A DNA stretch of 54,718 nt from Candidatus Falkowbacteria bacterium CG10_big_fil_rev_8_21_14_0_10_37_14 (GTDB taxonomy: Bacteria; Patescibacteriota; Patescibacteriia; Patescibacteriales; Patescibacteriaceae), in contig PFAM01000008.1 of assembly GCA_002778705.1 (NCBI GenBank), positions 40,133-94,850 on the forward strand, read 5' to 3'. Shown piece after piece: positions 1-54,718 of the stretch; positions within the stretch are counted from its first letter, which is position 1; each line of letters begins with the position of its first letter. The notes under the pieces are model-generated. The model saw only the letters and a program-made list of their open reading frames with translations, was not told the origin of the DNA and did not search any database. The position numbers and the translations under genes are program-made.

Positions 1-208
1 ATAAAAAGCCGAAAATAAAGGTGATTAGAAAAGTCTTGGTTATTAAGATTTAAGCTAGTTGAAAACAAGGAATTACAATAGGTTGATAACATTTGATTAT
101 TTTTTTAATGTTAGCCAATATATTTCTTTAAAAAAGGTCATGAAAATGGAGCTAAAAATTTGATAAAGGATTGAACTCTAATAAATATCAAGGCTCTTGA
201 CGGATGAC
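1..208. other. Gene-free AT-rich stretch before HU
   Basis: I see no convincing coding frame, RNA gene or strong repeat here. It is the distal upstream region of the HU gene; a TTGACG at 197-202 could be a -35 element paired with TATAAA at 222-227 at a long 19-nt spacing. Confidence 0.5.
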
Positions 209-238
209 TTGGTTTTTCTTTTATAAATCTGTTATAAT
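209..238 (+). promoter_or_regulatory. Sigma70-type promoter for HU
   Basis: TTGGTT (209-214), an 18-nt spacer and a perfect TATAAT (233-238). Transcription would begin near 245, just before the foldable leader at 252-320. Confidence 0.55.
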
Positions 239-251
239 ACTAATAAATATA

Positions 252-345
252 CTTGAGATTAAGTTGTGAGCCTAATGCCGAAGTTAAGGAGGGCGACTAA
301 AGGTAAAACTAAGTCTTAAGAGCCACGTGATTAAGCGCGGCTTAT
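252..345 (+). ncRNA. Foldable 5' leader of the HU gene
   Basis: A 9-bp closing helix (two G-U pairs) joins 252-260 to 312-320. Inside it, 263-267 can pair with 293-297. A second small hairpin follows, 320-324 with 338-342. The layout of a closing stem, internal stem and downstream stem before the start codon is leader- or riboswitch-like. I do not recognise it as a known class. The fold is deduced by eye. Confidence 0.4.
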
Positions 346-395
346 AATTTAATTTTCCGTAGCCAAATTTTTTGATTTGGTTCGGGAGCAATACT

Positions 396-677
396 ATGGC
401 AAAAATGACCAAGTCTCAGATCTTGGAAGCCATGGCTAACGCCATGCAGGTTTCCAAAAAAGAAGTTAATCACTTCTTTGACGAATTAACTACTTTGGGT
501 CACAAAGAAGTTAAACGCAACGGCGAATTTACCTTACCTGGTTTTGGTAAAATGGTGAAAGCTCAACGCAAAGCCAGACAGGGCCGTAACCCAGCTACTG
601 GTGCCACTATTAACATCCCAGCTAAGACTGTGGTCAAGTTCCGTTTGTCCAAGGCTGCTAAGGACGCTGTGCTGTAA
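396..677 (+). CDS. HU-family DNA-binding protein
   Basis: A 93-residue histone-like HU protein that binds and bends DNA as a dimer in the nucleoid. The N-terminal helices (to about residue 40) are followed by the beta arm with the family hallmark GRNPATG at 63-69, and the C-terminus is typical (FRLSKAAKDAV). An in-frame start 24 nt upstream would add eight residues without homology. I chose the ATG at 396 because GGGAG lies 7 nt before it and MAKMTK fits HU N-termini. The gene stands alone, has its own promoter and foldable leader, and ends at a strong terminator. Codon use looks like that of a highly expressed gene. The length matches the family's usual 90-95 residues. Confidence 0.95.
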   Translation: MAKMTKSQILEAMANAMQVSKKEVNHFFDELTTLGHKEVKRNGEFTLPGFGKMVKAQRKARQGRNPATGATINIPAKTVVKFRLSKAAKDAVL

Positions 678-695
678 TTTTTGTTTCAAACTACG

Positions 696-726
696 AAGAA
701 TCCGCCGTAAGAAGCGGATTCTTTGT
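696..726 (+). terminator. Rho-independent terminator after HU
   Basis: A perfect 10-bp stem (696-705 with 714-723), an 8-nt loop, then a short T-rich tail. It lies 19 nt past the HU stop codon. Confidence 0.85.
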
Positions 727-736
727 TATATAGTGT

Positions 737-880
737 TGTCATTCTCGGCGAGCTTCCGTTACCTACCTGCAGGTAGGTAATCGGGGTGAGGGAAGGGAAT
801 CTGAATTTATTTTTAATGCAGACATCCTTCCCGTGTTGAGTACAAAGTGCCAGGGGCGACAGAATAAATTGGGAATGACA
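737..880. repeat. MITE/REP-like element with TGTCATTC inverted ends
   Basis: The stretch begins with TGTCATTC (737-744) and ends with GAATGACA (873-880), perfect inverted 8-mers. It contains a perfect 22-bp palindrome at 759-780. There is no coding frame beyond a chance one. Such ends are typical of small non-autonomous mobile or palindromic repeats; only this copy is visible here. Confidence 0.5.
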
Positions 881-925
881 GCAAGACGACATATGTTGGA
901 GTACAGGAGGTAAATTATTAAATCG

Positions 926-954
926 TTGACTTTCCTTTATTTTTCTGTTAATAT
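926..954 (+). promoter_or_regulatory. Sigma70-type promoter upstream of the ECF sigma gene
   Basis: TTGACT (926-931), a 17-nt spacer and TAATAT (949-954). It would give a ~150-nt leader for the sigma factor mRNA and provide basal expression besides the ECF-type site at 1065. Confidence 0.65.
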
Positions 955-1064
955 ATGGGGACATTATTGGATATTTAGAGTCCAGTTGGTTTATTGACGA
1001 CTATTTTCTGTTTATTATTATTTTTGGCTAATTTAAGCCTAAAAAATATAAAAAAAACTGGAAC

Positions 1065-1090
1065 TGTAACACTTTGTAGAAAACTTCGTA
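1065..1090 (+). promoter_or_regulatory. ECF-type (SigW-like) promoter of the sigma gene
   Basis: TGTAAC (1065-1070), exactly 16 nt, then CGTA (1087-1090). The Bacillus SigW consensus is TGAAAC-N16-CGTA. The same arrangement occurs at 3287-3312. The start of transcription would fall about 10 nt before the ATG at 1109, which suggests autoregulation by the encoded ECF sigma factor. That last step is inference. Confidence 0.6.
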
Positions 1091-1108
1091 TTATTAAACG
1101 ATACTAAA

Positions 1109-1696
1109 ATGCCCGAGCACGAGCACAATTCTTTTTTCAGCAGTGATCAAAACTTGCTACTGCGTTTGAAAAAATATAAAGATAAAGAGGCTTTTTTGGT
1201 GGCATATGACAATTATGCTAACGATATTTATCGTTTTTTGTACTTTAAAGTAGGCAATGTAGAGGAGGCACAAGACTTAACTTCGTCAACTTTTGTGAAG
1301 GCCTGGAGTGTGGTGCGTGATGGCCAACTCAAAGATGACGATAGTTATAAGACATTGAAGGCGTTTCTATATAAAATTGCCCGTAATCAAGCAATTGATT
1401 ATTACCGTCAGAAAAAAACCGTTAATTTTAGCGATTTATCAGAGGAACAGGTTGATTTTGGTGACGAAGGTGATGCCGTAGGACGAGTAATTAATAATAT
1501 AGACAATCAGCTCTTAATAGAGCATTTGAATAAATTAAAATTGGAATATCGCAATGTTTTGGTGATGTATTATGTCAACGAGCTTAATGTAGCAGAAATC
1601 TCCAAAGTATTGGATAAAAGTAGAGGTAATGTTCGTGTTTTACTATTTAGAGCCACTAAGGCCTTGAAAGACTTAATGGATCATAAAAGTTTGTAA
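1109..1696 (+). CDS. ECF-type RNA polymerase sigma factor
   Basis: A 195-residue sigma-70-family factor with only regions 2 and 4, the ECF architecture. Region 2 covers about residues 28-103 (NVEEAQDLTSSTFVKAW, then the -10-binding helix ending near AIDYYRQKK). Region 4 covers about 135-190, with the helix-turn-helix LNVAEISKVLDKSRGNVRV. There is no Shine-Dalgarno before the ATG. Two promoters precede it: a sigma70 type and an ECF type that matches the S-layer leader promoter. The downstream DUF5667 membrane protein is the likely anti-sigma factor. The inferred role is control of envelope genes, including itself and the S-layer-like protein. Confidence 0.9.
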   Translation: MPEHEHNSFFSSDQNLLLRLKKYKDKEAFLVAYDNYANDIYRFLYFKVGNVEEAQDLTSSTFVKAWSVVRDGQLKDDDSYKTLKAFLYKIARNQAIDYYRQKKTVNFSDLSEEQVDFGDEGDAVGRVINNIDNQLLIEHLNKLKLEYRNVLVMYYVNELNVAEISKVLDKSRGNVRVLLFRATKALKDLMDHKSL

Positions 1697-1723
1697 AGCT
1701 CATAAAGTTTTTAAAGTTAGTTT

Positions 1724-2530
1724 ATGAAGGACAAGGAATTGCTGATAAAATTAAAGGGTTTGCGTTCGCTTAAACTTAGCGACGATTGGAAAGATGTCAA
1801 TCGCCGTGTTTTGCGTAGCCAAATTTATAGCGGACAAACTGAAAAACAAAATTTGAATTTTTGGGCTAAATTTAATGTGGCTTTTGCTCGTTTATCTGAG
1901 CCGTATGCTGTAGCAGCCATGATTTTTTTGTTTTTTGTAGCTTCTGGTGTGGGTAGTGTGATGGCTTCTAAAGGCGCTCAACCAGGTCAGATTTTGTATA
2001 ATGCTAAAATTATCAGTGAAAGAACTAAATATGCTTTAGCTCGCAGTGAACAAAGTAAAACTAAATTGAACCTAGAATTTGCTCAAGAGAGAATGACTGA
2101 GTTGACTGTGGCTTTAGATAATAATATTGAAGTTGATCAACCTAAAGTGGCAACACTTAAAACTGATTTTAAGAAAGAAATTAATGCGGCTCGAGAAAAA
2201 ATTTATAAATTACAACCAGCTGTCGCTAAAACTGTGATTGATAAACCGATTGCTGTAAAAATTGAAACCGATAAAACAGCCTCAACAACTGCAACCGTGG
2301 CTAAAACTACTAATAAAAGCGTAACAGATTTTAAGAGTGCGACTAATAATAAAGATGACAAGCGTATTGATATATCCATTCCGTTGACACCGTCGGCTAA
2401 GATTGAAACGGTTACTACTTCGGCGGCCGCTTTGGATGAAGCGGAGTTATTGTTTGATAAGGCAGATTATACCGCAGCCAAAGAAGCTTTGGATAAGGCT
2501 AATGTTTTGCTGGATAGTGAAACTAAGTAA
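1724..2530 (+). CDS. DUF5667 membrane protein, putative anti-sigma factor
   Basis: A 268-residue single-pass membrane protein. Residues 1-58 are basic and probably cytoplasmic, 60-82 form one membrane helix (YAVAAMIFLFFVASGVGSVM), and about 86-180 match the DUF5667 pattern (GQILYNAKIISE, then LNLEFAQERMTEL), probably outside the membrane. A low-complexity Thr/Lys/Asp tract and an Ala-rich, TPR-like helical end follow. It starts 27 nt after the sigma gene, the usual place for an anti-sigma factor. The N-terminal segment is the candidate sigma-binding part, with the outer domain as sensor. No zinc-binding anti-sigma motif is visible, so the regulatory role rests on context. Confidence 0.75.
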   Translation: MKDKELLIKLKGLRSLKLSDDWKDVNRRVLRSQIYSGQTEKQNLNFWAKFNVAFARLSEPYAVAAMIFLFFVASGVGSVMASKGAQPGQILYNAKIISERTKYALARSEQSKTKLNLEFAQERMTELTVALDNNIEVDQPKVATLKTDFKKEINAAREKIYKLQPAVAKTVIDKPIAVKIETDKTASTTATVAKTTNKSVTDFKSATNNKDDKRIDISIPLTPSAKIETVTTSAAALDEAELLFDKADYTAAKEALDKANVLLDSETK

Positions 2531-2531
2531 T

Positions 2532-3284
2532 ATGCTGTATGATGAACGCTTGAGTCCAGAAATGGCGGAAGACCAAGTGATTTACAATGAACATCAGGTT
2601 CGTTATGAATTGGCAGTCGCTTTGATTCAAGATTTGGATTCTGAAGCGGTGGTGATTGATTGTGCTTGTGGAGAGGGTTATGGAGTTAAGCATTTGGCTG
2701 AAACGGGTCGTAAAATTATCGGCATAGATATTAGCGAAGAGGTGATAAAAACAGCAAGTGTTAAATATCAAGCGGATAACTTAAGTTTTCAAGTGGATTC
2801 GGCAGAAAAATTAGCTACTGTGAAAGATAGTACTGTTGATGTGGTAATTTCTTTTGAAACTATAGAACATTTGCCAAATTATGAAGCTTATTTGGCTAAT
2901 GTTGGGCGGGTTTTAAAAACCACAGGTTATGCGGTGATTTCTACGCCAAATAAAGCAGTGTTTGGGGCGAAAAATCCTTTTCATGTGCGAGAGTTTAATA
3001 AACAAGAATTTGTTGAAGTTCTAGGTAAGTATTTCAAACAGGTGAAGGTTTATGAACAGTTTAACGGTTTAGCGAGTTGGATAGCAGGTGAGGGTGAGGG
3101 TAAAGCCATTGTTAGTAGTCCAAGTAAGCCTTATTACTTCTTGGCCGTGGTATCGCAAAGCGAATTGCCAAAGATGCCGGGGACAGTGATGAGTGGGAAT
3201 GGACTAGCGTATGAGCGGAGAGAGAATAACCCAGCTTGGAAATTAATTAATAAAGTGTATTCAATAGTTAGAAAGTTTGTGTAA
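2532..3284 (+). CDS. Class I SAM-dependent methyltransferase
   Basis: A 251-residue UbiG/Methyltransf_11-type enzyme. The SAM-binding glycine motif is DCACGEGYG at 43-51, the acidic residue ending strand 2 is D66 (GIDIS), and the motif at 108-114 is FETIEHL. The substrate cannot be read from the sequence. I chose the ATG at 2532, one base after the stop of the DUF5667 gene, because it places the Rossmann domain normally; the frame is open further upstream but overlaps that gene. It is the third gene of the sigma operon. Right after its stop comes the ECF-type promoter of the S-layer leader. A role in modifying a glycan or lipid is possible but unproven. Confidence 0.85.
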   Translation: MLYDERLSPEMAEDQVIYNEHQVRYELAVALIQDLDSEAVVIDCACGEGYGVKHLAETGRKIIGIDISEEVIKTASVKYQADNLSFQVDSAEKLATVKDSTVDVVISFETIEHLPNYEAYLANVGRVLKTTGYAVISTPNKAVFGAKNPFHVREFNKQEFVEVLGKYFKQVKVYEQFNGLASWIAGEGEGKAIVSSPSKPYYFLAVVSQSELPKMPGTVMSGNGLAYERRENNPAWKLINKVYSIVRKFV

Positions 3285-3286
3285 AT

Positions 3287-3312
3287 TGTAACGTTTTACA
3301 ATAAATATCGTA
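3287..3312 (+). promoter_or_regulatory. ECF-type (SigW-like) promoter of the S-layer leader
   Basis: TGTAAC (3287-3292), 16 nt, CGTA (3309-3312): the same two boxes and spacing as at 1065-1090, while the spacers differ. It starts 3 nt after the methyltransferase stop and would drive the long leader and the S-layer-like gene. Confidence 0.65.
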
Positions 3313-3319
3313 GTATTAT

Positions 3320-3784
3320 AGGATATTAACACAACACAGATCTTCCGATCTTCTTCGGGGGATAAAATGCCTGTAATGCTGAGCTGTGAGTTGCCCAAAA
3401 CTGGACACTTCGCAGTTCCGCGTTAACGCAGAACTGGCAGAGCGACGCAATGGTCGACAGCACCGCAAGGGCTGGCTCTTGTCGGGTGAAAACTATTATA
3501 TTGTATCAACCCTTCCTATCCTTTCGGGTTAATATGAGATATTTTTGCCCACCAAATTTAAATGGCTTTTATGGCTGACACTTATATTATTTTATAGATT
3601 GGTTAACTTTTTTCCGCAGCTTTCCGCTCAGGATTGGTCTAGGGTAGTCAGCGGCGGACGATTGATCTGTCAAGATTAATCCGGCAACTTCTCTTAGGCG
3701 GAGGACTGCGGAGAAACGGGATCCCGACTAATTTATAAAATTTTTAAGCAAGGTTTAAATAAAAGCTGAAAGGAATAAATTATT
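3320..3784 (+). ncRNA. Long structured 5' leader of the S-layer-like gene
   Basis: About 465 nt without a coding frame, holding many helices readable by eye. Hairpins: 3341-3348 with 3355-3362 (G-U rich); 3413-3418 with 3431-3436, capped by 3420-3422 with 3427-3429. A branched unit is closed by 3439-3443 with 3475-3479 and contains an arm at 3443-3456 and a GCAA-tetraloop arm at 3458-3474. Then 3508-3512 with 3526-3530 plus 3498-3502 with 3531-3535. A second domain is closed by 3614-3619 with 3706-3711 and contains 3624-3628 with 3650-3654 and 3661-3668 with 3673-3680. Some partners compete: 3413-3417 can also pair with 3399-3403, and 3508-3512 with 3484-3487. I recognise no known riboswitch class. 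It could be a regulatory leader, a stabilising 5' UTR or a separate small RNA. Confidence 0.6.
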
Positions 3785-6700
3785 ATGAACAAATTGAAGA
3801 AATTACTTGCTATTTCTACTATCATCTCCACTTTCTTTGGTATGACAGTTGTTGTTAACCCAGCTTCTGCCGCTACTGCCGTTGATGGTGATTTGATTAA
3901 GATGAATGGCAATTCTGCTGTTTACTACCTACAAGGTGGTAAGCGCTACGCTTTCCCGAATGAGAATGTCTATAAGACCTATTACTCTGATTGGAATGGT
4001 ATTAAAACCATCCCTAACGAAGAAATGTATGGTTACCAATTGAGTGGTAACATATTATATCGTGCTGGTACAAAATTGGTGAAAATCACTACTGTGCCAA
4101 CCGTTTACGCTGTTGAAGCCAACGGTACTTTACGCTCTATCGTCAGCGAAGCTAACGCTATTGCTTTGTGGGGTGCTAACTGGGCTTCTATGGTGCGTGA
4201 TGTTGATGACACTTTGTTCACCAACTACACTGTTGGTACTCCTTTGACTGCTGGTACTTATCCTGCTGGTCAAGTTGTGAAGATGTCTACATCTAATGAC
4301 TTGTTCTACTTCGATGGTACTAACTATCGTAAGTTTGCCAATGATTCAGCAATGTTGGCTAACGGTTTCAAATTTGAAAACGTAGCTACTACTGCCATGA
4401 CTATTAACGCCGGTGGCGCTATGGTTAATGGTGCTGAAGCTGGTTTGATGACCGTGGCTATGAGTGGTGGCAACGGTGGCACTGTGTACACTGGTGGTAC
4501 TGGCTTGACTGTGGCTTTGGCTACAAACACTGCCGCTTCCAACACTGTTTTACAGAACCAATCTATTGCTAACATGGCTACTTTTAACTTTACCGCTTCC
4601 AGCGATGGATCTGCTATTGTTAAAACTGTCAAGATTAAGCGTGTCGGTATTTCTTCCGATACTGCTTTGAGCAATGTTTATTTGTACGATGGTAACACTA
4701 AATTAACTGACGGCGGTTCTATTTCAGCTGGTTATGTGACCTTTTCTGATTCCAACGGACTATTCACTATTGCCGCTGGCGCCACTAAAGCCATTACAGT
4801 AAAGGCGGATATATCTGCTAGCACTGGTAACGTTGGTGTTTCTATTGACGCTGCTAGCGATATTACTACTTCCGGCGCTGCTGTTAGTGGTACTTTCCCA
4901 ATGACTGGTAACACAATGGCTATGACTTCTGTAACCGATTTGGCTACAGCCGTCGCTGGAACCGTTGCTAGTTCTGGTAACGTTAATGCCGGTACTATGG
5001 GTGTGACTCTATGGTCTGACACCTTTACAGTTAGCCAACGTGATGTGAATTTGACTGATGTTAATTTCCGTCAAATTGGTTCTGTTGCTAAAGATGATAT
5101 CCAAAACATGGCTTTGTTTGTTGATGGTATCAAAGTTGGTACTGCTTTAACAATGCTAGATGATAATAATCGCGCTCACTTTGATTTAAGCGCTGCTCCT
5201 GTTGTTTTACAGACCGGCAACCGTACAATTGAATTGCGTGGTGATATCATTAAGGGTTCTTCTAAGACCTTTAGTTTCTCTTTGCAGACTGCGTCTGATG
5301 TTTCCTTTGTTGATTCCAATTATGGAGTTAATATTTCTGCTGGTGGTTTGCCTCAGACTACTACTTCTGCCACTATTCAAAATGGTAGTTTAGTAATTGC
5401 TGCTGATCCAACTTTCGGTACTACTCAAGTAATGAAGAATCAATCTAATGTTACTTTGGCCAAATATACCTTTAAGGCTTATGGCGAAGACATGAAGGTT
5501 ACAACTTTGAATGCTAACGTTTTGTTGACTGGTGCCACAGGCGCAACTACTACAGCTGCTACTGATGGTATTAACAATCTGGCTATCTTTGTTAACAATG
5601 CTCAGGTTGGTAGTTCTCAAAATGCTTTGCAGACAACTACTGGCACAGACTTTAACCCTGTGAAGACTTATGGTACAACCAATTTGTTCACTGTTAAAGC
5701 TGGTGAAACTGCTACTGTAGAAATCCGTGGTACTTTAGTGATGAACAGTAGTTCTACTACAGTTACTACTGTTACTTCTAAGTTAGTTTCTGTTGCTGGT
5801 GCTTTCCAAGGTTTGTCTTCTTACAATACAACTGGCGGTGCTGATTATGCTACTAAGTCTTTGACTATTGTGGCAACTGGTTATTCTGCAATTTCTTTGA
5901 ATAACGCTTATGCTACTAATCAGACTCAGGTTAACAATGTTTTGAAGCAAAAGATCGGTTCCTTTATTATTCAAGCTGGCACACTAGAAGGCATCACAGT
6001 GTCTAATATTGCTATCAACTTCCCAACAGGGACTGATAACACTATGGCTACTACTACCTTTGCTAGTAACTTGTCTAACTTGTATATTTCGGAAACTCCA
6101 AATAGCCCAGTTGGTAATCCTACTATCACCACTTCTAATGTAACTAACTTCCCAGTTAACTTTACTTTAGCAGCCGGTGCTACTAAGACTATTGATGTTT
6201 TTGCTGACATCGCTTCTATGACAACTGCTGAAACTTTGACCCCTAGTATGGCTATTACTGCCAGAACTTCTGTGGTTAATTTATCTGCTGATGTCGCTGC
6301 GACTGCTGGTCAAAAAATTACTTACACTTCAGGCTCTTTAGCTGATCCTACTTTAGTTGCTAACTCTTCTTTGAACAAGTTGGTTACTGGTGGTACTACT
6401 GATAATGCTGGTGTCTTTAATTTTGTGGCTACTAATGGTGCTGCTACTATCAAGAGCATGAAGTTCTTGGTTAGCGATTGTACTTCTATCGCTACTGTAA
6501 CTGTGGGTGGTGTAACCGCTCCTGTTACTGGTACTGGTTCTTGTGTCGCTGACTTTACCAATGCTTTAAATATCGTTGTTCCTGTTGGTTCTACAGGTCT
6601 TAATGTTCCTGTGACTGCCGCTTACAATGCTATTGGTACTAACGCTGGTACTACCAGAGTTACTCCTAAGTTGACTTTTGATGGCATGAGCTATCAAATT

Positions 6701-7264
6701 GGTAATGGCGCTCCAACTACTATGACTTCCGGTGTAGGTCTTGACGGTATGATCAATGTGGTCGTAGCTTCTGTTCCTACAGTTGCTTTGCAATCTTCTG
6801 GTATTTCTACCGTTTTAGGTGGTTCTAATCAGTTGGTTATGAAGATGTCCGTTACAGCTCCAGCAAGTGGTCCAATCAACTTGAAGCAATTCAATGTTAC
6901 TCCAGTTATCACAGGCTTTACTACAAGCTCTGTTGTCTCTGTGTATGACATGGATAACGCCTCTACTAATCTATTGACTGGTTCTACTCCAGTTGCTTTG
7001 ACTAGCAATGCGTCTTCTTCGTTGACATTCGGCAGTGATTTCTTGATCCCTGCTGGAACAACTAAGACTTTTGGTGTGAATGTTACTGGTACTTTGGCCG
7101 GTGGTACAAATACTAATCACTTCACCTTGTCTTTGTCTGCTCCTAATGATACCGGTGTTTCCACTGGTACTGACTGGAAGTGGAACGATACGACCGCTGC
7201 TACCTATGGCAATGCTTATCTGTTAAAGGATTTGACATCTGCTGGTGTTACTTTGAGTCAGTAA
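3785..7264 (+). CDS. S-layer-like secreted surface protein
   Basis: A 1159-residue secreted protein with signal peptide 1-29 (basic start, hydrophobic core, cleavage after ASA). Residues about 36-205 hold three related modules (VYYLQGGKRYAFPN; VYAVEANGTLRSIVSEA; LFYFDGTNYRKFANDS). This module is familiar from Patescibacteria surface proteins and probably anchors or assembles the lattice. The remaining ~950 residues are Thr/Ser/Gly/Ala-rich beta domains in tandem, with only two cysteines in one domain near 895-915. Codon choice is strongly biased, as in an abundant protein. It is led by an ECF-type promoter and a ~465-nt structured leader, and ends at a strong terminator inside a three-hairpin element. 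It is most likely the main S-layer or coat protein. Confidence 0.8.
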   Translation: MNKLKKLLAISTIISTFFGMTVVVNPASAATAVDGDLIKMNGNSAVYYLQGGKRYAFPNENVYKTYYSDWNGIKTIPNEEMYGYQLSGNILYRAGTKLVKITTVPTVYAVEANGTLRSIVSEANAIALWGANWASMVRDVDDTLFTNYTVGTPLTAGTYPAGQVVKMSTSNDLFYFDGTNYRKFANDSAMLANGFKFENVATTAMTINAGGAMVNGAEAGLMTVAMSGGNGGTVYTGGTGLTVALATNTAASNTVLQNQSIANMATFNFTASSDGSAIVKTVKIKRVGISSDTALSNVYLYDGNTKLTDGGSISAGYVTFSDSNGLFTIAAGATKAITVKADISASTGNVGVSIDAASDITTSGAAVSGTFPMTGNTMAMTSVTDLATAVAGTVASSGNVNAGTMGVTLWSDTFTVSQRDVNLTDVNFRQIGSVAKDDIQNMALFVDGIKVGTALTMLDDNNRAHFDLSAAPVVLQTGNRTIELRGDIIKGSSKTFSFSLQTASDVSFVDSNYGVNISAGGLPQTTTSATIQNGSLVIAADPTFGTTQVMKNQSNVTLAKYTFKAYGEDMKVTTLNANVLLTGATGATTTAATDGINNLAIFVNNAQVGSSQNALQTTTGTDFNPVKTYGTTNLFTVKAGETATVEIRGTLVMNSSSTTVTTVTSKLVSVAGAFQGLSSYNTTGGADYATKSLTIVATGYSAISLNNAYATNQTQVNNVLKQKIGSFIIQAGTLEGITVSNIAINFPTGTDNTMATTTFASNLSNLYISETPNSPVGNPTITTSNVTNFPVNFTLAAGATKTIDVFADIASMTTAETLTPSMAITARTSVVNLSADVAATAGQKITYTSGSLADPTLVANSSLNKLVTGGTTDNAGVFNFVATNGAATIKSMKFLVSDCTSIATVTVGGVTAPVTGTGSCVADFTNALNIVVPVGSTGLNVPVTAAYNAIGTNAGTTRVTPKLTFDGMSYQIGNGAPTTMTSGVGLDGMINVVVASVPTVALQSSGISTVLGGSNQLVMKMSVTAPASGPINLKQFNVTPVITGFTTSSVVSVYDMDNASTNLLTGSTPVALTSNASSSLTFGSDFLIPAGTTKTFGVNVTGTLAGGTNTNHFTLSLSAPNDTGVSTGTDWKWNDTTAATYGNAYLLKDLTSAGVTLSQ

Positions 7265-7281
7265 CGTTTAGTTTTATGACT

Positions 7282-7366
7282 AACTAAGCATTTGGCTTAA
7301 GTAGTTATAGGAATCTGTAAAAGGATTCAAACATACGCCCTCCGATGCAAATCGGAGGGCGTTTTG
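7282..7366 (+). repeat. Three-hairpin 3' element, copy 1, with terminator
   Basis: Three hairpins in a row: TAAGC/GCTTA around 7284-7300, GAATC/GATTC at 7311-7328, and a 12-bp terminator stem 7335-7346 with 7351-7362 followed by TTTT. The same arrangement recurs at 8467-8556. The first and third hairpins are nearly identical; the middle one differs in sequence but keeps its pairing. Confidence 0.75.
7335..7366 (+). terminator. Terminator of the S-layer-like gene
   Basis: A perfect 12-bp GC-rich stem with a GCAA loop and a T tail, about 70 nt past the stop codon. Confidence 0.9.
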
Positions 7367-7466
7367 TCCCCCTTGAGATTTAATAGCCAACTTCCCCAAA
7401 TGGAGTCAAGTCTTGAAACGTGAATTTTGCTGTTTGAAAAATAAGAGGAGGGGTAAAAATCGTTTC

Positions 7467-7495
7467 TTGTTTGTATTTTATTTTTTTGTTATAAT
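7467..7495 (+). promoter_or_regulatory. Promoter of the zeta-like kinase gene (leaderless)
   Basis: TTGTTT (7467-7472), 17 nt, TATAAT (7490-7495). The ATG at 7503 is 8 nt past the -10 box, so transcription should begin at or within 1-2 nt of the start codon. Confidence 0.75.
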
Positions 7496-7502
7496 TATCA
7501 TT

Positions 7503-8207
7503 ATGAACAATGTGAATATATCGGAACAGGCCAAACAATACGTTCAAGAGCATAAGCAAGAATTATGCGATATGTTTGCTGATCTTGTTTTGTTTCCGGT
7601 CGGTGATAAACCTACTACTATTTTTATGGCCGGTGCTCCTGGTTCTGGAAAAACAGAAAGCTCGGTAGCGTTTATTAAAAATAACCCTGAATTACATTTT
7701 GTAAGAATCGATCCTGATGAAATTAAGGCAAGATTTATACCTCAATATGATGGTAAAAATTCTAATATCGTAAAGCCAGCAGCTACAAAAGCGGTATCTA
7801 TTCTTTTTGATCATTGTATGAAGCGGGGTCAAAATTTTTTGGTGGATGGCACATTTTCTAATTGGACGGCGGTGAGTGGTAATTTACATAAGTTAATTAA
7901 ACAAAAAAGAACTATTTTTGTTATTTATGTTTATCAGGATCCTGTTATTGCTTGGCAGTTTACACAAAAAAGAGGAGTATTAGAAGGGAGATTGATTCCA
8001 AAGCAATTTTTTATAGACTCTTATTTTGAATCTATGGAAAATATTGTTAGGTTAAAAAGAGAGTTTGGGGAGCAAGTTAGTGTTATTTTACTGGAGAAAA
8101 ATGTTGACAATAAGACAATTAAAAACGTTTTTCTAAATGTTGACACTATTGACAAGTATATAAAAAATATTTATACTAGGGAAACTTTAGAGAACATAAT
8201 TATATGA
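7503..8207 (+). CDS. Zeta-toxin-like P-loop kinase
   Basis: A 234-residue P-loop kinase of the zeta toxin/AAA_33 type. Walker A is GAPGSGKT at 44-51. RIDPDE near 68-73 matches the acidic catalytic region, and FLVDGTFSN follows. Family members phosphorylate UDP-N-acetylglucosamine or other small substrates, and some act as toxins that block wall synthesis. The frame is open 90 nt further upstream, but the promoter -10 box lies inside that extension, so the ATG at 7503 is the likely leaderless start. Its end overlaps the next small gene by ATGA, implying coupled translation. No epsilon-like antitoxin precedes it. A housekeeping kinase is the alternative. Confidence 0.8.
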   Translation: MNNVNISEQAKQYVQEHKQELCDMFADLVLFPVGDKPTTIFMAGAPGSGKTESSVAFIKNNPELHFVRIDPDEIKARFIPQYDGKNSNIVKPAATKAVSILFDHCMKRGQNFLVDGTFSNWTAVSGNLHKLIKQKRTIFVIYVYQDPVIAWQFTQKRGVLEGRLIPKQFFIDSYFESMENIVRLKREFGEQVSVILLEKNVDNKTIKNVFLNVDTIDKYIKNIYTRETLENIII

Positions 8208-8359
8208 CAAATAACATAAAGAAAAACAATAAAAAACCTTTTTTCGAATGGCCAAAGAAAGACCAAAAGGAAATGTTTTTTAAGGTTATTGATGAAGCAA
8301 ATAAGGCTCAACGGGCAACCATTAAGAAATACGAAGAGAAGTTTTCTGGTGGAGATTAA
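8204..8359 (+). CDS. Small charged protein coupled to the zeta-like kinase
   Basis: 51 residues from the ATG overlapping the kinase stop (ATGA). It is very rich in Lys, Asp and Glu (starts MTNNIKKNNKKPFF, ends EEKFSGGD), probably helical in its second half, with no signal or membrane segment. I do not recognise a family. The overlap and the terminator 43 nt downstream show that it is the last gene of a two-gene unit. It may be a partner or antitoxin of the kinase; that is inference from position only. Confidence 0.65.
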   Translation: MTNNIKKNNKKPFFEWPKKDQKEMFFKVIDEANKAQRATIKKYEEKFSGGD

Positions 8360-8401
8360 TTGGCTAAGTAATAGACTCTTTATTACCTAGTGTAGTTTAA
8401 G

Positions 8402-8438
8402 AAACTGGAGCCTCTTCATTGAGGCTCCAGTTTTCTTT
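8402..8438 (+). terminator. Terminator of the kinase/small-protein unit
   Basis: A perfect 13-bp stem (8402-8414 with 8421-8433), 6-nt loop, then a T-rich tail. Confidence 0.9.
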
Positions 8439-8466
8439 TATTCTTTTCTCTGGTAAGACTATGAAC

Positions 8467-8556
8467 AACTAAGCATTCGGCTTAATTAGTTCTTGATTCC
8501 GCAAGGAATCAAAACAAACATACGCCCTCCGATGTAAATCGGAGGGCGTTTTGTTT
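8467..8556 (+). repeat. Three-hairpin 3' element, copy 2, with terminator
   Basis: Second copy of the element at 7282-7366. First hairpin at about 8469-8485, second hairpin GATTCC/GGAATC at 8495-8510 with a GCAA loop, third a 12-bp terminator stem 8522-8533 with 8538-8549 followed by T residues. It lies after an independent terminator, so no gene needs it for termination. Confidence 0.75.
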
Positions 8557-8694
8557 TCGATTGAAATATATACATAAGTATATACTCGTGTATATATCAA
8601 AGAAGCTTTGTTATAATGGTAATCGAGCTTCAGGCATTGCCTTTTATTGGAAAGAACGATAAAATTAAGGTAAATTAAACCTAAGCTAACTATT
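8557..8694 (+). promoter_or_regulatory. Promoter region of the O-antigen-ligase-like gene
   Basis: A perfect TATAAT at 8612-8617 with a weak TGTATA -35 (8589-8594, 17-nt spacing). Just upstream, 8570-8600 holds alternating TATATAC/GTATATA inverted repeats that could be an operator. The 5' UTR would be about 70 nt. No gene is visible in the stretch. Confidence 0.5.
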
Positions 8695-10863
8695 ATGCGA
8701 CTTAAAGTTTATCAGCTCTTACTTAAAATCGGCGTTATCGCTTCTCTCTTATCTTTCTTTATTATTAGCAATGCTTTTTATTTCCCGTATATTACTGGCA
8801 AACAGCTGTATCTGAATGTCTTGGTGGAGATTATGGTGGTTTTTTGGGTAGCCATGCTAGTTCGTTATCCAGAGGAACGGCCGAAAAATAGCTGGATTAG
8901 CTGGTCGCTCTTAATTTTCCTTGGAGCGCTTTTGCTCAGCTCGATTTTTGGGGTGGACTTTAATCTTAGTTTTTGGGGTGATACAGAAAGAATGCTTGGC
9001 TGGTTTTCGTTGATTCATTTTGTGGCTTTGTATTTTATAACTATTACCGTTTTTAAAACCAAAAAAGATTGGTTGATGTTATTTGATGCTTCACTCGCGG
9101 CAGCGGTAGCTTTAGCTTTGTACGCTTTTGCCAAATATGACGGTGGTAAGAACATGGGGGGTGTGAATATGACTAGCAATATCTCTACCTTGGGTAATGC
9201 CACTTATGTAGCTGGGGTGATGCTGTTTGCCTGGTGGTTTGCGGTTTATGGCTTGATTAAAACGAAGGATTGGACAGCGAGATTTTTCTATGGCCTGGCT
9301 ATGGTCATAACTTTGGGGGCTTTTTTCTTTGCTGATGTTTCTGGTTCGCAAGCTGGTTTTGGTCTAAGTGTAGTAGTGTTTTTTGGGTTGTGGGGTGTTT
9401 TACATAAAAATGTGGTAATTCGCAAGCGGGCTTGGCTAGCCTTAGGGTCGTTATTAACTATCGGGGCAATAATGTTTAGTTTTCGCTCGGCGCCGATTTT
9501 TGATCATAACCGTGTTGGTAAAGTTTTACGAGATTTTTCTTTACAAAACACGACTTTAAACACTCGTTTTTACGCTTGGAATGCGGCTTGGAAGGGCTTT
9601 TTAGAAAAACCTTTACTTGGTTCGGGTTATGGCAACTTTGCTTTATGGTTTGATAAGTATTTTGATGGCAGTTATTATCAGTGGACGATGAGTGAAGAGT
9701 ATTTTGACCGGGCGCATAATAATTTGCTAGATATTTTATCGACTGGCGGAATTATTTCGCTCTTGGCGTATCTAAGTATTTTTGTCTTTGTCGGGTTTTA
9801 TTTAATCCGAGCTTATAGATCTGGGCGAGTGCCGCTTTTGGAGTTGGCAATGGTGGTGGCCGTCTTCAGCGCTTATTTTGTGCATAACTTAGCGGTATTT
9901 GATGCTATCGCTAACTATATTTTATTAATGTTTGCTTTGGGTTTTGTATATTGGCTTACAGCCGTGCCAGAGGCGGAGGAAGAGCTGGCTGATGTTAAAT
10001 TAAAACATGCGGACAGAAGGGCTGAAAAAAAGATAGTTGATATAGACGACAGGCGGGAAATTGGGGTCTGGTTGATTGGCGGTTTAATAGCGATGTATTT
10101 GGTTTTTGGTATTAATAATGGCTTTGCTAAAATGCTTTCAAGCTCAATTGAGGCGGCTGGTTCTTGGCAGTCGGGGAGTATTTCTACAGTAACAGAAGAA
10201 TGGAAAAAAGCCATGTCTTATAAAACTTCGCTAGACAGAGACTTGCGAGGGTTACTGGCTACTCAAATTTTTGGTAATTACAGTTTGATGACCAAGCAAC
10301 CAGAGGCCTCTAAAGAATTATTTGCTCTAGCGATTTCTGGATTGGAAGCTAATTTAAAACTGGGGCCAAAGGATTCGATGACTAATTTGTGGATGTCGCA
10401 GGTTTATTATTATAAAGGTTTGTTGTATCAAGATATTACTGATTGGGAAAAAGCTTTGGAGTATGTGGACATTGCCATTACTAATGGTGGAGAGCATATT
10501 CAACCGTTGCTATTTAAGTCTGGGGTTTTATCAACTTTAGGCAAGCAAGACGAATCGGAGAGGATTTTACGCACCGCTTTGTCTTGGTATGATGGCTATT
10601 GGGTAGCTTATTGCCATTTGGCTGATATTTATTTGAGCCAGAAAAAATATGACACCCAGGCTTTAGAAGATTTAGGTAAGTGTTTAGATTATTCAGAAAA
10701 GGCTGGTTATTTAAACGCCGATGAATTAAAGCCGGCTATGGAAGCGTATGATAAAAATAAAGAATGGCGACGGGCCAAAAAGGCGGGGGAAATTATTTAT
10801 AAAGATCAGCCGTCTGATATATTAAAGGCGAGAATTGATAAGTGGATGATATTGGCAGAATAA
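8695..10863 (+). CDS. O-antigen ligase-like (Wzy_C) membrane protein with TPR end
   Basis: 722 residues. The first ~430 form about ten to twelve membrane helices. The Wzy_C/O-antigen ligase region has the large loop with EKPLLGSGYGNF near 303 and RAHNNLLDILSTGG near 340. One more helix lies near 463-480. About 530-722 are TPR-like helical repeats. Such enzymes transfer lipid-linked oligosaccharides to lipid, protein or wall acceptors. With an S-layer-like protein upstream, the acceptor may be a surface protein; this is inference. It is a single gene with its own promoter, and its last codons hold the promoter of the next gene. Confidence 0.8.
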   Translation: MRLKVYQLLLKIGVIASLLSFFIISNAFYFPYITGKQLYLNVLVEIMVVFWVAMLVRYPEERPKNSWISWSLLIFLGALLLSSIFGVDFNLSFWGDTERMLGWFSLIHFVALYFITITVFKTKKDWLMLFDASLAAAVALALYAFAKYDGGKNMGGVNMTSNISTLGNATYVAGVMLFAWWFAVYGLIKTKDWTARFFYGLAMVITLGAFFFADVSGSQAGFGLSVVVFFGLWGVLHKNVVIRKRAWLALGSLLTIGAIMFSFRSAPIFDHNRVGKVLRDFSLQNTTLNTRFYAWNAAWKGFLEKPLLGSGYGNFALWFDKYFDGSYYQWTMSEEYFDRAHNNLLDILSTGGIISLLAYLSIFVFVGFYLIRAYRSGRVPLLELAMVVAVFSAYFVHNLAVFDAIANYILLMFALGFVYWLTAVPEAEEELADVKLKHADRRAEKKIVDIDDRREIGVWLIGGLIAMYLVFGINNGFAKMLSSSIEAAGSWQSGSISTVTEEWKKAMSYKTSLDRDLRGLLATQIFGNYSLMTKQPEASKELFALAISGLEANLKLGPKDSMTNLWMSQVYYYKGLLYQDITDWEKALEYVDIAITNGGEHIQPLLFKSGVLSTLGKQDESERILRTALSWYDGYWVAYCHLADIYLSQKKYDTQALEDLGKCLDYSEKAGYLNADELKPAMEAYDKNKEWRRAKKAGEIIYKDQPSDILKARIDKWMILAE

Positions 10864-10880
10864 GCTGATTGTGGTACAAT
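10852..10880 (+). promoter_or_regulatory. Promoter of the zinc-ribbon membrane protein
   Basis: TTGGCA (10852-10857), 17 nt, TACAAT (10875-10880). It overlaps the end of the preceding gene and gives a ~28-nt UTR for the ATG at 10915. Confidence 0.65.
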
Positions 10881-10914
10881 AAACTTGTTAAATAATTTCA
10901 AATTTTTAGCTACT

Positions 10915-11898
10915 ATGATTTGTTCGCAATGTGGTCGTGAGATTCCTGACAACTCTTTATCCTGCAACTATTGCGGTAAAATTTTTGTAACCAAGCGCGC
11001 TAGTCTAGATAGAGTTGACGGTGCTACTTTAAAAGATAAGAATGTTGCGAGCTTAACTTCTGTAAATCAAGCTGTTAAGACTGCTAATACTGAAGCGTCT
11101 GCAGTGACGAAGGCGGTTCAAATGCGTCGTTTTCAACGCTGGTTTTTTTATGCGGTGATTGGCATCATTTTTTCTTTTGGAGTATTTTATGTGGTTAAAA
11201 TAACTAATGAAAATACAGCCTTAATTAGCAGTTTAGCAGGGACTAACACTAAACTTAATAAAACAAAACAAGAAATGGACGAGGCTCAAAAGCAATTAGC
11301 CGAGACTAATAATCGAGTATTGTCCTCAAACTCTACTTTAGAGGAAGTGCGTTCGCAACTAACTAAAACTAATAGCAGTTTAAGTTCCACAATTGAAGAT
11401 AATAGAAAATTAACTGAACAAGTTAATTCTAAAGAGGCTGAGCTAATTAAGATTTCTGTTTTGGAATCTAAGTCTGGAGCGGCTTTGCGTAATTTATTGC
11501 TCGAAGCTGGAATAAAAATAGAGAGTGATCAAATAGCCAAGGTTAAATTAGGGGCTCTGGACTCTTATCAGGGTGTAGATACTGACAAAGACGGCATACT
11601 TGATGAAATGGAGCCAGCTATTGGTACTGACCCAATGCTGGGCGATTCGGACAGTGATGGTTTTACCGATTCGGCAGAATTATTAGCTGGTTATAATCCT
11701 TTAGGTAAAGGCGTTTGGTTGTATGATGCGGCTATAGCTGATAAATATAAAGGCAAATTTTTATTACAGCAAGTGTCTAACACTACTTACGCTTGGTATG
11801 TTAGCTTAGGTGGTTTGCGGTATTATTTAGGATCTGCAAATGATAATTTTGGTGCGATGCGAAATAATACTTATTGGACAAGGGAGATAGGTTCATAA
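10915..11898 (+). CDS. Zinc-ribbon, coiled-coil membrane protein with calcium-type repeats
   Basis: 327 residues in a mixed layout. An N-terminal zinc ribbon has C3, C6, C17 and C20 (two CxxC pairs). One membrane helix lies at about 75-95. A long coiled coil spans roughly 98-190. Two thrombospondin-3-like DxDxDG loops (DTDKDGILDE and DSDSDGFTDS) lie near 221-255. The C-terminal module (AWYVSLGGLRYYLGSANDNF) is related to the YY/KRY module of the S-layer-like protein. The zinc ribbon would be cytoplasmic and the rest outside. A TTG start at 10885 is possible, but MICSQC at the ATG begins the ribbon normally. Function unknown; a surface-anchoring or sensing role is plausible. Confidence 0.75.
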   Translation: MICSQCGREIPDNSLSCNYCGKIFVTKRASLDRVDGATLKDKNVASLTSVNQAVKTANTEASAVTKAVQMRRFQRWFFYAVIGIIFSFGVFYVVKITNENTALISSLAGTNTKLNKTKQEMDEAQKQLAETNNRVLSSNSTLEEVRSQLTKTNSSLSSTIEDNRKLTEQVNSKEAELIKISVLESKSGAALRNLLLEAGIKIESDQIAKVKLGALDSYQGVDTDKDGILDEMEPAIGTDPMLGDSDSDGFTDSAELLAGYNPLGKGVWLYDAAIADKYKGKFLLQQVSNTTYAWYVSLGGLRYYLGSANDNFGAMRNNTYWTREIGS

Positions 11899-11929
11899 AG
11901 TTCATAAAGTTTGTAAAGTTCATAAAGTT
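11889..11929 (+). repeat. 9-nt tandem repeat TTCATAAAG
   Basis: Four near-perfect 9-nt units just before and after the stop codon at 11898. Related tracts lie at 1691-1720 and 19716-19750, with a short one at 20671-20686. Confidence 0.7.
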
Positions 11930-11949
11930 ACTATTGAAATTATTTTTTT

Positions 11950-13899
11950 ATGTCTTTCAAATATCTAGCAATTATTTTGAGTGGGCTAATGTTAGCTGGC
12001 TCTTGTTTGGCTTATGATAATGATTTTACTCATCAACAATTAGTTAATGAAACGGCACGAGTTTGGAACGAGAATCAATCACGACGGTTAGCCCCTGAGG
12101 AAATTAGATATTTAATCCAAGGAGCTCGTTTGGAAGATAGCCCGGAATGGCGTTCGGTAAATCATTTTTTAGATCCGTTTAATGGGGGGTTGAGCCTGGG
12201 GGCAGATTTAAAAATTGGACAAGGTTTAGACGAGTGGTCAAACTCGCAAGAGGTGATTATTTTTGGCCGTTCTGATACTTGGCAGGGAGCTATTGATGAT
12301 TATACTGCTGGCAGAAAACAAGCGGCTTTTCAAAAATTAGGTGCAATTTTACACTTGTTAGCTGATACTGGATTACCAGCACACACTAGAAATGATGAGC
12401 ATCTTTTAGGCGACGCTTATGAATCTTGGATTAAGCAAATGCAGATTAGTAATCCAAGTTTATTAAAAATTAAAGCAGAAAAATTACCAAGCGTAAAGTG
12501 TACTAATTATCAAGCTTGTTTAAAACAAATGGCGATTTTTACTAATCGCCATTTTTTTAGTGGAGATACTATTAGTAATAAGCGCTTTTATGAGCCATAT
12601 AACAGTATGTCGCTTCGGAGTGATGGCTATGTTTATGCCAACGGTTTTGAGGTGGCTAAGTGGGATTCGGCATCGGAAAGTTTTGTTTTGAATGATAGGG
12701 TTCACTTAACTAATTGGAGGGTTTTGGAACCGATGATAGTTGCTTATGGACAAGAAATATTAAAAAAGTTTTTTGTTGAAGTTCGTGATCCGAAAGTTTT
12801 GGGCTTAAAAATTAAACCGCGGATTGGCACTGGTTTAAAAATTGTCGCTTCGCCGTCTGATTTAATTGATGATGAATGGCCGATTCCGATTGTGGATGCT
12901 AGTTTGGAAATACCAATAGAATTTTCTAGGCCAAAATTTGAAAATGTAATTAGTGGATCTTCAGTGCCGACTCCTAGTAGTGCTACAGGTAGTGGTACAA
13001 CTACTACAGGTGGTAGGGATGATCAAAATGGAGATGGAAATCAGGGGGTAGGGAATGATGACGGAGGAGGAACAACCACTTCGACAGATGACGGTACTTC
13101 AACCAGTACTGACCCTATTGGCGATGACGGTACTTCAACCAGTACTGACCCTATTGGCGATGACGGTACTTCAACCAGTACTGACCCTATTGGCGATGAT
13201 GGTACTTCAACCAGTACTGACCCTATTGGCGATGACGGTACTTCGACTAGTACACCTACTTCAACGCCAGATAGATATACAAGTTTGCTAGATGGTTTAT
13301 TTGGTCTGTGGCATTTTAATGAGGCGGCTGGGCCATTAGCGATTAATGCTGTGACTGGTTCTGTGGCCTTGAATATGAAAGGCTCTTGGACGACGGGGCG
13401 TTATGGTGGCGGTGTGACGCAAACCGATGATATTAATCAAGGTATTGGTGCTTTGTTGTCATCGGAATTTCCGACTGGAGAATTAACTTTGGCAATTTGG
13501 TTTCAAGATATTTCCGATTATCCAATTAATAGTAGTCGAAGTCGAATTGTGATGTCACATAACGGGCTTAAACCGATTGTTGGTATTTCGCCTAATTTTT
13601 TGTATAACGATTATTGGTTTAATGGAGAGAGAAATGTTTTTGTGAGTGCTATGCCTTTAGATCACTTATGGCATTTAGTGACTATAACTTATAGTGCGAC
13701 GAATTTGATTTTTTATATTGATGGCCTGGCAACAGAAAAGATACCTGGTGATTTTTCTGTGCCTAACGGTCTTAATGTAATAGAGATAGTTGGAGAAAAT
13801 GCGCCGTCTGGCTTTGATGAATTAGTTATATGGAATCGAGCGCTTTATCCTGAAGAGATTGCGGGGTGGTTTGCTTCTGATTTGGAATTGGCTCCGTGA
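11950..13899 (+). CDS. Secreted zinc-dependent phospholipase C/nuclease-like protein with LamG domain
   Basis: 649 residues: signal peptide 1-21, then a domain that looks like the zinc phospholipase C/S1-P1 nuclease fold. It has an early FTHQQL (H28) and the helix LGAILHLLADTGLPAHTRND near 130-150, with spaced H, D and H ligands and a further DEH. Residues about 335-435 form a low-complexity Gly/Thr/Ser/Asp linker encoded by a 36-bp tandem repeat. The final ~215 residues resemble a LamG-like lectin domain (LWHFNEAAG near 450, WHLVTITY, FDELVIWNRAL). It could hydrolyse phosphodiesters outside the cell, tethered to a surface by the LamG domain. Activity is inferred from fold motifs only. It ends at a convergent junction with the oxidoreductase operon. 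Confidence 0.7.
   Translation: MSFKYLAIILSGLMLAGSCLAYDNDFTHQQLVNETARVWNENQSRRLAPEEIRYLIQGARLEDSPEWRSVNHFLDPFNGGLSLGADLKIGQGLDEWSNSQEVIIFGRSDTWQGAIDDYTAGRKQAAFQKLGAILHLLADTGLPAHTRNDEHLLGDAYESWIKQMQISNPSLLKIKAEKLPSVKCTNYQACLKQMAIFTNRHFFSGDTISNKRFYEPYNSMSLRSDGYVYANGFEVAKWDSASESFVLNDRVHLTNWRVLEPMIVAYGQEILKKFFVEVRDPKVLGLKIKPRIGTGLKIVASPSDLIDDEWPIPIVDASLEIPIEFSRPKFENVISGSSVPTPSSATGSGTTTTGGRDDQNGDGNQGVGNDDGGGTTTSTDDGTSTSTDPIGDDGTSTSTDPIGDDGTSTSTDPIGDDGTSTSTDPIGDDGTSTSTPTSTPDRYTSLLDGLFGLWHFNEAAGPLAINAVTGSVALNMKGSWTTGRYGGGVTQTDDINQGIGALLSSEFPTGELTLAIWFQDISDYPINSSRSRIVMSHNGLKPIVGISPNFLYNDYWFNGERNVFVSAMPLDHLWHLVTITYSATNLIFYIDGLATEKIPGDFSVPNGLNVIEIVGENAPSGFDELVIWNRALYPEEIAGWFASDLELAP
13087..13254 (+). 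repeat. 36-bp in-frame tandem repeat
   Basis: Four full 36-bp units (13087-13122, 13123-13158, 13159-13194, 13195-13230) and a partial fifth. They differ by about one base. Each encodes the 12-residue unit DDGTSTSTDPIG. The near identity points to recent expansion. Confidence 0.9.
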
Positions 13900-13949
13900 A
13901 ACAATTTTTAATTTTGTGATTTCTAAATAAACAAATTAAATTTTTGCAA

Positions 13950-14822
13950 TTATAATTTATATTTCCTAATTTGGTCGTCAGCGATTTTTTGCAGATCTTT
14001 GATGACTACAACGCCTGCTGGTTTTTCTAAAAGATGTTTGAAGCGATTTTGAGTAATTAAGTATTCTTTGACTGATTTAAAAGGACGGGGGACTTTATGT
14101 CTACCAACTTCTACGCCATTTACAAATTCTAAAAGCGGATATAAGCCAGTCTCAGCGGCTAGGCGAGCTGTGTTGACGCTATCTTTGACTGTGACGCCCC
14201 AGCCTGGAATACAGGAAGATAATACTTGAATATAACTAGGGCCATCAGTGGCGGCTGCTTTTTTTATTTTAGCTGTTAAATCGTCTAAATAAGCGCTGGT
14301 ACTTTGAGCTACATAAGGAACATTATGTGCTAAGGCGATAGCTAACATATCTTTTTTGTGGCCACTAAAACCAAGAGCTTCTCCGATAACAGGAGAGGTG
14401 GCGGTACGAGCACCTAGACGAGTAGAGCCAGAGCTTTGCATACCAGTGTTAGCATATATTTCGTTATCATAGCAAACATAAATAACAGCTTCCCTGCGAC
14501 TCCAAAGACCAGAGAGAGCACCAAAACCGATATCAAAAGTTGAACCGTCTCCAGCTTGGACTAAGATTTTGGTTTTAGTATCTCCGCGATGACGCAAGAC
14601 AGCGGAAATACCAGAGGCAACTGATGACGGATTACCGAATAAAGAATGAATCCATGGTACACCCCAAGAGGAGTGAGGCCAACGGGTAGTAGTGATTTCT
14701 AAACAACCTGTGGCATTAACTACAATAACATCTGGGGCTAAAGCGTTGACTACAGTACGAGCGGCTAAAATTTGGCCACAACCAGGGCAAGCAGTATTAT
14801 TAAAATCTAAGTAATTATTCAT
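13950..14822 (-). CDS. porB: 2-oxoacid:ferredoxin oxidoreductase, beta subunit
   Basis: 290 residues. This is the TPP-binding subunit of pyruvate/2-oxoacid:ferredoxin oxidoreductase, which oxidises a 2-oxoacid to an acyl-CoA and reduces ferredoxin. Four cysteines for the proximal 4Fe-4S cluster are present: C12 and C15 (CPGC), C40 and C204 (SSCIPGW). The TPP motif GDGSTFDIGF lies at 91-100, and NEIYANTG follows near 120. An 11-residue upstream extension is rejected because it overlaps the preceding stop; the ATG at 14822 starts right after it. The gene is last in the minus-strand operon and is separated from the alpha and gamma genes by four envelope genes. The true substrate cannot be read. 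Confidence 0.9.
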   Translation of the reverse strand: MNNYLDFNNTACPGCGQILAARTVVNALAPDVIVVNATGCLEITTTRWPHSSWGVPWIHSLFGNPSSVASGISAVLRHRGDTKTKILVQAGDGSTFDIGFGALSGLWSRREAVIYVCYDNEIYANTGMQSSGSTRLGARTATSPVIGEALGFSGHKKDMLAIALAHNVPYVAQSTSAYLDDLTAKIKKAAATDGPSYIQVLSSCIPGWGVTVKDSVNTARLAAETGLYPLLEFVNGVEVGRHKVPRPFKSVKEYLITQNRFKHLLEKPAGVVVIKDLQKIADDQIRKYKL

Positions 14823-14823
14823 A

Positions 14824-15432
14824 TTATTGGGGTAGTTTAACTTTATAAATACCAATAGTGTTTAGAGCAGATCCACAATCTTTAATCCAAAGGTCGAAAC
14901 GACGACCGGTGATAGCTGAACCTTTGTCGGCTACTTGATAATCTTGGTTATTGATATTAACAGTACTTAAAGGTTTAAAGCAATTCCAGTCGGCGGCTAT
15001 AAAACCGGGCTGTGGTTTTAATTGTGAGGCGGTTTGATCGCAATAATTAACAACTTTGTCGTCAAAATCTAAACAGGGAGCCCAAGCTAAACTATTTTTA
15101 CCTAAACAGGTTAACTCTGAGCTTCGACCAGCAGGGCAAGAACAATTTAGGCCTACGGCACATAGAAAATCTTGACGAACGGTAAATAGGGCGGACTCTG
15201 GTCGACAATAGCCAGTAACTAAGGCTTCGAAATAACCTTGTTTAATTTCTTCGGGGCTAAAGTTGATGCAAGATTTAGCGGCGTAATCAGCGATAACTTG
15301 GCCAATAGGTTTTAACAGGCTTTCTCGAGCTAGCTTGACTTTATTATTATCCTTAAAAGATAACCAAAGCGCTGAAAGTAGAATAATTATTGTGATGATG
15401 ATATAAAAATTGTTATTTTTCATAAGCGACAT
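14824..15432 (-). CDS. 3D-domain (MltA-like barrel) envelope protein
   Basis: 202 residues: N-terminal membrane helix at about 7-25, then an extracytoplasmic part with eleven cysteines in the middle. The end is a 3D domain (about 160-200) with VADKGSAITGRRFDLW, the Asp-rich signature of the MltA/YuiC double-psi barrel seen in lytic transglycosylases and wall-stretch proteins. A start at M4 (15423) is equally possible. It lies 7 nt after the stop of the transglycosylase gene and 1 nt before porB, so it is cotranscribed. Likely role: cleaving or binding peptidoglycan. Confidence 0.75.
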   Translation of the reverse strand: MSLMKNNNFYIIITIIILLSALWLSFKDNNKVKLARESLLKPIGQVIADYAAKSCINFSPEEIKQGYFEALVTGYCRPESALFTVRQDFLCAVGLNCSCPAGRSSELTCLGKNSLAWAPCLDFDDKVVNYCDQTASQLKPQPGFIAADWNCFKPLSTVNINNQDYQVADKGSAITGRRFDLWIKDCGSALNTIGIYKVKLPQ

Positions 15433-15439
15433 ACTGAAA

Positions 15440-16213
15440 TTAACAACCCCAATTTGTTTTTAATAGATGATGATAATTAGCTTTAACTTTGTTGACATAA
15501 AACCTGGTTTCGCTGTAACCGTCATACCAAATACATTGCCAGACGGTTTTATTAGTGCAATCTATAGGCTGAGCAGGTTTATTACAGCGTGAACCGCCAT
15601 TATAGGCAGCAATCTGGTAAGCAATATCAATTGCGGTATCACAGACAGAATTTCTAGGTTTTTCGTTGCAAGCGGTTTGTTCTAGATGCTTTAGATATTT
15701 AGCACCAGCCATGATAGAGGTTAGTGGATCGGTTAGATTTCCAGTGTAACCCATAATTCTGGCGGTAGCTGGCATTAATTGCATTAAGCCAATAGCTCCT
15801 GAGGGACTAACGATATTGGGTCGGCCATGGGATTCGGCCAGCATATGAGCTTTTAAAAGAGTGCAGTTTAAACCGTACTTGTCGGCAGCTTTACGCAAAA
15901 ACTTATCGTAAGTATCAACATTTTTATAAAAATTTGGTAAGCCAGTGTAATCACTTATGCCAGGAATTTCTATAATAGTCTGAGAGGTTTGGTATGCTTG
16001 ATTGGTCTGTAAAATAGTTTGAAGTTTTTTAATGTTAAAAGATAGGGCAGTTAAATTAAAAGGTTCTGGTTCGGTTAGATACCAGATTAGAAAACCGGCT
16101 GATAAAAATAACCAAACAAAAACGATGATGATTATAATGTCTTTAACTGGTTCAACCCATCTTGAAGATTTAGTTGCGATTAAATTTTTTGTGAGTAATA
16201 GTTTTTGGTGCAT
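15440..16213 (-). CDS. Membrane-anchored lytic transglycosylase (SLT domain)
   Basis: 257 residues from the ATG at 16213; a TTG 12 nt upstream would overlap the previous stop. One membrane helix at about 25-46, a linker, then a Slt70-type lysozyme-like domain: catalytic E127 in KAHMLAESHG, GAIGLMQLMPATA, and the closing IAYQIAAYNGG. Extra cysteines probably form disulfides. It is closely related to the SLT half of the preceding gene, so the two arose by duplication. It would open glycan strands, as needed for secretion or pilus passage through the wall. Confidence 0.88.
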   Translation of the reverse strand: MHQKLLLTKNLIATKSSRWVEPVKDIIIIIVFVWLFLSAGFLIWYLTEPEPFNLTALSFNIKKLQTILQTNQAYQTSQTIIEIPGISDYTGLPNFYKNVDTYDKFLRKAADKYGLNCTLLKAHMLAESHGRPNIVSPSGAIGLMQLMPATARIMGYTGNLTDPLTSIMAGAKYLKHLEQTACNEKPRNSVCDTAIDIAYQIAAYNGGSRCNKPAQPIDCTNKTVWQCIWYDGYSETRFYVNKVKANYHHLLKTNWGC

Positions 16214-16218
16214 ATTTT

Positions 16219-17211
16219 TTAACAACCTTGGTCTAATTGTTTTAGGCGTTGGTAATTAGCTTCGACAGTGTTAACATAATTTCTGGTTTCACTGTAGTTA
16301 TGGTTAGCGGTGCATTCCCAATATGTTAATCCTGGACAAGTTTTACTAGGTTTATTAGCACCCGGTCCACCATTATAAGCAGCAATACGGTAACGAATGT
16401 TGCTAGTATTACAAACTTCATTGCTAGAAGATCCGTTACAAGCTTTAGTCGCTAATTGAGCAATGTATTTAGCGCCACCCATGATAGATTGAGCTGGATT
16501 GGTAAGATCAGTGATTCCTAAGGCATTGGCAGTGGCCGGCATTAATTGCATTAAGCCAACGGCTCCGGCTGAACTGACGGCGTTAGGATTACCTCCTGAT
16601 TCGGCCATCATGTGTGCTTTAACTAAAGTACAATCAACATTAAATTGATCTGAATATTGTTTTAATAAATTGTCATAAGTATCGTCGCTAGTGATAAAAG
16701 AGGACCCACCTTTGTATTGGTTGAGATTAATTGTGCTACCGCCGGCACTAGTTAATATGAGATATTCAGGTTCAGTATAGCTTAAATTAAGAGATTTAAA
16801 AATTATTAAGTCTCGATTGATGGTGGAGAGGATTAAAAAAGATCCTAAAAGTAAACCAACGCCTAAGAGGGCATCTTTAATATAACCTTGAGCCCTACTA
16901 ATGCTACCAGAATTACCAGCTGACATCACCCACAGTAAGCCACCAATGGCAATGGAGACGACGGCGATGATGCCGATAATAGCCAAACCATAGCGATAGA
17001 GTGCAATGATGTAAACGGCAATCCAATTACTGTTGATAACTGAACTACCGGTGGGGCCACTAATTTTGGCGGCTTGGCTGTCTAGCCCTGGGATAGACAC
17101 GGCTAAATTATCTAGGGGGTTAGCAAAAGTAGGCAGGGAACTATTAACCGCTAGGGCTACCTGGGCCACAAAAAGCAAGCAAAAGATATTTACAAATAAG
17201 TATTTGGACAT
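16219..17211 (-). CDS. TrbC/VirB2-like pilin fused to lytic transglycosylase
   Basis: 330 residues. Signal peptide 1-21. Residues about 60-130 are a TrbC/VirB2-like two-helix unit (YGLAIIGIIAVVSIAIGG, then WVMSAGN and SRAQGYIKDALLG before the second helix). Residues about 175-330 are an SLT lysozyme-like domain with catalytic E204 (MMAESGGNP), GAVGLMQLMPATA and IRYRIAAYNGG. The fusion joins a type IV secretion-like pilin subunit with the wall-cleaving enzyme such a machine needs. The pilin part is nearly the same as in the next upstream gene. No VirB4/VirD4-type ATPase is visible in this window. Confidence 0.82.
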   Translation of the reverse strand: MSKYLFVNIFCLLFVAQVALAVNSSLPTFANPLDNLAVSIPGLDSQAAKISGPTGSSVINSNWIAVYIIALYRYGLAIIGIIAVVSIAIGGLLWVMSAGNSGSISRAQGYIKDALLGVGLLLGSFLILSTINRDLIIFKSLNLSYTEPEYLILTSAGGSTINLNQYKGGSSFITSDDTYDNLLKQYSDQFNVDCTLVKAHMMAESGGNPNAVSSAGAVGLMQLMPATANALGITDLTNPAQSIMGGAKYIAQLATKACNGSSSNEVCNTSNIRYRIAAYNGGPGANKPSKTCPGLTYWECTANHNYSETRNYVNTVEANYQRLKQLDQGC

Positions 17212-17253
17212 AAGTTATTTACAGAAATAAGTGGCCACAACATTGCCGTTGCT

Positions 17254-17994
17254 TTAACAAGGGAAAATGCCAGTATTAGCTGATTCTAAAAACCACGATG
17301 TATTTTTATTGGTTCCACGCCAATCTAAATTATTTTTGCATTCCCAATTTTTGTCATTGCAAAAGTTAGATTTGTTGAGGCGAACCGAATTAGGACAGCA
17401 ACAATTATTAACCATACCGTTTCTATTATTTAAATCATAACTGCCATTAGGTGTACCGTCTTTAAAACGACATTTATTTTCATCGGCGTTTTGAATAAAG
17501 CCGTTATTACAAGCTGGAGTGGTATTTTTATTTTTAATTTCAAAATGACAGGTTGGTGTATCTTTAATATTAAGAGTTTGATTAGAAACGCTAGAAACAA
17601 CGATTTTTTTACAAATTACCAAATCTTTATTAATGGTGGCCAAAATTAAAAAAGAAAAAAGCAATAAGACTACACCTAAAAGAGCGTCTTTAATATAACT
17701 TTGAGCCCTACCAATGTTACCAGAATTACCAGCTGACATCACCCACAGTAAACCGCCGACGGCGATGACTACGATAGCGATGATGCCGATAATAGCCATA
17801 CCATATTTATAATAGGCAATAATGTAATCACAAAGGGTGGTGGTGTCGTTTTTGATTGTTATAGGTTGTCCAGCTTGAAATTGACTGTTAGGAATACTGA
17901 CAGCTGGCTCAAATTGAACCGAATTAGCTGCTAGAGCTTTGACTGGCAAAATTGTGGCTAGTGACAGAACAATAATAATCAAAAATTTTCTCAT
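17254..17994 (-). CDS. TrbC/VirB2-like pilin with Cys-rich C-terminus
   Basis: 246 residues. Signal peptide 1-22, then the two-helix TrbC/VirB2-like unit at about 58-128 (WVMSAGN, GRAQSYIKDALLG). About 130-246 form a Cys-rich extracytoplasmic tail with eleven cysteines, including a CCC run, and many Asn. The pilin unit closely matches that of the transglycosylase fusion; the tail is unlike anything I recognise. Its ATG overlaps the porA stop (ATGA), so it is translationally coupled to a metabolic enzyme gene. The DsbA-like oxidase upstream in the same strand could form its disulfides. Confidence 0.78.
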   Translation of the reverse strand: MRKFLIIIVLSLATILPVKALAANSVQFEPAVSIPNSQFQAGQPITIKNDTTTLCDYIIAYYKYGMAIIGIIAIVVIAVGGLLWVMSAGNSGNIGRAQSYIKDALLGVVLLLFSFLILATINKDLVICKKIVVSSVSNQTLNIKDTPTCHFEIKNKNTTPACNNGFIQNADENKCRFKDGTPNGSYDLNNRNGMVNNCCCPNSVRLNKSNFCNDKNWECKNNLDWRGTNKNTSWFLESANTGIFPC

Positions 17995-19166
17995 ATAAAA
18001 TGTGGTCCGTATTTACCTGCACGGGCTAGTTTAATCATGGTAGAAATATCTGATCTTTCAATGTCTTTGCCTCCAAGACCCCCAACTAAACTAACTAAAG
18101 ATTGACCATTGAGTGCTGCAGCAATATCGGCGGCTAGGGGCGGGCAAGCACCTACTGATAAGGCACGATCTAAAACGGCTAAATATTTTTTGTGTTTTAA
18201 GATGGTTTGTAAATTTGAGATTGGTAAGGGGCGTAGGGTTTTAAGTCTAAGGAGAGCTACTGGTTTTTTGGTCTTTTTGTTGAAGTCGTCTAGGGCATCT
18301 TTAATGGTGCCGGCAATAGAGCCGAGTGTAATTAAGACGGTGTTGGCGTGTTGTGGTCCATAATACTCTAAGTGGCCGGTGTTAGTTGTTGTGTAATTGG
18401 TTAAACCAGCGGTGTCAATTTTTTTATAATAATCTTGGTAGATATGCTCGATAATTGGTAACGCCCCAACTAATTTGCGTTGTAAATTTTGACGGCGACT
18501 TTGAAAATCTTCTGGCATAAACAAATGACCAATAGTGTTGGGATGAGCAGTGTCTAGATGTTGGTTATGTTTTGTGCGATTGACTTGTAAAAAATCTTTA
18601 ACGAGTTTTGCTGAAGGCACACAAACAGCTTCGGAAGTGTGAGTTAATAAAAAGCCGTCTAAGTTAACTACGACCGGTTGAGATAATTCTTTAGCTAAGC
18701 GAAAGGCAATGATATGTTGGTCTAGAGCTTCTTGGTTAGATTCGGCAAAGAGCATAATTAAACCAGTATCACGAATGGCCATGGCGTCGGATAAATCGTT
18801 CCAGATATTGATTGGGGCAGAGACAGAACGATTAGCTAAGGTCATTACAAAGGGTAATTCTAGCCCACCAGCGTTATATAGAGTTTCTACCATATGTAAG
18901 AGTCCTTGAGAAGATGTGGCGGTATAAGCAACTTCGCCCATGGCAGCAGCACCTAAAACCATAGCGGCAGCGGCACTTTCTGAATCAGCACGAACATATT
19001 CATAATTAGTTTGGCCAGCTGCTTGCCAGCGTGATAAGGTTTCTACAATATGGGTTTGTGGAGTAATAGGGTAGGCGGCCACTAAACTGGGCTCAGCTAG
19101 GCGAACGGCTTCGGCGACAGCTCGTGAGCCGTCTAACATAATAGTTTTAGCGATGGATGTTTTCAT
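17991..19166 (-). CDS. porA: 2-oxoacid:ferredoxin oxidoreductase, alpha subunit
   Basis: 391 residues. This is the alpha (pyrimidine-binding/transketolase-like) subunit. Hallmarks are the N-terminal LDGSRAVAEAV, AYPITPQT near 32-39, the segment from ADSESAAAAMVLGAA to TATSSQGLLHM near 60-95, and the C-terminal core-domain strand near 320-350. It starts inside the end of the gamma gene (20-nt overlap), the compact arrangement of a POR operon. A start at M10 is possible. The next gene downstream is a pilin-like gene rather than beta, which is unusual. Confidence 0.9.
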   Translation of the reverse strand: MKTSIAKTIMLDGSRAVAEAVRLAEPSLVAAYPITPQTHIVETLSRWQAAGQTNYEYVRADSESAAAAMVLGAAAMGEVAYTATSSQGLLHMVETLYNAGGLELPFVMTLANRSVSAPINIWNDLSDAMAIRDTGLIMLFAESNQEALDQHIIAFRLAKELSQPVVVNLDGFLLTHTSEAVCVPSAKLVKDFLQVNRTKHNQHLDTAHPNTIGHLFMPEDFQSRRQNLQRKLVGALPIIEHIYQDYYKKIDTAGLTNYTTTNTGHLEYYGPQHANTVLITLGSIAGTIKDALDDFNKKTKKPVALLRLKTLRPLPISNLQTILKHKKYLAVLDRALSVGACPPLAADIAAALNGQSLVSLVGGLGGKDIERSDISTMIKLARAGKYGPHFI

Positions 19167-19713
19167 AACCTAAATGTACTGCTTGTTTATTTAAATCAAT
19201 AATAGTTTTGTTTTTGCCAGCTAATTTGTTTTCGATGGCGGTGACGGCATTAGCTTGGCCGAAAACGCCCGTTAATTTGCTTAAAGCTCCTAAGATAACA
19301 GTGTTGGACATCAAAGTATTACCTAAGTGCTTAGCCCAAATGTCAGCATCAAGACTAAATAAACCAGCAGTAATTTTTTTTAATTGTGGATATTTTTTAA
19401 TTAAAATGGCTGGTTCATTAGAGCTAACAGCTAACAATTTAGTAGTTTTTTTAATGCCCCGTAAAATATCAGGATTAGCTAATAGTTTTTCAGATAAGAT
19501 TATTAACCAATCAGGATTAATAATGCGTTCCCTGGAACGACAGCGACTATCAGAAAAACGCGCGTAAGCTTCAACGGGAGTACCACTGCGTTCTGGCCCA
19601 AAATAAGGCATGGTTTGACTCCAAATGCCAGCATTATGTCCAGCTAATCCTGTAAGTTCAGCAACAGTGACAACACCTTGTCCACCAAAACCATGAAAAC
19701 GAAGTTCTAGCAT
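19147..19713 (-). CDS. porG: 2-oxoacid:ferredoxin oxidoreductase, gamma subunit
   Basis: 188 residues with the gamma-subunit signature FHGFGGQGVVT at 6-16 and PYFGPERSGTPVEAYARFS near 37-55. It completes the CoA-binding part of the enzyme. First oxidoreductase gene of the minus-strand operon; 42 nt separate it from the DsbA-like gene, and this gap carries the 9-nt repeat. No ferredoxin-like delta subunit with two CxxCxxCxxxC motifs is found next to it. Confidence 0.9.
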   Translation of the reverse strand: MLELRFHGFGGQGVVTVAELTGLAGHNAGIWSQTMPYFGPERSGTPVEAYARFSDSRCRSRERIINPDWLIILSEKLLANPDILRGIKKTTKLLAVSSNEPAILIKKYPQLKKITAGLFSLDADIWAKHLGNTLMSNTVILGALSKLTGVFGQANAVTAIENKLAGKNKTIIDLNKQAVHLGYENIHR

Positions 19714-19715
19714 AG

Positions 19716-19750
19716 AGAGTTTATAAAGTTAGTAAAGTTCATAAAGTTCA
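19716..19750. repeat. 9-nt tandem repeat (TTYNTAAAG), second tract
   Basis: Three to four degenerate 9-nt units on the plus strand, in the gap between two minus-strand genes. Same unit as at 11889-11929. Confidence 0.6.
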
Positions 19751-19755
19751 GTATG

Positions 19756-20466
19756 TTAATTTATCAGGGGGTCGATGATAGTTTTGAAGTCATCGATGGT
19801 TAGTTCGCCTTCTAGTTTGGTGCCATTAATAAACCAAGTGGGGGTACCGTTAATTGATAAGGTCGTGGCGTCGGCGGTATCAAGTTTGATTTGATCTAAA
19901 TATTTGCGATTTTGTAAACAGGTAGTAAAAGCGTTTCTGTCCAAATTGATTTGAGAGGCGATATCTAAAATGTCTTTAATATCGGTACCTAAAGTATTGG
20001 TAGCGTTGGCAAAAAATTTGTCATGTATTTCCCAATAGCGTCCTTGCTCACCAGCACAATGAGCAGCGAGAGCTAGATTAAGTGATCGAATGCTAGGGGT
20101 GCGATTACGCATAATAACTTTAATATTGGGATAAAGACTGGTAAGTTGGCGTAAGGCTGGCCAGCTGGCTAGGCAATGAATACAAGTGAAGTCCATAAAC
20201 TCTACTATAGTGACTTGGGGGTTTAGACTGCCAGCAACATTCCAGGGCATAGGTGAACCTTCAACAGCTAATTGACGGTCAGTTGTATAGAAACCTGAAG
20301 TTTCATTTAAGGTGGTGGGGGCGGTATTTAAGAAAGCAGCGGGCGAGGTAGGCATGAGTAATTTTAATAAAATAAACAGAGCGATAAACATACCGATGAT
20401 GAACAACCAAACTAACCAATGTTTTTCTGACATCACGACAGGCTGATGATTTGGGAGCTGTGGCAT
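19756..20466 (-). CDS. DsbA-like membrane-anchored thiol oxidoreductase
   Basis: 236 residues from the ATG at 20466. One membrane helix at about 17-38, then a DsbA/thioredoxin fold outside the membrane. The redox motif is CIHC at 95-98 (DFTCIHCLASWP), and the cis-proline loop is NGTPTWFING near 205-214. The frame opens at an ATG at 20508, but the likely -10 box TATAAT (20512-20507) overlaps that codon, so the next ATG is preferred. Probable role: making disulfides in exported proteins, fitting the Cys-rich pilin and 3D-domain genes downstream on the same strand. No DsbB/VKOR partner is visible here. Confidence 0.87.
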   Translation of the reverse strand: MPQLPNHQPVVMSEKHWLVWLFIIGMFIALFILLKLLMPTSPAAFLNTAPTTLNETSGFYTTDRQLAVEGSPMPWNVAGSLNPQVTIVEFMDFTCIHCLASWPALRQLTSLYPNIKVIMRNRTPSIRSLNLALAAHCAGEQGRYWEIHDKFFANATNTLGTDIKDILDIASQINLDRNAFTTCLQNRKYLDQIKLDTADATTLSINGTPTWFINGTKLEGELTIDDFKTIIDPLIN

Positions 20467-20506
20467 AGGATTATACTTTTTTTCTAAGGTTTGATATACT
20501 GAAAAC

Positions 20507-20535
20507 ATTATACCACTAATTTATGTATAATCCAA
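20507..20535 (-). promoter_or_regulatory. Promoter of the dsbA-por-envelope operon
   Basis: Read on the minus strand: TTGGAT (20535-20530), 17 nt, TATAAT (20512-20507). It could serve all eight minus-strand genes down to porB, since no terminator is seen between them. Confidence 0.7.
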
Positions 20536-20672
20536 ATATTGAATTACAAGAATTATTAGCTTTAAAACGTAATAAACTTCAAGAGAAAAAAAAGAGAGCA
20601 ATGAAGGTGTCGGGAGCGGGAGTGAAGAAGCTGGGAAAGCTGATTAGAGAAAAGGCGGAGAGGGTAAGTTAA
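20523..20672 (+). CDS. Possible small basic protein
   Basis: A 49-residue frame from ATG to TAA, rich in Lys, Arg and Leu (MYNPNIELQELLALKRNK, ending REKAERVS) and helical in look. No domain is recognised. It diverges from the DsbA gene and its start overlaps that gene's promoter, and no ribosome site is seen. It may be real or chance. Confidence 0.35.
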   Translation: MYNPNIELQELLALKRNKLQEKKKRAMKVSGAGVKKLGKLIREKAERVS

Positions 20673-20697
20673 AAGTTTATAAAGTTGTGTATTTTTT

Positions 20698-20892
20698 GGA
20701 TATGAATTTTTTCAAATCAGCTTAAAATCTGGCAATTTAATAGTAAAATATAGTTCGACTGTCCCGCAACTCGCGATAAATCTGGATTAATTTCTAGAGG
20801 AATAGATTTATCGCTCAAACATGCGGTTACATACTCTACTAATTTCACTATTAAATTGAAACGATTTTAAAGGTTATCAAAAATCCATATCC
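20698..20892. repeat. Nested palindromic element (MITE-like or structured RNA)
   Basis: Three nested inverted repeats with nearly symmetric spacing: outer 20698-20711 with 20879-20892 (13 of 14), middle 20733-20744 with 20847-20858 (12 of 12), inner 20773-20783 with 20804-20814 (11 of 11). The whole ~195 bp can fold into one long interrupted hairpin on either strand. No coding frame. Confidence 0.7.
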
Positions 20893-20922
20893 TGACAAGG
20901 TTAGTATTAAAAATTTTTATAT

Positions 20923-21678
20923 ATGATTATTGTTTCCTGGAACGTTAACGGTATTCGGGCTTGTGTAAAAAACGGCTTTGAAAGATTTCTGGCTGATAGA
21001 AGCCCTGATGTTTTGTGTTTGCAAGAAATAAAAATAGATTCTGTGGCTAGAAGCAAACATGATTTCGATTTTAACAACTATGAAGAATATTGGAACCCAG
21101 CTGAAAAAAAAGGTTATAGTGGTACGGCAATTTTGTCAAAAAAACCGATTGTGGTAAAAAATGGCTTAGATATTAAAGAATTTGATAATGAAGGACGAGT
21201 AGAGACGGCTGATTTAGGTGATTTTTATTTGATTAACGCTTATTATCCTAACGCTAGAGCTTTGTTAGTTAGATTGGATTATAAAGAAAGATTTAATGAG
21301 GCAATTTTGGCTTATGCTAAAAAACTAGAAAAGACTAAGCCAGTAATTATGACTGGAGATTTTAATGTGGCTAGAGAAGAAATTGATTTAGCTAGACCCA
21401 AAGAAAATGTTGGTCAACCAGGGTTTTCTGATGAAGAAAGAACTTGGGGAAGACAATTTTTGCGTGAAGGTTTTGTGGATACTTTCAGAGAATTACATAA
21501 AGATAAAGTGCAATATTCTTGGTGGAGCTATCGAGGAGGCGCTAGACCACGTAATGTTGGTTGGCGGATTGATTATTTTTTGGCTTCCAAGGCTTTGATG
21601 CCGAGAATTAAACGAGCGGAGATTTGGGACGAAGTTTTGGGGTCTGACCATGCGCCAGTGATGATAGAAATAGTATAA
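20923..21678 (+). CDS. xthA: Exodeoxyribonuclease III (AP endonuclease)
   Basis: 251 residues, typical ExoIII length. It removes 3' blocks and cuts at abasic sites in base-excision repair. Motifs in order: SWNVNGIRA at 5-13, LCLQEIK near 32-38 (catalytic E), MTGDFNVA near 144-151 (D and N), WRIDYFLAS near 213-221, and GSDHAPVMIEI at the end (catalytic D and H). It stands alone behind the nested palindromic element. Confidence 0.94.
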   Translation: MIIVSWNVNGIRACVKNGFERFLADRSPDVLCLQEIKIDSVARSKHDFDFNNYEEYWNPAEKKGYSGTAILSKKPIVVKNGLDIKEFDNEGRVETADLGDFYLINAYYPNARALLVRLDYKERFNEAILAYAKKLEKTKPVIMTGDFNVAREEIDLARPKENVGQPGFSDEERTWGRQFLREGFVDTFRELHKDKVQYSWWSYRGGARPRNVGWRIDYFLASKALMPRIKRAEIWDEVLGSDHAPVMIEIV

Positions 21679-21735
21679 AATTTCAATTTTTAATTTTAAA
21701 TGTCAAAATAAAAAACAGGGATAGAATAAAATAAA

Positions 21736-22167
21736 ATGTCTAATTATAAAAAACAAGGTTTTTCTCTTATAGAGCTTTTAGTGGTAATGACAATTATTGG
21801 TGTTTTAGCGTCTTTAACCGTATCTTCAATTACTACGGCTAGAACTAAAGCGGCTGATGCTATGAAGATTTCTGATATTCGTAATTTACAAATAATTTTA
21901 GAACGCTATGTTTCTAAAGAAGGTGTCTATCCAGATAGTTTAGAGTTTGGTGCACCTTTAGTTAGTCCGTCTGGTAGAACCTATGACGATAAATTACCAG
22001 CTCAACCTAAAGGGTTTTTAGGTAATAATTGCTCAAGTAATGCAGGGTATAATTACACAACCTCAGACAACAAGAGTAAGTACACTATAGGATTTTGTTT
22101 AAATGGTCGAGTGTCTGATTGTACTCCAGGAAATAATAAAGCTGTGCCAAATTCGATATGTGATTAA
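21736..22167 (+). CDS. Type IV/type II pseudopilin
   Basis: 143 residues with a class III prepilin signal: a short basic leader, then GFSLIELLVVMTIIGVLAS with cleavage between G8 and F9 and the conserved Glu at mature position 5. The C-terminal globular part has four cysteines (NNCSS, GFCLNG, SDCTPG, SICD). Such subunits form type IV pili or type II-like pseudopili after processing by PilD, used for attachment, DNA uptake or secretion. No pilus motor gene is adjacent. Confidence 0.88.
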   Translation: MSNYKKQGFSLIELLVVMTIIGVLASLTVSSITTARTKAADAMKISDIRNLQIILERYVSKEGVYPDSLEFGAPLVSPSGRTYDDKLPAQPKGFLGNNCSSNAGYNYTTSDNKSKYTIGFCLNGRVSDCTPGNNKAVPNSICD

Positions 22168-22214
22168 GCATGTTTTTTGGAAACAGTTGAGTTTTGTAAT
22201 TAAACAAAATAGGG

Positions 22215-22243
22215 TTGCATATAGGCAAAGAAAGTGTTAAAGT
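22215..22243 (+). promoter_or_regulatory. Promoter of the MacA/MacB-type operon
   Basis: TTGCAT (22215-22220), 17 nt, TAAAGT (22238-22243), 14 nt before the ATG at 22258. Confidence 0.5.
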
Positions 22244-22257
22244 ATTTTTAGTGAACA

Positions 22258-24204
22258 ATGAAAATTTATAAAGTAAATATGATGAAATTAAAATTTAGAT
22301 TGAAGAAAAAACAGATTATTTGGATTGCTCTAGCTGTAGTGATTGTAGCTATAGTTATTTGGCGAATAATGATTGGTAAACAACCTAAAGTTGAATATAC
22401 CACAGCCCCTGTTACTAGAGGAGAGTTAGCTCAAACCGTTAGTGAAACAGGATCTGTTAAGCCTTTGCAAGAATTGGCACTTAATTTTTTAGCTACCGGC
22501 AAAGTGGCAATGGTTAATGTAAAAGTGGGTGATTTAGTGTTTAAGGATCAGGTTTTAGCCGAATTGGATTTAAGTGATTTGCAAATTAAGGCTAGAGAAA
22601 CGGCGGCTCAATCAGCGGTGGCTCAGGCACAATTTGATAAGATTTTAGCTGGCGCTAGTGGAGAAGATTTAGCAGTGTCTGGAGCTCAATTACAATCAGC
22701 TCAATCGGCTTATGCTGCTGCTGTGGCTGAATTAGAAAATGTTAAAAATAGCACTGAGTCTGCTGTGAGCCAGGCAGAAAAAAATTATCAAGATTTAATA
22801 CAGTCAGGAACGCTAACTACTTATGAACAAACAGTTAATCAAGCGGTAGCTAATTTAACTAATGCTAAAAAAACCTATAGCCAAGCTATTAATAATCAAA
22901 CTGCTAACTTAAGCACAGCTTTAAAAAGTAAATTACCAGTAGCGATGACGGCTTTAGATGCGGTGGATCGAGTTTTGTCTGATAACTCTCTGGATAATTA
23001 TTTAAGTGTAAAAAATAGCTCGTATTTATCTAAAACAAATACTAGTTATACAGCTGGGCGAGCTGATTTAGCTATAGCCAATAAGAGTGTTTTAAATCTA
23101 ACTGAATCGGATATAACGACTGTTAAAGCAGCTTATGGTTTAAGTATTAAGGCTATAACCGAATCTTTTGAGGCGACTAATTATTGTTTTAGTGCTTTAG
23201 AAAACTCGGTGACAGCTTCTGGTTTTACTCAAGCTTCGTTGGACGCCTTTAAAGCTTCAATTAGTGCGCAGATTACTGGAGTAAGCTCAGCTTTAACATC
23301 TTTGCAAGCGAGTAAACAGAGCCTTGATGATACACTTTTAGCTTATGATACTAATATAAGTAATTTGGAAAATTCAGTGTATCAAGCTCAGGCGGCTTTA
23401 AGCGATGCTAAACTACGCGCTGAAAACACAATGATTACTAGTCGTTTGTCTCGTGATCAACAAATTACAGCCGCTTCATCACGTGTTGATTCTGCTTCTA
23501 AGGCTTTAAATTTGGCCAAAGCTCAATCAGCTAAAGTTTCCGCTAAAGCTCGACCGGAAGATATTGCTCTAGCTCGTTCTCAGGTAATGCAAGCTCAGGC
23601 AGCCAGTGAATTGATTAAAAATCAAATGAATAATAATAAAATTATAGCCCCACTTGATGCGCAAGTGGCTGAAATTAGTTATAAGGTTGGAGAACAGGCG
23701 CAACCGGGCCAAGCTGCTGTAAAACTGATAGCTAAAGATGGCTTTGAAATTGAATTAGATGTGGCGGAAACTGATATTGCTAAATTAAAAATTGGTAATA
23801 AGGCGGTAATCACTTTAGATGCTTTTGGTGATGGCGTAAAATTAGAAGGTGTTTTAGCTTCGATGGAACCAGCAGCAACCGTTATTCAAGGCGTAATTTA
23901 CTATAAAGTTAAAATAGATTTCTTGGCTGGTGTGTATAATATTCGTCCAGGAATGACAGCCACAGCAGCTATTATTGCTGATACACGAGCTGACGCTATT
24001 CAATTGCCAATTAGAGCTATTCAGGAACGCAAAGACGGTGCTAAATTTGTAAGAATATTGCAAGGCACTAAAGTAACGGAAAAAGATATTATGACAGGTT
24101 TAACTGGTGATGGTGGCTTGGTGGAAATTTTATCTGGAGTTAATGAAGGAGAGCAAGTAATTACTTTTACTAAAACCAATGTCAAAACAACAACTGGCAA
24201 ATAA
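22258..24204 (+). CDS. MacA/HlyD-type periplasmic adaptor of an ABC exporter
   Basis: 648 residues, longer than usual. Membrane anchor at about 20-37, split lipoyl/barrel-sandwich domain (VSETGSVKPLQELALNF near 57-75, closing near 465-490 with KIIAPLDAQVAEISYKVGE). In between lies a very long alpha-hairpin/coiled-coil region rich in Ala, Gln and Ser (about 105-460), then beta-barrel and membrane-proximal domains to the end. Adaptors of this family link ABC permeases to outer components; in a cell without a classical outer membrane it may span the wall. The last 26 nt overlap the ATPase gene. The next three genes complete the exporter. Confidence 0.85.
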   Translation: MKIYKVNMMKLKFRLKKKQIIWIALAVVIVAIVIWRIMIGKQPKVEYTTAPVTRGELAQTVSETGSVKPLQELALNFLATGKVAMVNVKVGDLVFKDQVLAELDLSDLQIKARETAAQSAVAQAQFDKILAGASGEDLAVSGAQLQSAQSAYAAAVAELENVKNSTESAVSQAEKNYQDLIQSGTLTTYEQTVNQAVANLTNAKKTYSQAINNQTANLSTALKSKLPVAMTALDAVDRVLSDNSLDNYLSVKNSSYLSKTNTSYTAGRADLAIANKSVLNLTESDITTVKAAYGLSIKAITESFEATNYCFSALENSVTASGFTQASLDAFKASISAQITGVSSALTSLQASKQSLDDTLLAYDTNISNLENSVYQAQAALSDAKLRAENTMITSRLSRDQQITAASSRVDSASKALNLAKAQSAKVSAKARPEDIALARSQVMQAQAASELIKNQMNNNKIIAPLDAQVAEISYKVGEQAQPGQAAVKLIAKDGFEIELDVAETDIAKLKIGNKAVITLDAFGDGVKLEGVLASMEPAATVIQGVIYYKVKIDFLAGVYNIRPGMTATAAIIADTRADAIQLPIRAIQERKDGAKFVRILQGTKVTEKDIMTGLTGDGGLVEILSGVNEGEQVITFTKTNVKTTTGK

Positions 24205-24925
24205 GCCATTAATTGAAGTACGAGATTTAATTAAAGATTATGGTGAGGGTGAATTAATCACCAAGGTTTTATTTGGTGTGTCTTTTCAGGTTTTTCAAGG
24301 TGATTTTGTGGCGATTATGGGGCCCTCAGGATCTGGTAAATCTACCTTGATGCATATTTTAGGGTTTTTAGATAAAGCTACTGGTGGTCAATATTTATTT
24401 GAAGGTCACAATGTAACAGGTTTGGATGATGATGCTTTAGCAATTATGCGTAATCAAAGAATTGGTTTTGTGTTTCAATCTTTTAATCTTTTGCCACGCA
24501 CTACGGTTTTGGAAAATGTGATGTTGCCTTTAGTCTATGCTCGTAACAAAAAAGTAGATGCTGTCAAAGCCGCAACGGCTGTATTGGAATCGGTAGGTTT
24601 AGGGCATCGTTTGGACTACTACACTAATCAGATTTCTGGTGGTGAAAAACAACGAGTAGCGATTGCGAGAGCTTTAGTTAATCAACCAGCGGTTATTTTT
24701 GCTGATGAACCAACTGGAAATTTGGATTCTAAATCTGGAATTCAAATTATGCGTATTTTGCAAGATTTAAATGAACAAGGTAATACTATTATTTTAGTGA
24801 CTCACGAAACTTCTACTGGTGAACATGCAAAAAGAATTATTCGTATTAAAGATGGTAAATTAGAATCTGATAAACCGGTAGCAAAACGTCGTTTAGCTAA
24901 AAATGAAGATACTCTGGCGAAATAA
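24179..24925 (+). CDS. MacB/LolD-type ABC transporter ATPase
   Basis: 248 residues. Walker A GPSGSGKST near 49-57, Q-loop in GFVFQSFNLLPR, ABC signature ISGGEKQRVAIARAL near 150-164, Walker B VIFADEPTGNLDS, and the H-loop LVTHE. This is the three-domain LolD/MacB subfamily. It overlaps the adaptor gene and is followed by two separate permease genes, so the ATPase is not fused to a permease as in E. coli MacB. It powers export of an unknown substrate (peptide, lipid or glycan). Confidence 0.92.
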   Translation: MSKQQLANKPLIEVRDLIKDYGEGELITKVLFGVSFQVFQGDFVAIMGPSGSGKSTLMHILGFLDKATGGQYLFEGHNVTGLDDDALAIMRNQRIGFVFQSFNLLPRTTVLENVMLPLVYARNKKVDAVKAATAVLESVGLGHRLDYYTNQISGGEKQRVAIARALVNQPAVIFADEPTGNLDSKSGIQIMRILQDLNEQGNTIILVTHETSTGEHAKRIIRIKDGKLESDKPVAKRRLAKNEDTLAK

Positions 24926-24942
24926 AAAAGCACAAAAGTTCA

Positions 24943-26205
24943 ATGTCAAGTTATTATCATTATTTAAGAGAAATTGTTAGGAATGCGCTGCTTACAATGT
25001 TGGAAAACAAGCGGCGTACTTTATTAACGACTTTGGGAATTGTGATTGGGGTTAGTGCAGTGATTATTATCAATGGCATTGGGGCTGGAGCCCAGGGTTT
25101 AATAGTTGGTCAAGTTAAAAAATTAGGATCAAATCTTTTAGGGGTATTGCCTGGAAAATCAGAAAGTAATGGTCCACCAGCAACGGCTATGGGTATTTCT
25201 ATTACCACTCTAACTTATGAAGACGCTATGGCTGTTAAAGATAAACGCAATGTCCCTAATGTAATAGGGGTGGTGCCATACAGTCGTGGTTCGGCTACTG
25301 TGAGTTGGCGAGGGGTTCAAACAGAGGCTAGTTTGTCCGGTTGTAGTGTAGATTATATAGCCGTGGAAGGCGGTGAGGTGGAAACTGGTAGGTTTTTTTC
25401 TGAAATTGAAGATAGGGATTTGGCTCGAGTAGCGGTTTTAGGTTCAGCTGTTAAAAGTGAAATTTTTGGTGATAATGATCCGATTGGGCAAAATATTAAA
25501 ATAAAAAATCAAACTTTTGAAGTTATTGGAGTGATGACTGAGCGGGGTCAAGTGGCTTTTCAAAATTATGATGAGTATGTTTTTTTACCTATTAATACTA
25601 TGCAACACTTAATTGCTGGGGTCAGGTATATCGGTTTAATGCGAGTAAAAATCGATGATGAAAAAAATACCGAGGCAGCGATTAATGACATTATTTTAAC
25701 TTTGCGAGAACGACATGACATTACTGATAAGACTGGGGCTAGTGATGATTTTTCGGTGCGAAGTGCAGCTCAAGCTTTAGATATTATTACTTCGATTACT
25801 GATGCTTTGCGTTATTTTTTAGCCGGCATGGCAGCTTTGTCACTTTTGGTTGGTGGTATTGGAATTATGAATATCATGCTAATTAGAGTAGCCCAGCGTA
25901 CCAGAGAAATAGGTCTTAGAAAAGCGGTTGGGGCTACTAATAATGATATAAAATTACATTTTTTAGTAGAGTCGATTATGATTACTTTAGTGGGTGGGGT
26001 AATTGGAATTATCATTGGAGAAACGGTGTCTTGGTTAATTGCTATAGTCGCCCAATATTTAGGCTATGATTGGCCTTTCACAATTTTGCCGTTAACAATT
26101 CTCTTGGCGGTTGGTGTCTCGATGGCCGTGGGTTTGCTATTTGGTCTGTACCCAGCAGTAAAAGCTAGTAAATTAAGTCCGATGGAAGCGTTGAGATATG
26201 AATAA
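24943..26205 (+). CDS. MacB-type ABC permease (first of two)
   Basis: 420 residues. N-terminal membrane helix at about 25-48 (RRTLLTTLGIVIGVSAVIII), a MacB periplasmic core domain (about 50-270), then the FtsX domain with three helices (about 285-310, 335-370, 375-405). It contains GIMNIMLIRVAQRTREIGLRK before the coupling helix. It lies 17 nt after the ATPase gene. With the next gene it could form a heterodimeric permease. Confidence 0.9.
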   Translation: MSSYYHYLREIVRNALLTMLENKRRTLLTTLGIVIGVSAVIIINGIGAGAQGLIVGQVKKLGSNLLGVLPGKSESNGPPATAMGISITTLTYEDAMAVKDKRNVPNVIGVVPYSRGSATVSWRGVQTEASLSGCSVDYIAVEGGEVETGRFFSEIEDRDLARVAVLGSAVKSEIFGDNDPIGQNIKIKNQTFEVIGVMTERGQVAFQNYDEYVFLPINTMQHLIAGVRYIGLMRVKIDDEKNTEAAINDIILTLRERHDITDKTGASDDFSVRSAAQALDIITSITDALRYFLAGMAALSLLVGGIGIMNIMLIRVAQRTREIGLRKAVGATNNDIKLHFLVESIMITLVGGVIGIIIGETVSWLIAIVAQYLGYDWPFTILPLTILLAVGVSMAVGLLFGLYPAVKASKLSPMEALRYE

Positions 26206-26227
26206 AATTTTTAATTTTTAATTTTTA

Positions 26228-26266
26228 AATAATGTTTTAATTTTTTAAGATATTGAGAAATTATTT
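26228..26266. repeat. AT-rich intergenic repeat, copy 1
   Basis: A 39-nt core that matches 52189-52227 with four differences. In both places AT-rich arms of opposite orientation flank the core and the next start codon lies 35-40 nt downstream. Confidence 0.65.
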
Positions 26267-26301
26267 GGACATTTCAAATTAAAAAATTAAAATTATATTT
26301 T

Positions 26302-27558
26302 ATGACACTAGGGAATTCACTTAAAACAACCTTTCGTTTAATGGCTGCTAATAAACTGCGGAGTTTTTTAACGATGCTCGGTATTATTATCGGTATAGCT
26401 TCTGTGGTGGTGGTGTATTCGGCTGGTGAAGGTATCTATGGTTTAATTGTCGGGCAAGTAGAATCTTTTGGTACGGATATTATTCAAACAGAAATTAAAG
26501 TTCCAAGTAATAAAAAGGGGTCGGCGGCAAATAGCAGTTCGGCTGGAGCAATTGCTTCGGGGGTACAAATTACTACGCTGACTTTAAAAGATATGGAGGA
26601 TGTTAGCCGTCTAGCTAATGTTAAAAATGCTTATGCTGGTATTTTAGCCCAAGAACAAGTTTCTTATCAAAATGAAGTGAGGCGAGCTTATATTATGGGA
26701 ACGACAGCTAGTTATGTTGAAGTAGATTCCAGCAAGATGGCTACTGGACAATTTTTTAGTGATACTGATGATCGTAATTTAGCGCAAGTGGTTGTACTTG
26801 GTTATAAGATGAAAGAAAAATTATTTGGTGATGTTGATCCGATTGGTAAAAGTATTACTTTGAGACGACAAAAATTTACCGTAGTAGGAGTGATGGCGGA
26901 AAAAGGAGCCGCGGCTTTTATGGATTTTGATGACTATGTATATGTTCCAGTGCGTACTTTGCAAAAAAAAATTATGGGCATAAACCACTTGTTTTACATG
27001 GTGCATCAATTGAGAAATGTGGCTGAAGGAGCAGCTACCGCTGATGAGGCAGCGGATGTTATTCGTCGTAATCATGATATTAGCGATCCAGAGAAAGATG
27101 ATTTTAGAGTGACGACTATGACAGAAAGTTTAGATACTTTAAATACAATTGTGCAAGCTATCACTTGGTTGTTGCTTGGAATTGTAATCATTTCTTTAGT
27201 CGTCGGTGGTGTTGGTATTATGAATGTGATGTATGTGGCTGTGACAGAAAGAACCTCTGAAATCGGTCTTAGAAAAGCGGTTGGCGCTAAAGTTAATGAT
27301 ATTCTAAGTCAGTTTTTATTGGAGTCAGTAGTCATTACAGTTTTGGGTGGAGTGTTGGGTATTTTATTTGGAGTAGCTTTATCATTGCTTATGGCCTTTG
27401 GGGCTCAAGCTGTTGGATTGGATTGGCAATTTGTTATTCCAATTAAAGCATATGTAGTGTCTTTAGTTTTTTCATTATTATGTGGTGTAGTTTTTGGATT
27501 ATATCCAGCACGTCAGGCGGCTATGTTAGACCCAATTGAAGCGATGCGTAGTGAATAG
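26302..27558 (+). CDS. MacB-type ABC permease (second of two)
   Basis: 418 residues with the same layout as its neighbour: first helix near 20-45 (RSFLTMLGIIIGIASVVVV), MacB core domain, and an FtsX domain with GIMNVMYVAVTERTSEIGLRK. The two permeases are clearly paralogous but differ throughout, so they are not a recent copy. An AT-rich repeat of about 90 nt lies between them. Probably half of a heterodimeric exporter. Confidence 0.9.
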   Translation: MTLGNSLKTTFRLMAANKLRSFLTMLGIIIGIASVVVVYSAGEGIYGLIVGQVESFGTDIIQTEIKVPSNKKGSAANSSSAGAIASGVQITTLTLKDMEDVSRLANVKNAYAGILAQEQVSYQNEVRRAYIMGTTASYVEVDSSKMATGQFFSDTDDRNLAQVVVLGYKMKEKLFGDVDPIGKSITLRRQKFTVVGVMAEKGAAAFMDFDDYVYVPVRTLQKKIMGINHLFYMVHQLRNVAEGAATADEAADVIRRNHDISDPEKDDFRVTTMTESLDTLNTIVQAITWLLLGIVIISLVVGGVGIMNVMYVAVTERTSEIGLRKAVGAKVNDILSQFLLESVVITVLGGVLGILFGVALSLLMAFGAQAVGLDWQFVIPIKAYVVSLVFSLLCGVVFGLYPARQAAMLDPIEAMRSE

Positions 27559-27582
27559 TTTTAAGAGTGTAAGATAGTTTTT

Positions 27583-29583
27583 ATGTTTAAAAAAAATAAA
27601 AATCAACTACTTTCAGCTTACGTTAACGAGGAGGCTCGGATTGTGATGGATATTATTTCTGGTCAACGCAAACGACGTAGGCAGATGTGGTTGAAATTAG
27701 CTAATCGTATTACTTGGATTGTTGTAGTCGCAGTGATGGTTTTGTTTTTAGATTTACTATTTTTGTTGCCAGCTGGGCGAGAGTTATATATTAAAGCTAA
27801 TGTGGCCAAAGAGTCATCTGAAAAATTAAATACTGCTTGGTCAGGGAGAAAAGTTAATGAAATTCAACCGGCTGCTGCTAGAGTAGTTCAAGATTTAACG
27901 GAAGTGTTTACAGCTTTAAATAAAATTAAATATAATCCAGCAGCTTGGTTACCATATGTGAGGCGGCGAGTGTTAGATGTGGATCGTGTGGTGGGGGCAA
28001 CTTATTTATCGGCTTCGGCTATTAATAATTTGGCTATTGGTGCTAAGCCGTTATTTAGATTAATGCCGGATAGTCCTTCACTTAATTTTAACGCTATGTC
28101 TGATCAGGATAAGCGGGAGTTATTAGCAGCGATATTAGCTGGTCGTGAATTATTACCTAATGCTAAAAGTGATTTCACTGAAGCTAGGCATCGATTAGCA
28201 GCTGTGGAACGTCCTGATATTTTTTGGCGTTTTGGTTTAGAAACAACTATTTTAGATCAGCATTTGGCTAAATTGGAAACTTGGTTAGATAGTGCCGAGT
28301 CTTTAACTTTGTTACTGCCGGCTATTGCTGGCTATCCAAAAAATGCAAATTATTTATTTATTTTGCAAAATGAAGATGAGTTAAGGCCGACTGGTGGGTT
28401 TATTGGTACCTATGGTTTAGGCGTAGTGGAGGCAGGTACGGTGAAACGTTTGGATACACACGATATTTATCATTTGGATTTGCCAGTTAAAGATAAATTA
28501 AAGGTTGAACCCCCAACGCCAATTAAAAAATATTTAGGTCAGCAAAATTGGTATATGCGTGATGCTAACTGGTCTCCAGATTGGCCAACTACAGCACAAA
28601 AACTGCTTTGGTTTTACCGTGAAGAAAATCGCTTACAAGATAAGCCGGAGTCTTTAACAGATTTTGATTTTATTGTAGGGTTAACACCAAAGGTGATTAT
28701 AGATTTAATTAAATTGACTGGGCCGATTGTGGTGCGTGAACAAGTTTATACACCAGAAAATTTTGTAGAACTACTGCAGGTTAACACTGAAAAAGATTTT
28801 GCTAATTTTGGTTTTTCTCGCTTTGATCGCAAGTTGATTGTTGGTGAAATTACTACCGAATTACAGAAACGATTAATGACGGATCTTAATAAATATTGGC
28901 AACCAGTGTTAGAAAGTTTGCAAACTAATTTACAAAACAAGGATTTGTTAATATGGTCTAAGGATGAAGTAATTAGTAAGTATTTAATAGAACATAATTG
29001 GCGTGGTGAAATAATGAAAACTGCTAGTGATTATTTGTTAGTGGTTGATGCTAATATGGGAGCTTTAAAAACTGACGCAGTGATGAAAAGAGGTTTGAAT
29101 TATAAATTAGAAGAAACGAGTGATGGCTTAACGGCTAAAGTGATAATAAACTATGCTCATAGAGGTGGTACGGATTGGAAGACCAAAACTTATAGAAGTT
29201 TTACTAGAATTTTTGTGCCAAAGGGATCAGAATTGCTTAAGGTAACTGGCTTTTTTGGTAGTGAGGCGGAAGTGATTACTGGCGAGGAGAATGGTCAAAC
29301 TTGGTTTGGAGCTTTTATACAAATTGAGCCCGGTAAGATAGGGGACTTGTCTTTTGAGTATAAATTACCTTATAGTGTGTATATTAGATTGTTGAATAAA
29401 GGCTATAGTCTGTTATTACAAAAACAACCAGGTAAAACCGTGGATGATTTGAGAATAGACTTATCTTTTAAAAAGCCAATAAATGGTCATGAACCTGCTA
29501 ATCTCAGCGCGGTTAAGCAAGGTAGTCGAGTTTATTGGCGAGGGTATCAGGAAGGAGATCAGTTTTATGAAGTAACTTTTTAG
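27583..29583 (+). CDS. DUF4012 membrane protein
   Basis: 666 residues. Basic cytoplasmic N-terminus to about 40, one membrane helix at about 43-65, then a large extracytoplasmic region. DUF4012 starts near 245 with NYLFILQNEDELRPTGGFIG at about 258-277, the family hallmark. The biochemical role of the family is unknown; it is frequent near polysaccharide genes. It starts 24 nt after the exporter and ends 3 nt before mreB, so the three functions are likely cotranscribed. The outer domain resembles LytR-type wall-attachment proteins in setting, but that is a guess. Confidence 0.85.
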   Translation: MFKKNKNQLLSAYVNEEARIVMDIISGQRKRRRQMWLKLANRITWIVVVAVMVLFLDLLFLLPAGRELYIKANVAKESSEKLNTAWSGRKVNEIQPAAARVVQDLTEVFTALNKIKYNPAAWLPYVRRRVLDVDRVVGATYLSASAINNLAIGAKPLFRLMPDSPSLNFNAMSDQDKRELLAAILAGRELLPNAKSDFTEARHRLAAVERPDIFWRFGLETTILDQHLAKLETWLDSAESLTLLLPAIAGYPKNANYLFILQNEDELRPTGGFIGTYGLGVVEAGTVKRLDTHDIYHLDLPVKDKLKVEPPTPIKKYLGQQNWYMRDANWSPDWPTTAQKLLWFYREENRLQDKPESLTDFDFIVGLTPKVIIDLIKLTGPIVVREQVYTPENFVELLQVNTEKDFANFGFSRFDRKLIVGEITTELQKRLMTDLNKYWQPVLESLQTNLQNKDLLIWSKDEVISKYLIEHNWRGEIMKTASDYLLVVDANMGALKTDAVMKRGLNYKLEETSDGLTAKVIINYAHRGGTDWKTKTYRSFTRIFVPKGSELLKVTGFFGSEAEVITGEENGQTWFGAFIQIEPGKIGDLSFEYKLPYSVYIRLLNKGYSLLLQKQPGKTVDDLRIDLSFKKPINGHEPANLSAVKQGSRVYWRGYQEGDQFYEVTF

Positions 29584-29586
29584 CCC

Positions 29587-30600
29587 ATGTTTAATTTTAT
29601 TAAGCGTATTGGTATTGATTTAGGAACAACCTATACTTTAGTATATGTGCCAAAACGCGGGATTATCATCAATGAACCGAGTGTGGTGGCCATTTCCATG
29701 ATTGATAAAAAAATCTTGGCTGTTGGCAATGAAGCCAAAGATATGTTAGGCAGGACGCCTGATAGTATTATGGCAATCAAACCACTTAAAGAAGGAGTAA
29801 TTGCTGACTATCGCACGACTGAGGCGATGCTTCGCTATTTTATTAATAAAGCTTTAGGGGGAATGCGTCTGTTTCGTCCAGAAGTTATGGTAGCTGTGCC
29901 AGCGGGTATTACTTCTACTGAGCGCCGAGCAGTTATTGATGCTACAATTGCGGCTGGAGCTAAAGCGGCTTATATTATTAAAGAACCGATTGCTGCAGCC
30001 GTGGGAGCGGATATTCCGATTGGCTCGGCTTCGGGTCATATGATTGTAGATATTGGCGGTGGAACAGCTGAAATGGCAGTAATTTCTTTGGGTGGTATCG
30101 TGACATCTACTTCGGTTAGAGTGGGTGGTAATCGCTTTGATGAGGCTGTTATTGATTTTATTCGTCGAAAATATAATTTATCAATTGGCGAACGAACGGC
30201 AGAAGATATAAAAATTAATATCGGTAGTGCTTTATATTTAGAGGATAAATTAACCATGGAAGCAAAGGGCAGGGATTTGTTAACTGGACTACCTAGAAAT
30301 ATTATTGTCAACTCAGATGATGTAACTGAGGCTTTGCAAGCACCTTTGGAAGTGATTATTGCGGCTATTAAAAAGATGTTGTCGGAAACTCCGCCAGAAT
30401 TGTCAGCTGATATTATGGATAAAGGTATGGTGATTTCTGGTGGCAGTTCACTCTTGCGCAACTTTGATCAATTAATTTATCGTACTACTGATGTGCCAGT
30501 GTTTGTGGCTGATGATGCGGCTTTGTGCGTGGCGCGTGGTACGGGAATTAGTTTAGAAAATTTGGAATCTTATAAGAGAAGTTTGTTTGCGGTGAAGTAG
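29587..30600 (+). CDS. mreB: Rod-shape-determining protein MreB
   Basis: 337 residues, the normal length. Actin-fold ATPase: phosphate-1 loop GIDLGTTYTLVY at 9-20, VPAGITSTERRAV near 103-115, connect-1/phosphate-2 MIVDIGGGTAEMAVI near 152-166, adenosine motif MVISGGSSLLRNF near 280-292. The N-terminal hydrophobic/basic start (MFNFIKR) could touch the membrane. MreB filaments guide wall synthesis. No mreC, mreD or rodA follows; instead it is coupled to DUF4012 (3-nt gap) and followed by a glycosyltransferase. Confidence 0.94.
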   Translation: MFNFIKRIGIDLGTTYTLVYVPKRGIIINEPSVVAISMIDKKILAVGNEAKDMLGRTPDSIMAIKPLKEGVIADYRTTEAMLRYFINKALGGMRLFRPEVMVAVPAGITSTERRAVIDATIAAGAKAAYIIKEPIAAAVGADIPIGSASGHMIVDIGGGTAEMAVISLGGIVTSTSVRVGGNRFDEAVIDFIRRKYNLSIGERTAEDIKINIGSALYLEDKLTMEAKGRDLLTGLPRNIIVNSDDVTEALQAPLEVIIAAIKKMLSETPPELSADIMDKGMVISGGSSLLRNFDQLIYRTTDVPVFVADDAALCVARGTGISLENLESYKRSLFAVK

Positions 30601-30719
30601 ATAAATAATTTCAAAATAATTTTTTAAATATAAAATTTTTAAACTAAACACTTGGCCTTTGTTTAAAAATTAAGAAATTGATTCTATTTATTTAGAAATT
30701 AAAAATTACAAAATTAATT

Positions 30720-31976
30720 ATGCTTATAGGTATTGATGCTAGTCGAGCTAATCGTAATCGGAAAACCGGTACAGAATGGTATTCTTATTATTTAATTCGC
30801 GAATTAGCACGCCTAGATGAAAATAATCAATATATTTTATATACCGATAAACCACTGACCGGTGGCTTGGCTGATTTGTCATTACTGACTCCAGAAACAA
30901 CAGCTCCAATAGAATTTGATGGCGATTATCAAATTATAAAAAGTCCTTATAATAATTTTAAAGCCAAGGTTCTGTCTTGGCCTTTGCGAGTATTTTGGAC
31001 TTTAGGCCGACTATCTTTGGAAATGTTGCAACATGCGCCAGACTGTTTGTTTGTGCCGGCTCACACCTTACCTTTAATTCGCCCACACAAATCAATAGTT
31101 ACGATACATGATATTGGCTTTAAGAGAGAGACGGATTTATATGGCAGTGGACGAGTAGCTGGAGTGGGCGGAATAATTAATGCACTAGCTTTATTAATAA
31201 CTGGTGGTCGTTATGGAGCTGGGCAGGTGGATTATTTAGATTGGTCTACGGCTTTTGCTCTTAAAAAAGCTAAAAAAATAATTACGATTTCAGAATTTTC
31301 TAAACAAGAGATTAAAGAGGTTTATAAAACTCCAGATAAAAAACTAGAGGTGATCTATAATGGATATGATGATAATTTGTATTATCCAAGACAAAATAAC
31401 GCTATTACAAAAGATGTTTTAAATAAGTATGGAATTACTCAACCATTTATATTTGGTGTAGGAAGGCTAGAAAAAAAGAAAAATACAGTGCGATTAATTG
31501 AAGCCTTTGCTTTATTAAAAACTGAGCATTCAAGTTTACCTCATCAACTAGTGCTAATTGGTAGTGCTAATTATGGTTTTCGTGAAGTTCGACAAATTAT
31601 TAGCGAATATGAATTATCTAATGAAGTTATTCTACCTGGTTGGGTAGATGAAGCGGATATGCCAATAATTTATAGTGCTGCGGAAATGTTTGTGTTTCCG
31701 TCTAACTATGAAGGCTTTGGTATTCCTCTCTTAGAGGCGATGGCCTGTAACACGCCGATAGCTGCTTCTAAAACCGCTTCTTTGCCAGAGATTGCTTGTG
31801 AAGCAGCTGTTTATTTTGATCCTAAAAATACCAGAGAAATAGCTGAAAAAATAGCCGATGTGCTGTTAAGCGCTAAATTGCGTGAAAAATTAGTGGAAGC
31901 GGGAGCTAAGAGAGTGAAAAATTTTTCTTGGGAAAAGTCTGCCAAGGCGACACTAAAGATTATAGAAAACCTTTAA
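30720..31976 (+). CDS. GT4-family glycosyltransferase
   Basis: 418 residues, GT-B fold. Opens with IGIDASRANRNRKTGTEWYS. The C-terminal half has the GT4 donor-site pattern GVGRLEKKKN near 242, GWVDEADMP, and FPSNYEGFGIPLLEAMACNTP near 325-345 (E-x7-E). It probably transfers a sugar from a nucleotide donor to a surface glycan. The 119-nt AT-rich gap before it contains no clear promoter. Confidence 0.9.
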   Translation: MLIGIDASRANRNRKTGTEWYSYYLIRELARLDENNQYILYTDKPLTGGLADLSLLTPETTAPIEFDGDYQIIKSPYNNFKAKVLSWPLRVFWTLGRLSLEMLQHAPDCLFVPAHTLPLIRPHKSIVTIHDIGFKRETDLYGSGRVAGVGGIINALALLITGGRYGAGQVDYLDWSTAFALKKAKKIITISEFSKQEIKEVYKTPDKKLEVIYNGYDDNLYYPRQNNAITKDVLNKYGITQPFIFGVGRLEKKKNTVRLIEAFALLKTEHSSLPHQLVLIGSANYGFREVRQIISEYELSNEVILPGWVDEADMPIIYSAAEMFVFPSNYEGFGIPLLEAMACNTPIAASKTASLPEIACEAAVYFDPKNTREIAEKIADVLLSAKLREKLVEAGAKRVKNFSWEKSAKATLKIIENL

Positions 31977-32030
31977 TTTTAAGTAAAAATACTCAAAATA
32001 ACCCATATTTTTAAAGATAGGTTTTTTAGG

Positions 32031-32059
32031 TTGACAAAAAGATAATTATGTGATATAAA
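32031..32059 (+). promoter_or_regulatory. Strong sigma70-type promoter
   Basis: TTGACA (32031-32036), 17 nt, TATAAA (32054-32059), giving a ~87-nt leader for the gene at 32154. Confidence 0.8.
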
Positions 32060-32153
32060 TAAGGATTAAGTTCTTTACAATTAGCCAATTAAAATAGCTT
32101 TTGTAGTAAACGAAGTAAGTAAATTATTATTCATTATATTAGGAGGAAGTCTG

Positions 32154-33794
32154 ATGAAGACTTTATTAGTTGTTTTTTTATTTTTATTTTTTAACGGGCT
32201 ATTATTATCACAAACCGATTTTAGATTAACCAGACCTGCAGATTGGAATTCAACTGTCAATCAAGTTCAACTTGATTTTAATGGTAAGTTGGCAGAAAAG
32301 GTTAGAGATATTCCCGGTACAGCAAAGATTACATTGTCCGCTGATTGTGACGGTGTTTTAGACAAGATGTTAAATTTTCGTTTTCCGGATGCTACTAATT
32401 TCGAAAAAATAGACGACACAAAGTGGTCGTTTGTGGATTTGGTTGGTACAGCTGGTGATAAAGAATTAACTTATTTTATTCGTTCACGAGCAGATGATTT
32501 AGACAATGTTGATCACTTCTTTCAGGAAGGAGCAGACAGAATCTTATGGGAAAGTTTTATTCAGTTTAAAAAATTTCCTACTAAAGGTAAGCTGCTGGTA
32601 GAATATACTGGTGTTAGAGCTTATGGATCTGGCGGACAAGTTAGCGCTACTAGTAATTTCTCTTATGAAATTAATTGGGGTGATAATTTAAAAGATGCAG
32701 AATTCAAAATGGTGGTCACCGTGGATTGGAATAAAAGACTTTTGTTAGCTGACTGGTATTACAAAAGTAGATCAGCGATCGCTAGAGTTAATTTAAATAT
32801 CACTAAGCCTAACACTTTAAGTGAGTTAACAATCGATCAGCTTGGTCCAAATCGTACGGCTCAAGTTACATGGAATAATAACTATGGCACGTTGGAAATT
32901 AATGCTGTTAGTAATCCATACCCGGTTAGTTCTGAATGGTCTTATTTAGGCAGGTTAACATTTCCTATTTCTGGAAATGGCACTGGAGATTTAAAATTTA
33001 CTAATACAGTAATTTTTGATCCTAATGGTAAGCCGATTAACATTGATCCTTCTTTAACAATAAAGATTGACTGGGGCAATGTTGATACAAAAACAACACT
33101 TAAGCTGATCAAGCCAAGTAATTGGAATGTAGTTGATAAACAAGCTCAGCTAAATGTTCAAGGGACTTTGTTAGAAAAGTTTAAAAGTATTAACGCTAAG
33201 GTTAAAATTACTTTATTGGAAAGTAATGGGATTTTAGACAAAATGTTAACTTTTAATTTTCCTGGTGATTTAACTAAATGGTCGTTTGTTAATTTAATCG
33301 GTAATACTTACGCTAAAGAACTGACTTATAATATTCAGGCTCGCAGTGATGACTTAGACAATGCTGGTCATTTTTTTAAGGAAGGCACTGAGAAATTACT
33401 TTGGGAAAGTTTTATTTTGTTTAAACAACAACCAACTCAAGGTAGGTTGCGAGTAGAGTATAGCGATGTAAGACTAACTAATGCGTCAGATGTTGTTAGT
33501 GTTCATGATAATTTCTTTTATGAAATTGAATTTGGACCGACATCAGTTATTGAAGAATGGCCTGAAGTAATTAACTTCGGTGCTAATCCTATCAGTGATA
33601 GAACGCTGCTGGTTAACGGGATATCAGTCTTAAGTAGGGGAACCTACCAAATCTTTAATAGTGCTGGTATCAATGTTCTTGAAGGAGTTATTAGGGATGA
33701 TGTTTTATTGGCTAAAATACTTGACTCTGGTGGTTACTATTTAGTAATAAACAGGGATGGCAAATATTATATTCATAATTTTGTCGTTAAATAG
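32154..33794 (+). CDS. Secreted two-repeat protein with T9SS-like C-terminal domain
   Basis: 546 residues. Signal peptide 1-19 (ends LLLSQ). An internal duplication: about 24-165 and 306-450 align along their length (PADWNSTVNQ/PSNWNVVDKQ; RADDLDNVDHFF/RSDDLDNAGHFF; WESFIQFKKFPTKG/WESFILFKQQPTQG). The last ~75 residues look like a type IX secretion type A sorting domain (GANPISDRTL, YQIFNSAGINVLEG, SGGYYLVINRDG, NFVVK). That system belongs to Bacteroidota. It has an unusually good ribosome site (AGGAGG at 32141-32146), its own strong promoter and terminator. Function unknown; transfer from or convergence with Bacteroidota proteins is possible. Confidence 0.72.
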   Translation: MKTLLVVFLFLFFNGLLLSQTDFRLTRPADWNSTVNQVQLDFNGKLAEKVRDIPGTAKITLSADCDGVLDKMLNFRFPDATNFEKIDDTKWSFVDLVGTAGDKELTYFIRSRADDLDNVDHFFQEGADRILWESFIQFKKFPTKGKLLVEYTGVRAYGSGGQVSATSNFSYEINWGDNLKDAEFKMVVTVDWNKRLLLADWYYKSRSAIARVNLNITKPNTLSELTIDQLGPNRTAQVTWNNNYGTLEINAVSNPYPVSSEWSYLGRLTFPISGNGTGDLKFTNTVIFDPNGKPINIDPSLTIKIDWGNVDTKTTLKLIKPSNWNVVDKQAQLNVQGTLLEKFKSINAKVKITLLESNGILDKMLTFNFPGDLTKWSFVNLIGNTYAKELTYNIQARSDDLDNAGHFFKEGTEKLLWESFILFKQQPTQGRLRVEYSDVRLTNASDVVSVHDNFFYEIEFGPTSVIEEWPEVINFGANPISDRTLLVNGISVLSRGTYQIFNSAGINVLEGVIRDDVLLAKILDSGGYYLVINRDGKYYIHNFVVK

Positions 33795-33812
33795 ACAAAA
33801 TTATAAAAACAG

Positions 33813-33849
33813 ATGCTCACATTTTTTAGAAAGTGAGCATTTTTTTTAT
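33813..33849 (+). terminator. Rho-independent terminator
   Basis: An 8-bp perfect stem (33813-33820 with 33833-33840) followed by eight T. The rest of the gap to 34014 is AT-rich with nothing else I can name. Confidence 0.88.
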
Positions 33850-34014
33850 TTTTTGATTTACTTTCGATAACGCATAGGCTTATTTAAAAGTTTAAAACTT
33901 TATATTTTAAAAATAATAAACAAAATAAACAGAAGCGTGTGGTTTGTTGTAGGTGAAATAAATAATTGGTTATTTTTTGGAGATATCTCGGAGGACATCG
34001 AAGATAAATAGATA

Positions 34015-34043
34015 TTGGATTTTTAACAACTTTGTGGTATGCT
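34015..34043 (+). promoter_or_regulatory. Promoter of the subtilase gene (leaderless)
   Basis: TTGGAT (34015-34020), 17 nt, TATGCT (34038-34043). The ATG at 34050 begins 7 nt past the -10 box, where transcription should start. Confidence 0.7.
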
Positions 34044-34049
34044 TAAGGT

Positions 34050-36074
34050 ATGAATAAGCAACTGATAGCAATGGTGGCCTTTTTTGGTTTAGCTTGGGCA
34101 ATAAATGTTCAGGCTGTTGTGCCAACCGATGGTTGGTATGATTACCAATGGTATTTAAAGAGAATTAAGGCTAATTTAGCTTGGGATATAAAAAGTGAAA
34201 GTCCACAGGTGGTGGTAGCCGTAATTGATACAGGTTGTCAGTTAGATCATCCTGATTTAAAAGATAATTTTTGGATTAACATTGCTGAAATACCTAACAA
34301 TGGTCGGGACGATGATCATAATGGCTATATTGATGATTATCATGGCTATGATTTTGTTAATAGAGAAGCTGAGCCGACTCCAAAATTTAAAGCTGGTTTT
34401 ACAGAAGATGGTGTAGTTCACGGTACCGTAGTGTCTGGAGTTTTAGCGGCGACTGGTAATAATAGGATGGGTATTAGCGGGGTAACATGGAAAGCTCAAA
34501 TCATGTGTTTAAAAGCTTTGAATGATAAAGGTGAGGCTAGTACGCCAAAGGTGATTGAAGCTATAGATTACGCTGTTAGAAAAGGTGCACATATTATTAA
34601 CCTAAGTTTTATTGGTGCTGGTTATGACAAAGCAATGGAAGCGGCCATTACTCGTGCTTATAAAGCGGGGGTGATGGTTGTAGCCCCTGGGGGGAACGAA
34701 CTAAGTGATGGACATGGTCAAGATTTAGATAAGACGCCAATGTATCCTGTTTGTTATGATGGAAAAGGTGGTGAAAATATGGTGATAGGTGTTGCGGCTA
34801 CTGGGCCTTTGGATGAGAAAATGCATTTTTCTGGTTTTGGTAAAAAATGTATTGATCTTACAGCTCCCGGTGTTAGTATTTTTAGCACCAGTTTGTATCA
34901 GCCAAACAATAGTGGTCAGGGGCCAGCTTTAGATCAATTGTATGATGGCTATTGGTCAGGAACTTCTTTTGCTGTGCCAATGGTGTCTGGAGCACTAGCT
35001 TTGTTAATGCAAGTTAATCCAGAGTTAACACCGTCAGAGCTTAAAGAGATATTGTTTCAAACAGCGGATAATATAAATATTTCTAATTTGAAATATGTTA
35101 ATTTATTAGGGGCGGGGAGATTAAATGTTGATGAGGCAATTAAAGAGGCTTGGAGACGTCATGCGGCACGGGCTGTGCGTTTAGTGGTAGCTAATTATAA
35201 TGAACCAGGTTGGATTAAAATAGTATCTACAGCTGATGGGTCGGGGACTGAATTCAAAGCGTTTGATAAAAATCTGTTAAATATTACTACTGGTGATCTT
35301 GATGGTGATGGTCAAGTGGAAATTATTGCTACACCTGCTGGTGGGGCTAAACCGGAAGTAAAAATTTTTAATCGTGACGGGAAATTGTTAAAAACTTGGT
35401 TGGTTTGGGATAGTAATTATCGTGGTGGTTTGTCTATTTCGGCGGCTGATGTCAATGGTGATGGTAAAGCGGAATTGATGGTGGCACCGTTAGGATCTGT
35501 AAAACCTGAGGTAAAAATATTTGCTTGGCCAGGTAAACAAATAAAACGATTTGCAGTGTTTGGGAATAATTTTAGAGGGGGTGTGAATGTTAGTGCTGGT
35601 GATTTAGACGGTCTTGGTGAGGCTGAAATTGTGGTGATGCCAGCTTCTAAGGGTGGTCCTCAGGTAAGATTATTTAATGGGGAAGGTAAATTAATGGGAC
35701 AATTTTTTGCCTTTGATGCTAGTTATAGAAGTGGTTGGAACATTACAGTCTCTCAGGTTCATAGTGCTTGGCGATGGGGTTCGGCTTTGATTATTAGTGA
35801 TGTTAAGGGTGGTGGTTCATATGTGCAGTTATTTAATAGTCGTTATCAAGCCTTTGGTCGTTTTATGGCTTTTGATAATAAGTTTTCTGGTGGAGTGGTA
35901 ACAGCTGCGGTTGACATTGATGGTGATGGTCAAGCGGAAATAATTGCTGGTACCGGAGTTGGTTCTGCTCCTAATATTACTATCTATCAGGCCAATGGCC
36001 GTTTAATTAAATCATTTTTTGTCGGTGCAAGCGAGTCACGCAATGGCGTGTCCGTGGCAATTTTGCCGATCTAA
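34050..36074 (+). CDS. Secreted subtilisin-like (S8) protease with FG-GAP repeats
   Basis: 674 residues. Signal peptide 1-22. Peptidase S8 domain at about 40-375 with the full triad: D60 (VIDTGCQLDHPD), H124 (VHGTVVSG) and the Ser near 306 (SGTSFAVPMVSGA). The C-terminal ~270 residues hold about five FG-GAP/VCBS blades, several with calcium-type DLDGDGQ, DVNGDGK and DIDGDGQ loops; the fourth blade has lost the loop. The product would be an exported protease, perhaps bound to the surface through the propeller. The epimerase gene follows after 6 nt. Confidence 0.92.
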   Translation: MNKQLIAMVAFFGLAWAINVQAVVPTDGWYDYQWYLKRIKANLAWDIKSESPQVVVAVIDTGCQLDHPDLKDNFWINIAEIPNNGRDDDHNGYIDDYHGYDFVNREAEPTPKFKAGFTEDGVVHGTVVSGVLAATGNNRMGISGVTWKAQIMCLKALNDKGEASTPKVIEAIDYAVRKGAHIINLSFIGAGYDKAMEAAITRAYKAGVMVVAPGGNELSDGHGQDLDKTPMYPVCYDGKGGENMVIGVAATGPLDEKMHFSGFGKKCIDLTAPGVSIFSTSLYQPNNSGQGPALDQLYDGYWSGTSFAVPMVSGALALLMQVNPELTPSELKEILFQTADNINISNLKYVNLLGAGRLNVDEAIKEAWRRHAARAVRLVVANYNEPGWIKIVSTADGSGTEFKAFDKNLLNITTGDLDGDGQVEIIATPAGGAKPEVKIFNRDGKLLKTWLVWDSNYRGGLSISAADVNGDGKAELMVAPLGSVKPEVKIFAWPGKQIKRFAVFGNNFRGGVNVSAGDLDGLGEAEIVVMPASKGGPQVRLFNGEGKLMGQFFAFDASYRSGWNITVSQVHSAWRWGSALIISDVKGGGSYVQLFNSRYQAFGRFMAFDNKFSGGVVTAAVDIDGDGQAEIIAGTGVGSAPNITIYQANGRLIKSFFVGASESRNGVSVAILPI

Positions 36075-36080
36075 AAACAT

Positions 36081-37091
36081 ATGTCAGGTAAGTTTATTTT
36101 TGAGAAAAAAAATGTTTTGGTCTTAGGAGGTGCTGGTTTTATTGGTTCTCATTTGTGTGATCGTTTAATTAAAGATTGTAAAGTTATCTGTGTTGATAAT
36201 TTATCTTCCGGCACAGAAAGCAATATCGATCATCTGTTAGCTAATTCAAATTTTAAGTTTATTAAGCATGATATGGCTTTGCCGTTAAACTTAGAAGATT
36301 ATACAGAATTAGCAGAAATGCGGATAGAGTTTCAAGGTATTCAAGAAATTTATAACCTAGCTTGTCCGACTTCACCTAAGTTTTTTGATCGCAATAAGGT
36401 GGCTAATGTTTTAGCTAATTCTTATGTGGTTAAAAATGCTTTAGATCAGGCGTTAAAATATCAAGCTAAATTATTACATGGTTCTTCTTCGGTAGTTTAT
36501 GGTGAACGTCGTAATGAATGGGAACATGTGAAAGAAGATCAAGTTGGATTGGTTAATCATTTATCACAACGCGCGTCTTATGATGAAGGGAAGCGATTTG
36601 CTGAGACAATGATGGTGACTTATGGATCTGTTTTTGAGCTAGATATTAAAATTGCCCGCTTGTTTAGAATATATGGACCACGCATGGCTTTTAATGAGGG
36701 GCATATGATTTCGGATTTTGTAGCGGCGGCTTTAGATAATGAACCGTTGGTTATTTTTGGTGATGAATCTTTTAAAACTAGCTTGTGCTATATAGATGAT
36801 TGTATTAGCGGTTTAATGAAATTAATGGCTAGCGATATTAAAACCCCAGTGAATATTGGTTCAGATATTGATCTGCGGTTAGTTGATGTGGCCAGTCGAG
36901 TAATTGAGATAACTAACTCAACTTCGTCTATAGCACATTCGGAAGCTTTGCTATTTATGACATCACTGGTTTTGCCAGATATTAGTGTGGCTCGTGATAG
37001 TTTGTCTTGGTTGCCTTTAGTTACTTTAGATAATGGTTTAAAGAAGACGATTGAAGATTTGCGGGCTGTTAAAAATTTAAAAATTTCTTAA
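36081..37091 (+). CDS. NAD-dependent sugar epimerase/dehydratase (UDP-glucuronate decarboxylase-like)
   Basis: 336 residues, extended SDR fold. NAD motif GGAGFIGS at 16-23, NLACPTSPKFF near 95-105, SSSVVYG near 136-142, catalytic YDEGK near 165-169 (YxxxK) and RIYGPRM near 198. ACPTSP and YDEGKR are closest to UDP-glucuronate decarboxylases, but TDP-glucose dehydratase-like enzymes share much of this. It would make a nucleotide sugar for the neighbouring glycosyltransferases. First gene of a tight sugar cluster. Confidence 0.85.
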   Translation: MSGKFIFEKKNVLVLGGAGFIGSHLCDRLIKDCKVICVDNLSSGTESNIDHLLANSNFKFIKHDMALPLNLEDYTELAEMRIEFQGIQEIYNLACPTSPKFFDRNKVANVLANSYVVKNALDQALKYQAKLLHGSSSVVYGERRNEWEHVKEDQVGLVNHLSQRASYDEGKRFAETMMVTYGSVFELDIKIARLFRIYGPRMAFNEGHMISDFVAAALDNEPLVIFGDESFKTSLCYIDDCISGLMKLMASDIKTPVNIGSDIDLRLVDVASRVIEITNSTSSIAHSEALLFMTSLVLPDISVARDSLSWLPLVTLDNGLKKTIEDLRAVKNLKIS

Positions 37092-37092
37092 T

Positions 37093-37755
37093 ATGAAGGT
37101 TTGGCTAGTCATTGCTGCTTACAATGAAGCTCGATTTATTTCTGAGGTTGTTAAGGTTGTTCGACCTAGAGTAGCTGGGGTGATTGTTGTGGATGATTGC
37201 TCTGAAGATGAAACTGCTAAATTAGCTAGCGAAGCTGGAGCTGTGGTATTGGCCCATATTATTAATCGTGGACAAGGAGCGGCTCTTAGAACTGGCACTG
37301 AAGCGGCTATTGAGAGAGGGGCTGATGTTATAGTGCACTTTGATGGTGATGGTCAGTTTTTAGCTGAGGAGATAGCACGAGTTGTAGAGCCGATTTGTAA
37401 AGATGAAGCAGATGTAGTTTTGGGTTCGCGATTTTTAGATAAAGCTAGTAATTTACCTTGGAGTAAAAAATACTTATTGCATCCGGTAGCACGTTTGTTG
37501 AATAGAAGTGTTTGGGGGATTAATTTTAGCGATCCGCAATGTGGTTTTAGAGCTTTTAGTGTTGAAGTGGCTCGTAGTTTAAAATGGAGACAAGATCGGA
37601 TGGCTCATGCTTCAGAAATTTTAGCCTTACTGACGGTTGGTAAATGGCGAGTAAAAGAGGTTCCAGTGACTGTGATTTATCACGATTATGGACAGGGTTT
37701 ATTGGGAGGTTTTAAAATTATCAAAGAATTATTTATTAAATATTTAAGTCGCTGA
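37093..37755 (+). CDS. GT2-family glycosyltransferase (polyprenyl-phosphate type)
   Basis: 220 residues, GT-A fold of the DPM1/polyprenyl-phosphate sugar transferase group. Motifs: IAAYNEARFI at 6-15, VVDDCSEDET near 35-44, RGQGAALRTG, HFDGDGQF near 85 (DxD-type metal site), DPQCGFRAF near 150. No C-terminal membrane helices. It likely charges a lipid phosphate with a sugar that GT-C enzymes such as the product of 42380-44086 can use. One nucleotide separates it from its neighbours. Confidence 0.9.
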   Translation: MKVWLVIAAYNEARFISEVVKVVRPRVAGVIVVDDCSEDETAKLASEAGAVVLAHIINRGQGAALRTGTEAAIERGADVIVHFDGDGQFLAEEIARVVEPICKDEADVVLGSRFLDKASNLPWSKKYLLHPVARLLNRSVWGINFSDPQCGFRAFSVEVARSLKWRQDRMAHASEILALLTVGKWRVKEVPVTVIYHDYGQGLLGGFKIIKELFIKYLSR

Positions 37756-37756
37756 T

Positions 37757-38077
37757 ATGTTACAAACCATTTTAGCTTTTATTGTTATCGCTTATTTTTT
37801 GGGACGTTTGTTTTGGCAAAAAAAACAGAAAAGTATTTCTGAAGGTGAGTTTCGTTTTTGGCTGGCTTTTTGGTTATTATCTGGGGTTTTACTCTTAGCA
37901 TTAAAACAATTAGATAAACTAGCGGCTAATTTAGGTTTTAGTGCTTCGGGTATTCAATTACTGTTGTATGCTGCAGTGGCGGCATTATTTTATTTTATTT
38001 TTAGAATTAGGTTGCGTTTAGAAAGAATGGAAGAAGATTTAACAAAAGTAGTTACTGCCGTAGCTAAGCGTCATTAA
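37757..38077 (+). CDS. DUF2304 small membrane protein
   Basis: 106 residues with three membrane helices (about 2-18, 33-52, 60-82) and a charged C-terminal tail with a coiled-coil look (RLRLERMEEDLTKVV). The layout and its place directly after a GT2 gene fit the DUF2304 family, which commonly accompanies polyprenyl-phosphate glycosyltransferases and may help anchor them. Confidence 0.82.
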   Translation: MLQTILAFIVIAYFLGRLFWQKKQKSISEGEFRFWLAFWLLSGVLLLALKQLDKLAANLGFSASGIQLLLYAAVAALFYFIFRIRLRLERMEEDLTKVVTAVAKRH

Positions 38078-38083
38078 TTTGTT

Positions 38084-39217
38084 ATGAAAATTGCTCACAT
38101 CATTTGTGCTTATCCGCCATATCGTGGAGGTATGGGTAATAGTGCCCAAGGCTTCGTTAAGGAATTAGTTGCTTTGAAACATGAGGTAACTGTTTTAACG
38201 CCGGCTTATAATACTTCAAGCAGTGTGACTAATGAAAATGGTGTGCGTGTGGATCGAATCAAACCGTTATGGTCTTTTGGTAACGCGGCTGTTTTACCAA
38301 AAATGTTTAGACGTTTAAAAGAATTTGATGTTGTTCATTTGCATTTTCCTTTTTATGGAACGGCTAGCGTGGTGGCGATGGCGCGTTTATTTGGTAAATT
38401 TAAATTAGTGGTTCATTATCATATGGATAGTACGGCTGATAACCTGCTGGGTTGGATTTTTAAAGCTTATGCTTGGATGGTTACTCCTATAATATTACGG
38501 ATAGCGGATTCGATAACTTGCGCTTCTTTAGATTATGTAAAACATGGTGATTTGGCTAGGTTTTATGCTAAGCACTCTGGACTTTTTTTACGAGTACCGT
38601 TTGGAGTTGATAATAAATTGTTTTGTCCGAGTGATGTGGTAAAACAAAAACGTTTATTGTTTGTTGGTGGGTTGGATACTGCCCATTATTTTAAGGGCGT
38701 GGAAGTTTTATTAACAGCTTTTGCTTCTTTGGGTGAGCGGGTTCAAACCTATCGTTTAATAATTGTTGGTGACGGTGATTTGTTACCAGCATATCGTCAA
38801 TTAGTTCGTGATTTAAAAATAGACAACCGAGTTGATTTTATCAGTGATGCTAGCGATGTTGAGTTGGCTAAAATTTATCGAGAATCGACAGCTTTAATTT
38901 TACCATCAATCAACGGATGTGAAGCTTTTGGTTTGGTACTTTTAGAAGCGATGGCCTCTGGTTTACCAGTGATTGCTTCTAATTTGCCGGGAGTGCGCTG
39001 TGTGTTTAAAAACGGTAGTCAAGGATTATTAGTTGAACCTGGTAACGCTGAAGATTTAGCAAAAAAAATCTGGCAACTAGTGAGCCAAGAAAAACAAACT
39101 ACTGCAATGGGAATAGCTAGTCGTCAATTGGTTGAAGAACAGTATACTTGGGTAAAGGCTGGTAAAAAATTAAATGAACTTTATTTACGTTTAAAATATT
39201 CTCCAAAAGTTTTATGA
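38084..39217 (+). CDS. GT4-family glycosyltransferase
   Basis: 377 residues, GT-B fold. N-terminal acceptor motif AYPPYRGGMGNSAQGF at 10-25, DVVHLHFPFYG near 84, C-terminal donor site LFVGGLDTAHYFKGVEVLL and SINGCEAFGLVLLEAMASGLP near 280-300. It probably adds a hexose to a surface glycan. It overlaps the next glycosyltransferase gene by 4 nt (ATGA). Confidence 0.9.
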   Translation: MKIAHIICAYPPYRGGMGNSAQGFVKELVALKHEVTVLTPAYNTSSSVTNENGVRVDRIKPLWSFGNAAVLPKMFRRLKEFDVVHLHFPFYGTASVVAMARLFGKFKLVVHYHMDSTADNLLGWIFKAYAWMVTPIILRIADSITCASLDYVKHGDLARFYAKHSGLFLRVPFGVDNKLFCPSDVVKQKRLLFVGGLDTAHYFKGVEVLLTAFASLGERVQTYRLIIVGDGDLLPAYRQLVRDLKIDNRVDFISDASDVELAKIYRESTALILPSINGCEAFGLVLLEAMASGLPVIASNLPGVRCVFKNGSQGLLVEPGNAEDLAKKIWQLVSQEKQTTAMGIASRQLVEEQYTWVKAGKKLNELYLRLKYSPKVL

Positions 39218-40326
39218 AATTATGTTTAATCAATAATTACTACGGAGCTCATGCTCGTGGTGGTGCTGAATCGGTGGTCTATCAAATAGCGAAGGCGGCT
39301 AAGACAGCTGGACACCAGGTGTTGATTATTAGTGGTGGTATGGCAGAGGTGCGGCAGAGAAAGCCCGAAGGATACTGGCTAACCTTAGAAACTCCGTGGC
39401 TATTTAACAGAGGTCGCTATCAAAAATTGATAGCACATTTGTTTGGGAAAACAACAGCTAGACGCTTAGCAGAAGAATTAAAAATTTACCAACCGGATTT
39501 GGTAATTAGTAATAATGTTTATGGTCTAGGTTTGGCAGTGTTGTCAGCGCCGTGGCGTGCTGGTTTTAAGCAGTACCATATTTTACACGATACTCAGTTA
39601 TTACATCCTTCAGGACTAGTCTATGCCGGTCATGAAGCACTGATAGATAATGTACCAGCACAAGTATTTCGTTTTTTGGCACGACGACACACTAAAGGAA
39701 TAACTAGAGTAATTTCACCATCTGATTGGCTACTAGCTTGGCATCGTCAACGAGGTTTATTCACTAACATTAATGGAGCTGTTTTGCCTAATCCGAAACC
39801 ACTTAATGATATTAAGCGACCTGAAAATAAATTGCCTTGGAAATTATTATTTGTCGGACAATTAGAAAAACATAAAGGAGTTGAAGTTTTATTAAAAGCT
39901 TGGTCGATATTATCAGCTGATAAGAATTGGGATTGTCGCTTAGTAATTGTTGGCAGTGGAACTTTAGAAGCAGAGGTTCAGGCAGCAGCAAACAAAGATA
40001 AACACTTAATTTATAGAGGACATTTAGAGGCTTCTGAAGTGTATATGATAATGCAAGACTCTCATCTATTAATTATGCCGTCAATTGTTTGGGAGAATGC
40101 TCCGTTAGTATTATCAGAGGCGGCCGCTGTGGGTTTACCGGCTATTGGAAGTGATCTAGGTGGCATTGCAGAAATAATTAGTAATCCTTCCAGACTGTTT
40201 GTGCCAAACCAAGCTGAAGATCTGGTGTTGGCGATATTTAGAATATTAAAAAATTATGATTGGAGTGAGCCCAAAGCGCCAAGACCTTTTAGTAATCTGG
40301 ATTATTTAGAAGCCTTGTTTAAATAG
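39214..40326 (+). CDS. GT4-family glycosyltransferase
   Basis: 370 residues, GT-B fold. Starts CLINNYYGAHARGGAE; donor half has LFVGQLEKHKGVEVLL near 210-225 and MPSIVWENAPLVLSEAAAVG near 290-308 (WENAPLVLSEA variant of the E-x7-E motif). Last gene of the plus-strand sugar cluster. Its end overlaps the end of the minus-strand membrane gene by 25 nt, with no terminator between. Confidence 0.9.
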   Translation: MKLCLINNYYGAHARGGAESVVYQIAKAAKTAGHQVLIISGGMAEVRQRKPEGYWLTLETPWLFNRGRYQKLIAHLFGKTTARRLAEELKIYQPDLVISNNVYGLGLAVLSAPWRAGFKQYHILHDTQLLHPSGLVYAGHEALIDNVPAQVFRFLARRHTKGITRVISPSDWLLAWHRQRGLFTNINGAVLPNPKPLNDIKRPENKLPWKLLFVGQLEKHKGVEVLLKAWSILSADKNWDCRLVIVGSGTLEAEVQAAANKDKHLIYRGHLEASEVYMIMQDSHLLIMPSIVWENAPLVLSEAAAVGLPAIGSDLGGIAEIISNPSRLFVPNQAEDLVLAIFRILKNYDWSEPKAPRPFSNLDYLEALFK

Positions 40327-42209
40327 ACAAAAATAGTTGCTTCTCCGTTTTGGGCCGTGAAGTGATAATCAGCTGAAACTGTAGCTAAAGTGTTTAAGTT
40401 GTCTGATTGCCACCAGTAACGATTAACAATGTAATAAAGTCGATTGACTCCGGCTGTTTGCATAGCATTCTCGGCAGTAGCTCTGCTGGGTAATTCGTTC
40501 ATCTTTAAAAAATAACTGTAGAGTAAACCGCCAGTAGGTAGTGGATAATAAAACAAATCATTGTAGTAATGAGCAAAGCCATAAAGACGTAGGGCGGCAG
40601 CACTGGTTTGTTGATTAGCTAAAACAACATAAGGGTCGTTACCGCTGTCAGCGGCTACTAATTTTACAGCTTCTATGTCGCTGGCTGAAACAGCTCGTCC
40701 TCCAGAACTAGCATAGTCGTCTTGACGAGGGTAGGCTAAATATAAACTGCAAGTTACCAGTAGTGTTAAGGCGCCAAAAAATAGATATTGGCGATCAGGA
40801 TTTTTTGTGATAGCGTAAGCACGTTTTAATAATTCGTAAAAGGATATTAAAATAGTAGGCAAACTTATAATAACGGCCATGACTAATAACCTTGAGCTGT
40901 AATTGTTACGTTCGTAATCAATTAAATAATTAAAGTTAAGACCACGAGTTAGCCCATAAGCAATGAGTAGCGCTGAGCTATGTAATGAGGCTAAGCCATA
41001 CAGACTACGAGCCCGATGATAACCATTTTTAAAAATTAAATAACTGCCAATAACCACTAGGATTAGTAGGATCCAAGTGTAATTATTTCCAAGGCTATAA
41101 ATTATATTTAGCAACCAGTTGTTTTGGTGGGGGAGGACCAGTTTGGGCCAATCCCAAATAAACAAACCTTTCAAGAGCATCTTCCAGGAGACAGGCTCAA
41201 CCTCTAGTAACATAAAAACTAGAGGTAATCCGACGGCGTTGGCGGCTAATAACAGGCCATAACCAATGTCTTTGTTTTTCCAGTTAAGTTGGCGTAAGCG
41301 CCAGGCAGATAATAAACATAATAAAGGTAGACCGGCAATGGGTTGTAACAATAAAGCCAAGCCAGTAAGTAGCCAAATAAAATACCAATCTGTTTTGACT
41401 GTGGCGCCTAAAGCAGTAGCGATAGCCACGAGAGCTAGTAAGTAAGCTAGATTTTGAGGCGTGGTGACGATTAAAAAACTGTAAGGTAAGATTAATAGAG
41501 CTAGAGGTAAAAGCCTGATAACTGTTGATTCATGAAAGATTTTTTTGCCAGCTTCTAAAATAGCGAGAGGTAATAACAAAGCAGAACTAAGTGGCAAAAG
41601 CCAGGTGTCTATTAATACTAAAGATAAACCGAGTTTAGTTAACAAAGTTTCTAAACCATATTGTCCAGAATAATAGAAAGTTTTAGGGTTAACAGCACCG
41701 TGTTTAACGATGTAATCTACAGCTGCTTGGTGTACAAAAGGATCAAAACCATAACCCAGTTTATAGATAATGGCCACAACACTAAAAGCCAAAAGATATT
41801 CTAAAATAAGTATCAGCTTAAATAAGGGATGGTTGTGCCAAGCCATTATAAGGGCTGTAACAAAAGTGGCTATCCAAGCGACAAAAAACCAACCACTGAC
41901 AATTAACCAAGGGGAGATTATAGCGTCTGACGAGCGAGCTTGCCATAAGCAAGTGATCGCCCAAGACCAAGTGATTAAATAAACAATCAGCCAATACCAA
42001 TGTTTAGCGGTTAATTTGGGCCAGACTGGTTTTTGCCAATGCCAAGCAGAAAAACGCCAGGTGGCCAGCCATAAAGCAAGACCAGCTAGGACACCTAAAA
42101 ATAAGCCTAGGTTGTTAAGCTGATAAATGAGATAAATTAAGGCGGTGCCAATAGAAAGAGAGATTGGTAGGGCACTAATAATTTTCCAGTTGTTATTAGG
42201 GTTTTCCAT
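40302..42209 (-). CDS. Polytopic membrane protein, GT-C-like
   Basis: 635 residues with about twelve hydrophobic helices to residue ~495 and a ~130-residue extracytoplasmic end. GYGFDPFVHQAAVDYIVKHG near 151-170 lies in the first large loop, where GT-C enzymes carry an acidic catalytic pair; here one D and nearby His are seen. No family is certain. It may be a lipid-linked-sugar-dependent glycosyltransferase or a flippase. It is divergent from the next GT-C-like gene across a 170-nt gap and convergent with the sugar cluster. Confidence 0.65.
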   Translation of the reverse strand: MENPNNNWKIISALPISLSIGTALIYLIYQLNNLGLFLGVLAGLALWLATWRFSAWHWQKPVWPKLTAKHWYWLIVYLITWSWAITCLWQARSSDAIISPWLIVSGWFFVAWIATFVTALIMAWHNHPLFKLILILEYLLAFSVVAIIYKLGYGFDPFVHQAAVDYIVKHGAVNPKTFYYSGQYGLETLLTKLGLSLVLIDTWLLPLSSALLLPLAILEAGKKIFHESTVIRLLPLALLILPYSFLIVTTPQNLAYLLALVAIATALGATVKTDWYFIWLLTGLALLLQPIAGLPLLCLLSAWRLRQLNWKNKDIGYGLLLAANAVGLPLVFMLLEVEPVSWKMLLKGLFIWDWPKLVLPHQNNWLLNIIYSLGNNYTWILLILVVIGSYLIFKNGYHRARSLYGLASLHSSALLIAYGLTRGLNFNYLIDYERNNYSSRLLVMAVIISLPTILISFYELLKRAYAITKNPDRQYLFFGALTLLVTCSLYLAYPRQDDYASSGGRAVSASDIEAVKLVAADSGNDPYVVLANQQTSAAALRLYGFAHYYNDLFYYPLPTGGLLYSYFLKMNELPSRATAENAMQTAGVNRLYYIVNRYWWQSDNLNTLATVSADYHFTAQNGEATIFVYLNKASK

Positions 42210-42294
42210 AAGTAATCGTTAATGTAAGACATTTGTGCGAGTTTGTAAAGGCAATCTGTTTTTGATTTTTTTATTTTTGTATATATCTTTTTTC

Positions 42295-42371
42295 AGGTTA
42301 TCAAAAATACATACCCTGGACACAATCAATGAAAAACATTGTTTTTTCTTTTTGTCTGTTTATGTTATAAT
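42295..42371 (+). promoter_or_regulatory. Divergent intergenic region with shared motif and TATAAT
   Basis: 42295-42322 matches 20871-20896 with about three changes. A perfect TATAAT at 42366-42371 lies 8 nt before the ATG at 42380, so this mRNA too may be leaderless; the -35 is weak. Confidence 0.45.
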
Positions 42372-42379
42372 GTAAAAAT

Positions 42380-44086
42380 ATGGTTTGGTTTTATAAAATC
42401 TCAGCTTGGCTACGCGATAATTGGCACTATCCTTTAATTTGGATGGTGGCGATTATTTTTTTCTTAGGTGTTTCGGTTTATAACTATCTTGGTCAGGCTA
42501 ATAATTTTGTAAAATGGACATCGCCGGATGAGACGGCCAACTATCAATTGGCCAAACAATATGGTCAGAATAACAAGCTAATGTTCTTAGAAAAATATAA
42601 TCTTATAGCGAGCGGGGTTGTACAACCACGTAGTTTAACATCGGATGGTATTTGGTTGAAACCAGTGAGCTTTTTGGGGTTGCCAGTGTTTTATGGTTGG
42701 TTGTCACGAATTTTTGGAACAGGCGCTTTGCCGTATATGACGCCAGCTTTTGCGGCTATTGGTCTGCTATTGTATTATGGTTTAATAAGACGAATTTTTG
42801 ATAAGTCGGTGGCACTTGAGGCGACTTTATTATTAGCTGTTTTTCCTATTTATGTTTATTATTCGGCTCATAGTTTTTTTCATAACACATTGTTTGTGGT
42901 GATGTGTTTAGCTGGGTTGTATTTTGGTGTTCGGGCTTTAGATAGAGGAGCTTGGTCTTGGTTGGCGGTAATTATTTCTGGGTCAGCTACGGCGCTAGCG
43001 GTGGCCACGCGTACTTCGGAATTATTATGGCTATTACCAGTCGGTTTAATGTTATTTATTTTTTATGGTCGAAGACTAGGTTGGTATCGTTGTCTTTTGT
43101 GGTTGATAGCGTTGTTTATTAGTTACTCGCCATTTTTATATAATAACTTAGTGTTGTATGGAGGATTTTTTTCAAGTGGCTACCCACAAATGGATAAGGC
43201 CATTACAACTATAGCTCTAAGTTCAGCTGGTCTGGTATCTAGTGTAGTTTCTGTACAGAAAATTAATCTCATAACGCAGTATTGGAATAGTTTAGTTGGA
43301 GGTATTTTCCATTTTGGTTTTAGACCCGAGCACAGTTTAAAAATGGTGTATTATTATTTTTGGCGCACTTTTCCCTGGTTAATGTATTTAACAGCGTTTG
43401 GAATAATTTATTTTGCCTTTGGTTTTAAAAATCGAGCTAAGAAACATTTGGCGTATTTTTTAAGTATGGTTGTTTTGTCGCTGATTTTAATTTTTTATTA
43501 TGGTAGTTGGATTTTTTATGACAATCCAGATCCCAATTCTTTTACTATTGGTAATTCTTACACTCGCTATTGGTTGCCGATATATTTAGGGTTATTGCCT
43601 TTAGCTGCTTTAGCTTTAAATAAATTAATTAAAGTGCTGGTTTGGCCGAAGGTGACTATGTTACTCAGAATTGGAGTTTTTGGGGTGATTATGGCTTTAT
43701 CGCTATCATTAGTAGTTTACGGATCTGAAGAGGGGTTGGCGGCTAGTTATTATCGTTTGCGGGCGTCACAGACAGAATATGACCAGGTTTTAGCCTTGAC
43801 TGAGAATGATAGTGTTATTATTAGCCGTTATCATGATAAGTTACTGTGGCCAGAGCGACGGGTGATTGTTGGTTTGTTTACTGATGCTAATATGAATGAA
43901 ATATATGCGAGATTAGCTGAATATATTCCAGTATATTACTATAATTTTAGCCTAAAAGAGTCTGATTTGGACTATTTAAATCTTAGGCCATTAGCTGAAG
44001 TTGGTTTGAATATTAGTAAGGTAAAGGAGGTTACAGCTGATTTTACCTTATATAAATTAAGCTTAACGGATAATTTGATAAAATAA
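42380..44086 (+). CDS. GT39/ArnT-like membrane glycosyltransferase
   Basis: 568 residues with about ten membrane helices. The first outer loop has WTSPDETANYQLAKQYG near 45-60; the acidic pair in SPDE is the catalytic signature region of GT-C (PMT/ArnT) enzymes. These move a sugar from a polyprenyl-phosphate carrier onto protein or lipid outside the membrane. The upstream GT2 could supply the donor. A short non-membrane C-terminal part (~80 residues) ends the protein. Confidence 0.75.
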   Translation: MVWFYKISAWLRDNWHYPLIWMVAIIFFLGVSVYNYLGQANNFVKWTSPDETANYQLAKQYGQNNKLMFLEKYNLIASGVVQPRSLTSDGIWLKPVSFLGLPVFYGWLSRIFGTGALPYMTPAFAAIGLLLYYGLIRRIFDKSVALEATLLLAVFPIYVYYSAHSFFHNTLFVVMCLAGLYFGVRALDRGAWSWLAVIISGSATALAVATRTSELLWLLPVGLMLFIFYGRRLGWYRCLLWLIALFISYSPFLYNNLVLYGGFFSSGYPQMDKAITTIALSSAGLVSSVVSVQKINLITQYWNSLVGGIFHFGFRPEHSLKMVYYYFWRTFPWLMYLTAFGIIYFAFGFKNRAKKHLAYFLSMVVLSLILIFYYGSWIFYDNPDPNSFTIGNSYTRYWLPIYLGLLPLAALALNKLIKVLVWPKVTMLLRIGVFGVIMALSLSLVVYGSEEGLAASYYRLRASQTEYDQVLALTENDSVIISRYHDKLLWPERRVIVGLFTDANMNEIYARLAEYIPVYYYNFSLKESDLDYLNLRPLAEVGLNISKVKEVTADFTLYKLSLTDNLIK

Positions 44087-44149
44087 TGATAAGTAAAAGA
44101 TTGAATTGTTAATAAAACAATAACATTAGCTAAAAGTTAGGGTTTATCC

Positions 44150-44178
44150 TTGACTTTTTTTATTTTTTGTGATATAAT
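44150..44178 (+). promoter_or_regulatory. Promoter upstream of the propeller-like gene
   Basis: TTGACT (44150-44155), 17 nt, perfect TATAAT (44173-44178). A second set, TTGACA (44210-44215), 17 nt and TAAGTT (44233-44238), lies closer to the gene. Two tandem promoters are possible. Confidence 0.7.
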
Positions 44179-44294
44179 TATATGTTGCTTAAAAAAGTGG
44201 TAAAGATGCTTGACATTAAGCGAATTTTATGCTAAGTTCATACATTAATTATAAATAAACAGCGGAACCTTTGAGGTCGCTAACCAAGTATTTT

Positions 44295-45599
44295 ATGAAA
44301 AAGTTTTTAGCCATTGTCTTAATTATTGTTGTCAGTTTTTCAATTGTGAGAGCTGTGGGTCAAAGTCAATCTCAGGCTTATTATTCAGGGGATGGCTTGA
44401 TGTATAACAATGAGCTTTATGTAGTAACCGCCAACTCTGGTTATTTAGAATTGTTTCGTTTGGAAGGTTCTAGCTTAAATCTGTTAACTCGCTTTAAACC
44501 GGTGAAAGAGGTAGGGATGATTACTGATACTGTAACTGATGCTGTGCTATTTGTTGAAGGCGGTCAGTTGATGACTTATGCTTCCAGCGGTAATCGTTTG
44601 TATAAATACAATGTAACTAATCCAGCTACTCCGTCTTTAGTATTTAAAACTGCTAATACTAACTGGGATTGGTATGGTCGTTTAGAAAAAACTGCCAATC
44701 AATTAATTACGGTTGGTTCCAAAGGTGTAAAAGTCTGGAATTCTGACTTACAGGTGATTGATAACTATGATGTAATCAATTTAACCAACCCTTATAATGT
44801 TCGTTTGTCTAATGATGGTCGTTTGATTTTTAATGTTACAAGCAGTCGTTTGGAAATTTTTGATCGTGACTTTCGTCGTGTGACTCAAACTGTAAACTTG
44901 TCTACCAATGATGTTAAAGGCAATCGTCGTGTGGCTTATGATGAGCCAGCTAATATGTTTTATGTGATGGATGATGCCGGTTTTAAGAGAATTGGTTTGT
45001 CTGGTGATATTTATAAATCTTTAAAACATGATAGTCGTTATGGTTATGATGCTATTTTATCAGGTGATAAAACTTCAGTGTATATTAGTAACGGTAGCAC
45101 AATAGCTAAATTAAATAAGCTTAACTTTAAGTTTGAATCGGCTTATGAAAATAGTAATGCTAGCTGGAAGGGTTCTTGGGCGATGGGTATGGATATGGTA
45201 ACTACTAATGATAGTGAAAAAATTGTAGTTTTTAATAATTCAGGGATCTTGATTTTGGATAGCGATTTAAGAATGTTAGGGGCTTACAAAGCCAAAGCTG
45301 ATCAATCTGATAAAATTGGTAAAGAAATTGTTAAAGAGGCTCTAAGTTTAACCACTGATCGTGTGTCTGGAGCTCCTTACAGTGATGTTTTAGTGAAAGG
45401 TACTGGCTTTTGGCCTAATGAAGATTTGATTATTACTTTTGGGGCGGTGGAGTATAAAGCCGTAGCTAATGCCAATGGTCAGTTTGTTAGAGCTTTGTCT
45501 GTGCCGTCTATTAGAGAAACACGGACTGATATTAAAGTGGTGGGTAAAACTTCAGCAACTAGCTATAGTACCAGCTTTAATGTGGTTCAGCCTAAGTAA
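44295..45599 (+). CDS. Secreted beta-propeller-like protein
   Basis: 434 residues from the ATG at 44295 (MKKFLAIVLIIVVSFS begins a clean signal peptide; a TTG upstream would add eight residues). About 30-345 look like propeller blades (repeated strands such as LYKYNVTNPATPSLVF, VKVWNSDLQVIDNYDVI, RLEIFDRDFRRVTQTV). The last ~85 residues form an IPT/TIG-like immunoglobulin domain (VKGTGFWPNEDLIITFG). No catalytic motif is seen. A surface-bound binding protein is likely. It is followed 27 nt later by a glycosyltransferase. Confidence 0.75.
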   Translation: MKKFLAIVLIIVVSFSIVRAVGQSQSQAYYSGDGLMYNNELYVVTANSGYLELFRLEGSSLNLLTRFKPVKEVGMITDTVTDAVLFVEGGQLMTYASSGNRLYKYNVTNPATPSLVFKTANTNWDWYGRLEKTANQLITVGSKGVKVWNSDLQVIDNYDVINLTNPYNVRLSNDGRLIFNVTSSRLEIFDRDFRRVTQTVNLSTNDVKGNRRVAYDEPANMFYVMDDAGFKRIGLSGDIYKSLKHDSRYGYDAILSGDKTSVYISNGSTIAKLNKLNFKFESAYENSNASWKGSWAMGMDMVTTNDSEKIVVFNNSGILILDSDLRMLGAYKAKADQSDKIGKEIVKEALSLTTDRVSGAPYSDVLVKGTGFWPNEDLIITFGAVEYKAVANANGQFVRALSVPSIRETRTDIKVVGKTSATSYSTSFNVVQPK

Positions 45600-45626
45600 T
45601 TAGAATTTTTAATTTGGAGGATATAT

Positions 45627-46763
45627 ATGAAAGTAGCATTTATTGGACAAAAAGGTATGCCGGCCGTTGGTGGCGGTGTGGAACGCTATGTAGAAGACTT
45701 GTCAATTCGTTTGGCGGAAGCTGGTAACGAAGTGACGGTGTATACTCGCGCCTACTACACGCCAGCTGCTTTACGGGAGTATAGCGGAGTGAAGTTGGTT
45801 AGTTTACCGTCTATTTACACTAAACATTTAGACGCTATTACCCATAGTTTTTTGGCTTGCATGCACGCTATTTTTAGTGGTGCCGAAATAATTCATTTTC
45901 AAAGTATCGGTTCGGCTTTAGTGTCTCCTATTCCAAGAATCTTTAACCCAAAGATTAGAATTGTTTCTACATTACAATCTCGTGATTATGAACATGGTAA
46001 ATGGGGTCGTTTGGCTAAACGAGTTTTATTGTTGGGGGAGTGGTTAATGTGTAAGATGTCTGACTCAATTGTGGTGGTGACTCAATCAATGGTGGAATAT
46101 GTACGTGAACGTTATGGCAAGGAGGCGATTTATATCCCAAATGGCGCAGTAATTCAACCAGAAGTCGGATCTGAATCTTTAGCTACTTGGAATTTGGAAT
46201 CAAAAAAATATATTGTAGCTATTTCACGTTTTATTAGTCATAAAGGTTTAAGTCATTTAGTAGAGGCTTATAAACAATTGCCGGAATTAAAACAACCTTT
46301 AGTGTTGGTGGGTGAAGGATCCTTTACTGATGAATATGTGTCTGAATTAAAAAAATTAGCTTCGACTGACAAGCGGATTATTTTTACAGGTCCACAATAT
46401 GGCGAAACTTTAGCAGAGCTTTATGCTAATGCTTACTTGTTTGTGCAACCCTCTGAATCTGAAGGTTTATCGTTGGCATTATTAGAAGCGATGGCTCGTC
46501 GTGTGCCAGTGTTAGTGTCGGATATTCCTGAAAATTTGGAAGCAGTAGGGCAAAGTGCTTTAGTGTTTGCGACTCGTGATGTTGAAGACTTGCGTGAAAA
46601 ATTGCGTTTTGCTGTAGAAAACCCAGAAATTTTAGAAGAAAAAATCACTTTAGCTTTGCGGCGAGTAGATATTTGTTTCAACTGGGATCAAATTGCCCAA
46701 AATATGAATGAGCTCTATGCACAAAATTTAAATGAAGTAAAACCTTCAGAGGTTTTATCATAA
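45627..46763 (+). CDS. GT4/GT1-family glycosyltransferase (rhamnosyltransferase-like)
   Basis: 378 residues, GT-B fold. N-terminus FIGQKGMPAVGGGVERYVE at 4-22, IIHFQSIGSALVSP near 90, STLQSRDYEHGKWGRLAK near 112-130, donor site SRFISHKGLSHLVEAY, and QPSESEGLSLALLEAMARR near 275-293. This N-terminal pattern is common in putative rhamnosyl- or mannosyltransferases of exopolysaccharide clusters. A good ribosome site GGAGG (45616-45620) precedes it. Confidence 0.9.
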   Translation: MKVAFIGQKGMPAVGGGVERYVEDLSIRLAEAGNEVTVYTRAYYTPAALREYSGVKLVSLPSIYTKHLDAITHSFLACMHAIFSGAEIIHFQSIGSALVSPIPRIFNPKIRIVSTLQSRDYEHGKWGRLAKRVLLLGEWLMCKMSDSIVVVTQSMVEYVRERYGKEAIYIPNGAVIQPEVGSESLATWNLESKKYIVAISRFISHKGLSHLVEAYKQLPELKQPLVLVGEGSFTDEYVSELKKLASTDKRIIFTGPQYGETLAELYANAYLFVQPSESEGLSLALLEAMARRVPVLVSDIPENLEAVGQSALVFATRDVEDLREKLRFAVENPEILEEKITLALRRVDICFNWDQIAQNMNELYAQNLNEVKPSEVLS

Positions 46764-46778
46764 CTTGTTTTTTTGTCG

Positions 46779-46847
46779 CTGAGGTTTATAATAATTAAGC
46801 CTCAGAAAAAATTTGCAGTAGTGAAAGTTTTTTCTGAGGTTTAATTA
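46779..46847. repeat. Competing inverted repeats between GT4 and lipoprotein genes
   Basis: A 20-bp stem with one G-U pair (46792-46811 with 46828-46847) and a 16-nt loop. The left arm's core (46800-46805) can instead pair with CTGAGG at 46779-46784. The outer segments 46779-46797 and 46834-46847 are direct repeats. No T-run follows on the plus strand. Confidence 0.65.
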
Positions 46848-46886
46848 AAATAGTACTTTAACAATTGTTTAATAAATGAGGTAAAT

Positions 46887-47672
46887 ATGAAACGGATACT
46901 AGGGTATCTTTGGCTACTATTAGTAGTGTCTTGCAATCGTGAGGGGCCAACTAATACTTCTGGGCGGGGCCTGGAAACTATCACTACTAAAGTGATGCAA
47001 GAAAATAATAATCAATTTCGGTATACGGTTTATTTACCACCTTGGTTGTCAGATGAACATCGTGAAGCTGTGAAGCCGTTTATTTTGATTTGCCAGGATG
47101 GCAATAAAAAGATAGTCGATTTTTCTATGGGCGATATTCAAAAAGCCGAACCTGGATGGGAAAATTATTACAGAGTTGATTTTGTGTTTGATGGTGATGA
47201 GGAAGTTAAGTTACTGATGACTTACGGTAATTATCGTACTACTAGTAACGATATGAAAGATTGGTCTTTTGCTATTTTGGCGAATAAAGATTCTCCTTAT
47301 GTAGTTAAATATCAACCAAATAACAATCGAGCTGATGATACTTATTTAATCGGAATGATTTTCAAAGATGGACAAGTATCTCGATTGGATAATAGCTTGC
47401 TGGTGTCTTTAAAGGCTGAGATTATGATTGATAATCAAGTGCGAACTAAAGTTCCGGCTCACTTTCGGGCAGTGGATGTACAATATACTAACATTTTAGG
47501 TTTAGATGCTAAGAATCCTTTTGTTTGGGAGTTTTCCGATGGATTTTTTGGCTACGGACTGGATGTTTGGCATACTTTTGAAAGAGCTGGTAAAAAGAGT
47601 GTAACTTTAATTATGACGGATAATTTATCTCGAAAAGATACAGTAATAATGAATTTTACTGTTACAGATTAA
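46887..47672 (+). CDS. Lipoprotein with PKD-like C-terminal domain
   Basis: 261 residues. Lipoprotein signal: KRILGYLWLLLVVSC with the lipobox VVSC and modified C16. Two beta-rich parts follow; the last ~75 residues resemble a PKD/Ig-like fold (FVWEFSDGFFGYG, then WHTFERAGKKSVTLIMTD). No enzyme motif. A purine-rich ribosome site (GAGGT) lies 5 nt before the ATG. It is a single gene with a strong terminator. I do not recognise a specific family. Confidence 0.75.
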   Translation: MKRILGYLWLLLVVSCNREGPTNTSGRGLETITTKVMQENNNQFRYTVYLPPWLSDEHREAVKPFILICQDGNKKIVDFSMGDIQKAEPGWENYYRVDFVFDGDEEVKLLMTYGNYRTTSNDMKDWSFAILANKDSPYVVKYQPNNNRADDTYLIGMIFKDGQVSRLDNSLLVSLKAEIMIDNQVRTKVPAHFRAVDVQYTNILGLDAKNPFVWEFSDGFFGYGLDVWHTFERAGKKSVTLIMTDNLSRKDTVIMNFTVTD

Positions 47673-47676
47673 ACTT

Positions 47677-47706
47677 AATCCCTTGCTATAATAGCAAGGG
47701 ATTTTT
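47677..47706 (+). terminator. Terminator of the lipoprotein gene
   Basis: A perfect 12-bp stem (47677-47688 with 47692-47703), TAA loop, T tail. Confidence 0.92.
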
Positions 47707-47709
47707 AAT

Positions 47710-47737
47710 TTGTATTTTTTTTATGATGTGGTAGGAT
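47710..47737 (+). promoter_or_regulatory. Possible promoter of tsaB
   Basis: TTGTAT (47710-47715), 16 nt, TAGGAT (47732-47737); ATG at 47754. Confidence 0.4.
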
Positions 47738-47753
47738 GTAGAGATACAACTTT

Positions 47754-48143
47754 ATGAAATTATTAATAGACACAACAGATACAGATAAGTTGCGATTAGA
47801 AGTCTCGGATGATAAAGGTAAGCGCTTGGTCAAAACCACGGTGTCGGCTTTTCGTAAACAAGGAGAAAAATTATTACCAAGTTTAGATCGTCTATTGAAG
47901 CGTAAGTCTTGGCAGTTGTCAGACATAAAAGCCATAACAGTTGTTAACGGACAGGGGAGTTTTTCTGGTCTGCGCATTGGGATTGCGACGGCTAATGCTT
48001 TAGCTTATGTTTTAGGGGTGAGCGTCGTTGATGATCAGGGTAATTGTTTAAAGACTGATGATTTAAACATTGTGGAGCCTTATTATACAGCCGAGCCTAA
48101 TATAGGTGGAAATAAGCCTGTGGATAACCAAAAGAATATTTAA
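47754..48143 (+). CDS. tsaB: Short TsaB-like protein (tRNA t6A synthesis)
   Basis: 129 residues. ASKHA-fold TsaB, the non-catalytic partner of TsaD in making threonylcarbamoyl-adenosine at tRNA position 37. Visible: LLIDTTDTDKLRLEV at 3-17, the helix KQGEKLLPSLDRLLKRK, and VVNGQGSFSGLRIGIATANAL near 63-84, the TsaB hallmark. It is about half the length of the E. coli protein; the second lobe is missing, as I expect in reduced Patescibacteria genomes. Own terminator. Confidence 0.85.
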   Translation: MKLLIDTTDTDKLRLEVSDDKGKRLVKTTVSAFRKQGEKLLPSLDRLLKRKSWQLSDIKAITVVNGQGSFSGLRIGIATANALAYVLGVSVVDDQGNCLKTDDLNIVEPYYTAEPNIGGNKPVDNQKNI

Positions 48144-48164
48144 TTACTTATACACAGTTTCATG

Positions 48165-48191
48165 GCCTTTCTAAGACAGAAAGGCTTTTTT
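48165..48191 (+). terminator. Terminator of tsaB
   Basis: An 8-bp stem (48165-48172 with 48178-48185), 5-nt loop, six T. Confidence 0.9.
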
Positions 48192-48237
48192 GTTAGCCTA
48201 AAACCCGATTATAAAGGTATTTTTGGGTTCTAAAGTG

Positions 48238-48299
48238 TTGACGGATGGTAAGTTGGTGGGGTAAAATGTAATAAGAGGGCAAGGAGTGGTAAAAAGTGG
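48238..48299 (+). promoter_or_regulatory. mraZ promoter and MraZ operator boxes
   Basis: TTGACG (48238-48243), 18 nt, TAAAAT (48262-48267). RGTGG boxes lie at 48255-48259, 48285-48289 and 48295-48299, all in the same 10-bp phase, with a weaker GAGGG at 48275-48279. MraZ is known to bind phased GTGG-type direct repeats and regulate its own operon. The last box overlaps the GGGGA ribosome site. Confidence 0.75.
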
Positions 48300-48307
48300 G
48301 GAAATAT

Positions 48308-48739
48308 ATGTTTATAGGCGAATACAATCATAACTTAGACGATAAAGGACGCTTAGCGATCCCGGCTAAGTTTAGAGCCGCTTTAAATAACGGAGCAGTT
48401 GTTACCAAAGGGTTGGACAACTGTTTGTTTTTATATTCGAAGCTAGCTTGGGAAAAAATTGCCGCCACGATGTCCGCTTTGCCAGTGAATAAAGCTAACG
48501 ACCGTGCTTTAGCTAGACATTTTTTAGCTGGCGCCATGGAAGTGGAGTTTGATACTCAAGGTAGAATTAATCTGCCTGAGTATTTAAGAGTTTTTGCTGG
48601 CTTGAGTAAAAAAACTATTGTGGCCGGATTGTATGACCGTTTAGAAATTTGGGATGAAACAGCTTGGAACAAATATAAATCAGCGACCGAAAAGAAATCA
48701 GCAAGTATCGCTGAAGCCTTAGATGGCGTTAGTGTGTAA
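48308..48739 (+). CDS. mraZ: Transcriptional regulator MraZ
   Basis: 143 residues with two SpoVT-AbrB-like halves: MFIGEYNHNLDDKGRLAIPAK-type start (1-20) and VEFDTQGRINLPEYLR near 78-93, each with the DxxGR signature. It forms a ring that binds the repeats in front of its gene. I chose the ATG at 48308 over a GTG at 48296 because MFIGEY is the family start. It heads the division/wall cluster; rsmH starts 2 nt after its stop. Confidence 0.94.
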   Translation: MFIGEYNHNLDDKGRLAIPAKFRAALNNGAVVTKGLDNCLFLYSKLAWEKIAATMSALPVNKANDRALARHFLAGAMEVEFDTQGRINLPEYLRVFAGLSKKTIVAGLYDRLEIWDETAWNKYKSATEKKSASIAEALDGVSV

Positions 48740-48740
48740 T

Positions 48741-49685
48741 ATGATATATCAGCATAAGCCGGTGTTGCTTAGTGAAGTTGCAACCGCACTTAATTTAAAA
48801 AACGGTGATGTAGTAATTGATGGTACTTTAGGTGGCGGAGGTTATACAATGGAGTTTTCAAGTTTGGTTGGTAAAACAGGGAGGGTTTTATCAATCGACG
48901 CCGATGAACTGGCTTTGAATAACTTCCGCCAAATCCAAAAAACTAAAGGGTTTGACAATGTAAAAATTATAAAAGGCAATTTTAGAGACATGTTTGATTT
49001 AGTTAAGCCTGATGTGGGAACGGGATTGGTAGCGGCGATAGCTTTGGACTTAGGCTTATCTTCAGCTCAACTTGATGACCTAAATCGAGGCTTTGCTTTT
49101 TCAACAGACGGACCTTTGGATATGTCTTTCGACAGTAATGGTATTAAAACGCGCCAGGTCGTAAATAAATTTTCAGAAGCCGAACTTATTAAAATTTTTA
49201 GAAATTACGGAGAGGAACCGATGGCTTCTAGAATCGCCAAAGCGATTGTAGTGGCAAGACGCAAGAGTTCTATAGAGAGTAGCGGACGTTTAGTGGAAAT
49301 AATTGGTGAGTCACTACCAGCTGCTTATAAAGCCCGTAGTCGAAATCACTTTGCAACAAGAGTATTTCAAGCTATCCGTATTGCTACTAATCATGAGTTA
49401 CAAGCTCTAGCTGAAGTTCTGCCTCAAGCTCTGAGACTTTTAAAGCCTGGTGGAAGATTAGCGGTGGTTTCTTTTCATAGTTTAGAAGATAGGATAGTAA
49501 AGAATTTTATAAAGCAAGAAAGCAAAGATTGTATTTGCCCACCGATGGTTCCGGTTTGTGTTTGTGGACATTTAGCTCGTTTGAAAAATTTAACTAAAAA
49601 ACCAGTGATAGCTAATGAGGATGAAATTAAACTAAATCCTAGAGCGCGTAGTGCTAAATTAAGAGTCGCTGAGAAATTGAATTAA
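48741..49685 (+). CDS. rsmH: 16S rRNA (cytosine1402-N4)-methyltransferase
   Basis: 314 residues, full length. Starts HKPVLLSEV at 5-13, SAM motif IDGTLGGGGYT near 29-39, DLGLSSAQLDDLNRGFAF near 103-120, DGPLDMSFD near 123-131, VVSFHSLEDRIVKNF near 245-259, and the late NPRARSAKLRV. It methylates C1402 in the ribosomal P site. The ATG at 48741 restores the normal start. Second gene of the cluster, as in most bacteria. Confidence 0.95.
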   Translation: MIYQHKPVLLSEVATALNLKNGDVVIDGTLGGGGYTMEFSSLVGKTGRVLSIDADELALNNFRQIQKTKGFDNVKIIKGNFRDMFDLVKPDVGTGLVAAIALDLGLSSAQLDDLNRGFAFSTDGPLDMSFDSNGIKTRQVVNKFSEAELIKIFRNYGEEPMASRIAKAIVVARRKSSIESSGRLVEIIGESLPAAYKARSRNHFATRVFQAIRIATNHELQALAEVLPQALRLLKPGGRLAVVSFHSLEDRIVKNFIKQESKDCICPPMVPVCVCGHLARLKNLTKKPVIANEDEIKLNPRARSAKLRVAEKLN

Positions 49686-49700
49686 TAATTTTTTAATCAT

Positions 49701-50051
49701 ATGATTCAAGGAGAGGTTGTCGTGCCAATGTCAGGCATTAATACGACAGTGAATCACAACACGATTCGTTTGAATTTAAAAATAATTAACGGGTTACTGC
49801 TTAGTATTATTGCGTTAGTTTCCATTTCTTATGTGATGGATATGAACGCTTTGTCGGTAAGTGGCTTTGCCTTGCGTGATTTGAAAACGCAAGCAGCCGA
49901 ATTAAACGAAGCCAATACAGCTTTAGAGGCTAAAATTAGTTATCTTAGCTCTTATAGCTACCTTAAAGAAAAAATCGATGCTTTAGGAATGGTTTCGGCA
50001 GGGACAGCTCTGTTTATTGCTAAAAACGACAGCCTTATTGAGTTGCAGTAG
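49701..50051 (+). CDS. FtsL/DivIC-like division protein
   Basis: 116 residues: a ~27-residue cytoplasmic tail, one membrane helix at about 28-48 (IINGLLLSIIALVSISYVM), then a coiled coil (about 55-90, LKTQAAELNEANTALEAKI). Sequence identity to FtsL is always low; the size, topology and place between rsmH and ftsI make the call. A start at M10 (49728) is possible. It would bridge early and late divisome parts. Confidence 0.75.
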   Translation: MIQGEVVVPMSGINTTVNHNTIRLNLKIINGLLLSIIALVSISYVMDMNALSVSGFALRDLKTQAAELNEANTALEAKISYLSSYSYLKEKIDALGMVSAGTALFIAKNDSLIELQ

Positions 50052-50066
50052 CTTCTAAATTCTGAT

Positions 50067-52136
50067 ATGGGAGCATGGTCTTCGAGAAACGCTACTAGCG
50101 GTCGGTATAGTGTTAATTACAACGGCCGTTTAAAACTGATAATGGCAGTTGTTTTTTTGTTGTCCGGTTTATTAATCGGGCGTTTGTTTTATGTGGCGGT
50201 ATGGCGTAATAGTGAATATTTAACGGCGGCGGCTGATCAGCACGGCTTGGTTACTCAAATAGCACCAACACGTGGAAAAATATATTTAAGAGACAATAAA
50301 GATGGAATTGATAAATTATATCCGCTGGCTTCTAATAAGGAACTAGTGACAATATATGCAGTGCCTCGTGATATTAAAGATCCTCAGCGGTTAGCTGAGG
50401 TTTTGTATGAATTTTTTAAGAAAGCAACGATAGAAAAAGAGGTTAGTGAATTATTAGATAAACAAGATAAAGAAAATTTAATAATGACAGCTAATAATTT
50501 GGCAGTTAATCCAGAAGTTTTGGCGGCTGATCCGGCTTATTCAGCGATGCGTGAGGCTAAAAAACAGGAAGTTCTAACAGCTCGTAAAAAAGAGGAGGTA
50601 AATAAGTACTTATTAGCCCTAACTAAGAAAAACGATCCGTATGAGCCTTTAGAAAAACGTGTTGACATGGACTTAGCTAAAGCTTTTCATTTAGCAGCGT
50701 CAGCTACTTGGCCGGTGTCATTAGTGCCTGATGATTTAGAATGGACAGGTTCGCATTTAACCAGTGAAAAACTAGATTACAAAACCGGTGATCCATTACA
50801 AATACCTGGTATTGGATATGAAAAAGATTCGTTTCGTATTTATCCAGAAAAAAATACAGCCGCTCAATTAATAGGCTATGTTTCGATGGAAGCGGAAAAT
50901 AAAAATGGTGACTGGGGAAGACATGGCCGTTATGGATTAGAGGGTTTTTTTGATCAAGAATTGTTTGGTAAATTCGGTGCATTAAAAACAGAAAAAGGTT
51001 CTGGCGGGTTAACTATTCCTAATGATCGAGAATTTAAAGCGGCTCAAGCTGGCGATGATTTAATTTTAACTTTAGATAGAACTATTCAATTTTTGGTAGC
51101 TGAAAAAATTAAAACAGCTGTAGAAAAATATAAAGCGGAAAGTGGATCGGTAATTATTTTAGAACCGAATACCGGGGCGGTAATAGCCATGAATAGTTAT
51201 CCCGATTTTAATCCTAATGAATATTTTAAAGTAGATGATGTAAAATATTTTAATAATCCAGCAGTTTTTGATCAATATGAACCTGGGTCGGTTTTTAAAG
51301 CTATTACAATGGGGGCGGCTTTAAATGAAGGCAAAGTAAATCCTGAAACCACATATAATGATACTGGACAAATAATGATTAGTGGTTGGCCTAAGCCAAT
51401 TAGTAATTCTGACTTTCAAACTAAAGGGGCTTATGGCACAGTAAGTATGACAGTAGTTCTAGAAAGATCTTTAAATACTGGGGCGGTTTATGCCATGCGA
51501 CAAATTGGTGATAAAAAATTTGCCGAATATTTGGAAAGGTTTGGTTTTGGAGAAAAGACTGGTATTGAGCTTGAGGGAGAATCTACGGGTAATATCAGTT
51601 CAATGAAGTTAAAAAAAATTAAAGAAATTTCTGCAGCCACAGCTTCTTTTGGCCAAGGAATTTCAGTGACTCCAATCCAGATGGTTTCAGCTTACGCGGC
51701 AATTGCTAATGGTGGATATTTGGTTAAACCTTATGTGGTGGCGGAAATCCGTAGTGTCAATGGAAATACTTTGGTAACTAAATCAGATAAAAGCAAGCCA
51801 GTTTTAAAAAACTTTGTAGCTAAATCACTTGCTGGTATGTTAGTTCAAGTGGTAGAAAATGGTCATTCTAAAGGAGCTAAACTGCCTGGTTATTGGATAG
51901 CTGGTAAAACCGGTACAGCACAATTGGTTGATCCTGGTAAACGTGGTTATGTCAAAGATGCTTATAATCACACTTTTATAGCTTTTGGCCCGATAGAAAA
52001 GCCACGCTTTGTGATTTTAGTACGTTTAAAAAACCCTAAAGGTTACGTTTATGCCGAGGAAACAGTTGTGCCGGTAGCTAAGGAAATTATGGAATTTATG
52101 ATGAATTATTGGCAGGTTGCCAAAACTAGACAATAA
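50067..52136 (+). CDS. ftsI: Peptidoglycan transpeptidase FtsI/PBP
   Basis: 689 residues. Membrane anchor at about 25-45, PBP dimerisation domain to about 330, transpeptidase domain with the serine motif EPGSVFKA near 410 (SxxK), SLNTG near 470 (SxN) and AGKTGTAQL near 612-620 (KTG). It cross-links septal peptidoglycan. The N-terminal domain carries a Lys-rich helical segment near 140-200 that looks like an insertion. No PASTA domain. Directly follows the FtsL-like gene. Confidence 0.93.
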   Translation: MGAWSSRNATSGRYSVNYNGRLKLIMAVVFLLSGLLIGRLFYVAVWRNSEYLTAAADQHGLVTQIAPTRGKIYLRDNKDGIDKLYPLASNKELVTIYAVPRDIKDPQRLAEVLYEFFKKATIEKEVSELLDKQDKENLIMTANNLAVNPEVLAADPAYSAMREAKKQEVLTARKKEEVNKYLLALTKKNDPYEPLEKRVDMDLAKAFHLAASATWPVSLVPDDLEWTGSHLTSEKLDYKTGDPLQIPGIGYEKDSFRIYPEKNTAAQLIGYVSMEAENKNGDWGRHGRYGLEGFFDQELFGKFGALKTEKGSGGLTIPNDREFKAAQAGDDLILTLDRTIQFLVAEKIKTAVEKYKAESGSVIILEPNTGAVIAMNSYPDFNPNEYFKVDDVKYFNNPAVFDQYEPGSVFKAITMGAALNEGKVNPETTYNDTGQIMISGWPKPISNSDFQTKGAYGTVSMTVVLERSLNTGAVYAMRQIGDKKFAEYLERFGFGEKTGIELEGESTGNISSMKLKKIKEISAATASFGQGISVTPIQMVSAYAAIANGGYLVKPYVVAEIRSVNGNTLVTKSDKSKPVLKNFVAKSLAGMLVQVVENGHSKGAKLPGYWIAGKTGTAQLVDPGKRGYVKDAYNHTFIAFGPIEKPRFVILVRLKNPKGYVYAEETVVPVAKEIMEFMMNYWQVAKTRQ

Positions 52137-52188
52137 ATATAGACTAATTATATGGGTAATTTTTAATTTTGTAATTTTCTAATTTTAA

Positions 52189-52227
52189 AATAATGTGTTA
52201 ATTTTTTAAAACATCGAGAAATTATTT
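52189..52227. repeat. AT-rich intergenic repeat, copy 2
   Basis: Matches 26228-26266 at 35 of 39 positions; lies in the 129-nt gap between ftsI and murF, again shortly before a start codon. Confidence 0.65.
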
Positions 52228-52265
52228 TAAAATTAGAAATCTAAAATTAGAAATTTATTATACTT

Positions 52266-53558
52266 ATGCTTAAGATATTACAATTTATTTTAAAATGGTT
52301 GGCTAAAGGTGTTATTTGGAGATACAACCCCCGTTTAATAGGTATTACTGGATCTATTGGTAAAACTAGCGCTAAAGATGCGACGGCAGCTGTTTTGTCA
52401 AAACGTTTTCGAACACATTCTAGTCAAAAAAATTATAACAATGAATTAGGCGTGCCGTTAACGATTATTAATGCTGAATCTGGTGGTAAATCAATTAGCG
52501 GTTGGTTAAAGGTTTTTGTTAAAGTTTTATGGCTAATGATAATTAAAGATAAAAATTATCCAGAGCTGATTGTTTTAGAAATGGGAGTTGATAAGCCTGG
52601 AGATATGGATTATCTTTTGTCGATCGTTAAATTGGAAGTGGCAATTTTAACCTATGTTGGATCTTCGCATTTGGAACAGTTTGGCGGTCATAAAAAATTA
52701 GCTGAAGAAAAAGCTAAAATCTTTAACGGCTTAGTTAAAAACGGTACGGCAATAATTAATAGTGACAATGAAGCGGCACTGGGGCAGGCGATTAATGTTC
52801 AAAAGCGTTTGATGTTGTATGGTAGTACTAACCGAGCAGATTTACAAGCGACGGAAATTGTTTGGAAGTGTAGTGTTGCTGATACGGCTAATAAACTAAA
52901 CGGTGTAATGTTTAAAATTAAATATCAGGAGGCGGTGATTCCAGTGCAGTTGCCTAGTATGATTGGCAGGCCAGCGGTTTCAGCAGCGTTAGCGGCGACG
53001 GCGGCTGGTTTAGCATTTGGATTAAACGGTATAGAAATTTCTGAGGCTCTGAGGTTATGGATACCAGCCCCGGGGCGTTTAAGATTGTTAAGAGGCGTTA
53101 ATGATTCTGTAATTATTGATGACACTTATAATGCGGCACCGCAATCAATGTTAGCAGCTTTAGAGGTATTAGATGAAATTAGGCTTTTTGGAGCGGCTCG
53201 TAAGTGGGCGGTGTTAGCTGACATGTTAGAGTTGGGGAGCGATAGTGAAAAAGGTCACTTGGAAGTTGGTAAACAGTTAGCAGTTATTCCAAAGGCCCGC
53301 TTGTTATATTTAGGTAGTCAAGCTAATTATATCGCTATTGGTGCTCGCAAAGCCGGTCTGGCTGAAGACCGTATTCAAGCTTTTAATAACACTCAAGAAA
53401 TTGTAGATTATTTATTAGAAAGAATTGAGCCTAATGATTTAATATTAGTGAAAGGTTCTCAAGGGATGAGAATGGAAAAAGTGGTGAAGGGACTTTTGAC
53501 CGAAGGAGAGCTGGCTGATAAGTTGTTGGTGAGACAAGGGGAAGGGTGGAGTAGTTAG
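52266..53558 (+). CDS. murF: UDP-MurNAc-peptide--D-Ala-D-Ala ligase (MurF-like)
   Basis: 430 residues, Mur ligase. ATP loop GITGSIGKTSAKD near 26-38, LEMGVDKPGDMDYL near 103-116, the central domain start IINSDNEAAL near 163, and PAPGRLRLLRGVNDSVIIDDTYNAAPQSM near 270-298, which is characteristic of MurF. It adds the terminal dipeptide to the wall precursor. The murE gene usually found between ftsI and murF is absent. An AT-rich repeat separates it from ftsI. Confidence 0.92.
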   Translation: MLKILQFILKWLAKGVIWRYNPRLIGITGSIGKTSAKDATAAVLSKRFRTHSSQKNYNNELGVPLTIINAESGGKSISGWLKVFVKVLWLMIIKDKNYPELIVLEMGVDKPGDMDYLLSIVKLEVAILTYVGSSHLEQFGGHKKLAEEKAKIFNGLVKNGTAIINSDNEAALGQAINVQKRLMLYGSTNRADLQATEIVWKCSVADTANKLNGVMFKIKYQEAVIPVQLPSMIGRPAVSAALAATAAGLAFGLNGIEISEALRLWIPAPGRLRLLRGVNDSVIIDDTYNAAPQSMLAALEVLDEIRLFGAARKWAVLADMLELGSDSEKGHLEVGKQLAVIPKARLLYLGSQANYIAIGARKAGLAEDRIQAFNNTQEIVDYLLERIEPNDLILVKGSQGMRMEKVVKGLLTEGELADKLLVRQGEGWSS

Positions 53559-53601
53559 CAACTAACAATTTCACAGAGGATAATTTTAAATAAATATTGT
53601 T

Positions 53602-54177
53602 ATGCAATTGACACCTATAATTTTAAAAGCTATCAATGAAGCCTGTCGTTTACATAACGGACAGTTTCGTAAAGTTGAACAAGACTTGCCTTATGTTAGC
53701 CATTGTATGGCTGTGGCATGGTTGGTGGCTGAAGCTGGCGGTAATGAAACGGCAGTAGCGGCGGCTTTTTTACATGACACTTTGGAAGATGTGCCTGGTT
53801 ATAGCTACGAAAAATTAACTACTGATTTTGGAGAGGCGATTGCTATGGTGGTGCGTGAAGTTAGTGAAGACGAAGAAAAGGGCGGCCCTAGAGCACCGTG
53901 GAAGTTTCGTAAAGAAAGTTATTTGAAACACTTGGAAAATGCTAGTCAAGAGGCTTTATTAGTGGCTGCGGCAGATAAAATACATAATTTAAGATCTATG
54001 ATAGAGTCTTATCTTAAGCATGGTGAGGTAATTTGGAAAACTTTTCATGCAACCGATGATGAAAAATTATGGTTTTATGAACAAGTTTTATTAATTTTAA
54101 AAAAACGATTAGATAATTCACTAGTTGAAGAATTAGCAACGGTATTAATTGAGGCACGGCATAATTTTAATAAATAA
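53602..54177 (+). CDS. HD-domain hydrolase, SpoT/Mesh1-like
   Basis: 191 residues, a stand-alone HD domain: HNGQFRKVEQDLPYVSH near 18-34, AAAFLHDTLEDVPG near 53-66 (HDxxED), and AAADKIHNLRSM near 126-137. The order matches the ppGpp hydrolase part of RelA/SpoT, without synthetase, TGS or ACT domains, so it may be a small alarmone hydrolase. Other phosphohydrolase substrates are possible. It starts 43 nt after murF and ends before a terminator. Confidence 0.8.
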   Translation: MQLTPIILKAINEACRLHNGQFRKVEQDLPYVSHCMAVAWLVAEAGGNETAVAAAFLHDTLEDVPGYSYEKLTTDFGEAIAMVVREVSEDEEKGGPRAPWKFRKESYLKHLENASQEALLVAAADKIHNLRSMIESYLKHGEVIWKTFHATDDEKLWFYEQVLLILKKRLDNSLVEELATVLIEARHNFNK

Positions 54178-54189
54178 TATAAAATAAAA

Positions 54190-54214
54190 AGCCCTTTATT
54201 GTTAGGGTTTTTTG
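54190..54214 (+). terminator. Terminator after the HD-domain gene
   Basis: A 6-bp stem (54190-54195 with 54204-54209, including a G-U pair), then a run of T. Confidence 0.7.
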
Positions 54215-54275
54215 TACTTTATTGGTTATTTATGTAAATCTCCAAAATGTTTAAGAATGTTAAAGGTTGATGTTT

Positions 54276-54306
54276 ATTTATATAATCTTTTCAAGATTAT
54301 ATAAAT
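54276..54306. repeat. Perfect 14-bp AT-rich hairpin
   Basis: 54276-54289 pairs fully with 54293-54306 around a 3-nt loop, in the gap between convergent genes. Without a T-run of its own it may be a palindromic repeat or processing site. Confidence 0.6.
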
Positions 54307-54333
54307 ACTTAGTTTTTAGTTAAAACGGCTTAT

Positions 54334-54356
54334 AAAAAAGGACCACGATGTGGTCC
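54334..54356 (-). terminator. Terminator of the minus-strand small gene
   Basis: A perfect 7-bp GC-rich stem (54350-54356 with 54340-54346), 3-nt loop, then six T read on the minus strand. Confidence 0.85.
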
Positions 54357-54377
54357 TGTGTGTAATCAGTTTTTTAA

Positions 54378-54551
54378 TCAAGTTGATTGATGCCGAATAA
54401 TTGGCGGTCGATATTTTTCGTTTTTTTTAGCAGCTTCAGAGGCTTGTTTTTTTTGTAAGTCAGCAGCTCGCTGCTTGATTTGTTCTAATGCTTTTTTGGC
54501 AATTAAAGCATTATTTATTAGAATTTTGTTGATAACATCTCCCTTGGCCAT
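54378..54551 (-). CDS. Small Ala/Lys-rich helical protein
   Basis: 57 residues (MAKGDVINKILINNALIAKK to PPIIRHQST). Probably one long helix rich in Ala, Lys and Gln with a short extended tail. No family recognised. Support is strong for so small a gene: AGGAG 6 nt before the ATG, a perfect sigma70-type promoter upstream and a GC-rich terminator downstream on the same strand. Confidence 0.75.
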   Translation of the reverse strand: MAKGDVINKILINNALIAKKALEQIKQRAADLQKKQASEAAKKNEKYRPPIIRHQST

Positions 54552-54595
54552 GAATTCTCCTTCAAAAAATGTAAAAAACTTTTAGCTACTTAATT

Positions 54596-54624
54596 ATTAT
54601 AGCAAATAATGATTATAAAGTCAA
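54596..54624 (-). promoter_or_regulatory. Promoter of the minus-strand small gene
   Basis: On the minus strand TTGACT (54624-54619), 17 nt, TATAAT (54601-54596); ~38-nt leader before the ribosome site. Confidence 0.85.
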
Positions 54625-54642
54625 TAGTAATTGGTAATGTTC

Positions 54643-54718
54643 TAGGGACACTCGCTGCAATGCTTTTGCTCGCACGCAAAAGCATTTAGCTTGTTCCTGA
54701 CCAGGTTCGATTCCCCAC
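54643..54718 (+). other. GC-rich hairpin plus tRNA T-loop-like end, cut by the window edge
   Basis: An 11-bp perfect hairpin near 54656-54683, flanked by further pairing (GGGACA with TGTTCC), then GGTTCGATTCC, a canonical T-loop string, 7 nt before the window end. The bases flanking the T-loop do not make a good 5-bp T-stem and no D-arm is seen, so a tRNA is not supported. It could be the start or end of a structured RNA running out of the window. Confidence 0.3.

Follow-up and report, generated by a model that had tools for sequence, protein, structure and literature searches.

We propose that a gene cluster in the window (the whole 54,718-nucleotide stretch of Candidatus Falkowbacteria DNA analysed here) is an autoregulated ECF sigma/anti-sigma operon with a surface-coat output, to which a second promoter at 3287–3312 adds S-layer output, a reading to which we assign a probability of roughly 80%. 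According to this model, the sigma factor (1109–1696) is probably kept inactive at the membrane by the adjacent DUF5667 protein, an envelope signal would free it, and the freed factor would guide RNA polymerase to promoters of the form A[GC]TGTAACA-N15-CGTATWATTA. The promoter at 1065–1090 would serve the sigma, anti-sigma and methyltransferase genes, with the S-layer-like gene reached by read-through, and by transcribing itself the operon would set up both positive and negative feedback. In this genus, the promoter at 3287–3312 would also start transcription directly at the structured S-layer leader, as a dedicated output.

Both sites lie on the forward strand and match letter for letter, as TGTAAC-ACTTTGTAGAAAACTT-CGTA at 1065–1090 and TGTAAC-GTTTTACAATAAATAT-CGTA at 3287–3312. 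An earlier note on this DNA had reported two sites with the same boxes, the same 16-nt spacing and unlike spacers, and this description and its coordinates proved exact. A pattern search of the window, in which 0.08 occurrences are expected, returned no third exact TGTAAC-N16-CGTA. The sigma operon site consists of a −35 element TGTAAC (1065–1070), a 16-nt spacer and a −10 element CGTA (1087–1090) followed by TTATTA, with transcription predicted to begin at about 1097–1098. In the site directly before the S-layer leader, TGTAAC occupies 3287–3292 and CGTA 3309–3312, and the predicted start is at about 3320.

The earlier note had proposed scanning the genome for the bare motif, with chance frequency counting against its claim. 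That scan gave 5 matches in the 910-kb genome compared with 1.3 expected (P ~0.01; 2 in the reversed control), a weak enrichment near chance, and none of the 3 matches beyond the two sites stood ahead of a gene in the correct direction. Since the claim nearly failed this test and needed better evidence, the bare-motif scan was dropped as a discriminator, and conservation and an extended motif carry the case. Using a matrix trained on sites from the order, with the window's own family left out, the 1065 site scored 29.9 and the 3287 site 20.6; elsewhere in the window, both strands included, no position exceeded 8.2. Simulation of 3×10^7 positions gave a top score of 17.7, short of 20.6, indicating that both window sites exceed chance. 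An extended order-wide pattern, in which the base after CGTA was left free to accommodate the G of the S-layer site, gave about 107 matches in 111 genomes, its reversed control giving 10; in this genome it returned exactly the 1065 and 3287 sites, with 0 control matches. The two boxes named as the signal in the earlier note are present, but the discriminating signal is larger, also taking in the A[GC] ahead of TGTAAC, the A that follows this box and TWATTA behind CGTA.

The site before the sigma gene is widely conserved. The orthologous gene occurs in 86 of the 111 genomes of the order, and 85 regions were compared (78 fetched and 7 from the window's family). In a search permitting spacers of 15–17 and a TGAAA[CT] variant, 52 of the 85 genomes had the strict pattern TGTAA[CT]-N16-CGT[ACT] just ahead of the sigma gene; two more (G037 and G098) carry a CGAA variant, giving 54 of 85 in all. 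Every reported site had a spacer of 16 and TGTAA[CT], and the consensus for the order is the extended form given above. In 23 of the 52 genomes, the sigma ATG lies exactly 7 nt past CGTA, at the expected transcription start, so that many sigma mRNAs in the order would be leaderless; as far as sequence can tell, this fixed spacing points independently to the promoter's position. The site before the sigma gene is also kept in other orders of the class, where the −10 element is CGTC. This conservation, in 54 of 85 genomes and beyond the order, strongly supports the predicted autoregulation of the sigma gene. Conservation in relatives, which the earlier note had proposed checking for both sites, holds for the sigma site; a direct site of this kind was found in only 2 of 55 S-layer upstream regions.

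The 195-aa product of the sigma gene (1109–1696, forward strand) contains Sigma70_r2 (33–103, 1.9e-11) and Sigma70_r4_2 (136–186, 1.3e-11) joined by a short linker, with no region 3 (Pfam), and exceeds the cut-off of the sigma70-ECF family TIGR02937 (NCBIfam). The hallmark of ECF promoters is AAC in the −35 element and CGT in the −10 element, and the −35 region of SigW promoters reads ATTGAAACCTTT (PMC8103513). TGTAAC-N16-CGTA carries this hallmark in the 54 of 85 genomes with a site. Having regions 2 and 4 only, this promoter type and an autoregulation site, the protein qualifies, on predicted features, as an ECF (group IV) sigma factor. Its best NCBIfam match is the BldN family TIGR02952, with 108.3 bits, below the equivalog cut-off of 206.45; for SigW (TIGR02948) it reaches 60.1 bits, below the cut-off of 243.1. 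The top structure match is SigW (5wuq), and 6dxo, which we take to be the RsbN–BldN complex, is among the top sequence matches.

The Bacillus SigW consensus is TGAAAC-N16-CGTA, and the earlier note had called the promoter SigW-like. The 16-nt spacer and CGTA bear this out, but BldN/RsbN is suggested no less strongly by the GTAAC −35 element and by the match to the BldN family. In that Streptomyces system, an ECF sigma factor with a membrane anti-sigma factor recognises CGTAAC-N16-CGTT and activates the chaplin and rodlin surface proteins. With SigW/RsiW of Bacillus subtilis (and SigX), the system described here shares AAC in the −35 element, the 16-nt spacer, the CGTA −10 element, predicted autoregulation and, in relatives, candidate envelope and efflux targets. 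It differs in reading TGTAAC rather than TGAAAC at both window sites, in having no RsiW-type anti-sigma domain (Pfam) and in a regulon reduced to two detected promoters. With BldN/RsbN it shares the predicted surface-coat output and the best family match, and the BldN-dependent promoter of rsbN itself (PMC4255298) parallels a site that one family of relatives (f15) carries between the sigma and anti-sigma genes. In contrast to BldN/RsbN, the sigma factor scores under the cut-off for the BldN family, the candidate anti-sigma is a DUF5667 protein without detectable similarity to any solved anti-sigma, and the predicted target, encoded in one cluster with the sigma gene, is a large protein of Ig repeats whose mRNA has a long leader. 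By analogy, the sigma factor would work like both SigW and BldN, and the chaplin/rodlin coat is the closer analogy for its output. An incomplete literature search found no earlier description of ECF regulation in Patescibacteria.

The gene that follows (1724–2530, forward strand) encodes a putative membrane anti-sigma factor (Pfam DUF5667, 1e-10) with an N-terminal helical domain, a single transmembrane helix and an external DUF5667 domain. The predicted model is all-helical, with helix 60–82 as the membrane segment, and the helical N-terminus is conserved as ELxxxLNxLKxIKPDxxWKxxNREILxSQIS. Pfam detected no anti-sigma domain in this protein, and sequence and fold searches of the PDB gave no informative match. 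Homologues neighbour the sigma gene in 77 genomes, and the protein is most likely the cognate anti-sigma of its neighbour. Next comes a SAM-dependent methyltransferase gene (2532–3284, forward strand; Pfam Methyltransf_31, 5.4e-22), which belongs to the operon in some genomes only (13 of 85 regions). The cluster of sigma, DUF5667 anti-sigma, optional methyltransferase and same-strand S-layer-like gene was found in 54 of the 59 testable genomes, that is, those with at least 4 kb of sequence downstream. Nothing resembling a terminator with a strong T-run was seen between the cluster genes of the window, and transcription would therefore be expected to read through.

The last gene of the cluster (3785–7264, forward strand) encodes a secreted protein of 1159 aa, with a signal peptide (recognised by eye), an N-terminal domain and a chain of Ig-like beta domains. 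Its AlphaFold model (pLDDT 82.8) is all-beta with tandem domains, and Foldseek matched it to Ig-like chains, the S-layer protein SbsB among them; Pfam gave no S-layer homology domain and no sequence match. The secreted chain of Ig-like domains resembles Geobacillus SbsB and other Ig-domain S-layer proteins, but the S-layer homology domain is missing and generic Ig-repeat proteins match better than SbsB. Large, secreted and repetitive in its beta/Ig-like architecture, as an S-layer protein is expected to be, it can reasonably be called S-layer-like from its modelled fold and its position, and it is probably the cell's protein coat. It is adjoined by a gene for a Zeta-toxin-like kinase (7503–8359; Pfam Zeta_toxin, 1.3e-32), with a small gene directly after.

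The S-layer-like gene is preceded by a structured 5' leader RNA of 465 nt (3320–3784, forward strand; z = −5.4 relative to shuffles) with a conserved AATGGTCGA loop at 3449–3457 and a ACGGGATCCCGA element at 3716–3727. In 18 S-layer upstream regions tested, folding was far above that of shuffled sequence (z −5.9 to −21), and most of 77 genomes share AAGGTCG and GGGATTCC elements in this leader. Because the helices of the AAGGTCG domain are too variable for MAFFT/RNAalifold, co-variation was judged by scoring each helix with its own partner and with partners swapped between genomes. The AAGGTCG helix scored 6.9 with its own partner versus 5.6 when swapped (74% versus 31% above threshold), and the GGGATTCC helix 9.5 versus 7.6. 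Counterparts with AAGGTCG and GCGGGATTCCG elements and co-varying helices occur across the order (for example, L031:9145-9585 and L030:10561-11038). An Rfam search of the window and the leaders gave nothing credible, and a DNA search with the leader inside the family returned scraps only. The leader is conserved by motif and structure rather than overall sequence and is probably a separate new RNA element. Illumina-adapter-like strings were seen in the window leader (TCTTCCGATCT, 3339–3352) and in the S-layer leader of one relative (GCTCTTCCGATCT; G072, L114); the former makes up one side of a 9-bp hairpin without mismatches and so may be a coincidence.

The promoter at 3287–3312 is far less widespread than the one before the sigma gene. 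Among the 55 S-layer upstream regions, an ECF-like site was found only in this genome (20.6) and in G001 (17.8), the only other genome of the same genus; the remaining 53 scored at most 3.6. In G001, two −35 positions are mismatched, and the site is shifted by some 30 nt and partly covers the end of the methyltransferase gene, suggesting a parallel or shifted site rather than the same one by descent. Since the direct promoter is confined to the genus, the general link between sigma factor and S-layer is the operon, and elsewhere the S-layer gene would have to be transcribed by read-through or from other promoters. The proposal that the sigma factor drives the S-layer-like gene is well supported by gene order in 54 of 59 genomes, by the shared strand and the lack of an evident terminator and, in this genus, by a second ECF-like promoter within the cluster. 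The direct promoter appears at genus level only.

It is unlikely, though worth serious weight, that the 1065 site is the sole genuine promoter, the 3287 match being a product of chance or decay and the S-layer gene being served by read-through and a housekeeping promoter. The 53 upstream regions without a comparable site would fit such an account, as would the rank of the 3287 site, which lies under every autoregulatory site (23.2–41.8), lacks [GC] ahead of TGTAAC and has G after CGTA. So would G009, where a near-perfect sigma-70 promoter (TTGTCA-N17-TATAAT) precedes the S-layer gene. Against this, a score of 20.6 was never attained in the simulation, the site falls exactly at the leader start, on the right strand and with TATTA after CGTA, and G001, the second genome of the genus, carries its own ECF-like site at that place. 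A perfect pair of 7-bp arms, ATTGTAA-CGTT-TTACAAT (3285–3302), overlies the S-layer −35 element and could be read as an operator instead of part of an ECF promoter. We consider this very improbable: the arms are absent from the 1065 site and from most relatives' sites, and the conserved part is asymmetric and includes the −10 element.

Two further accounts would assign both sites to a different factor. Ordinary sigma-70 promoters in AT-rich DNA, with the boxes coincidental, would draw on the TATTAT at 1089–1094 and on a TTGACG-N16-TATTAT match at 994–1021. We give this account hardly any credence, given that TGTAA and the C, G and T of the −10 element are invariant in 51 aligned sites with a spacing that is always 16, an invariance that is partly built into the pattern, although spacings of 15–17 had been open. 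Sigma-70 scores at 3287 are also background-like, as they are before S-layer leaders generally except in G009. The sites might instead be read by another sigma factor such as the product of the second ECF-like gene of the genome (contig C24, 53279–53761; L017), which is 27% identical to the 1109–1696 protein and has CGTATTATTA just before its start. This too is improbable, as the motif tracks the orthologue of the 1109–1696 gene across the order and the second gene has no TGTAAC at the right distance.

The preferred reading, in which the cluster's own sigma factor reads these sites, extends to relatives whose circuits are rearranged. In family f15 and in G102 and G103 (about 25 genomes), the ECF site lies between the sigma and anti-sigma genes and not before sigma, so that the site expected for positive autoregulation is found after the sigma gene in f15. 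On the sigma tree, the relocation needs about three changes, at least two of them forced by well supported branches, and the pre-sigma arrangement occupies most deep branches. Circuits of the f15 type would retain negative feedback and lose self-activation. Several f15 loci without a pre-sigma ECF site (L131, L139, L152, L157 and others) carry a sigma-70-like promoter upstream of sigma and, between it and the sigma start, a GC hairpin with a T-run (for example, CGGG...CCCGTTATTTTTTGTT) that resembles an attenuator or terminator within the leader of the sigma mRNA. Secondary ECF sites in relatives precede recurrent genes for ABC exporters, MFS transporters and a Mur ligase, targets that would fit an envelope and efflux response. 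At the exporter and MFS loci (L201, L202, L205-L211, L216, L223, L224, L226, L229, L232 and L233), exporters of about 590 aa start 50–85 nt past the site start (one at 234 nt) and MFS transporters of about 395 aa have leaders of 250–430 nt. In one genus, an ECF site is followed by a conserved leader, a likewise conserved peptide of 49–50 aa with a single membrane helix (MKELSGLIGFLVLIMVLRWAMPPEASALAGEILVKILTIIRDLISQAQI and variants) and a hairpin-T terminator (L212, L213, L215, L217, L218, L219, L220 and L222).

Regulators are few in Patescibacteria, and culturing them is difficult; how these bacteria respond at the cell surface, the part of them that touches hosts, is little understood. We hold as evenly balanced the broader interpretation that this order controls its coat in two layers, an almost single-purpose ECF operon and a previously undescribed leader RNA, with feedback rewired as the promoter moved from before sigma to between sigma and anti-sigma, and with a direct coat promoter added in one genus. 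A promoter before sigma would mean self-activation, and one between sigma and anti-sigma self-limitation only, so that the relatives may provide a natural series of rewired feedback circuits as well as a handle on the role of the S-layer leader RNA. The sequence by itself provides a consensus for the promoter, predicts where transcription starts and points to a small regulon in each genome with a clear output; these predictions can be tested in vitro or in E. coli, with no need to grow the organism. The result is a specific, testable claim about surface control in tiny, mostly uncultured bacteria, built on a putative start signal conserved in dozens of relatives.
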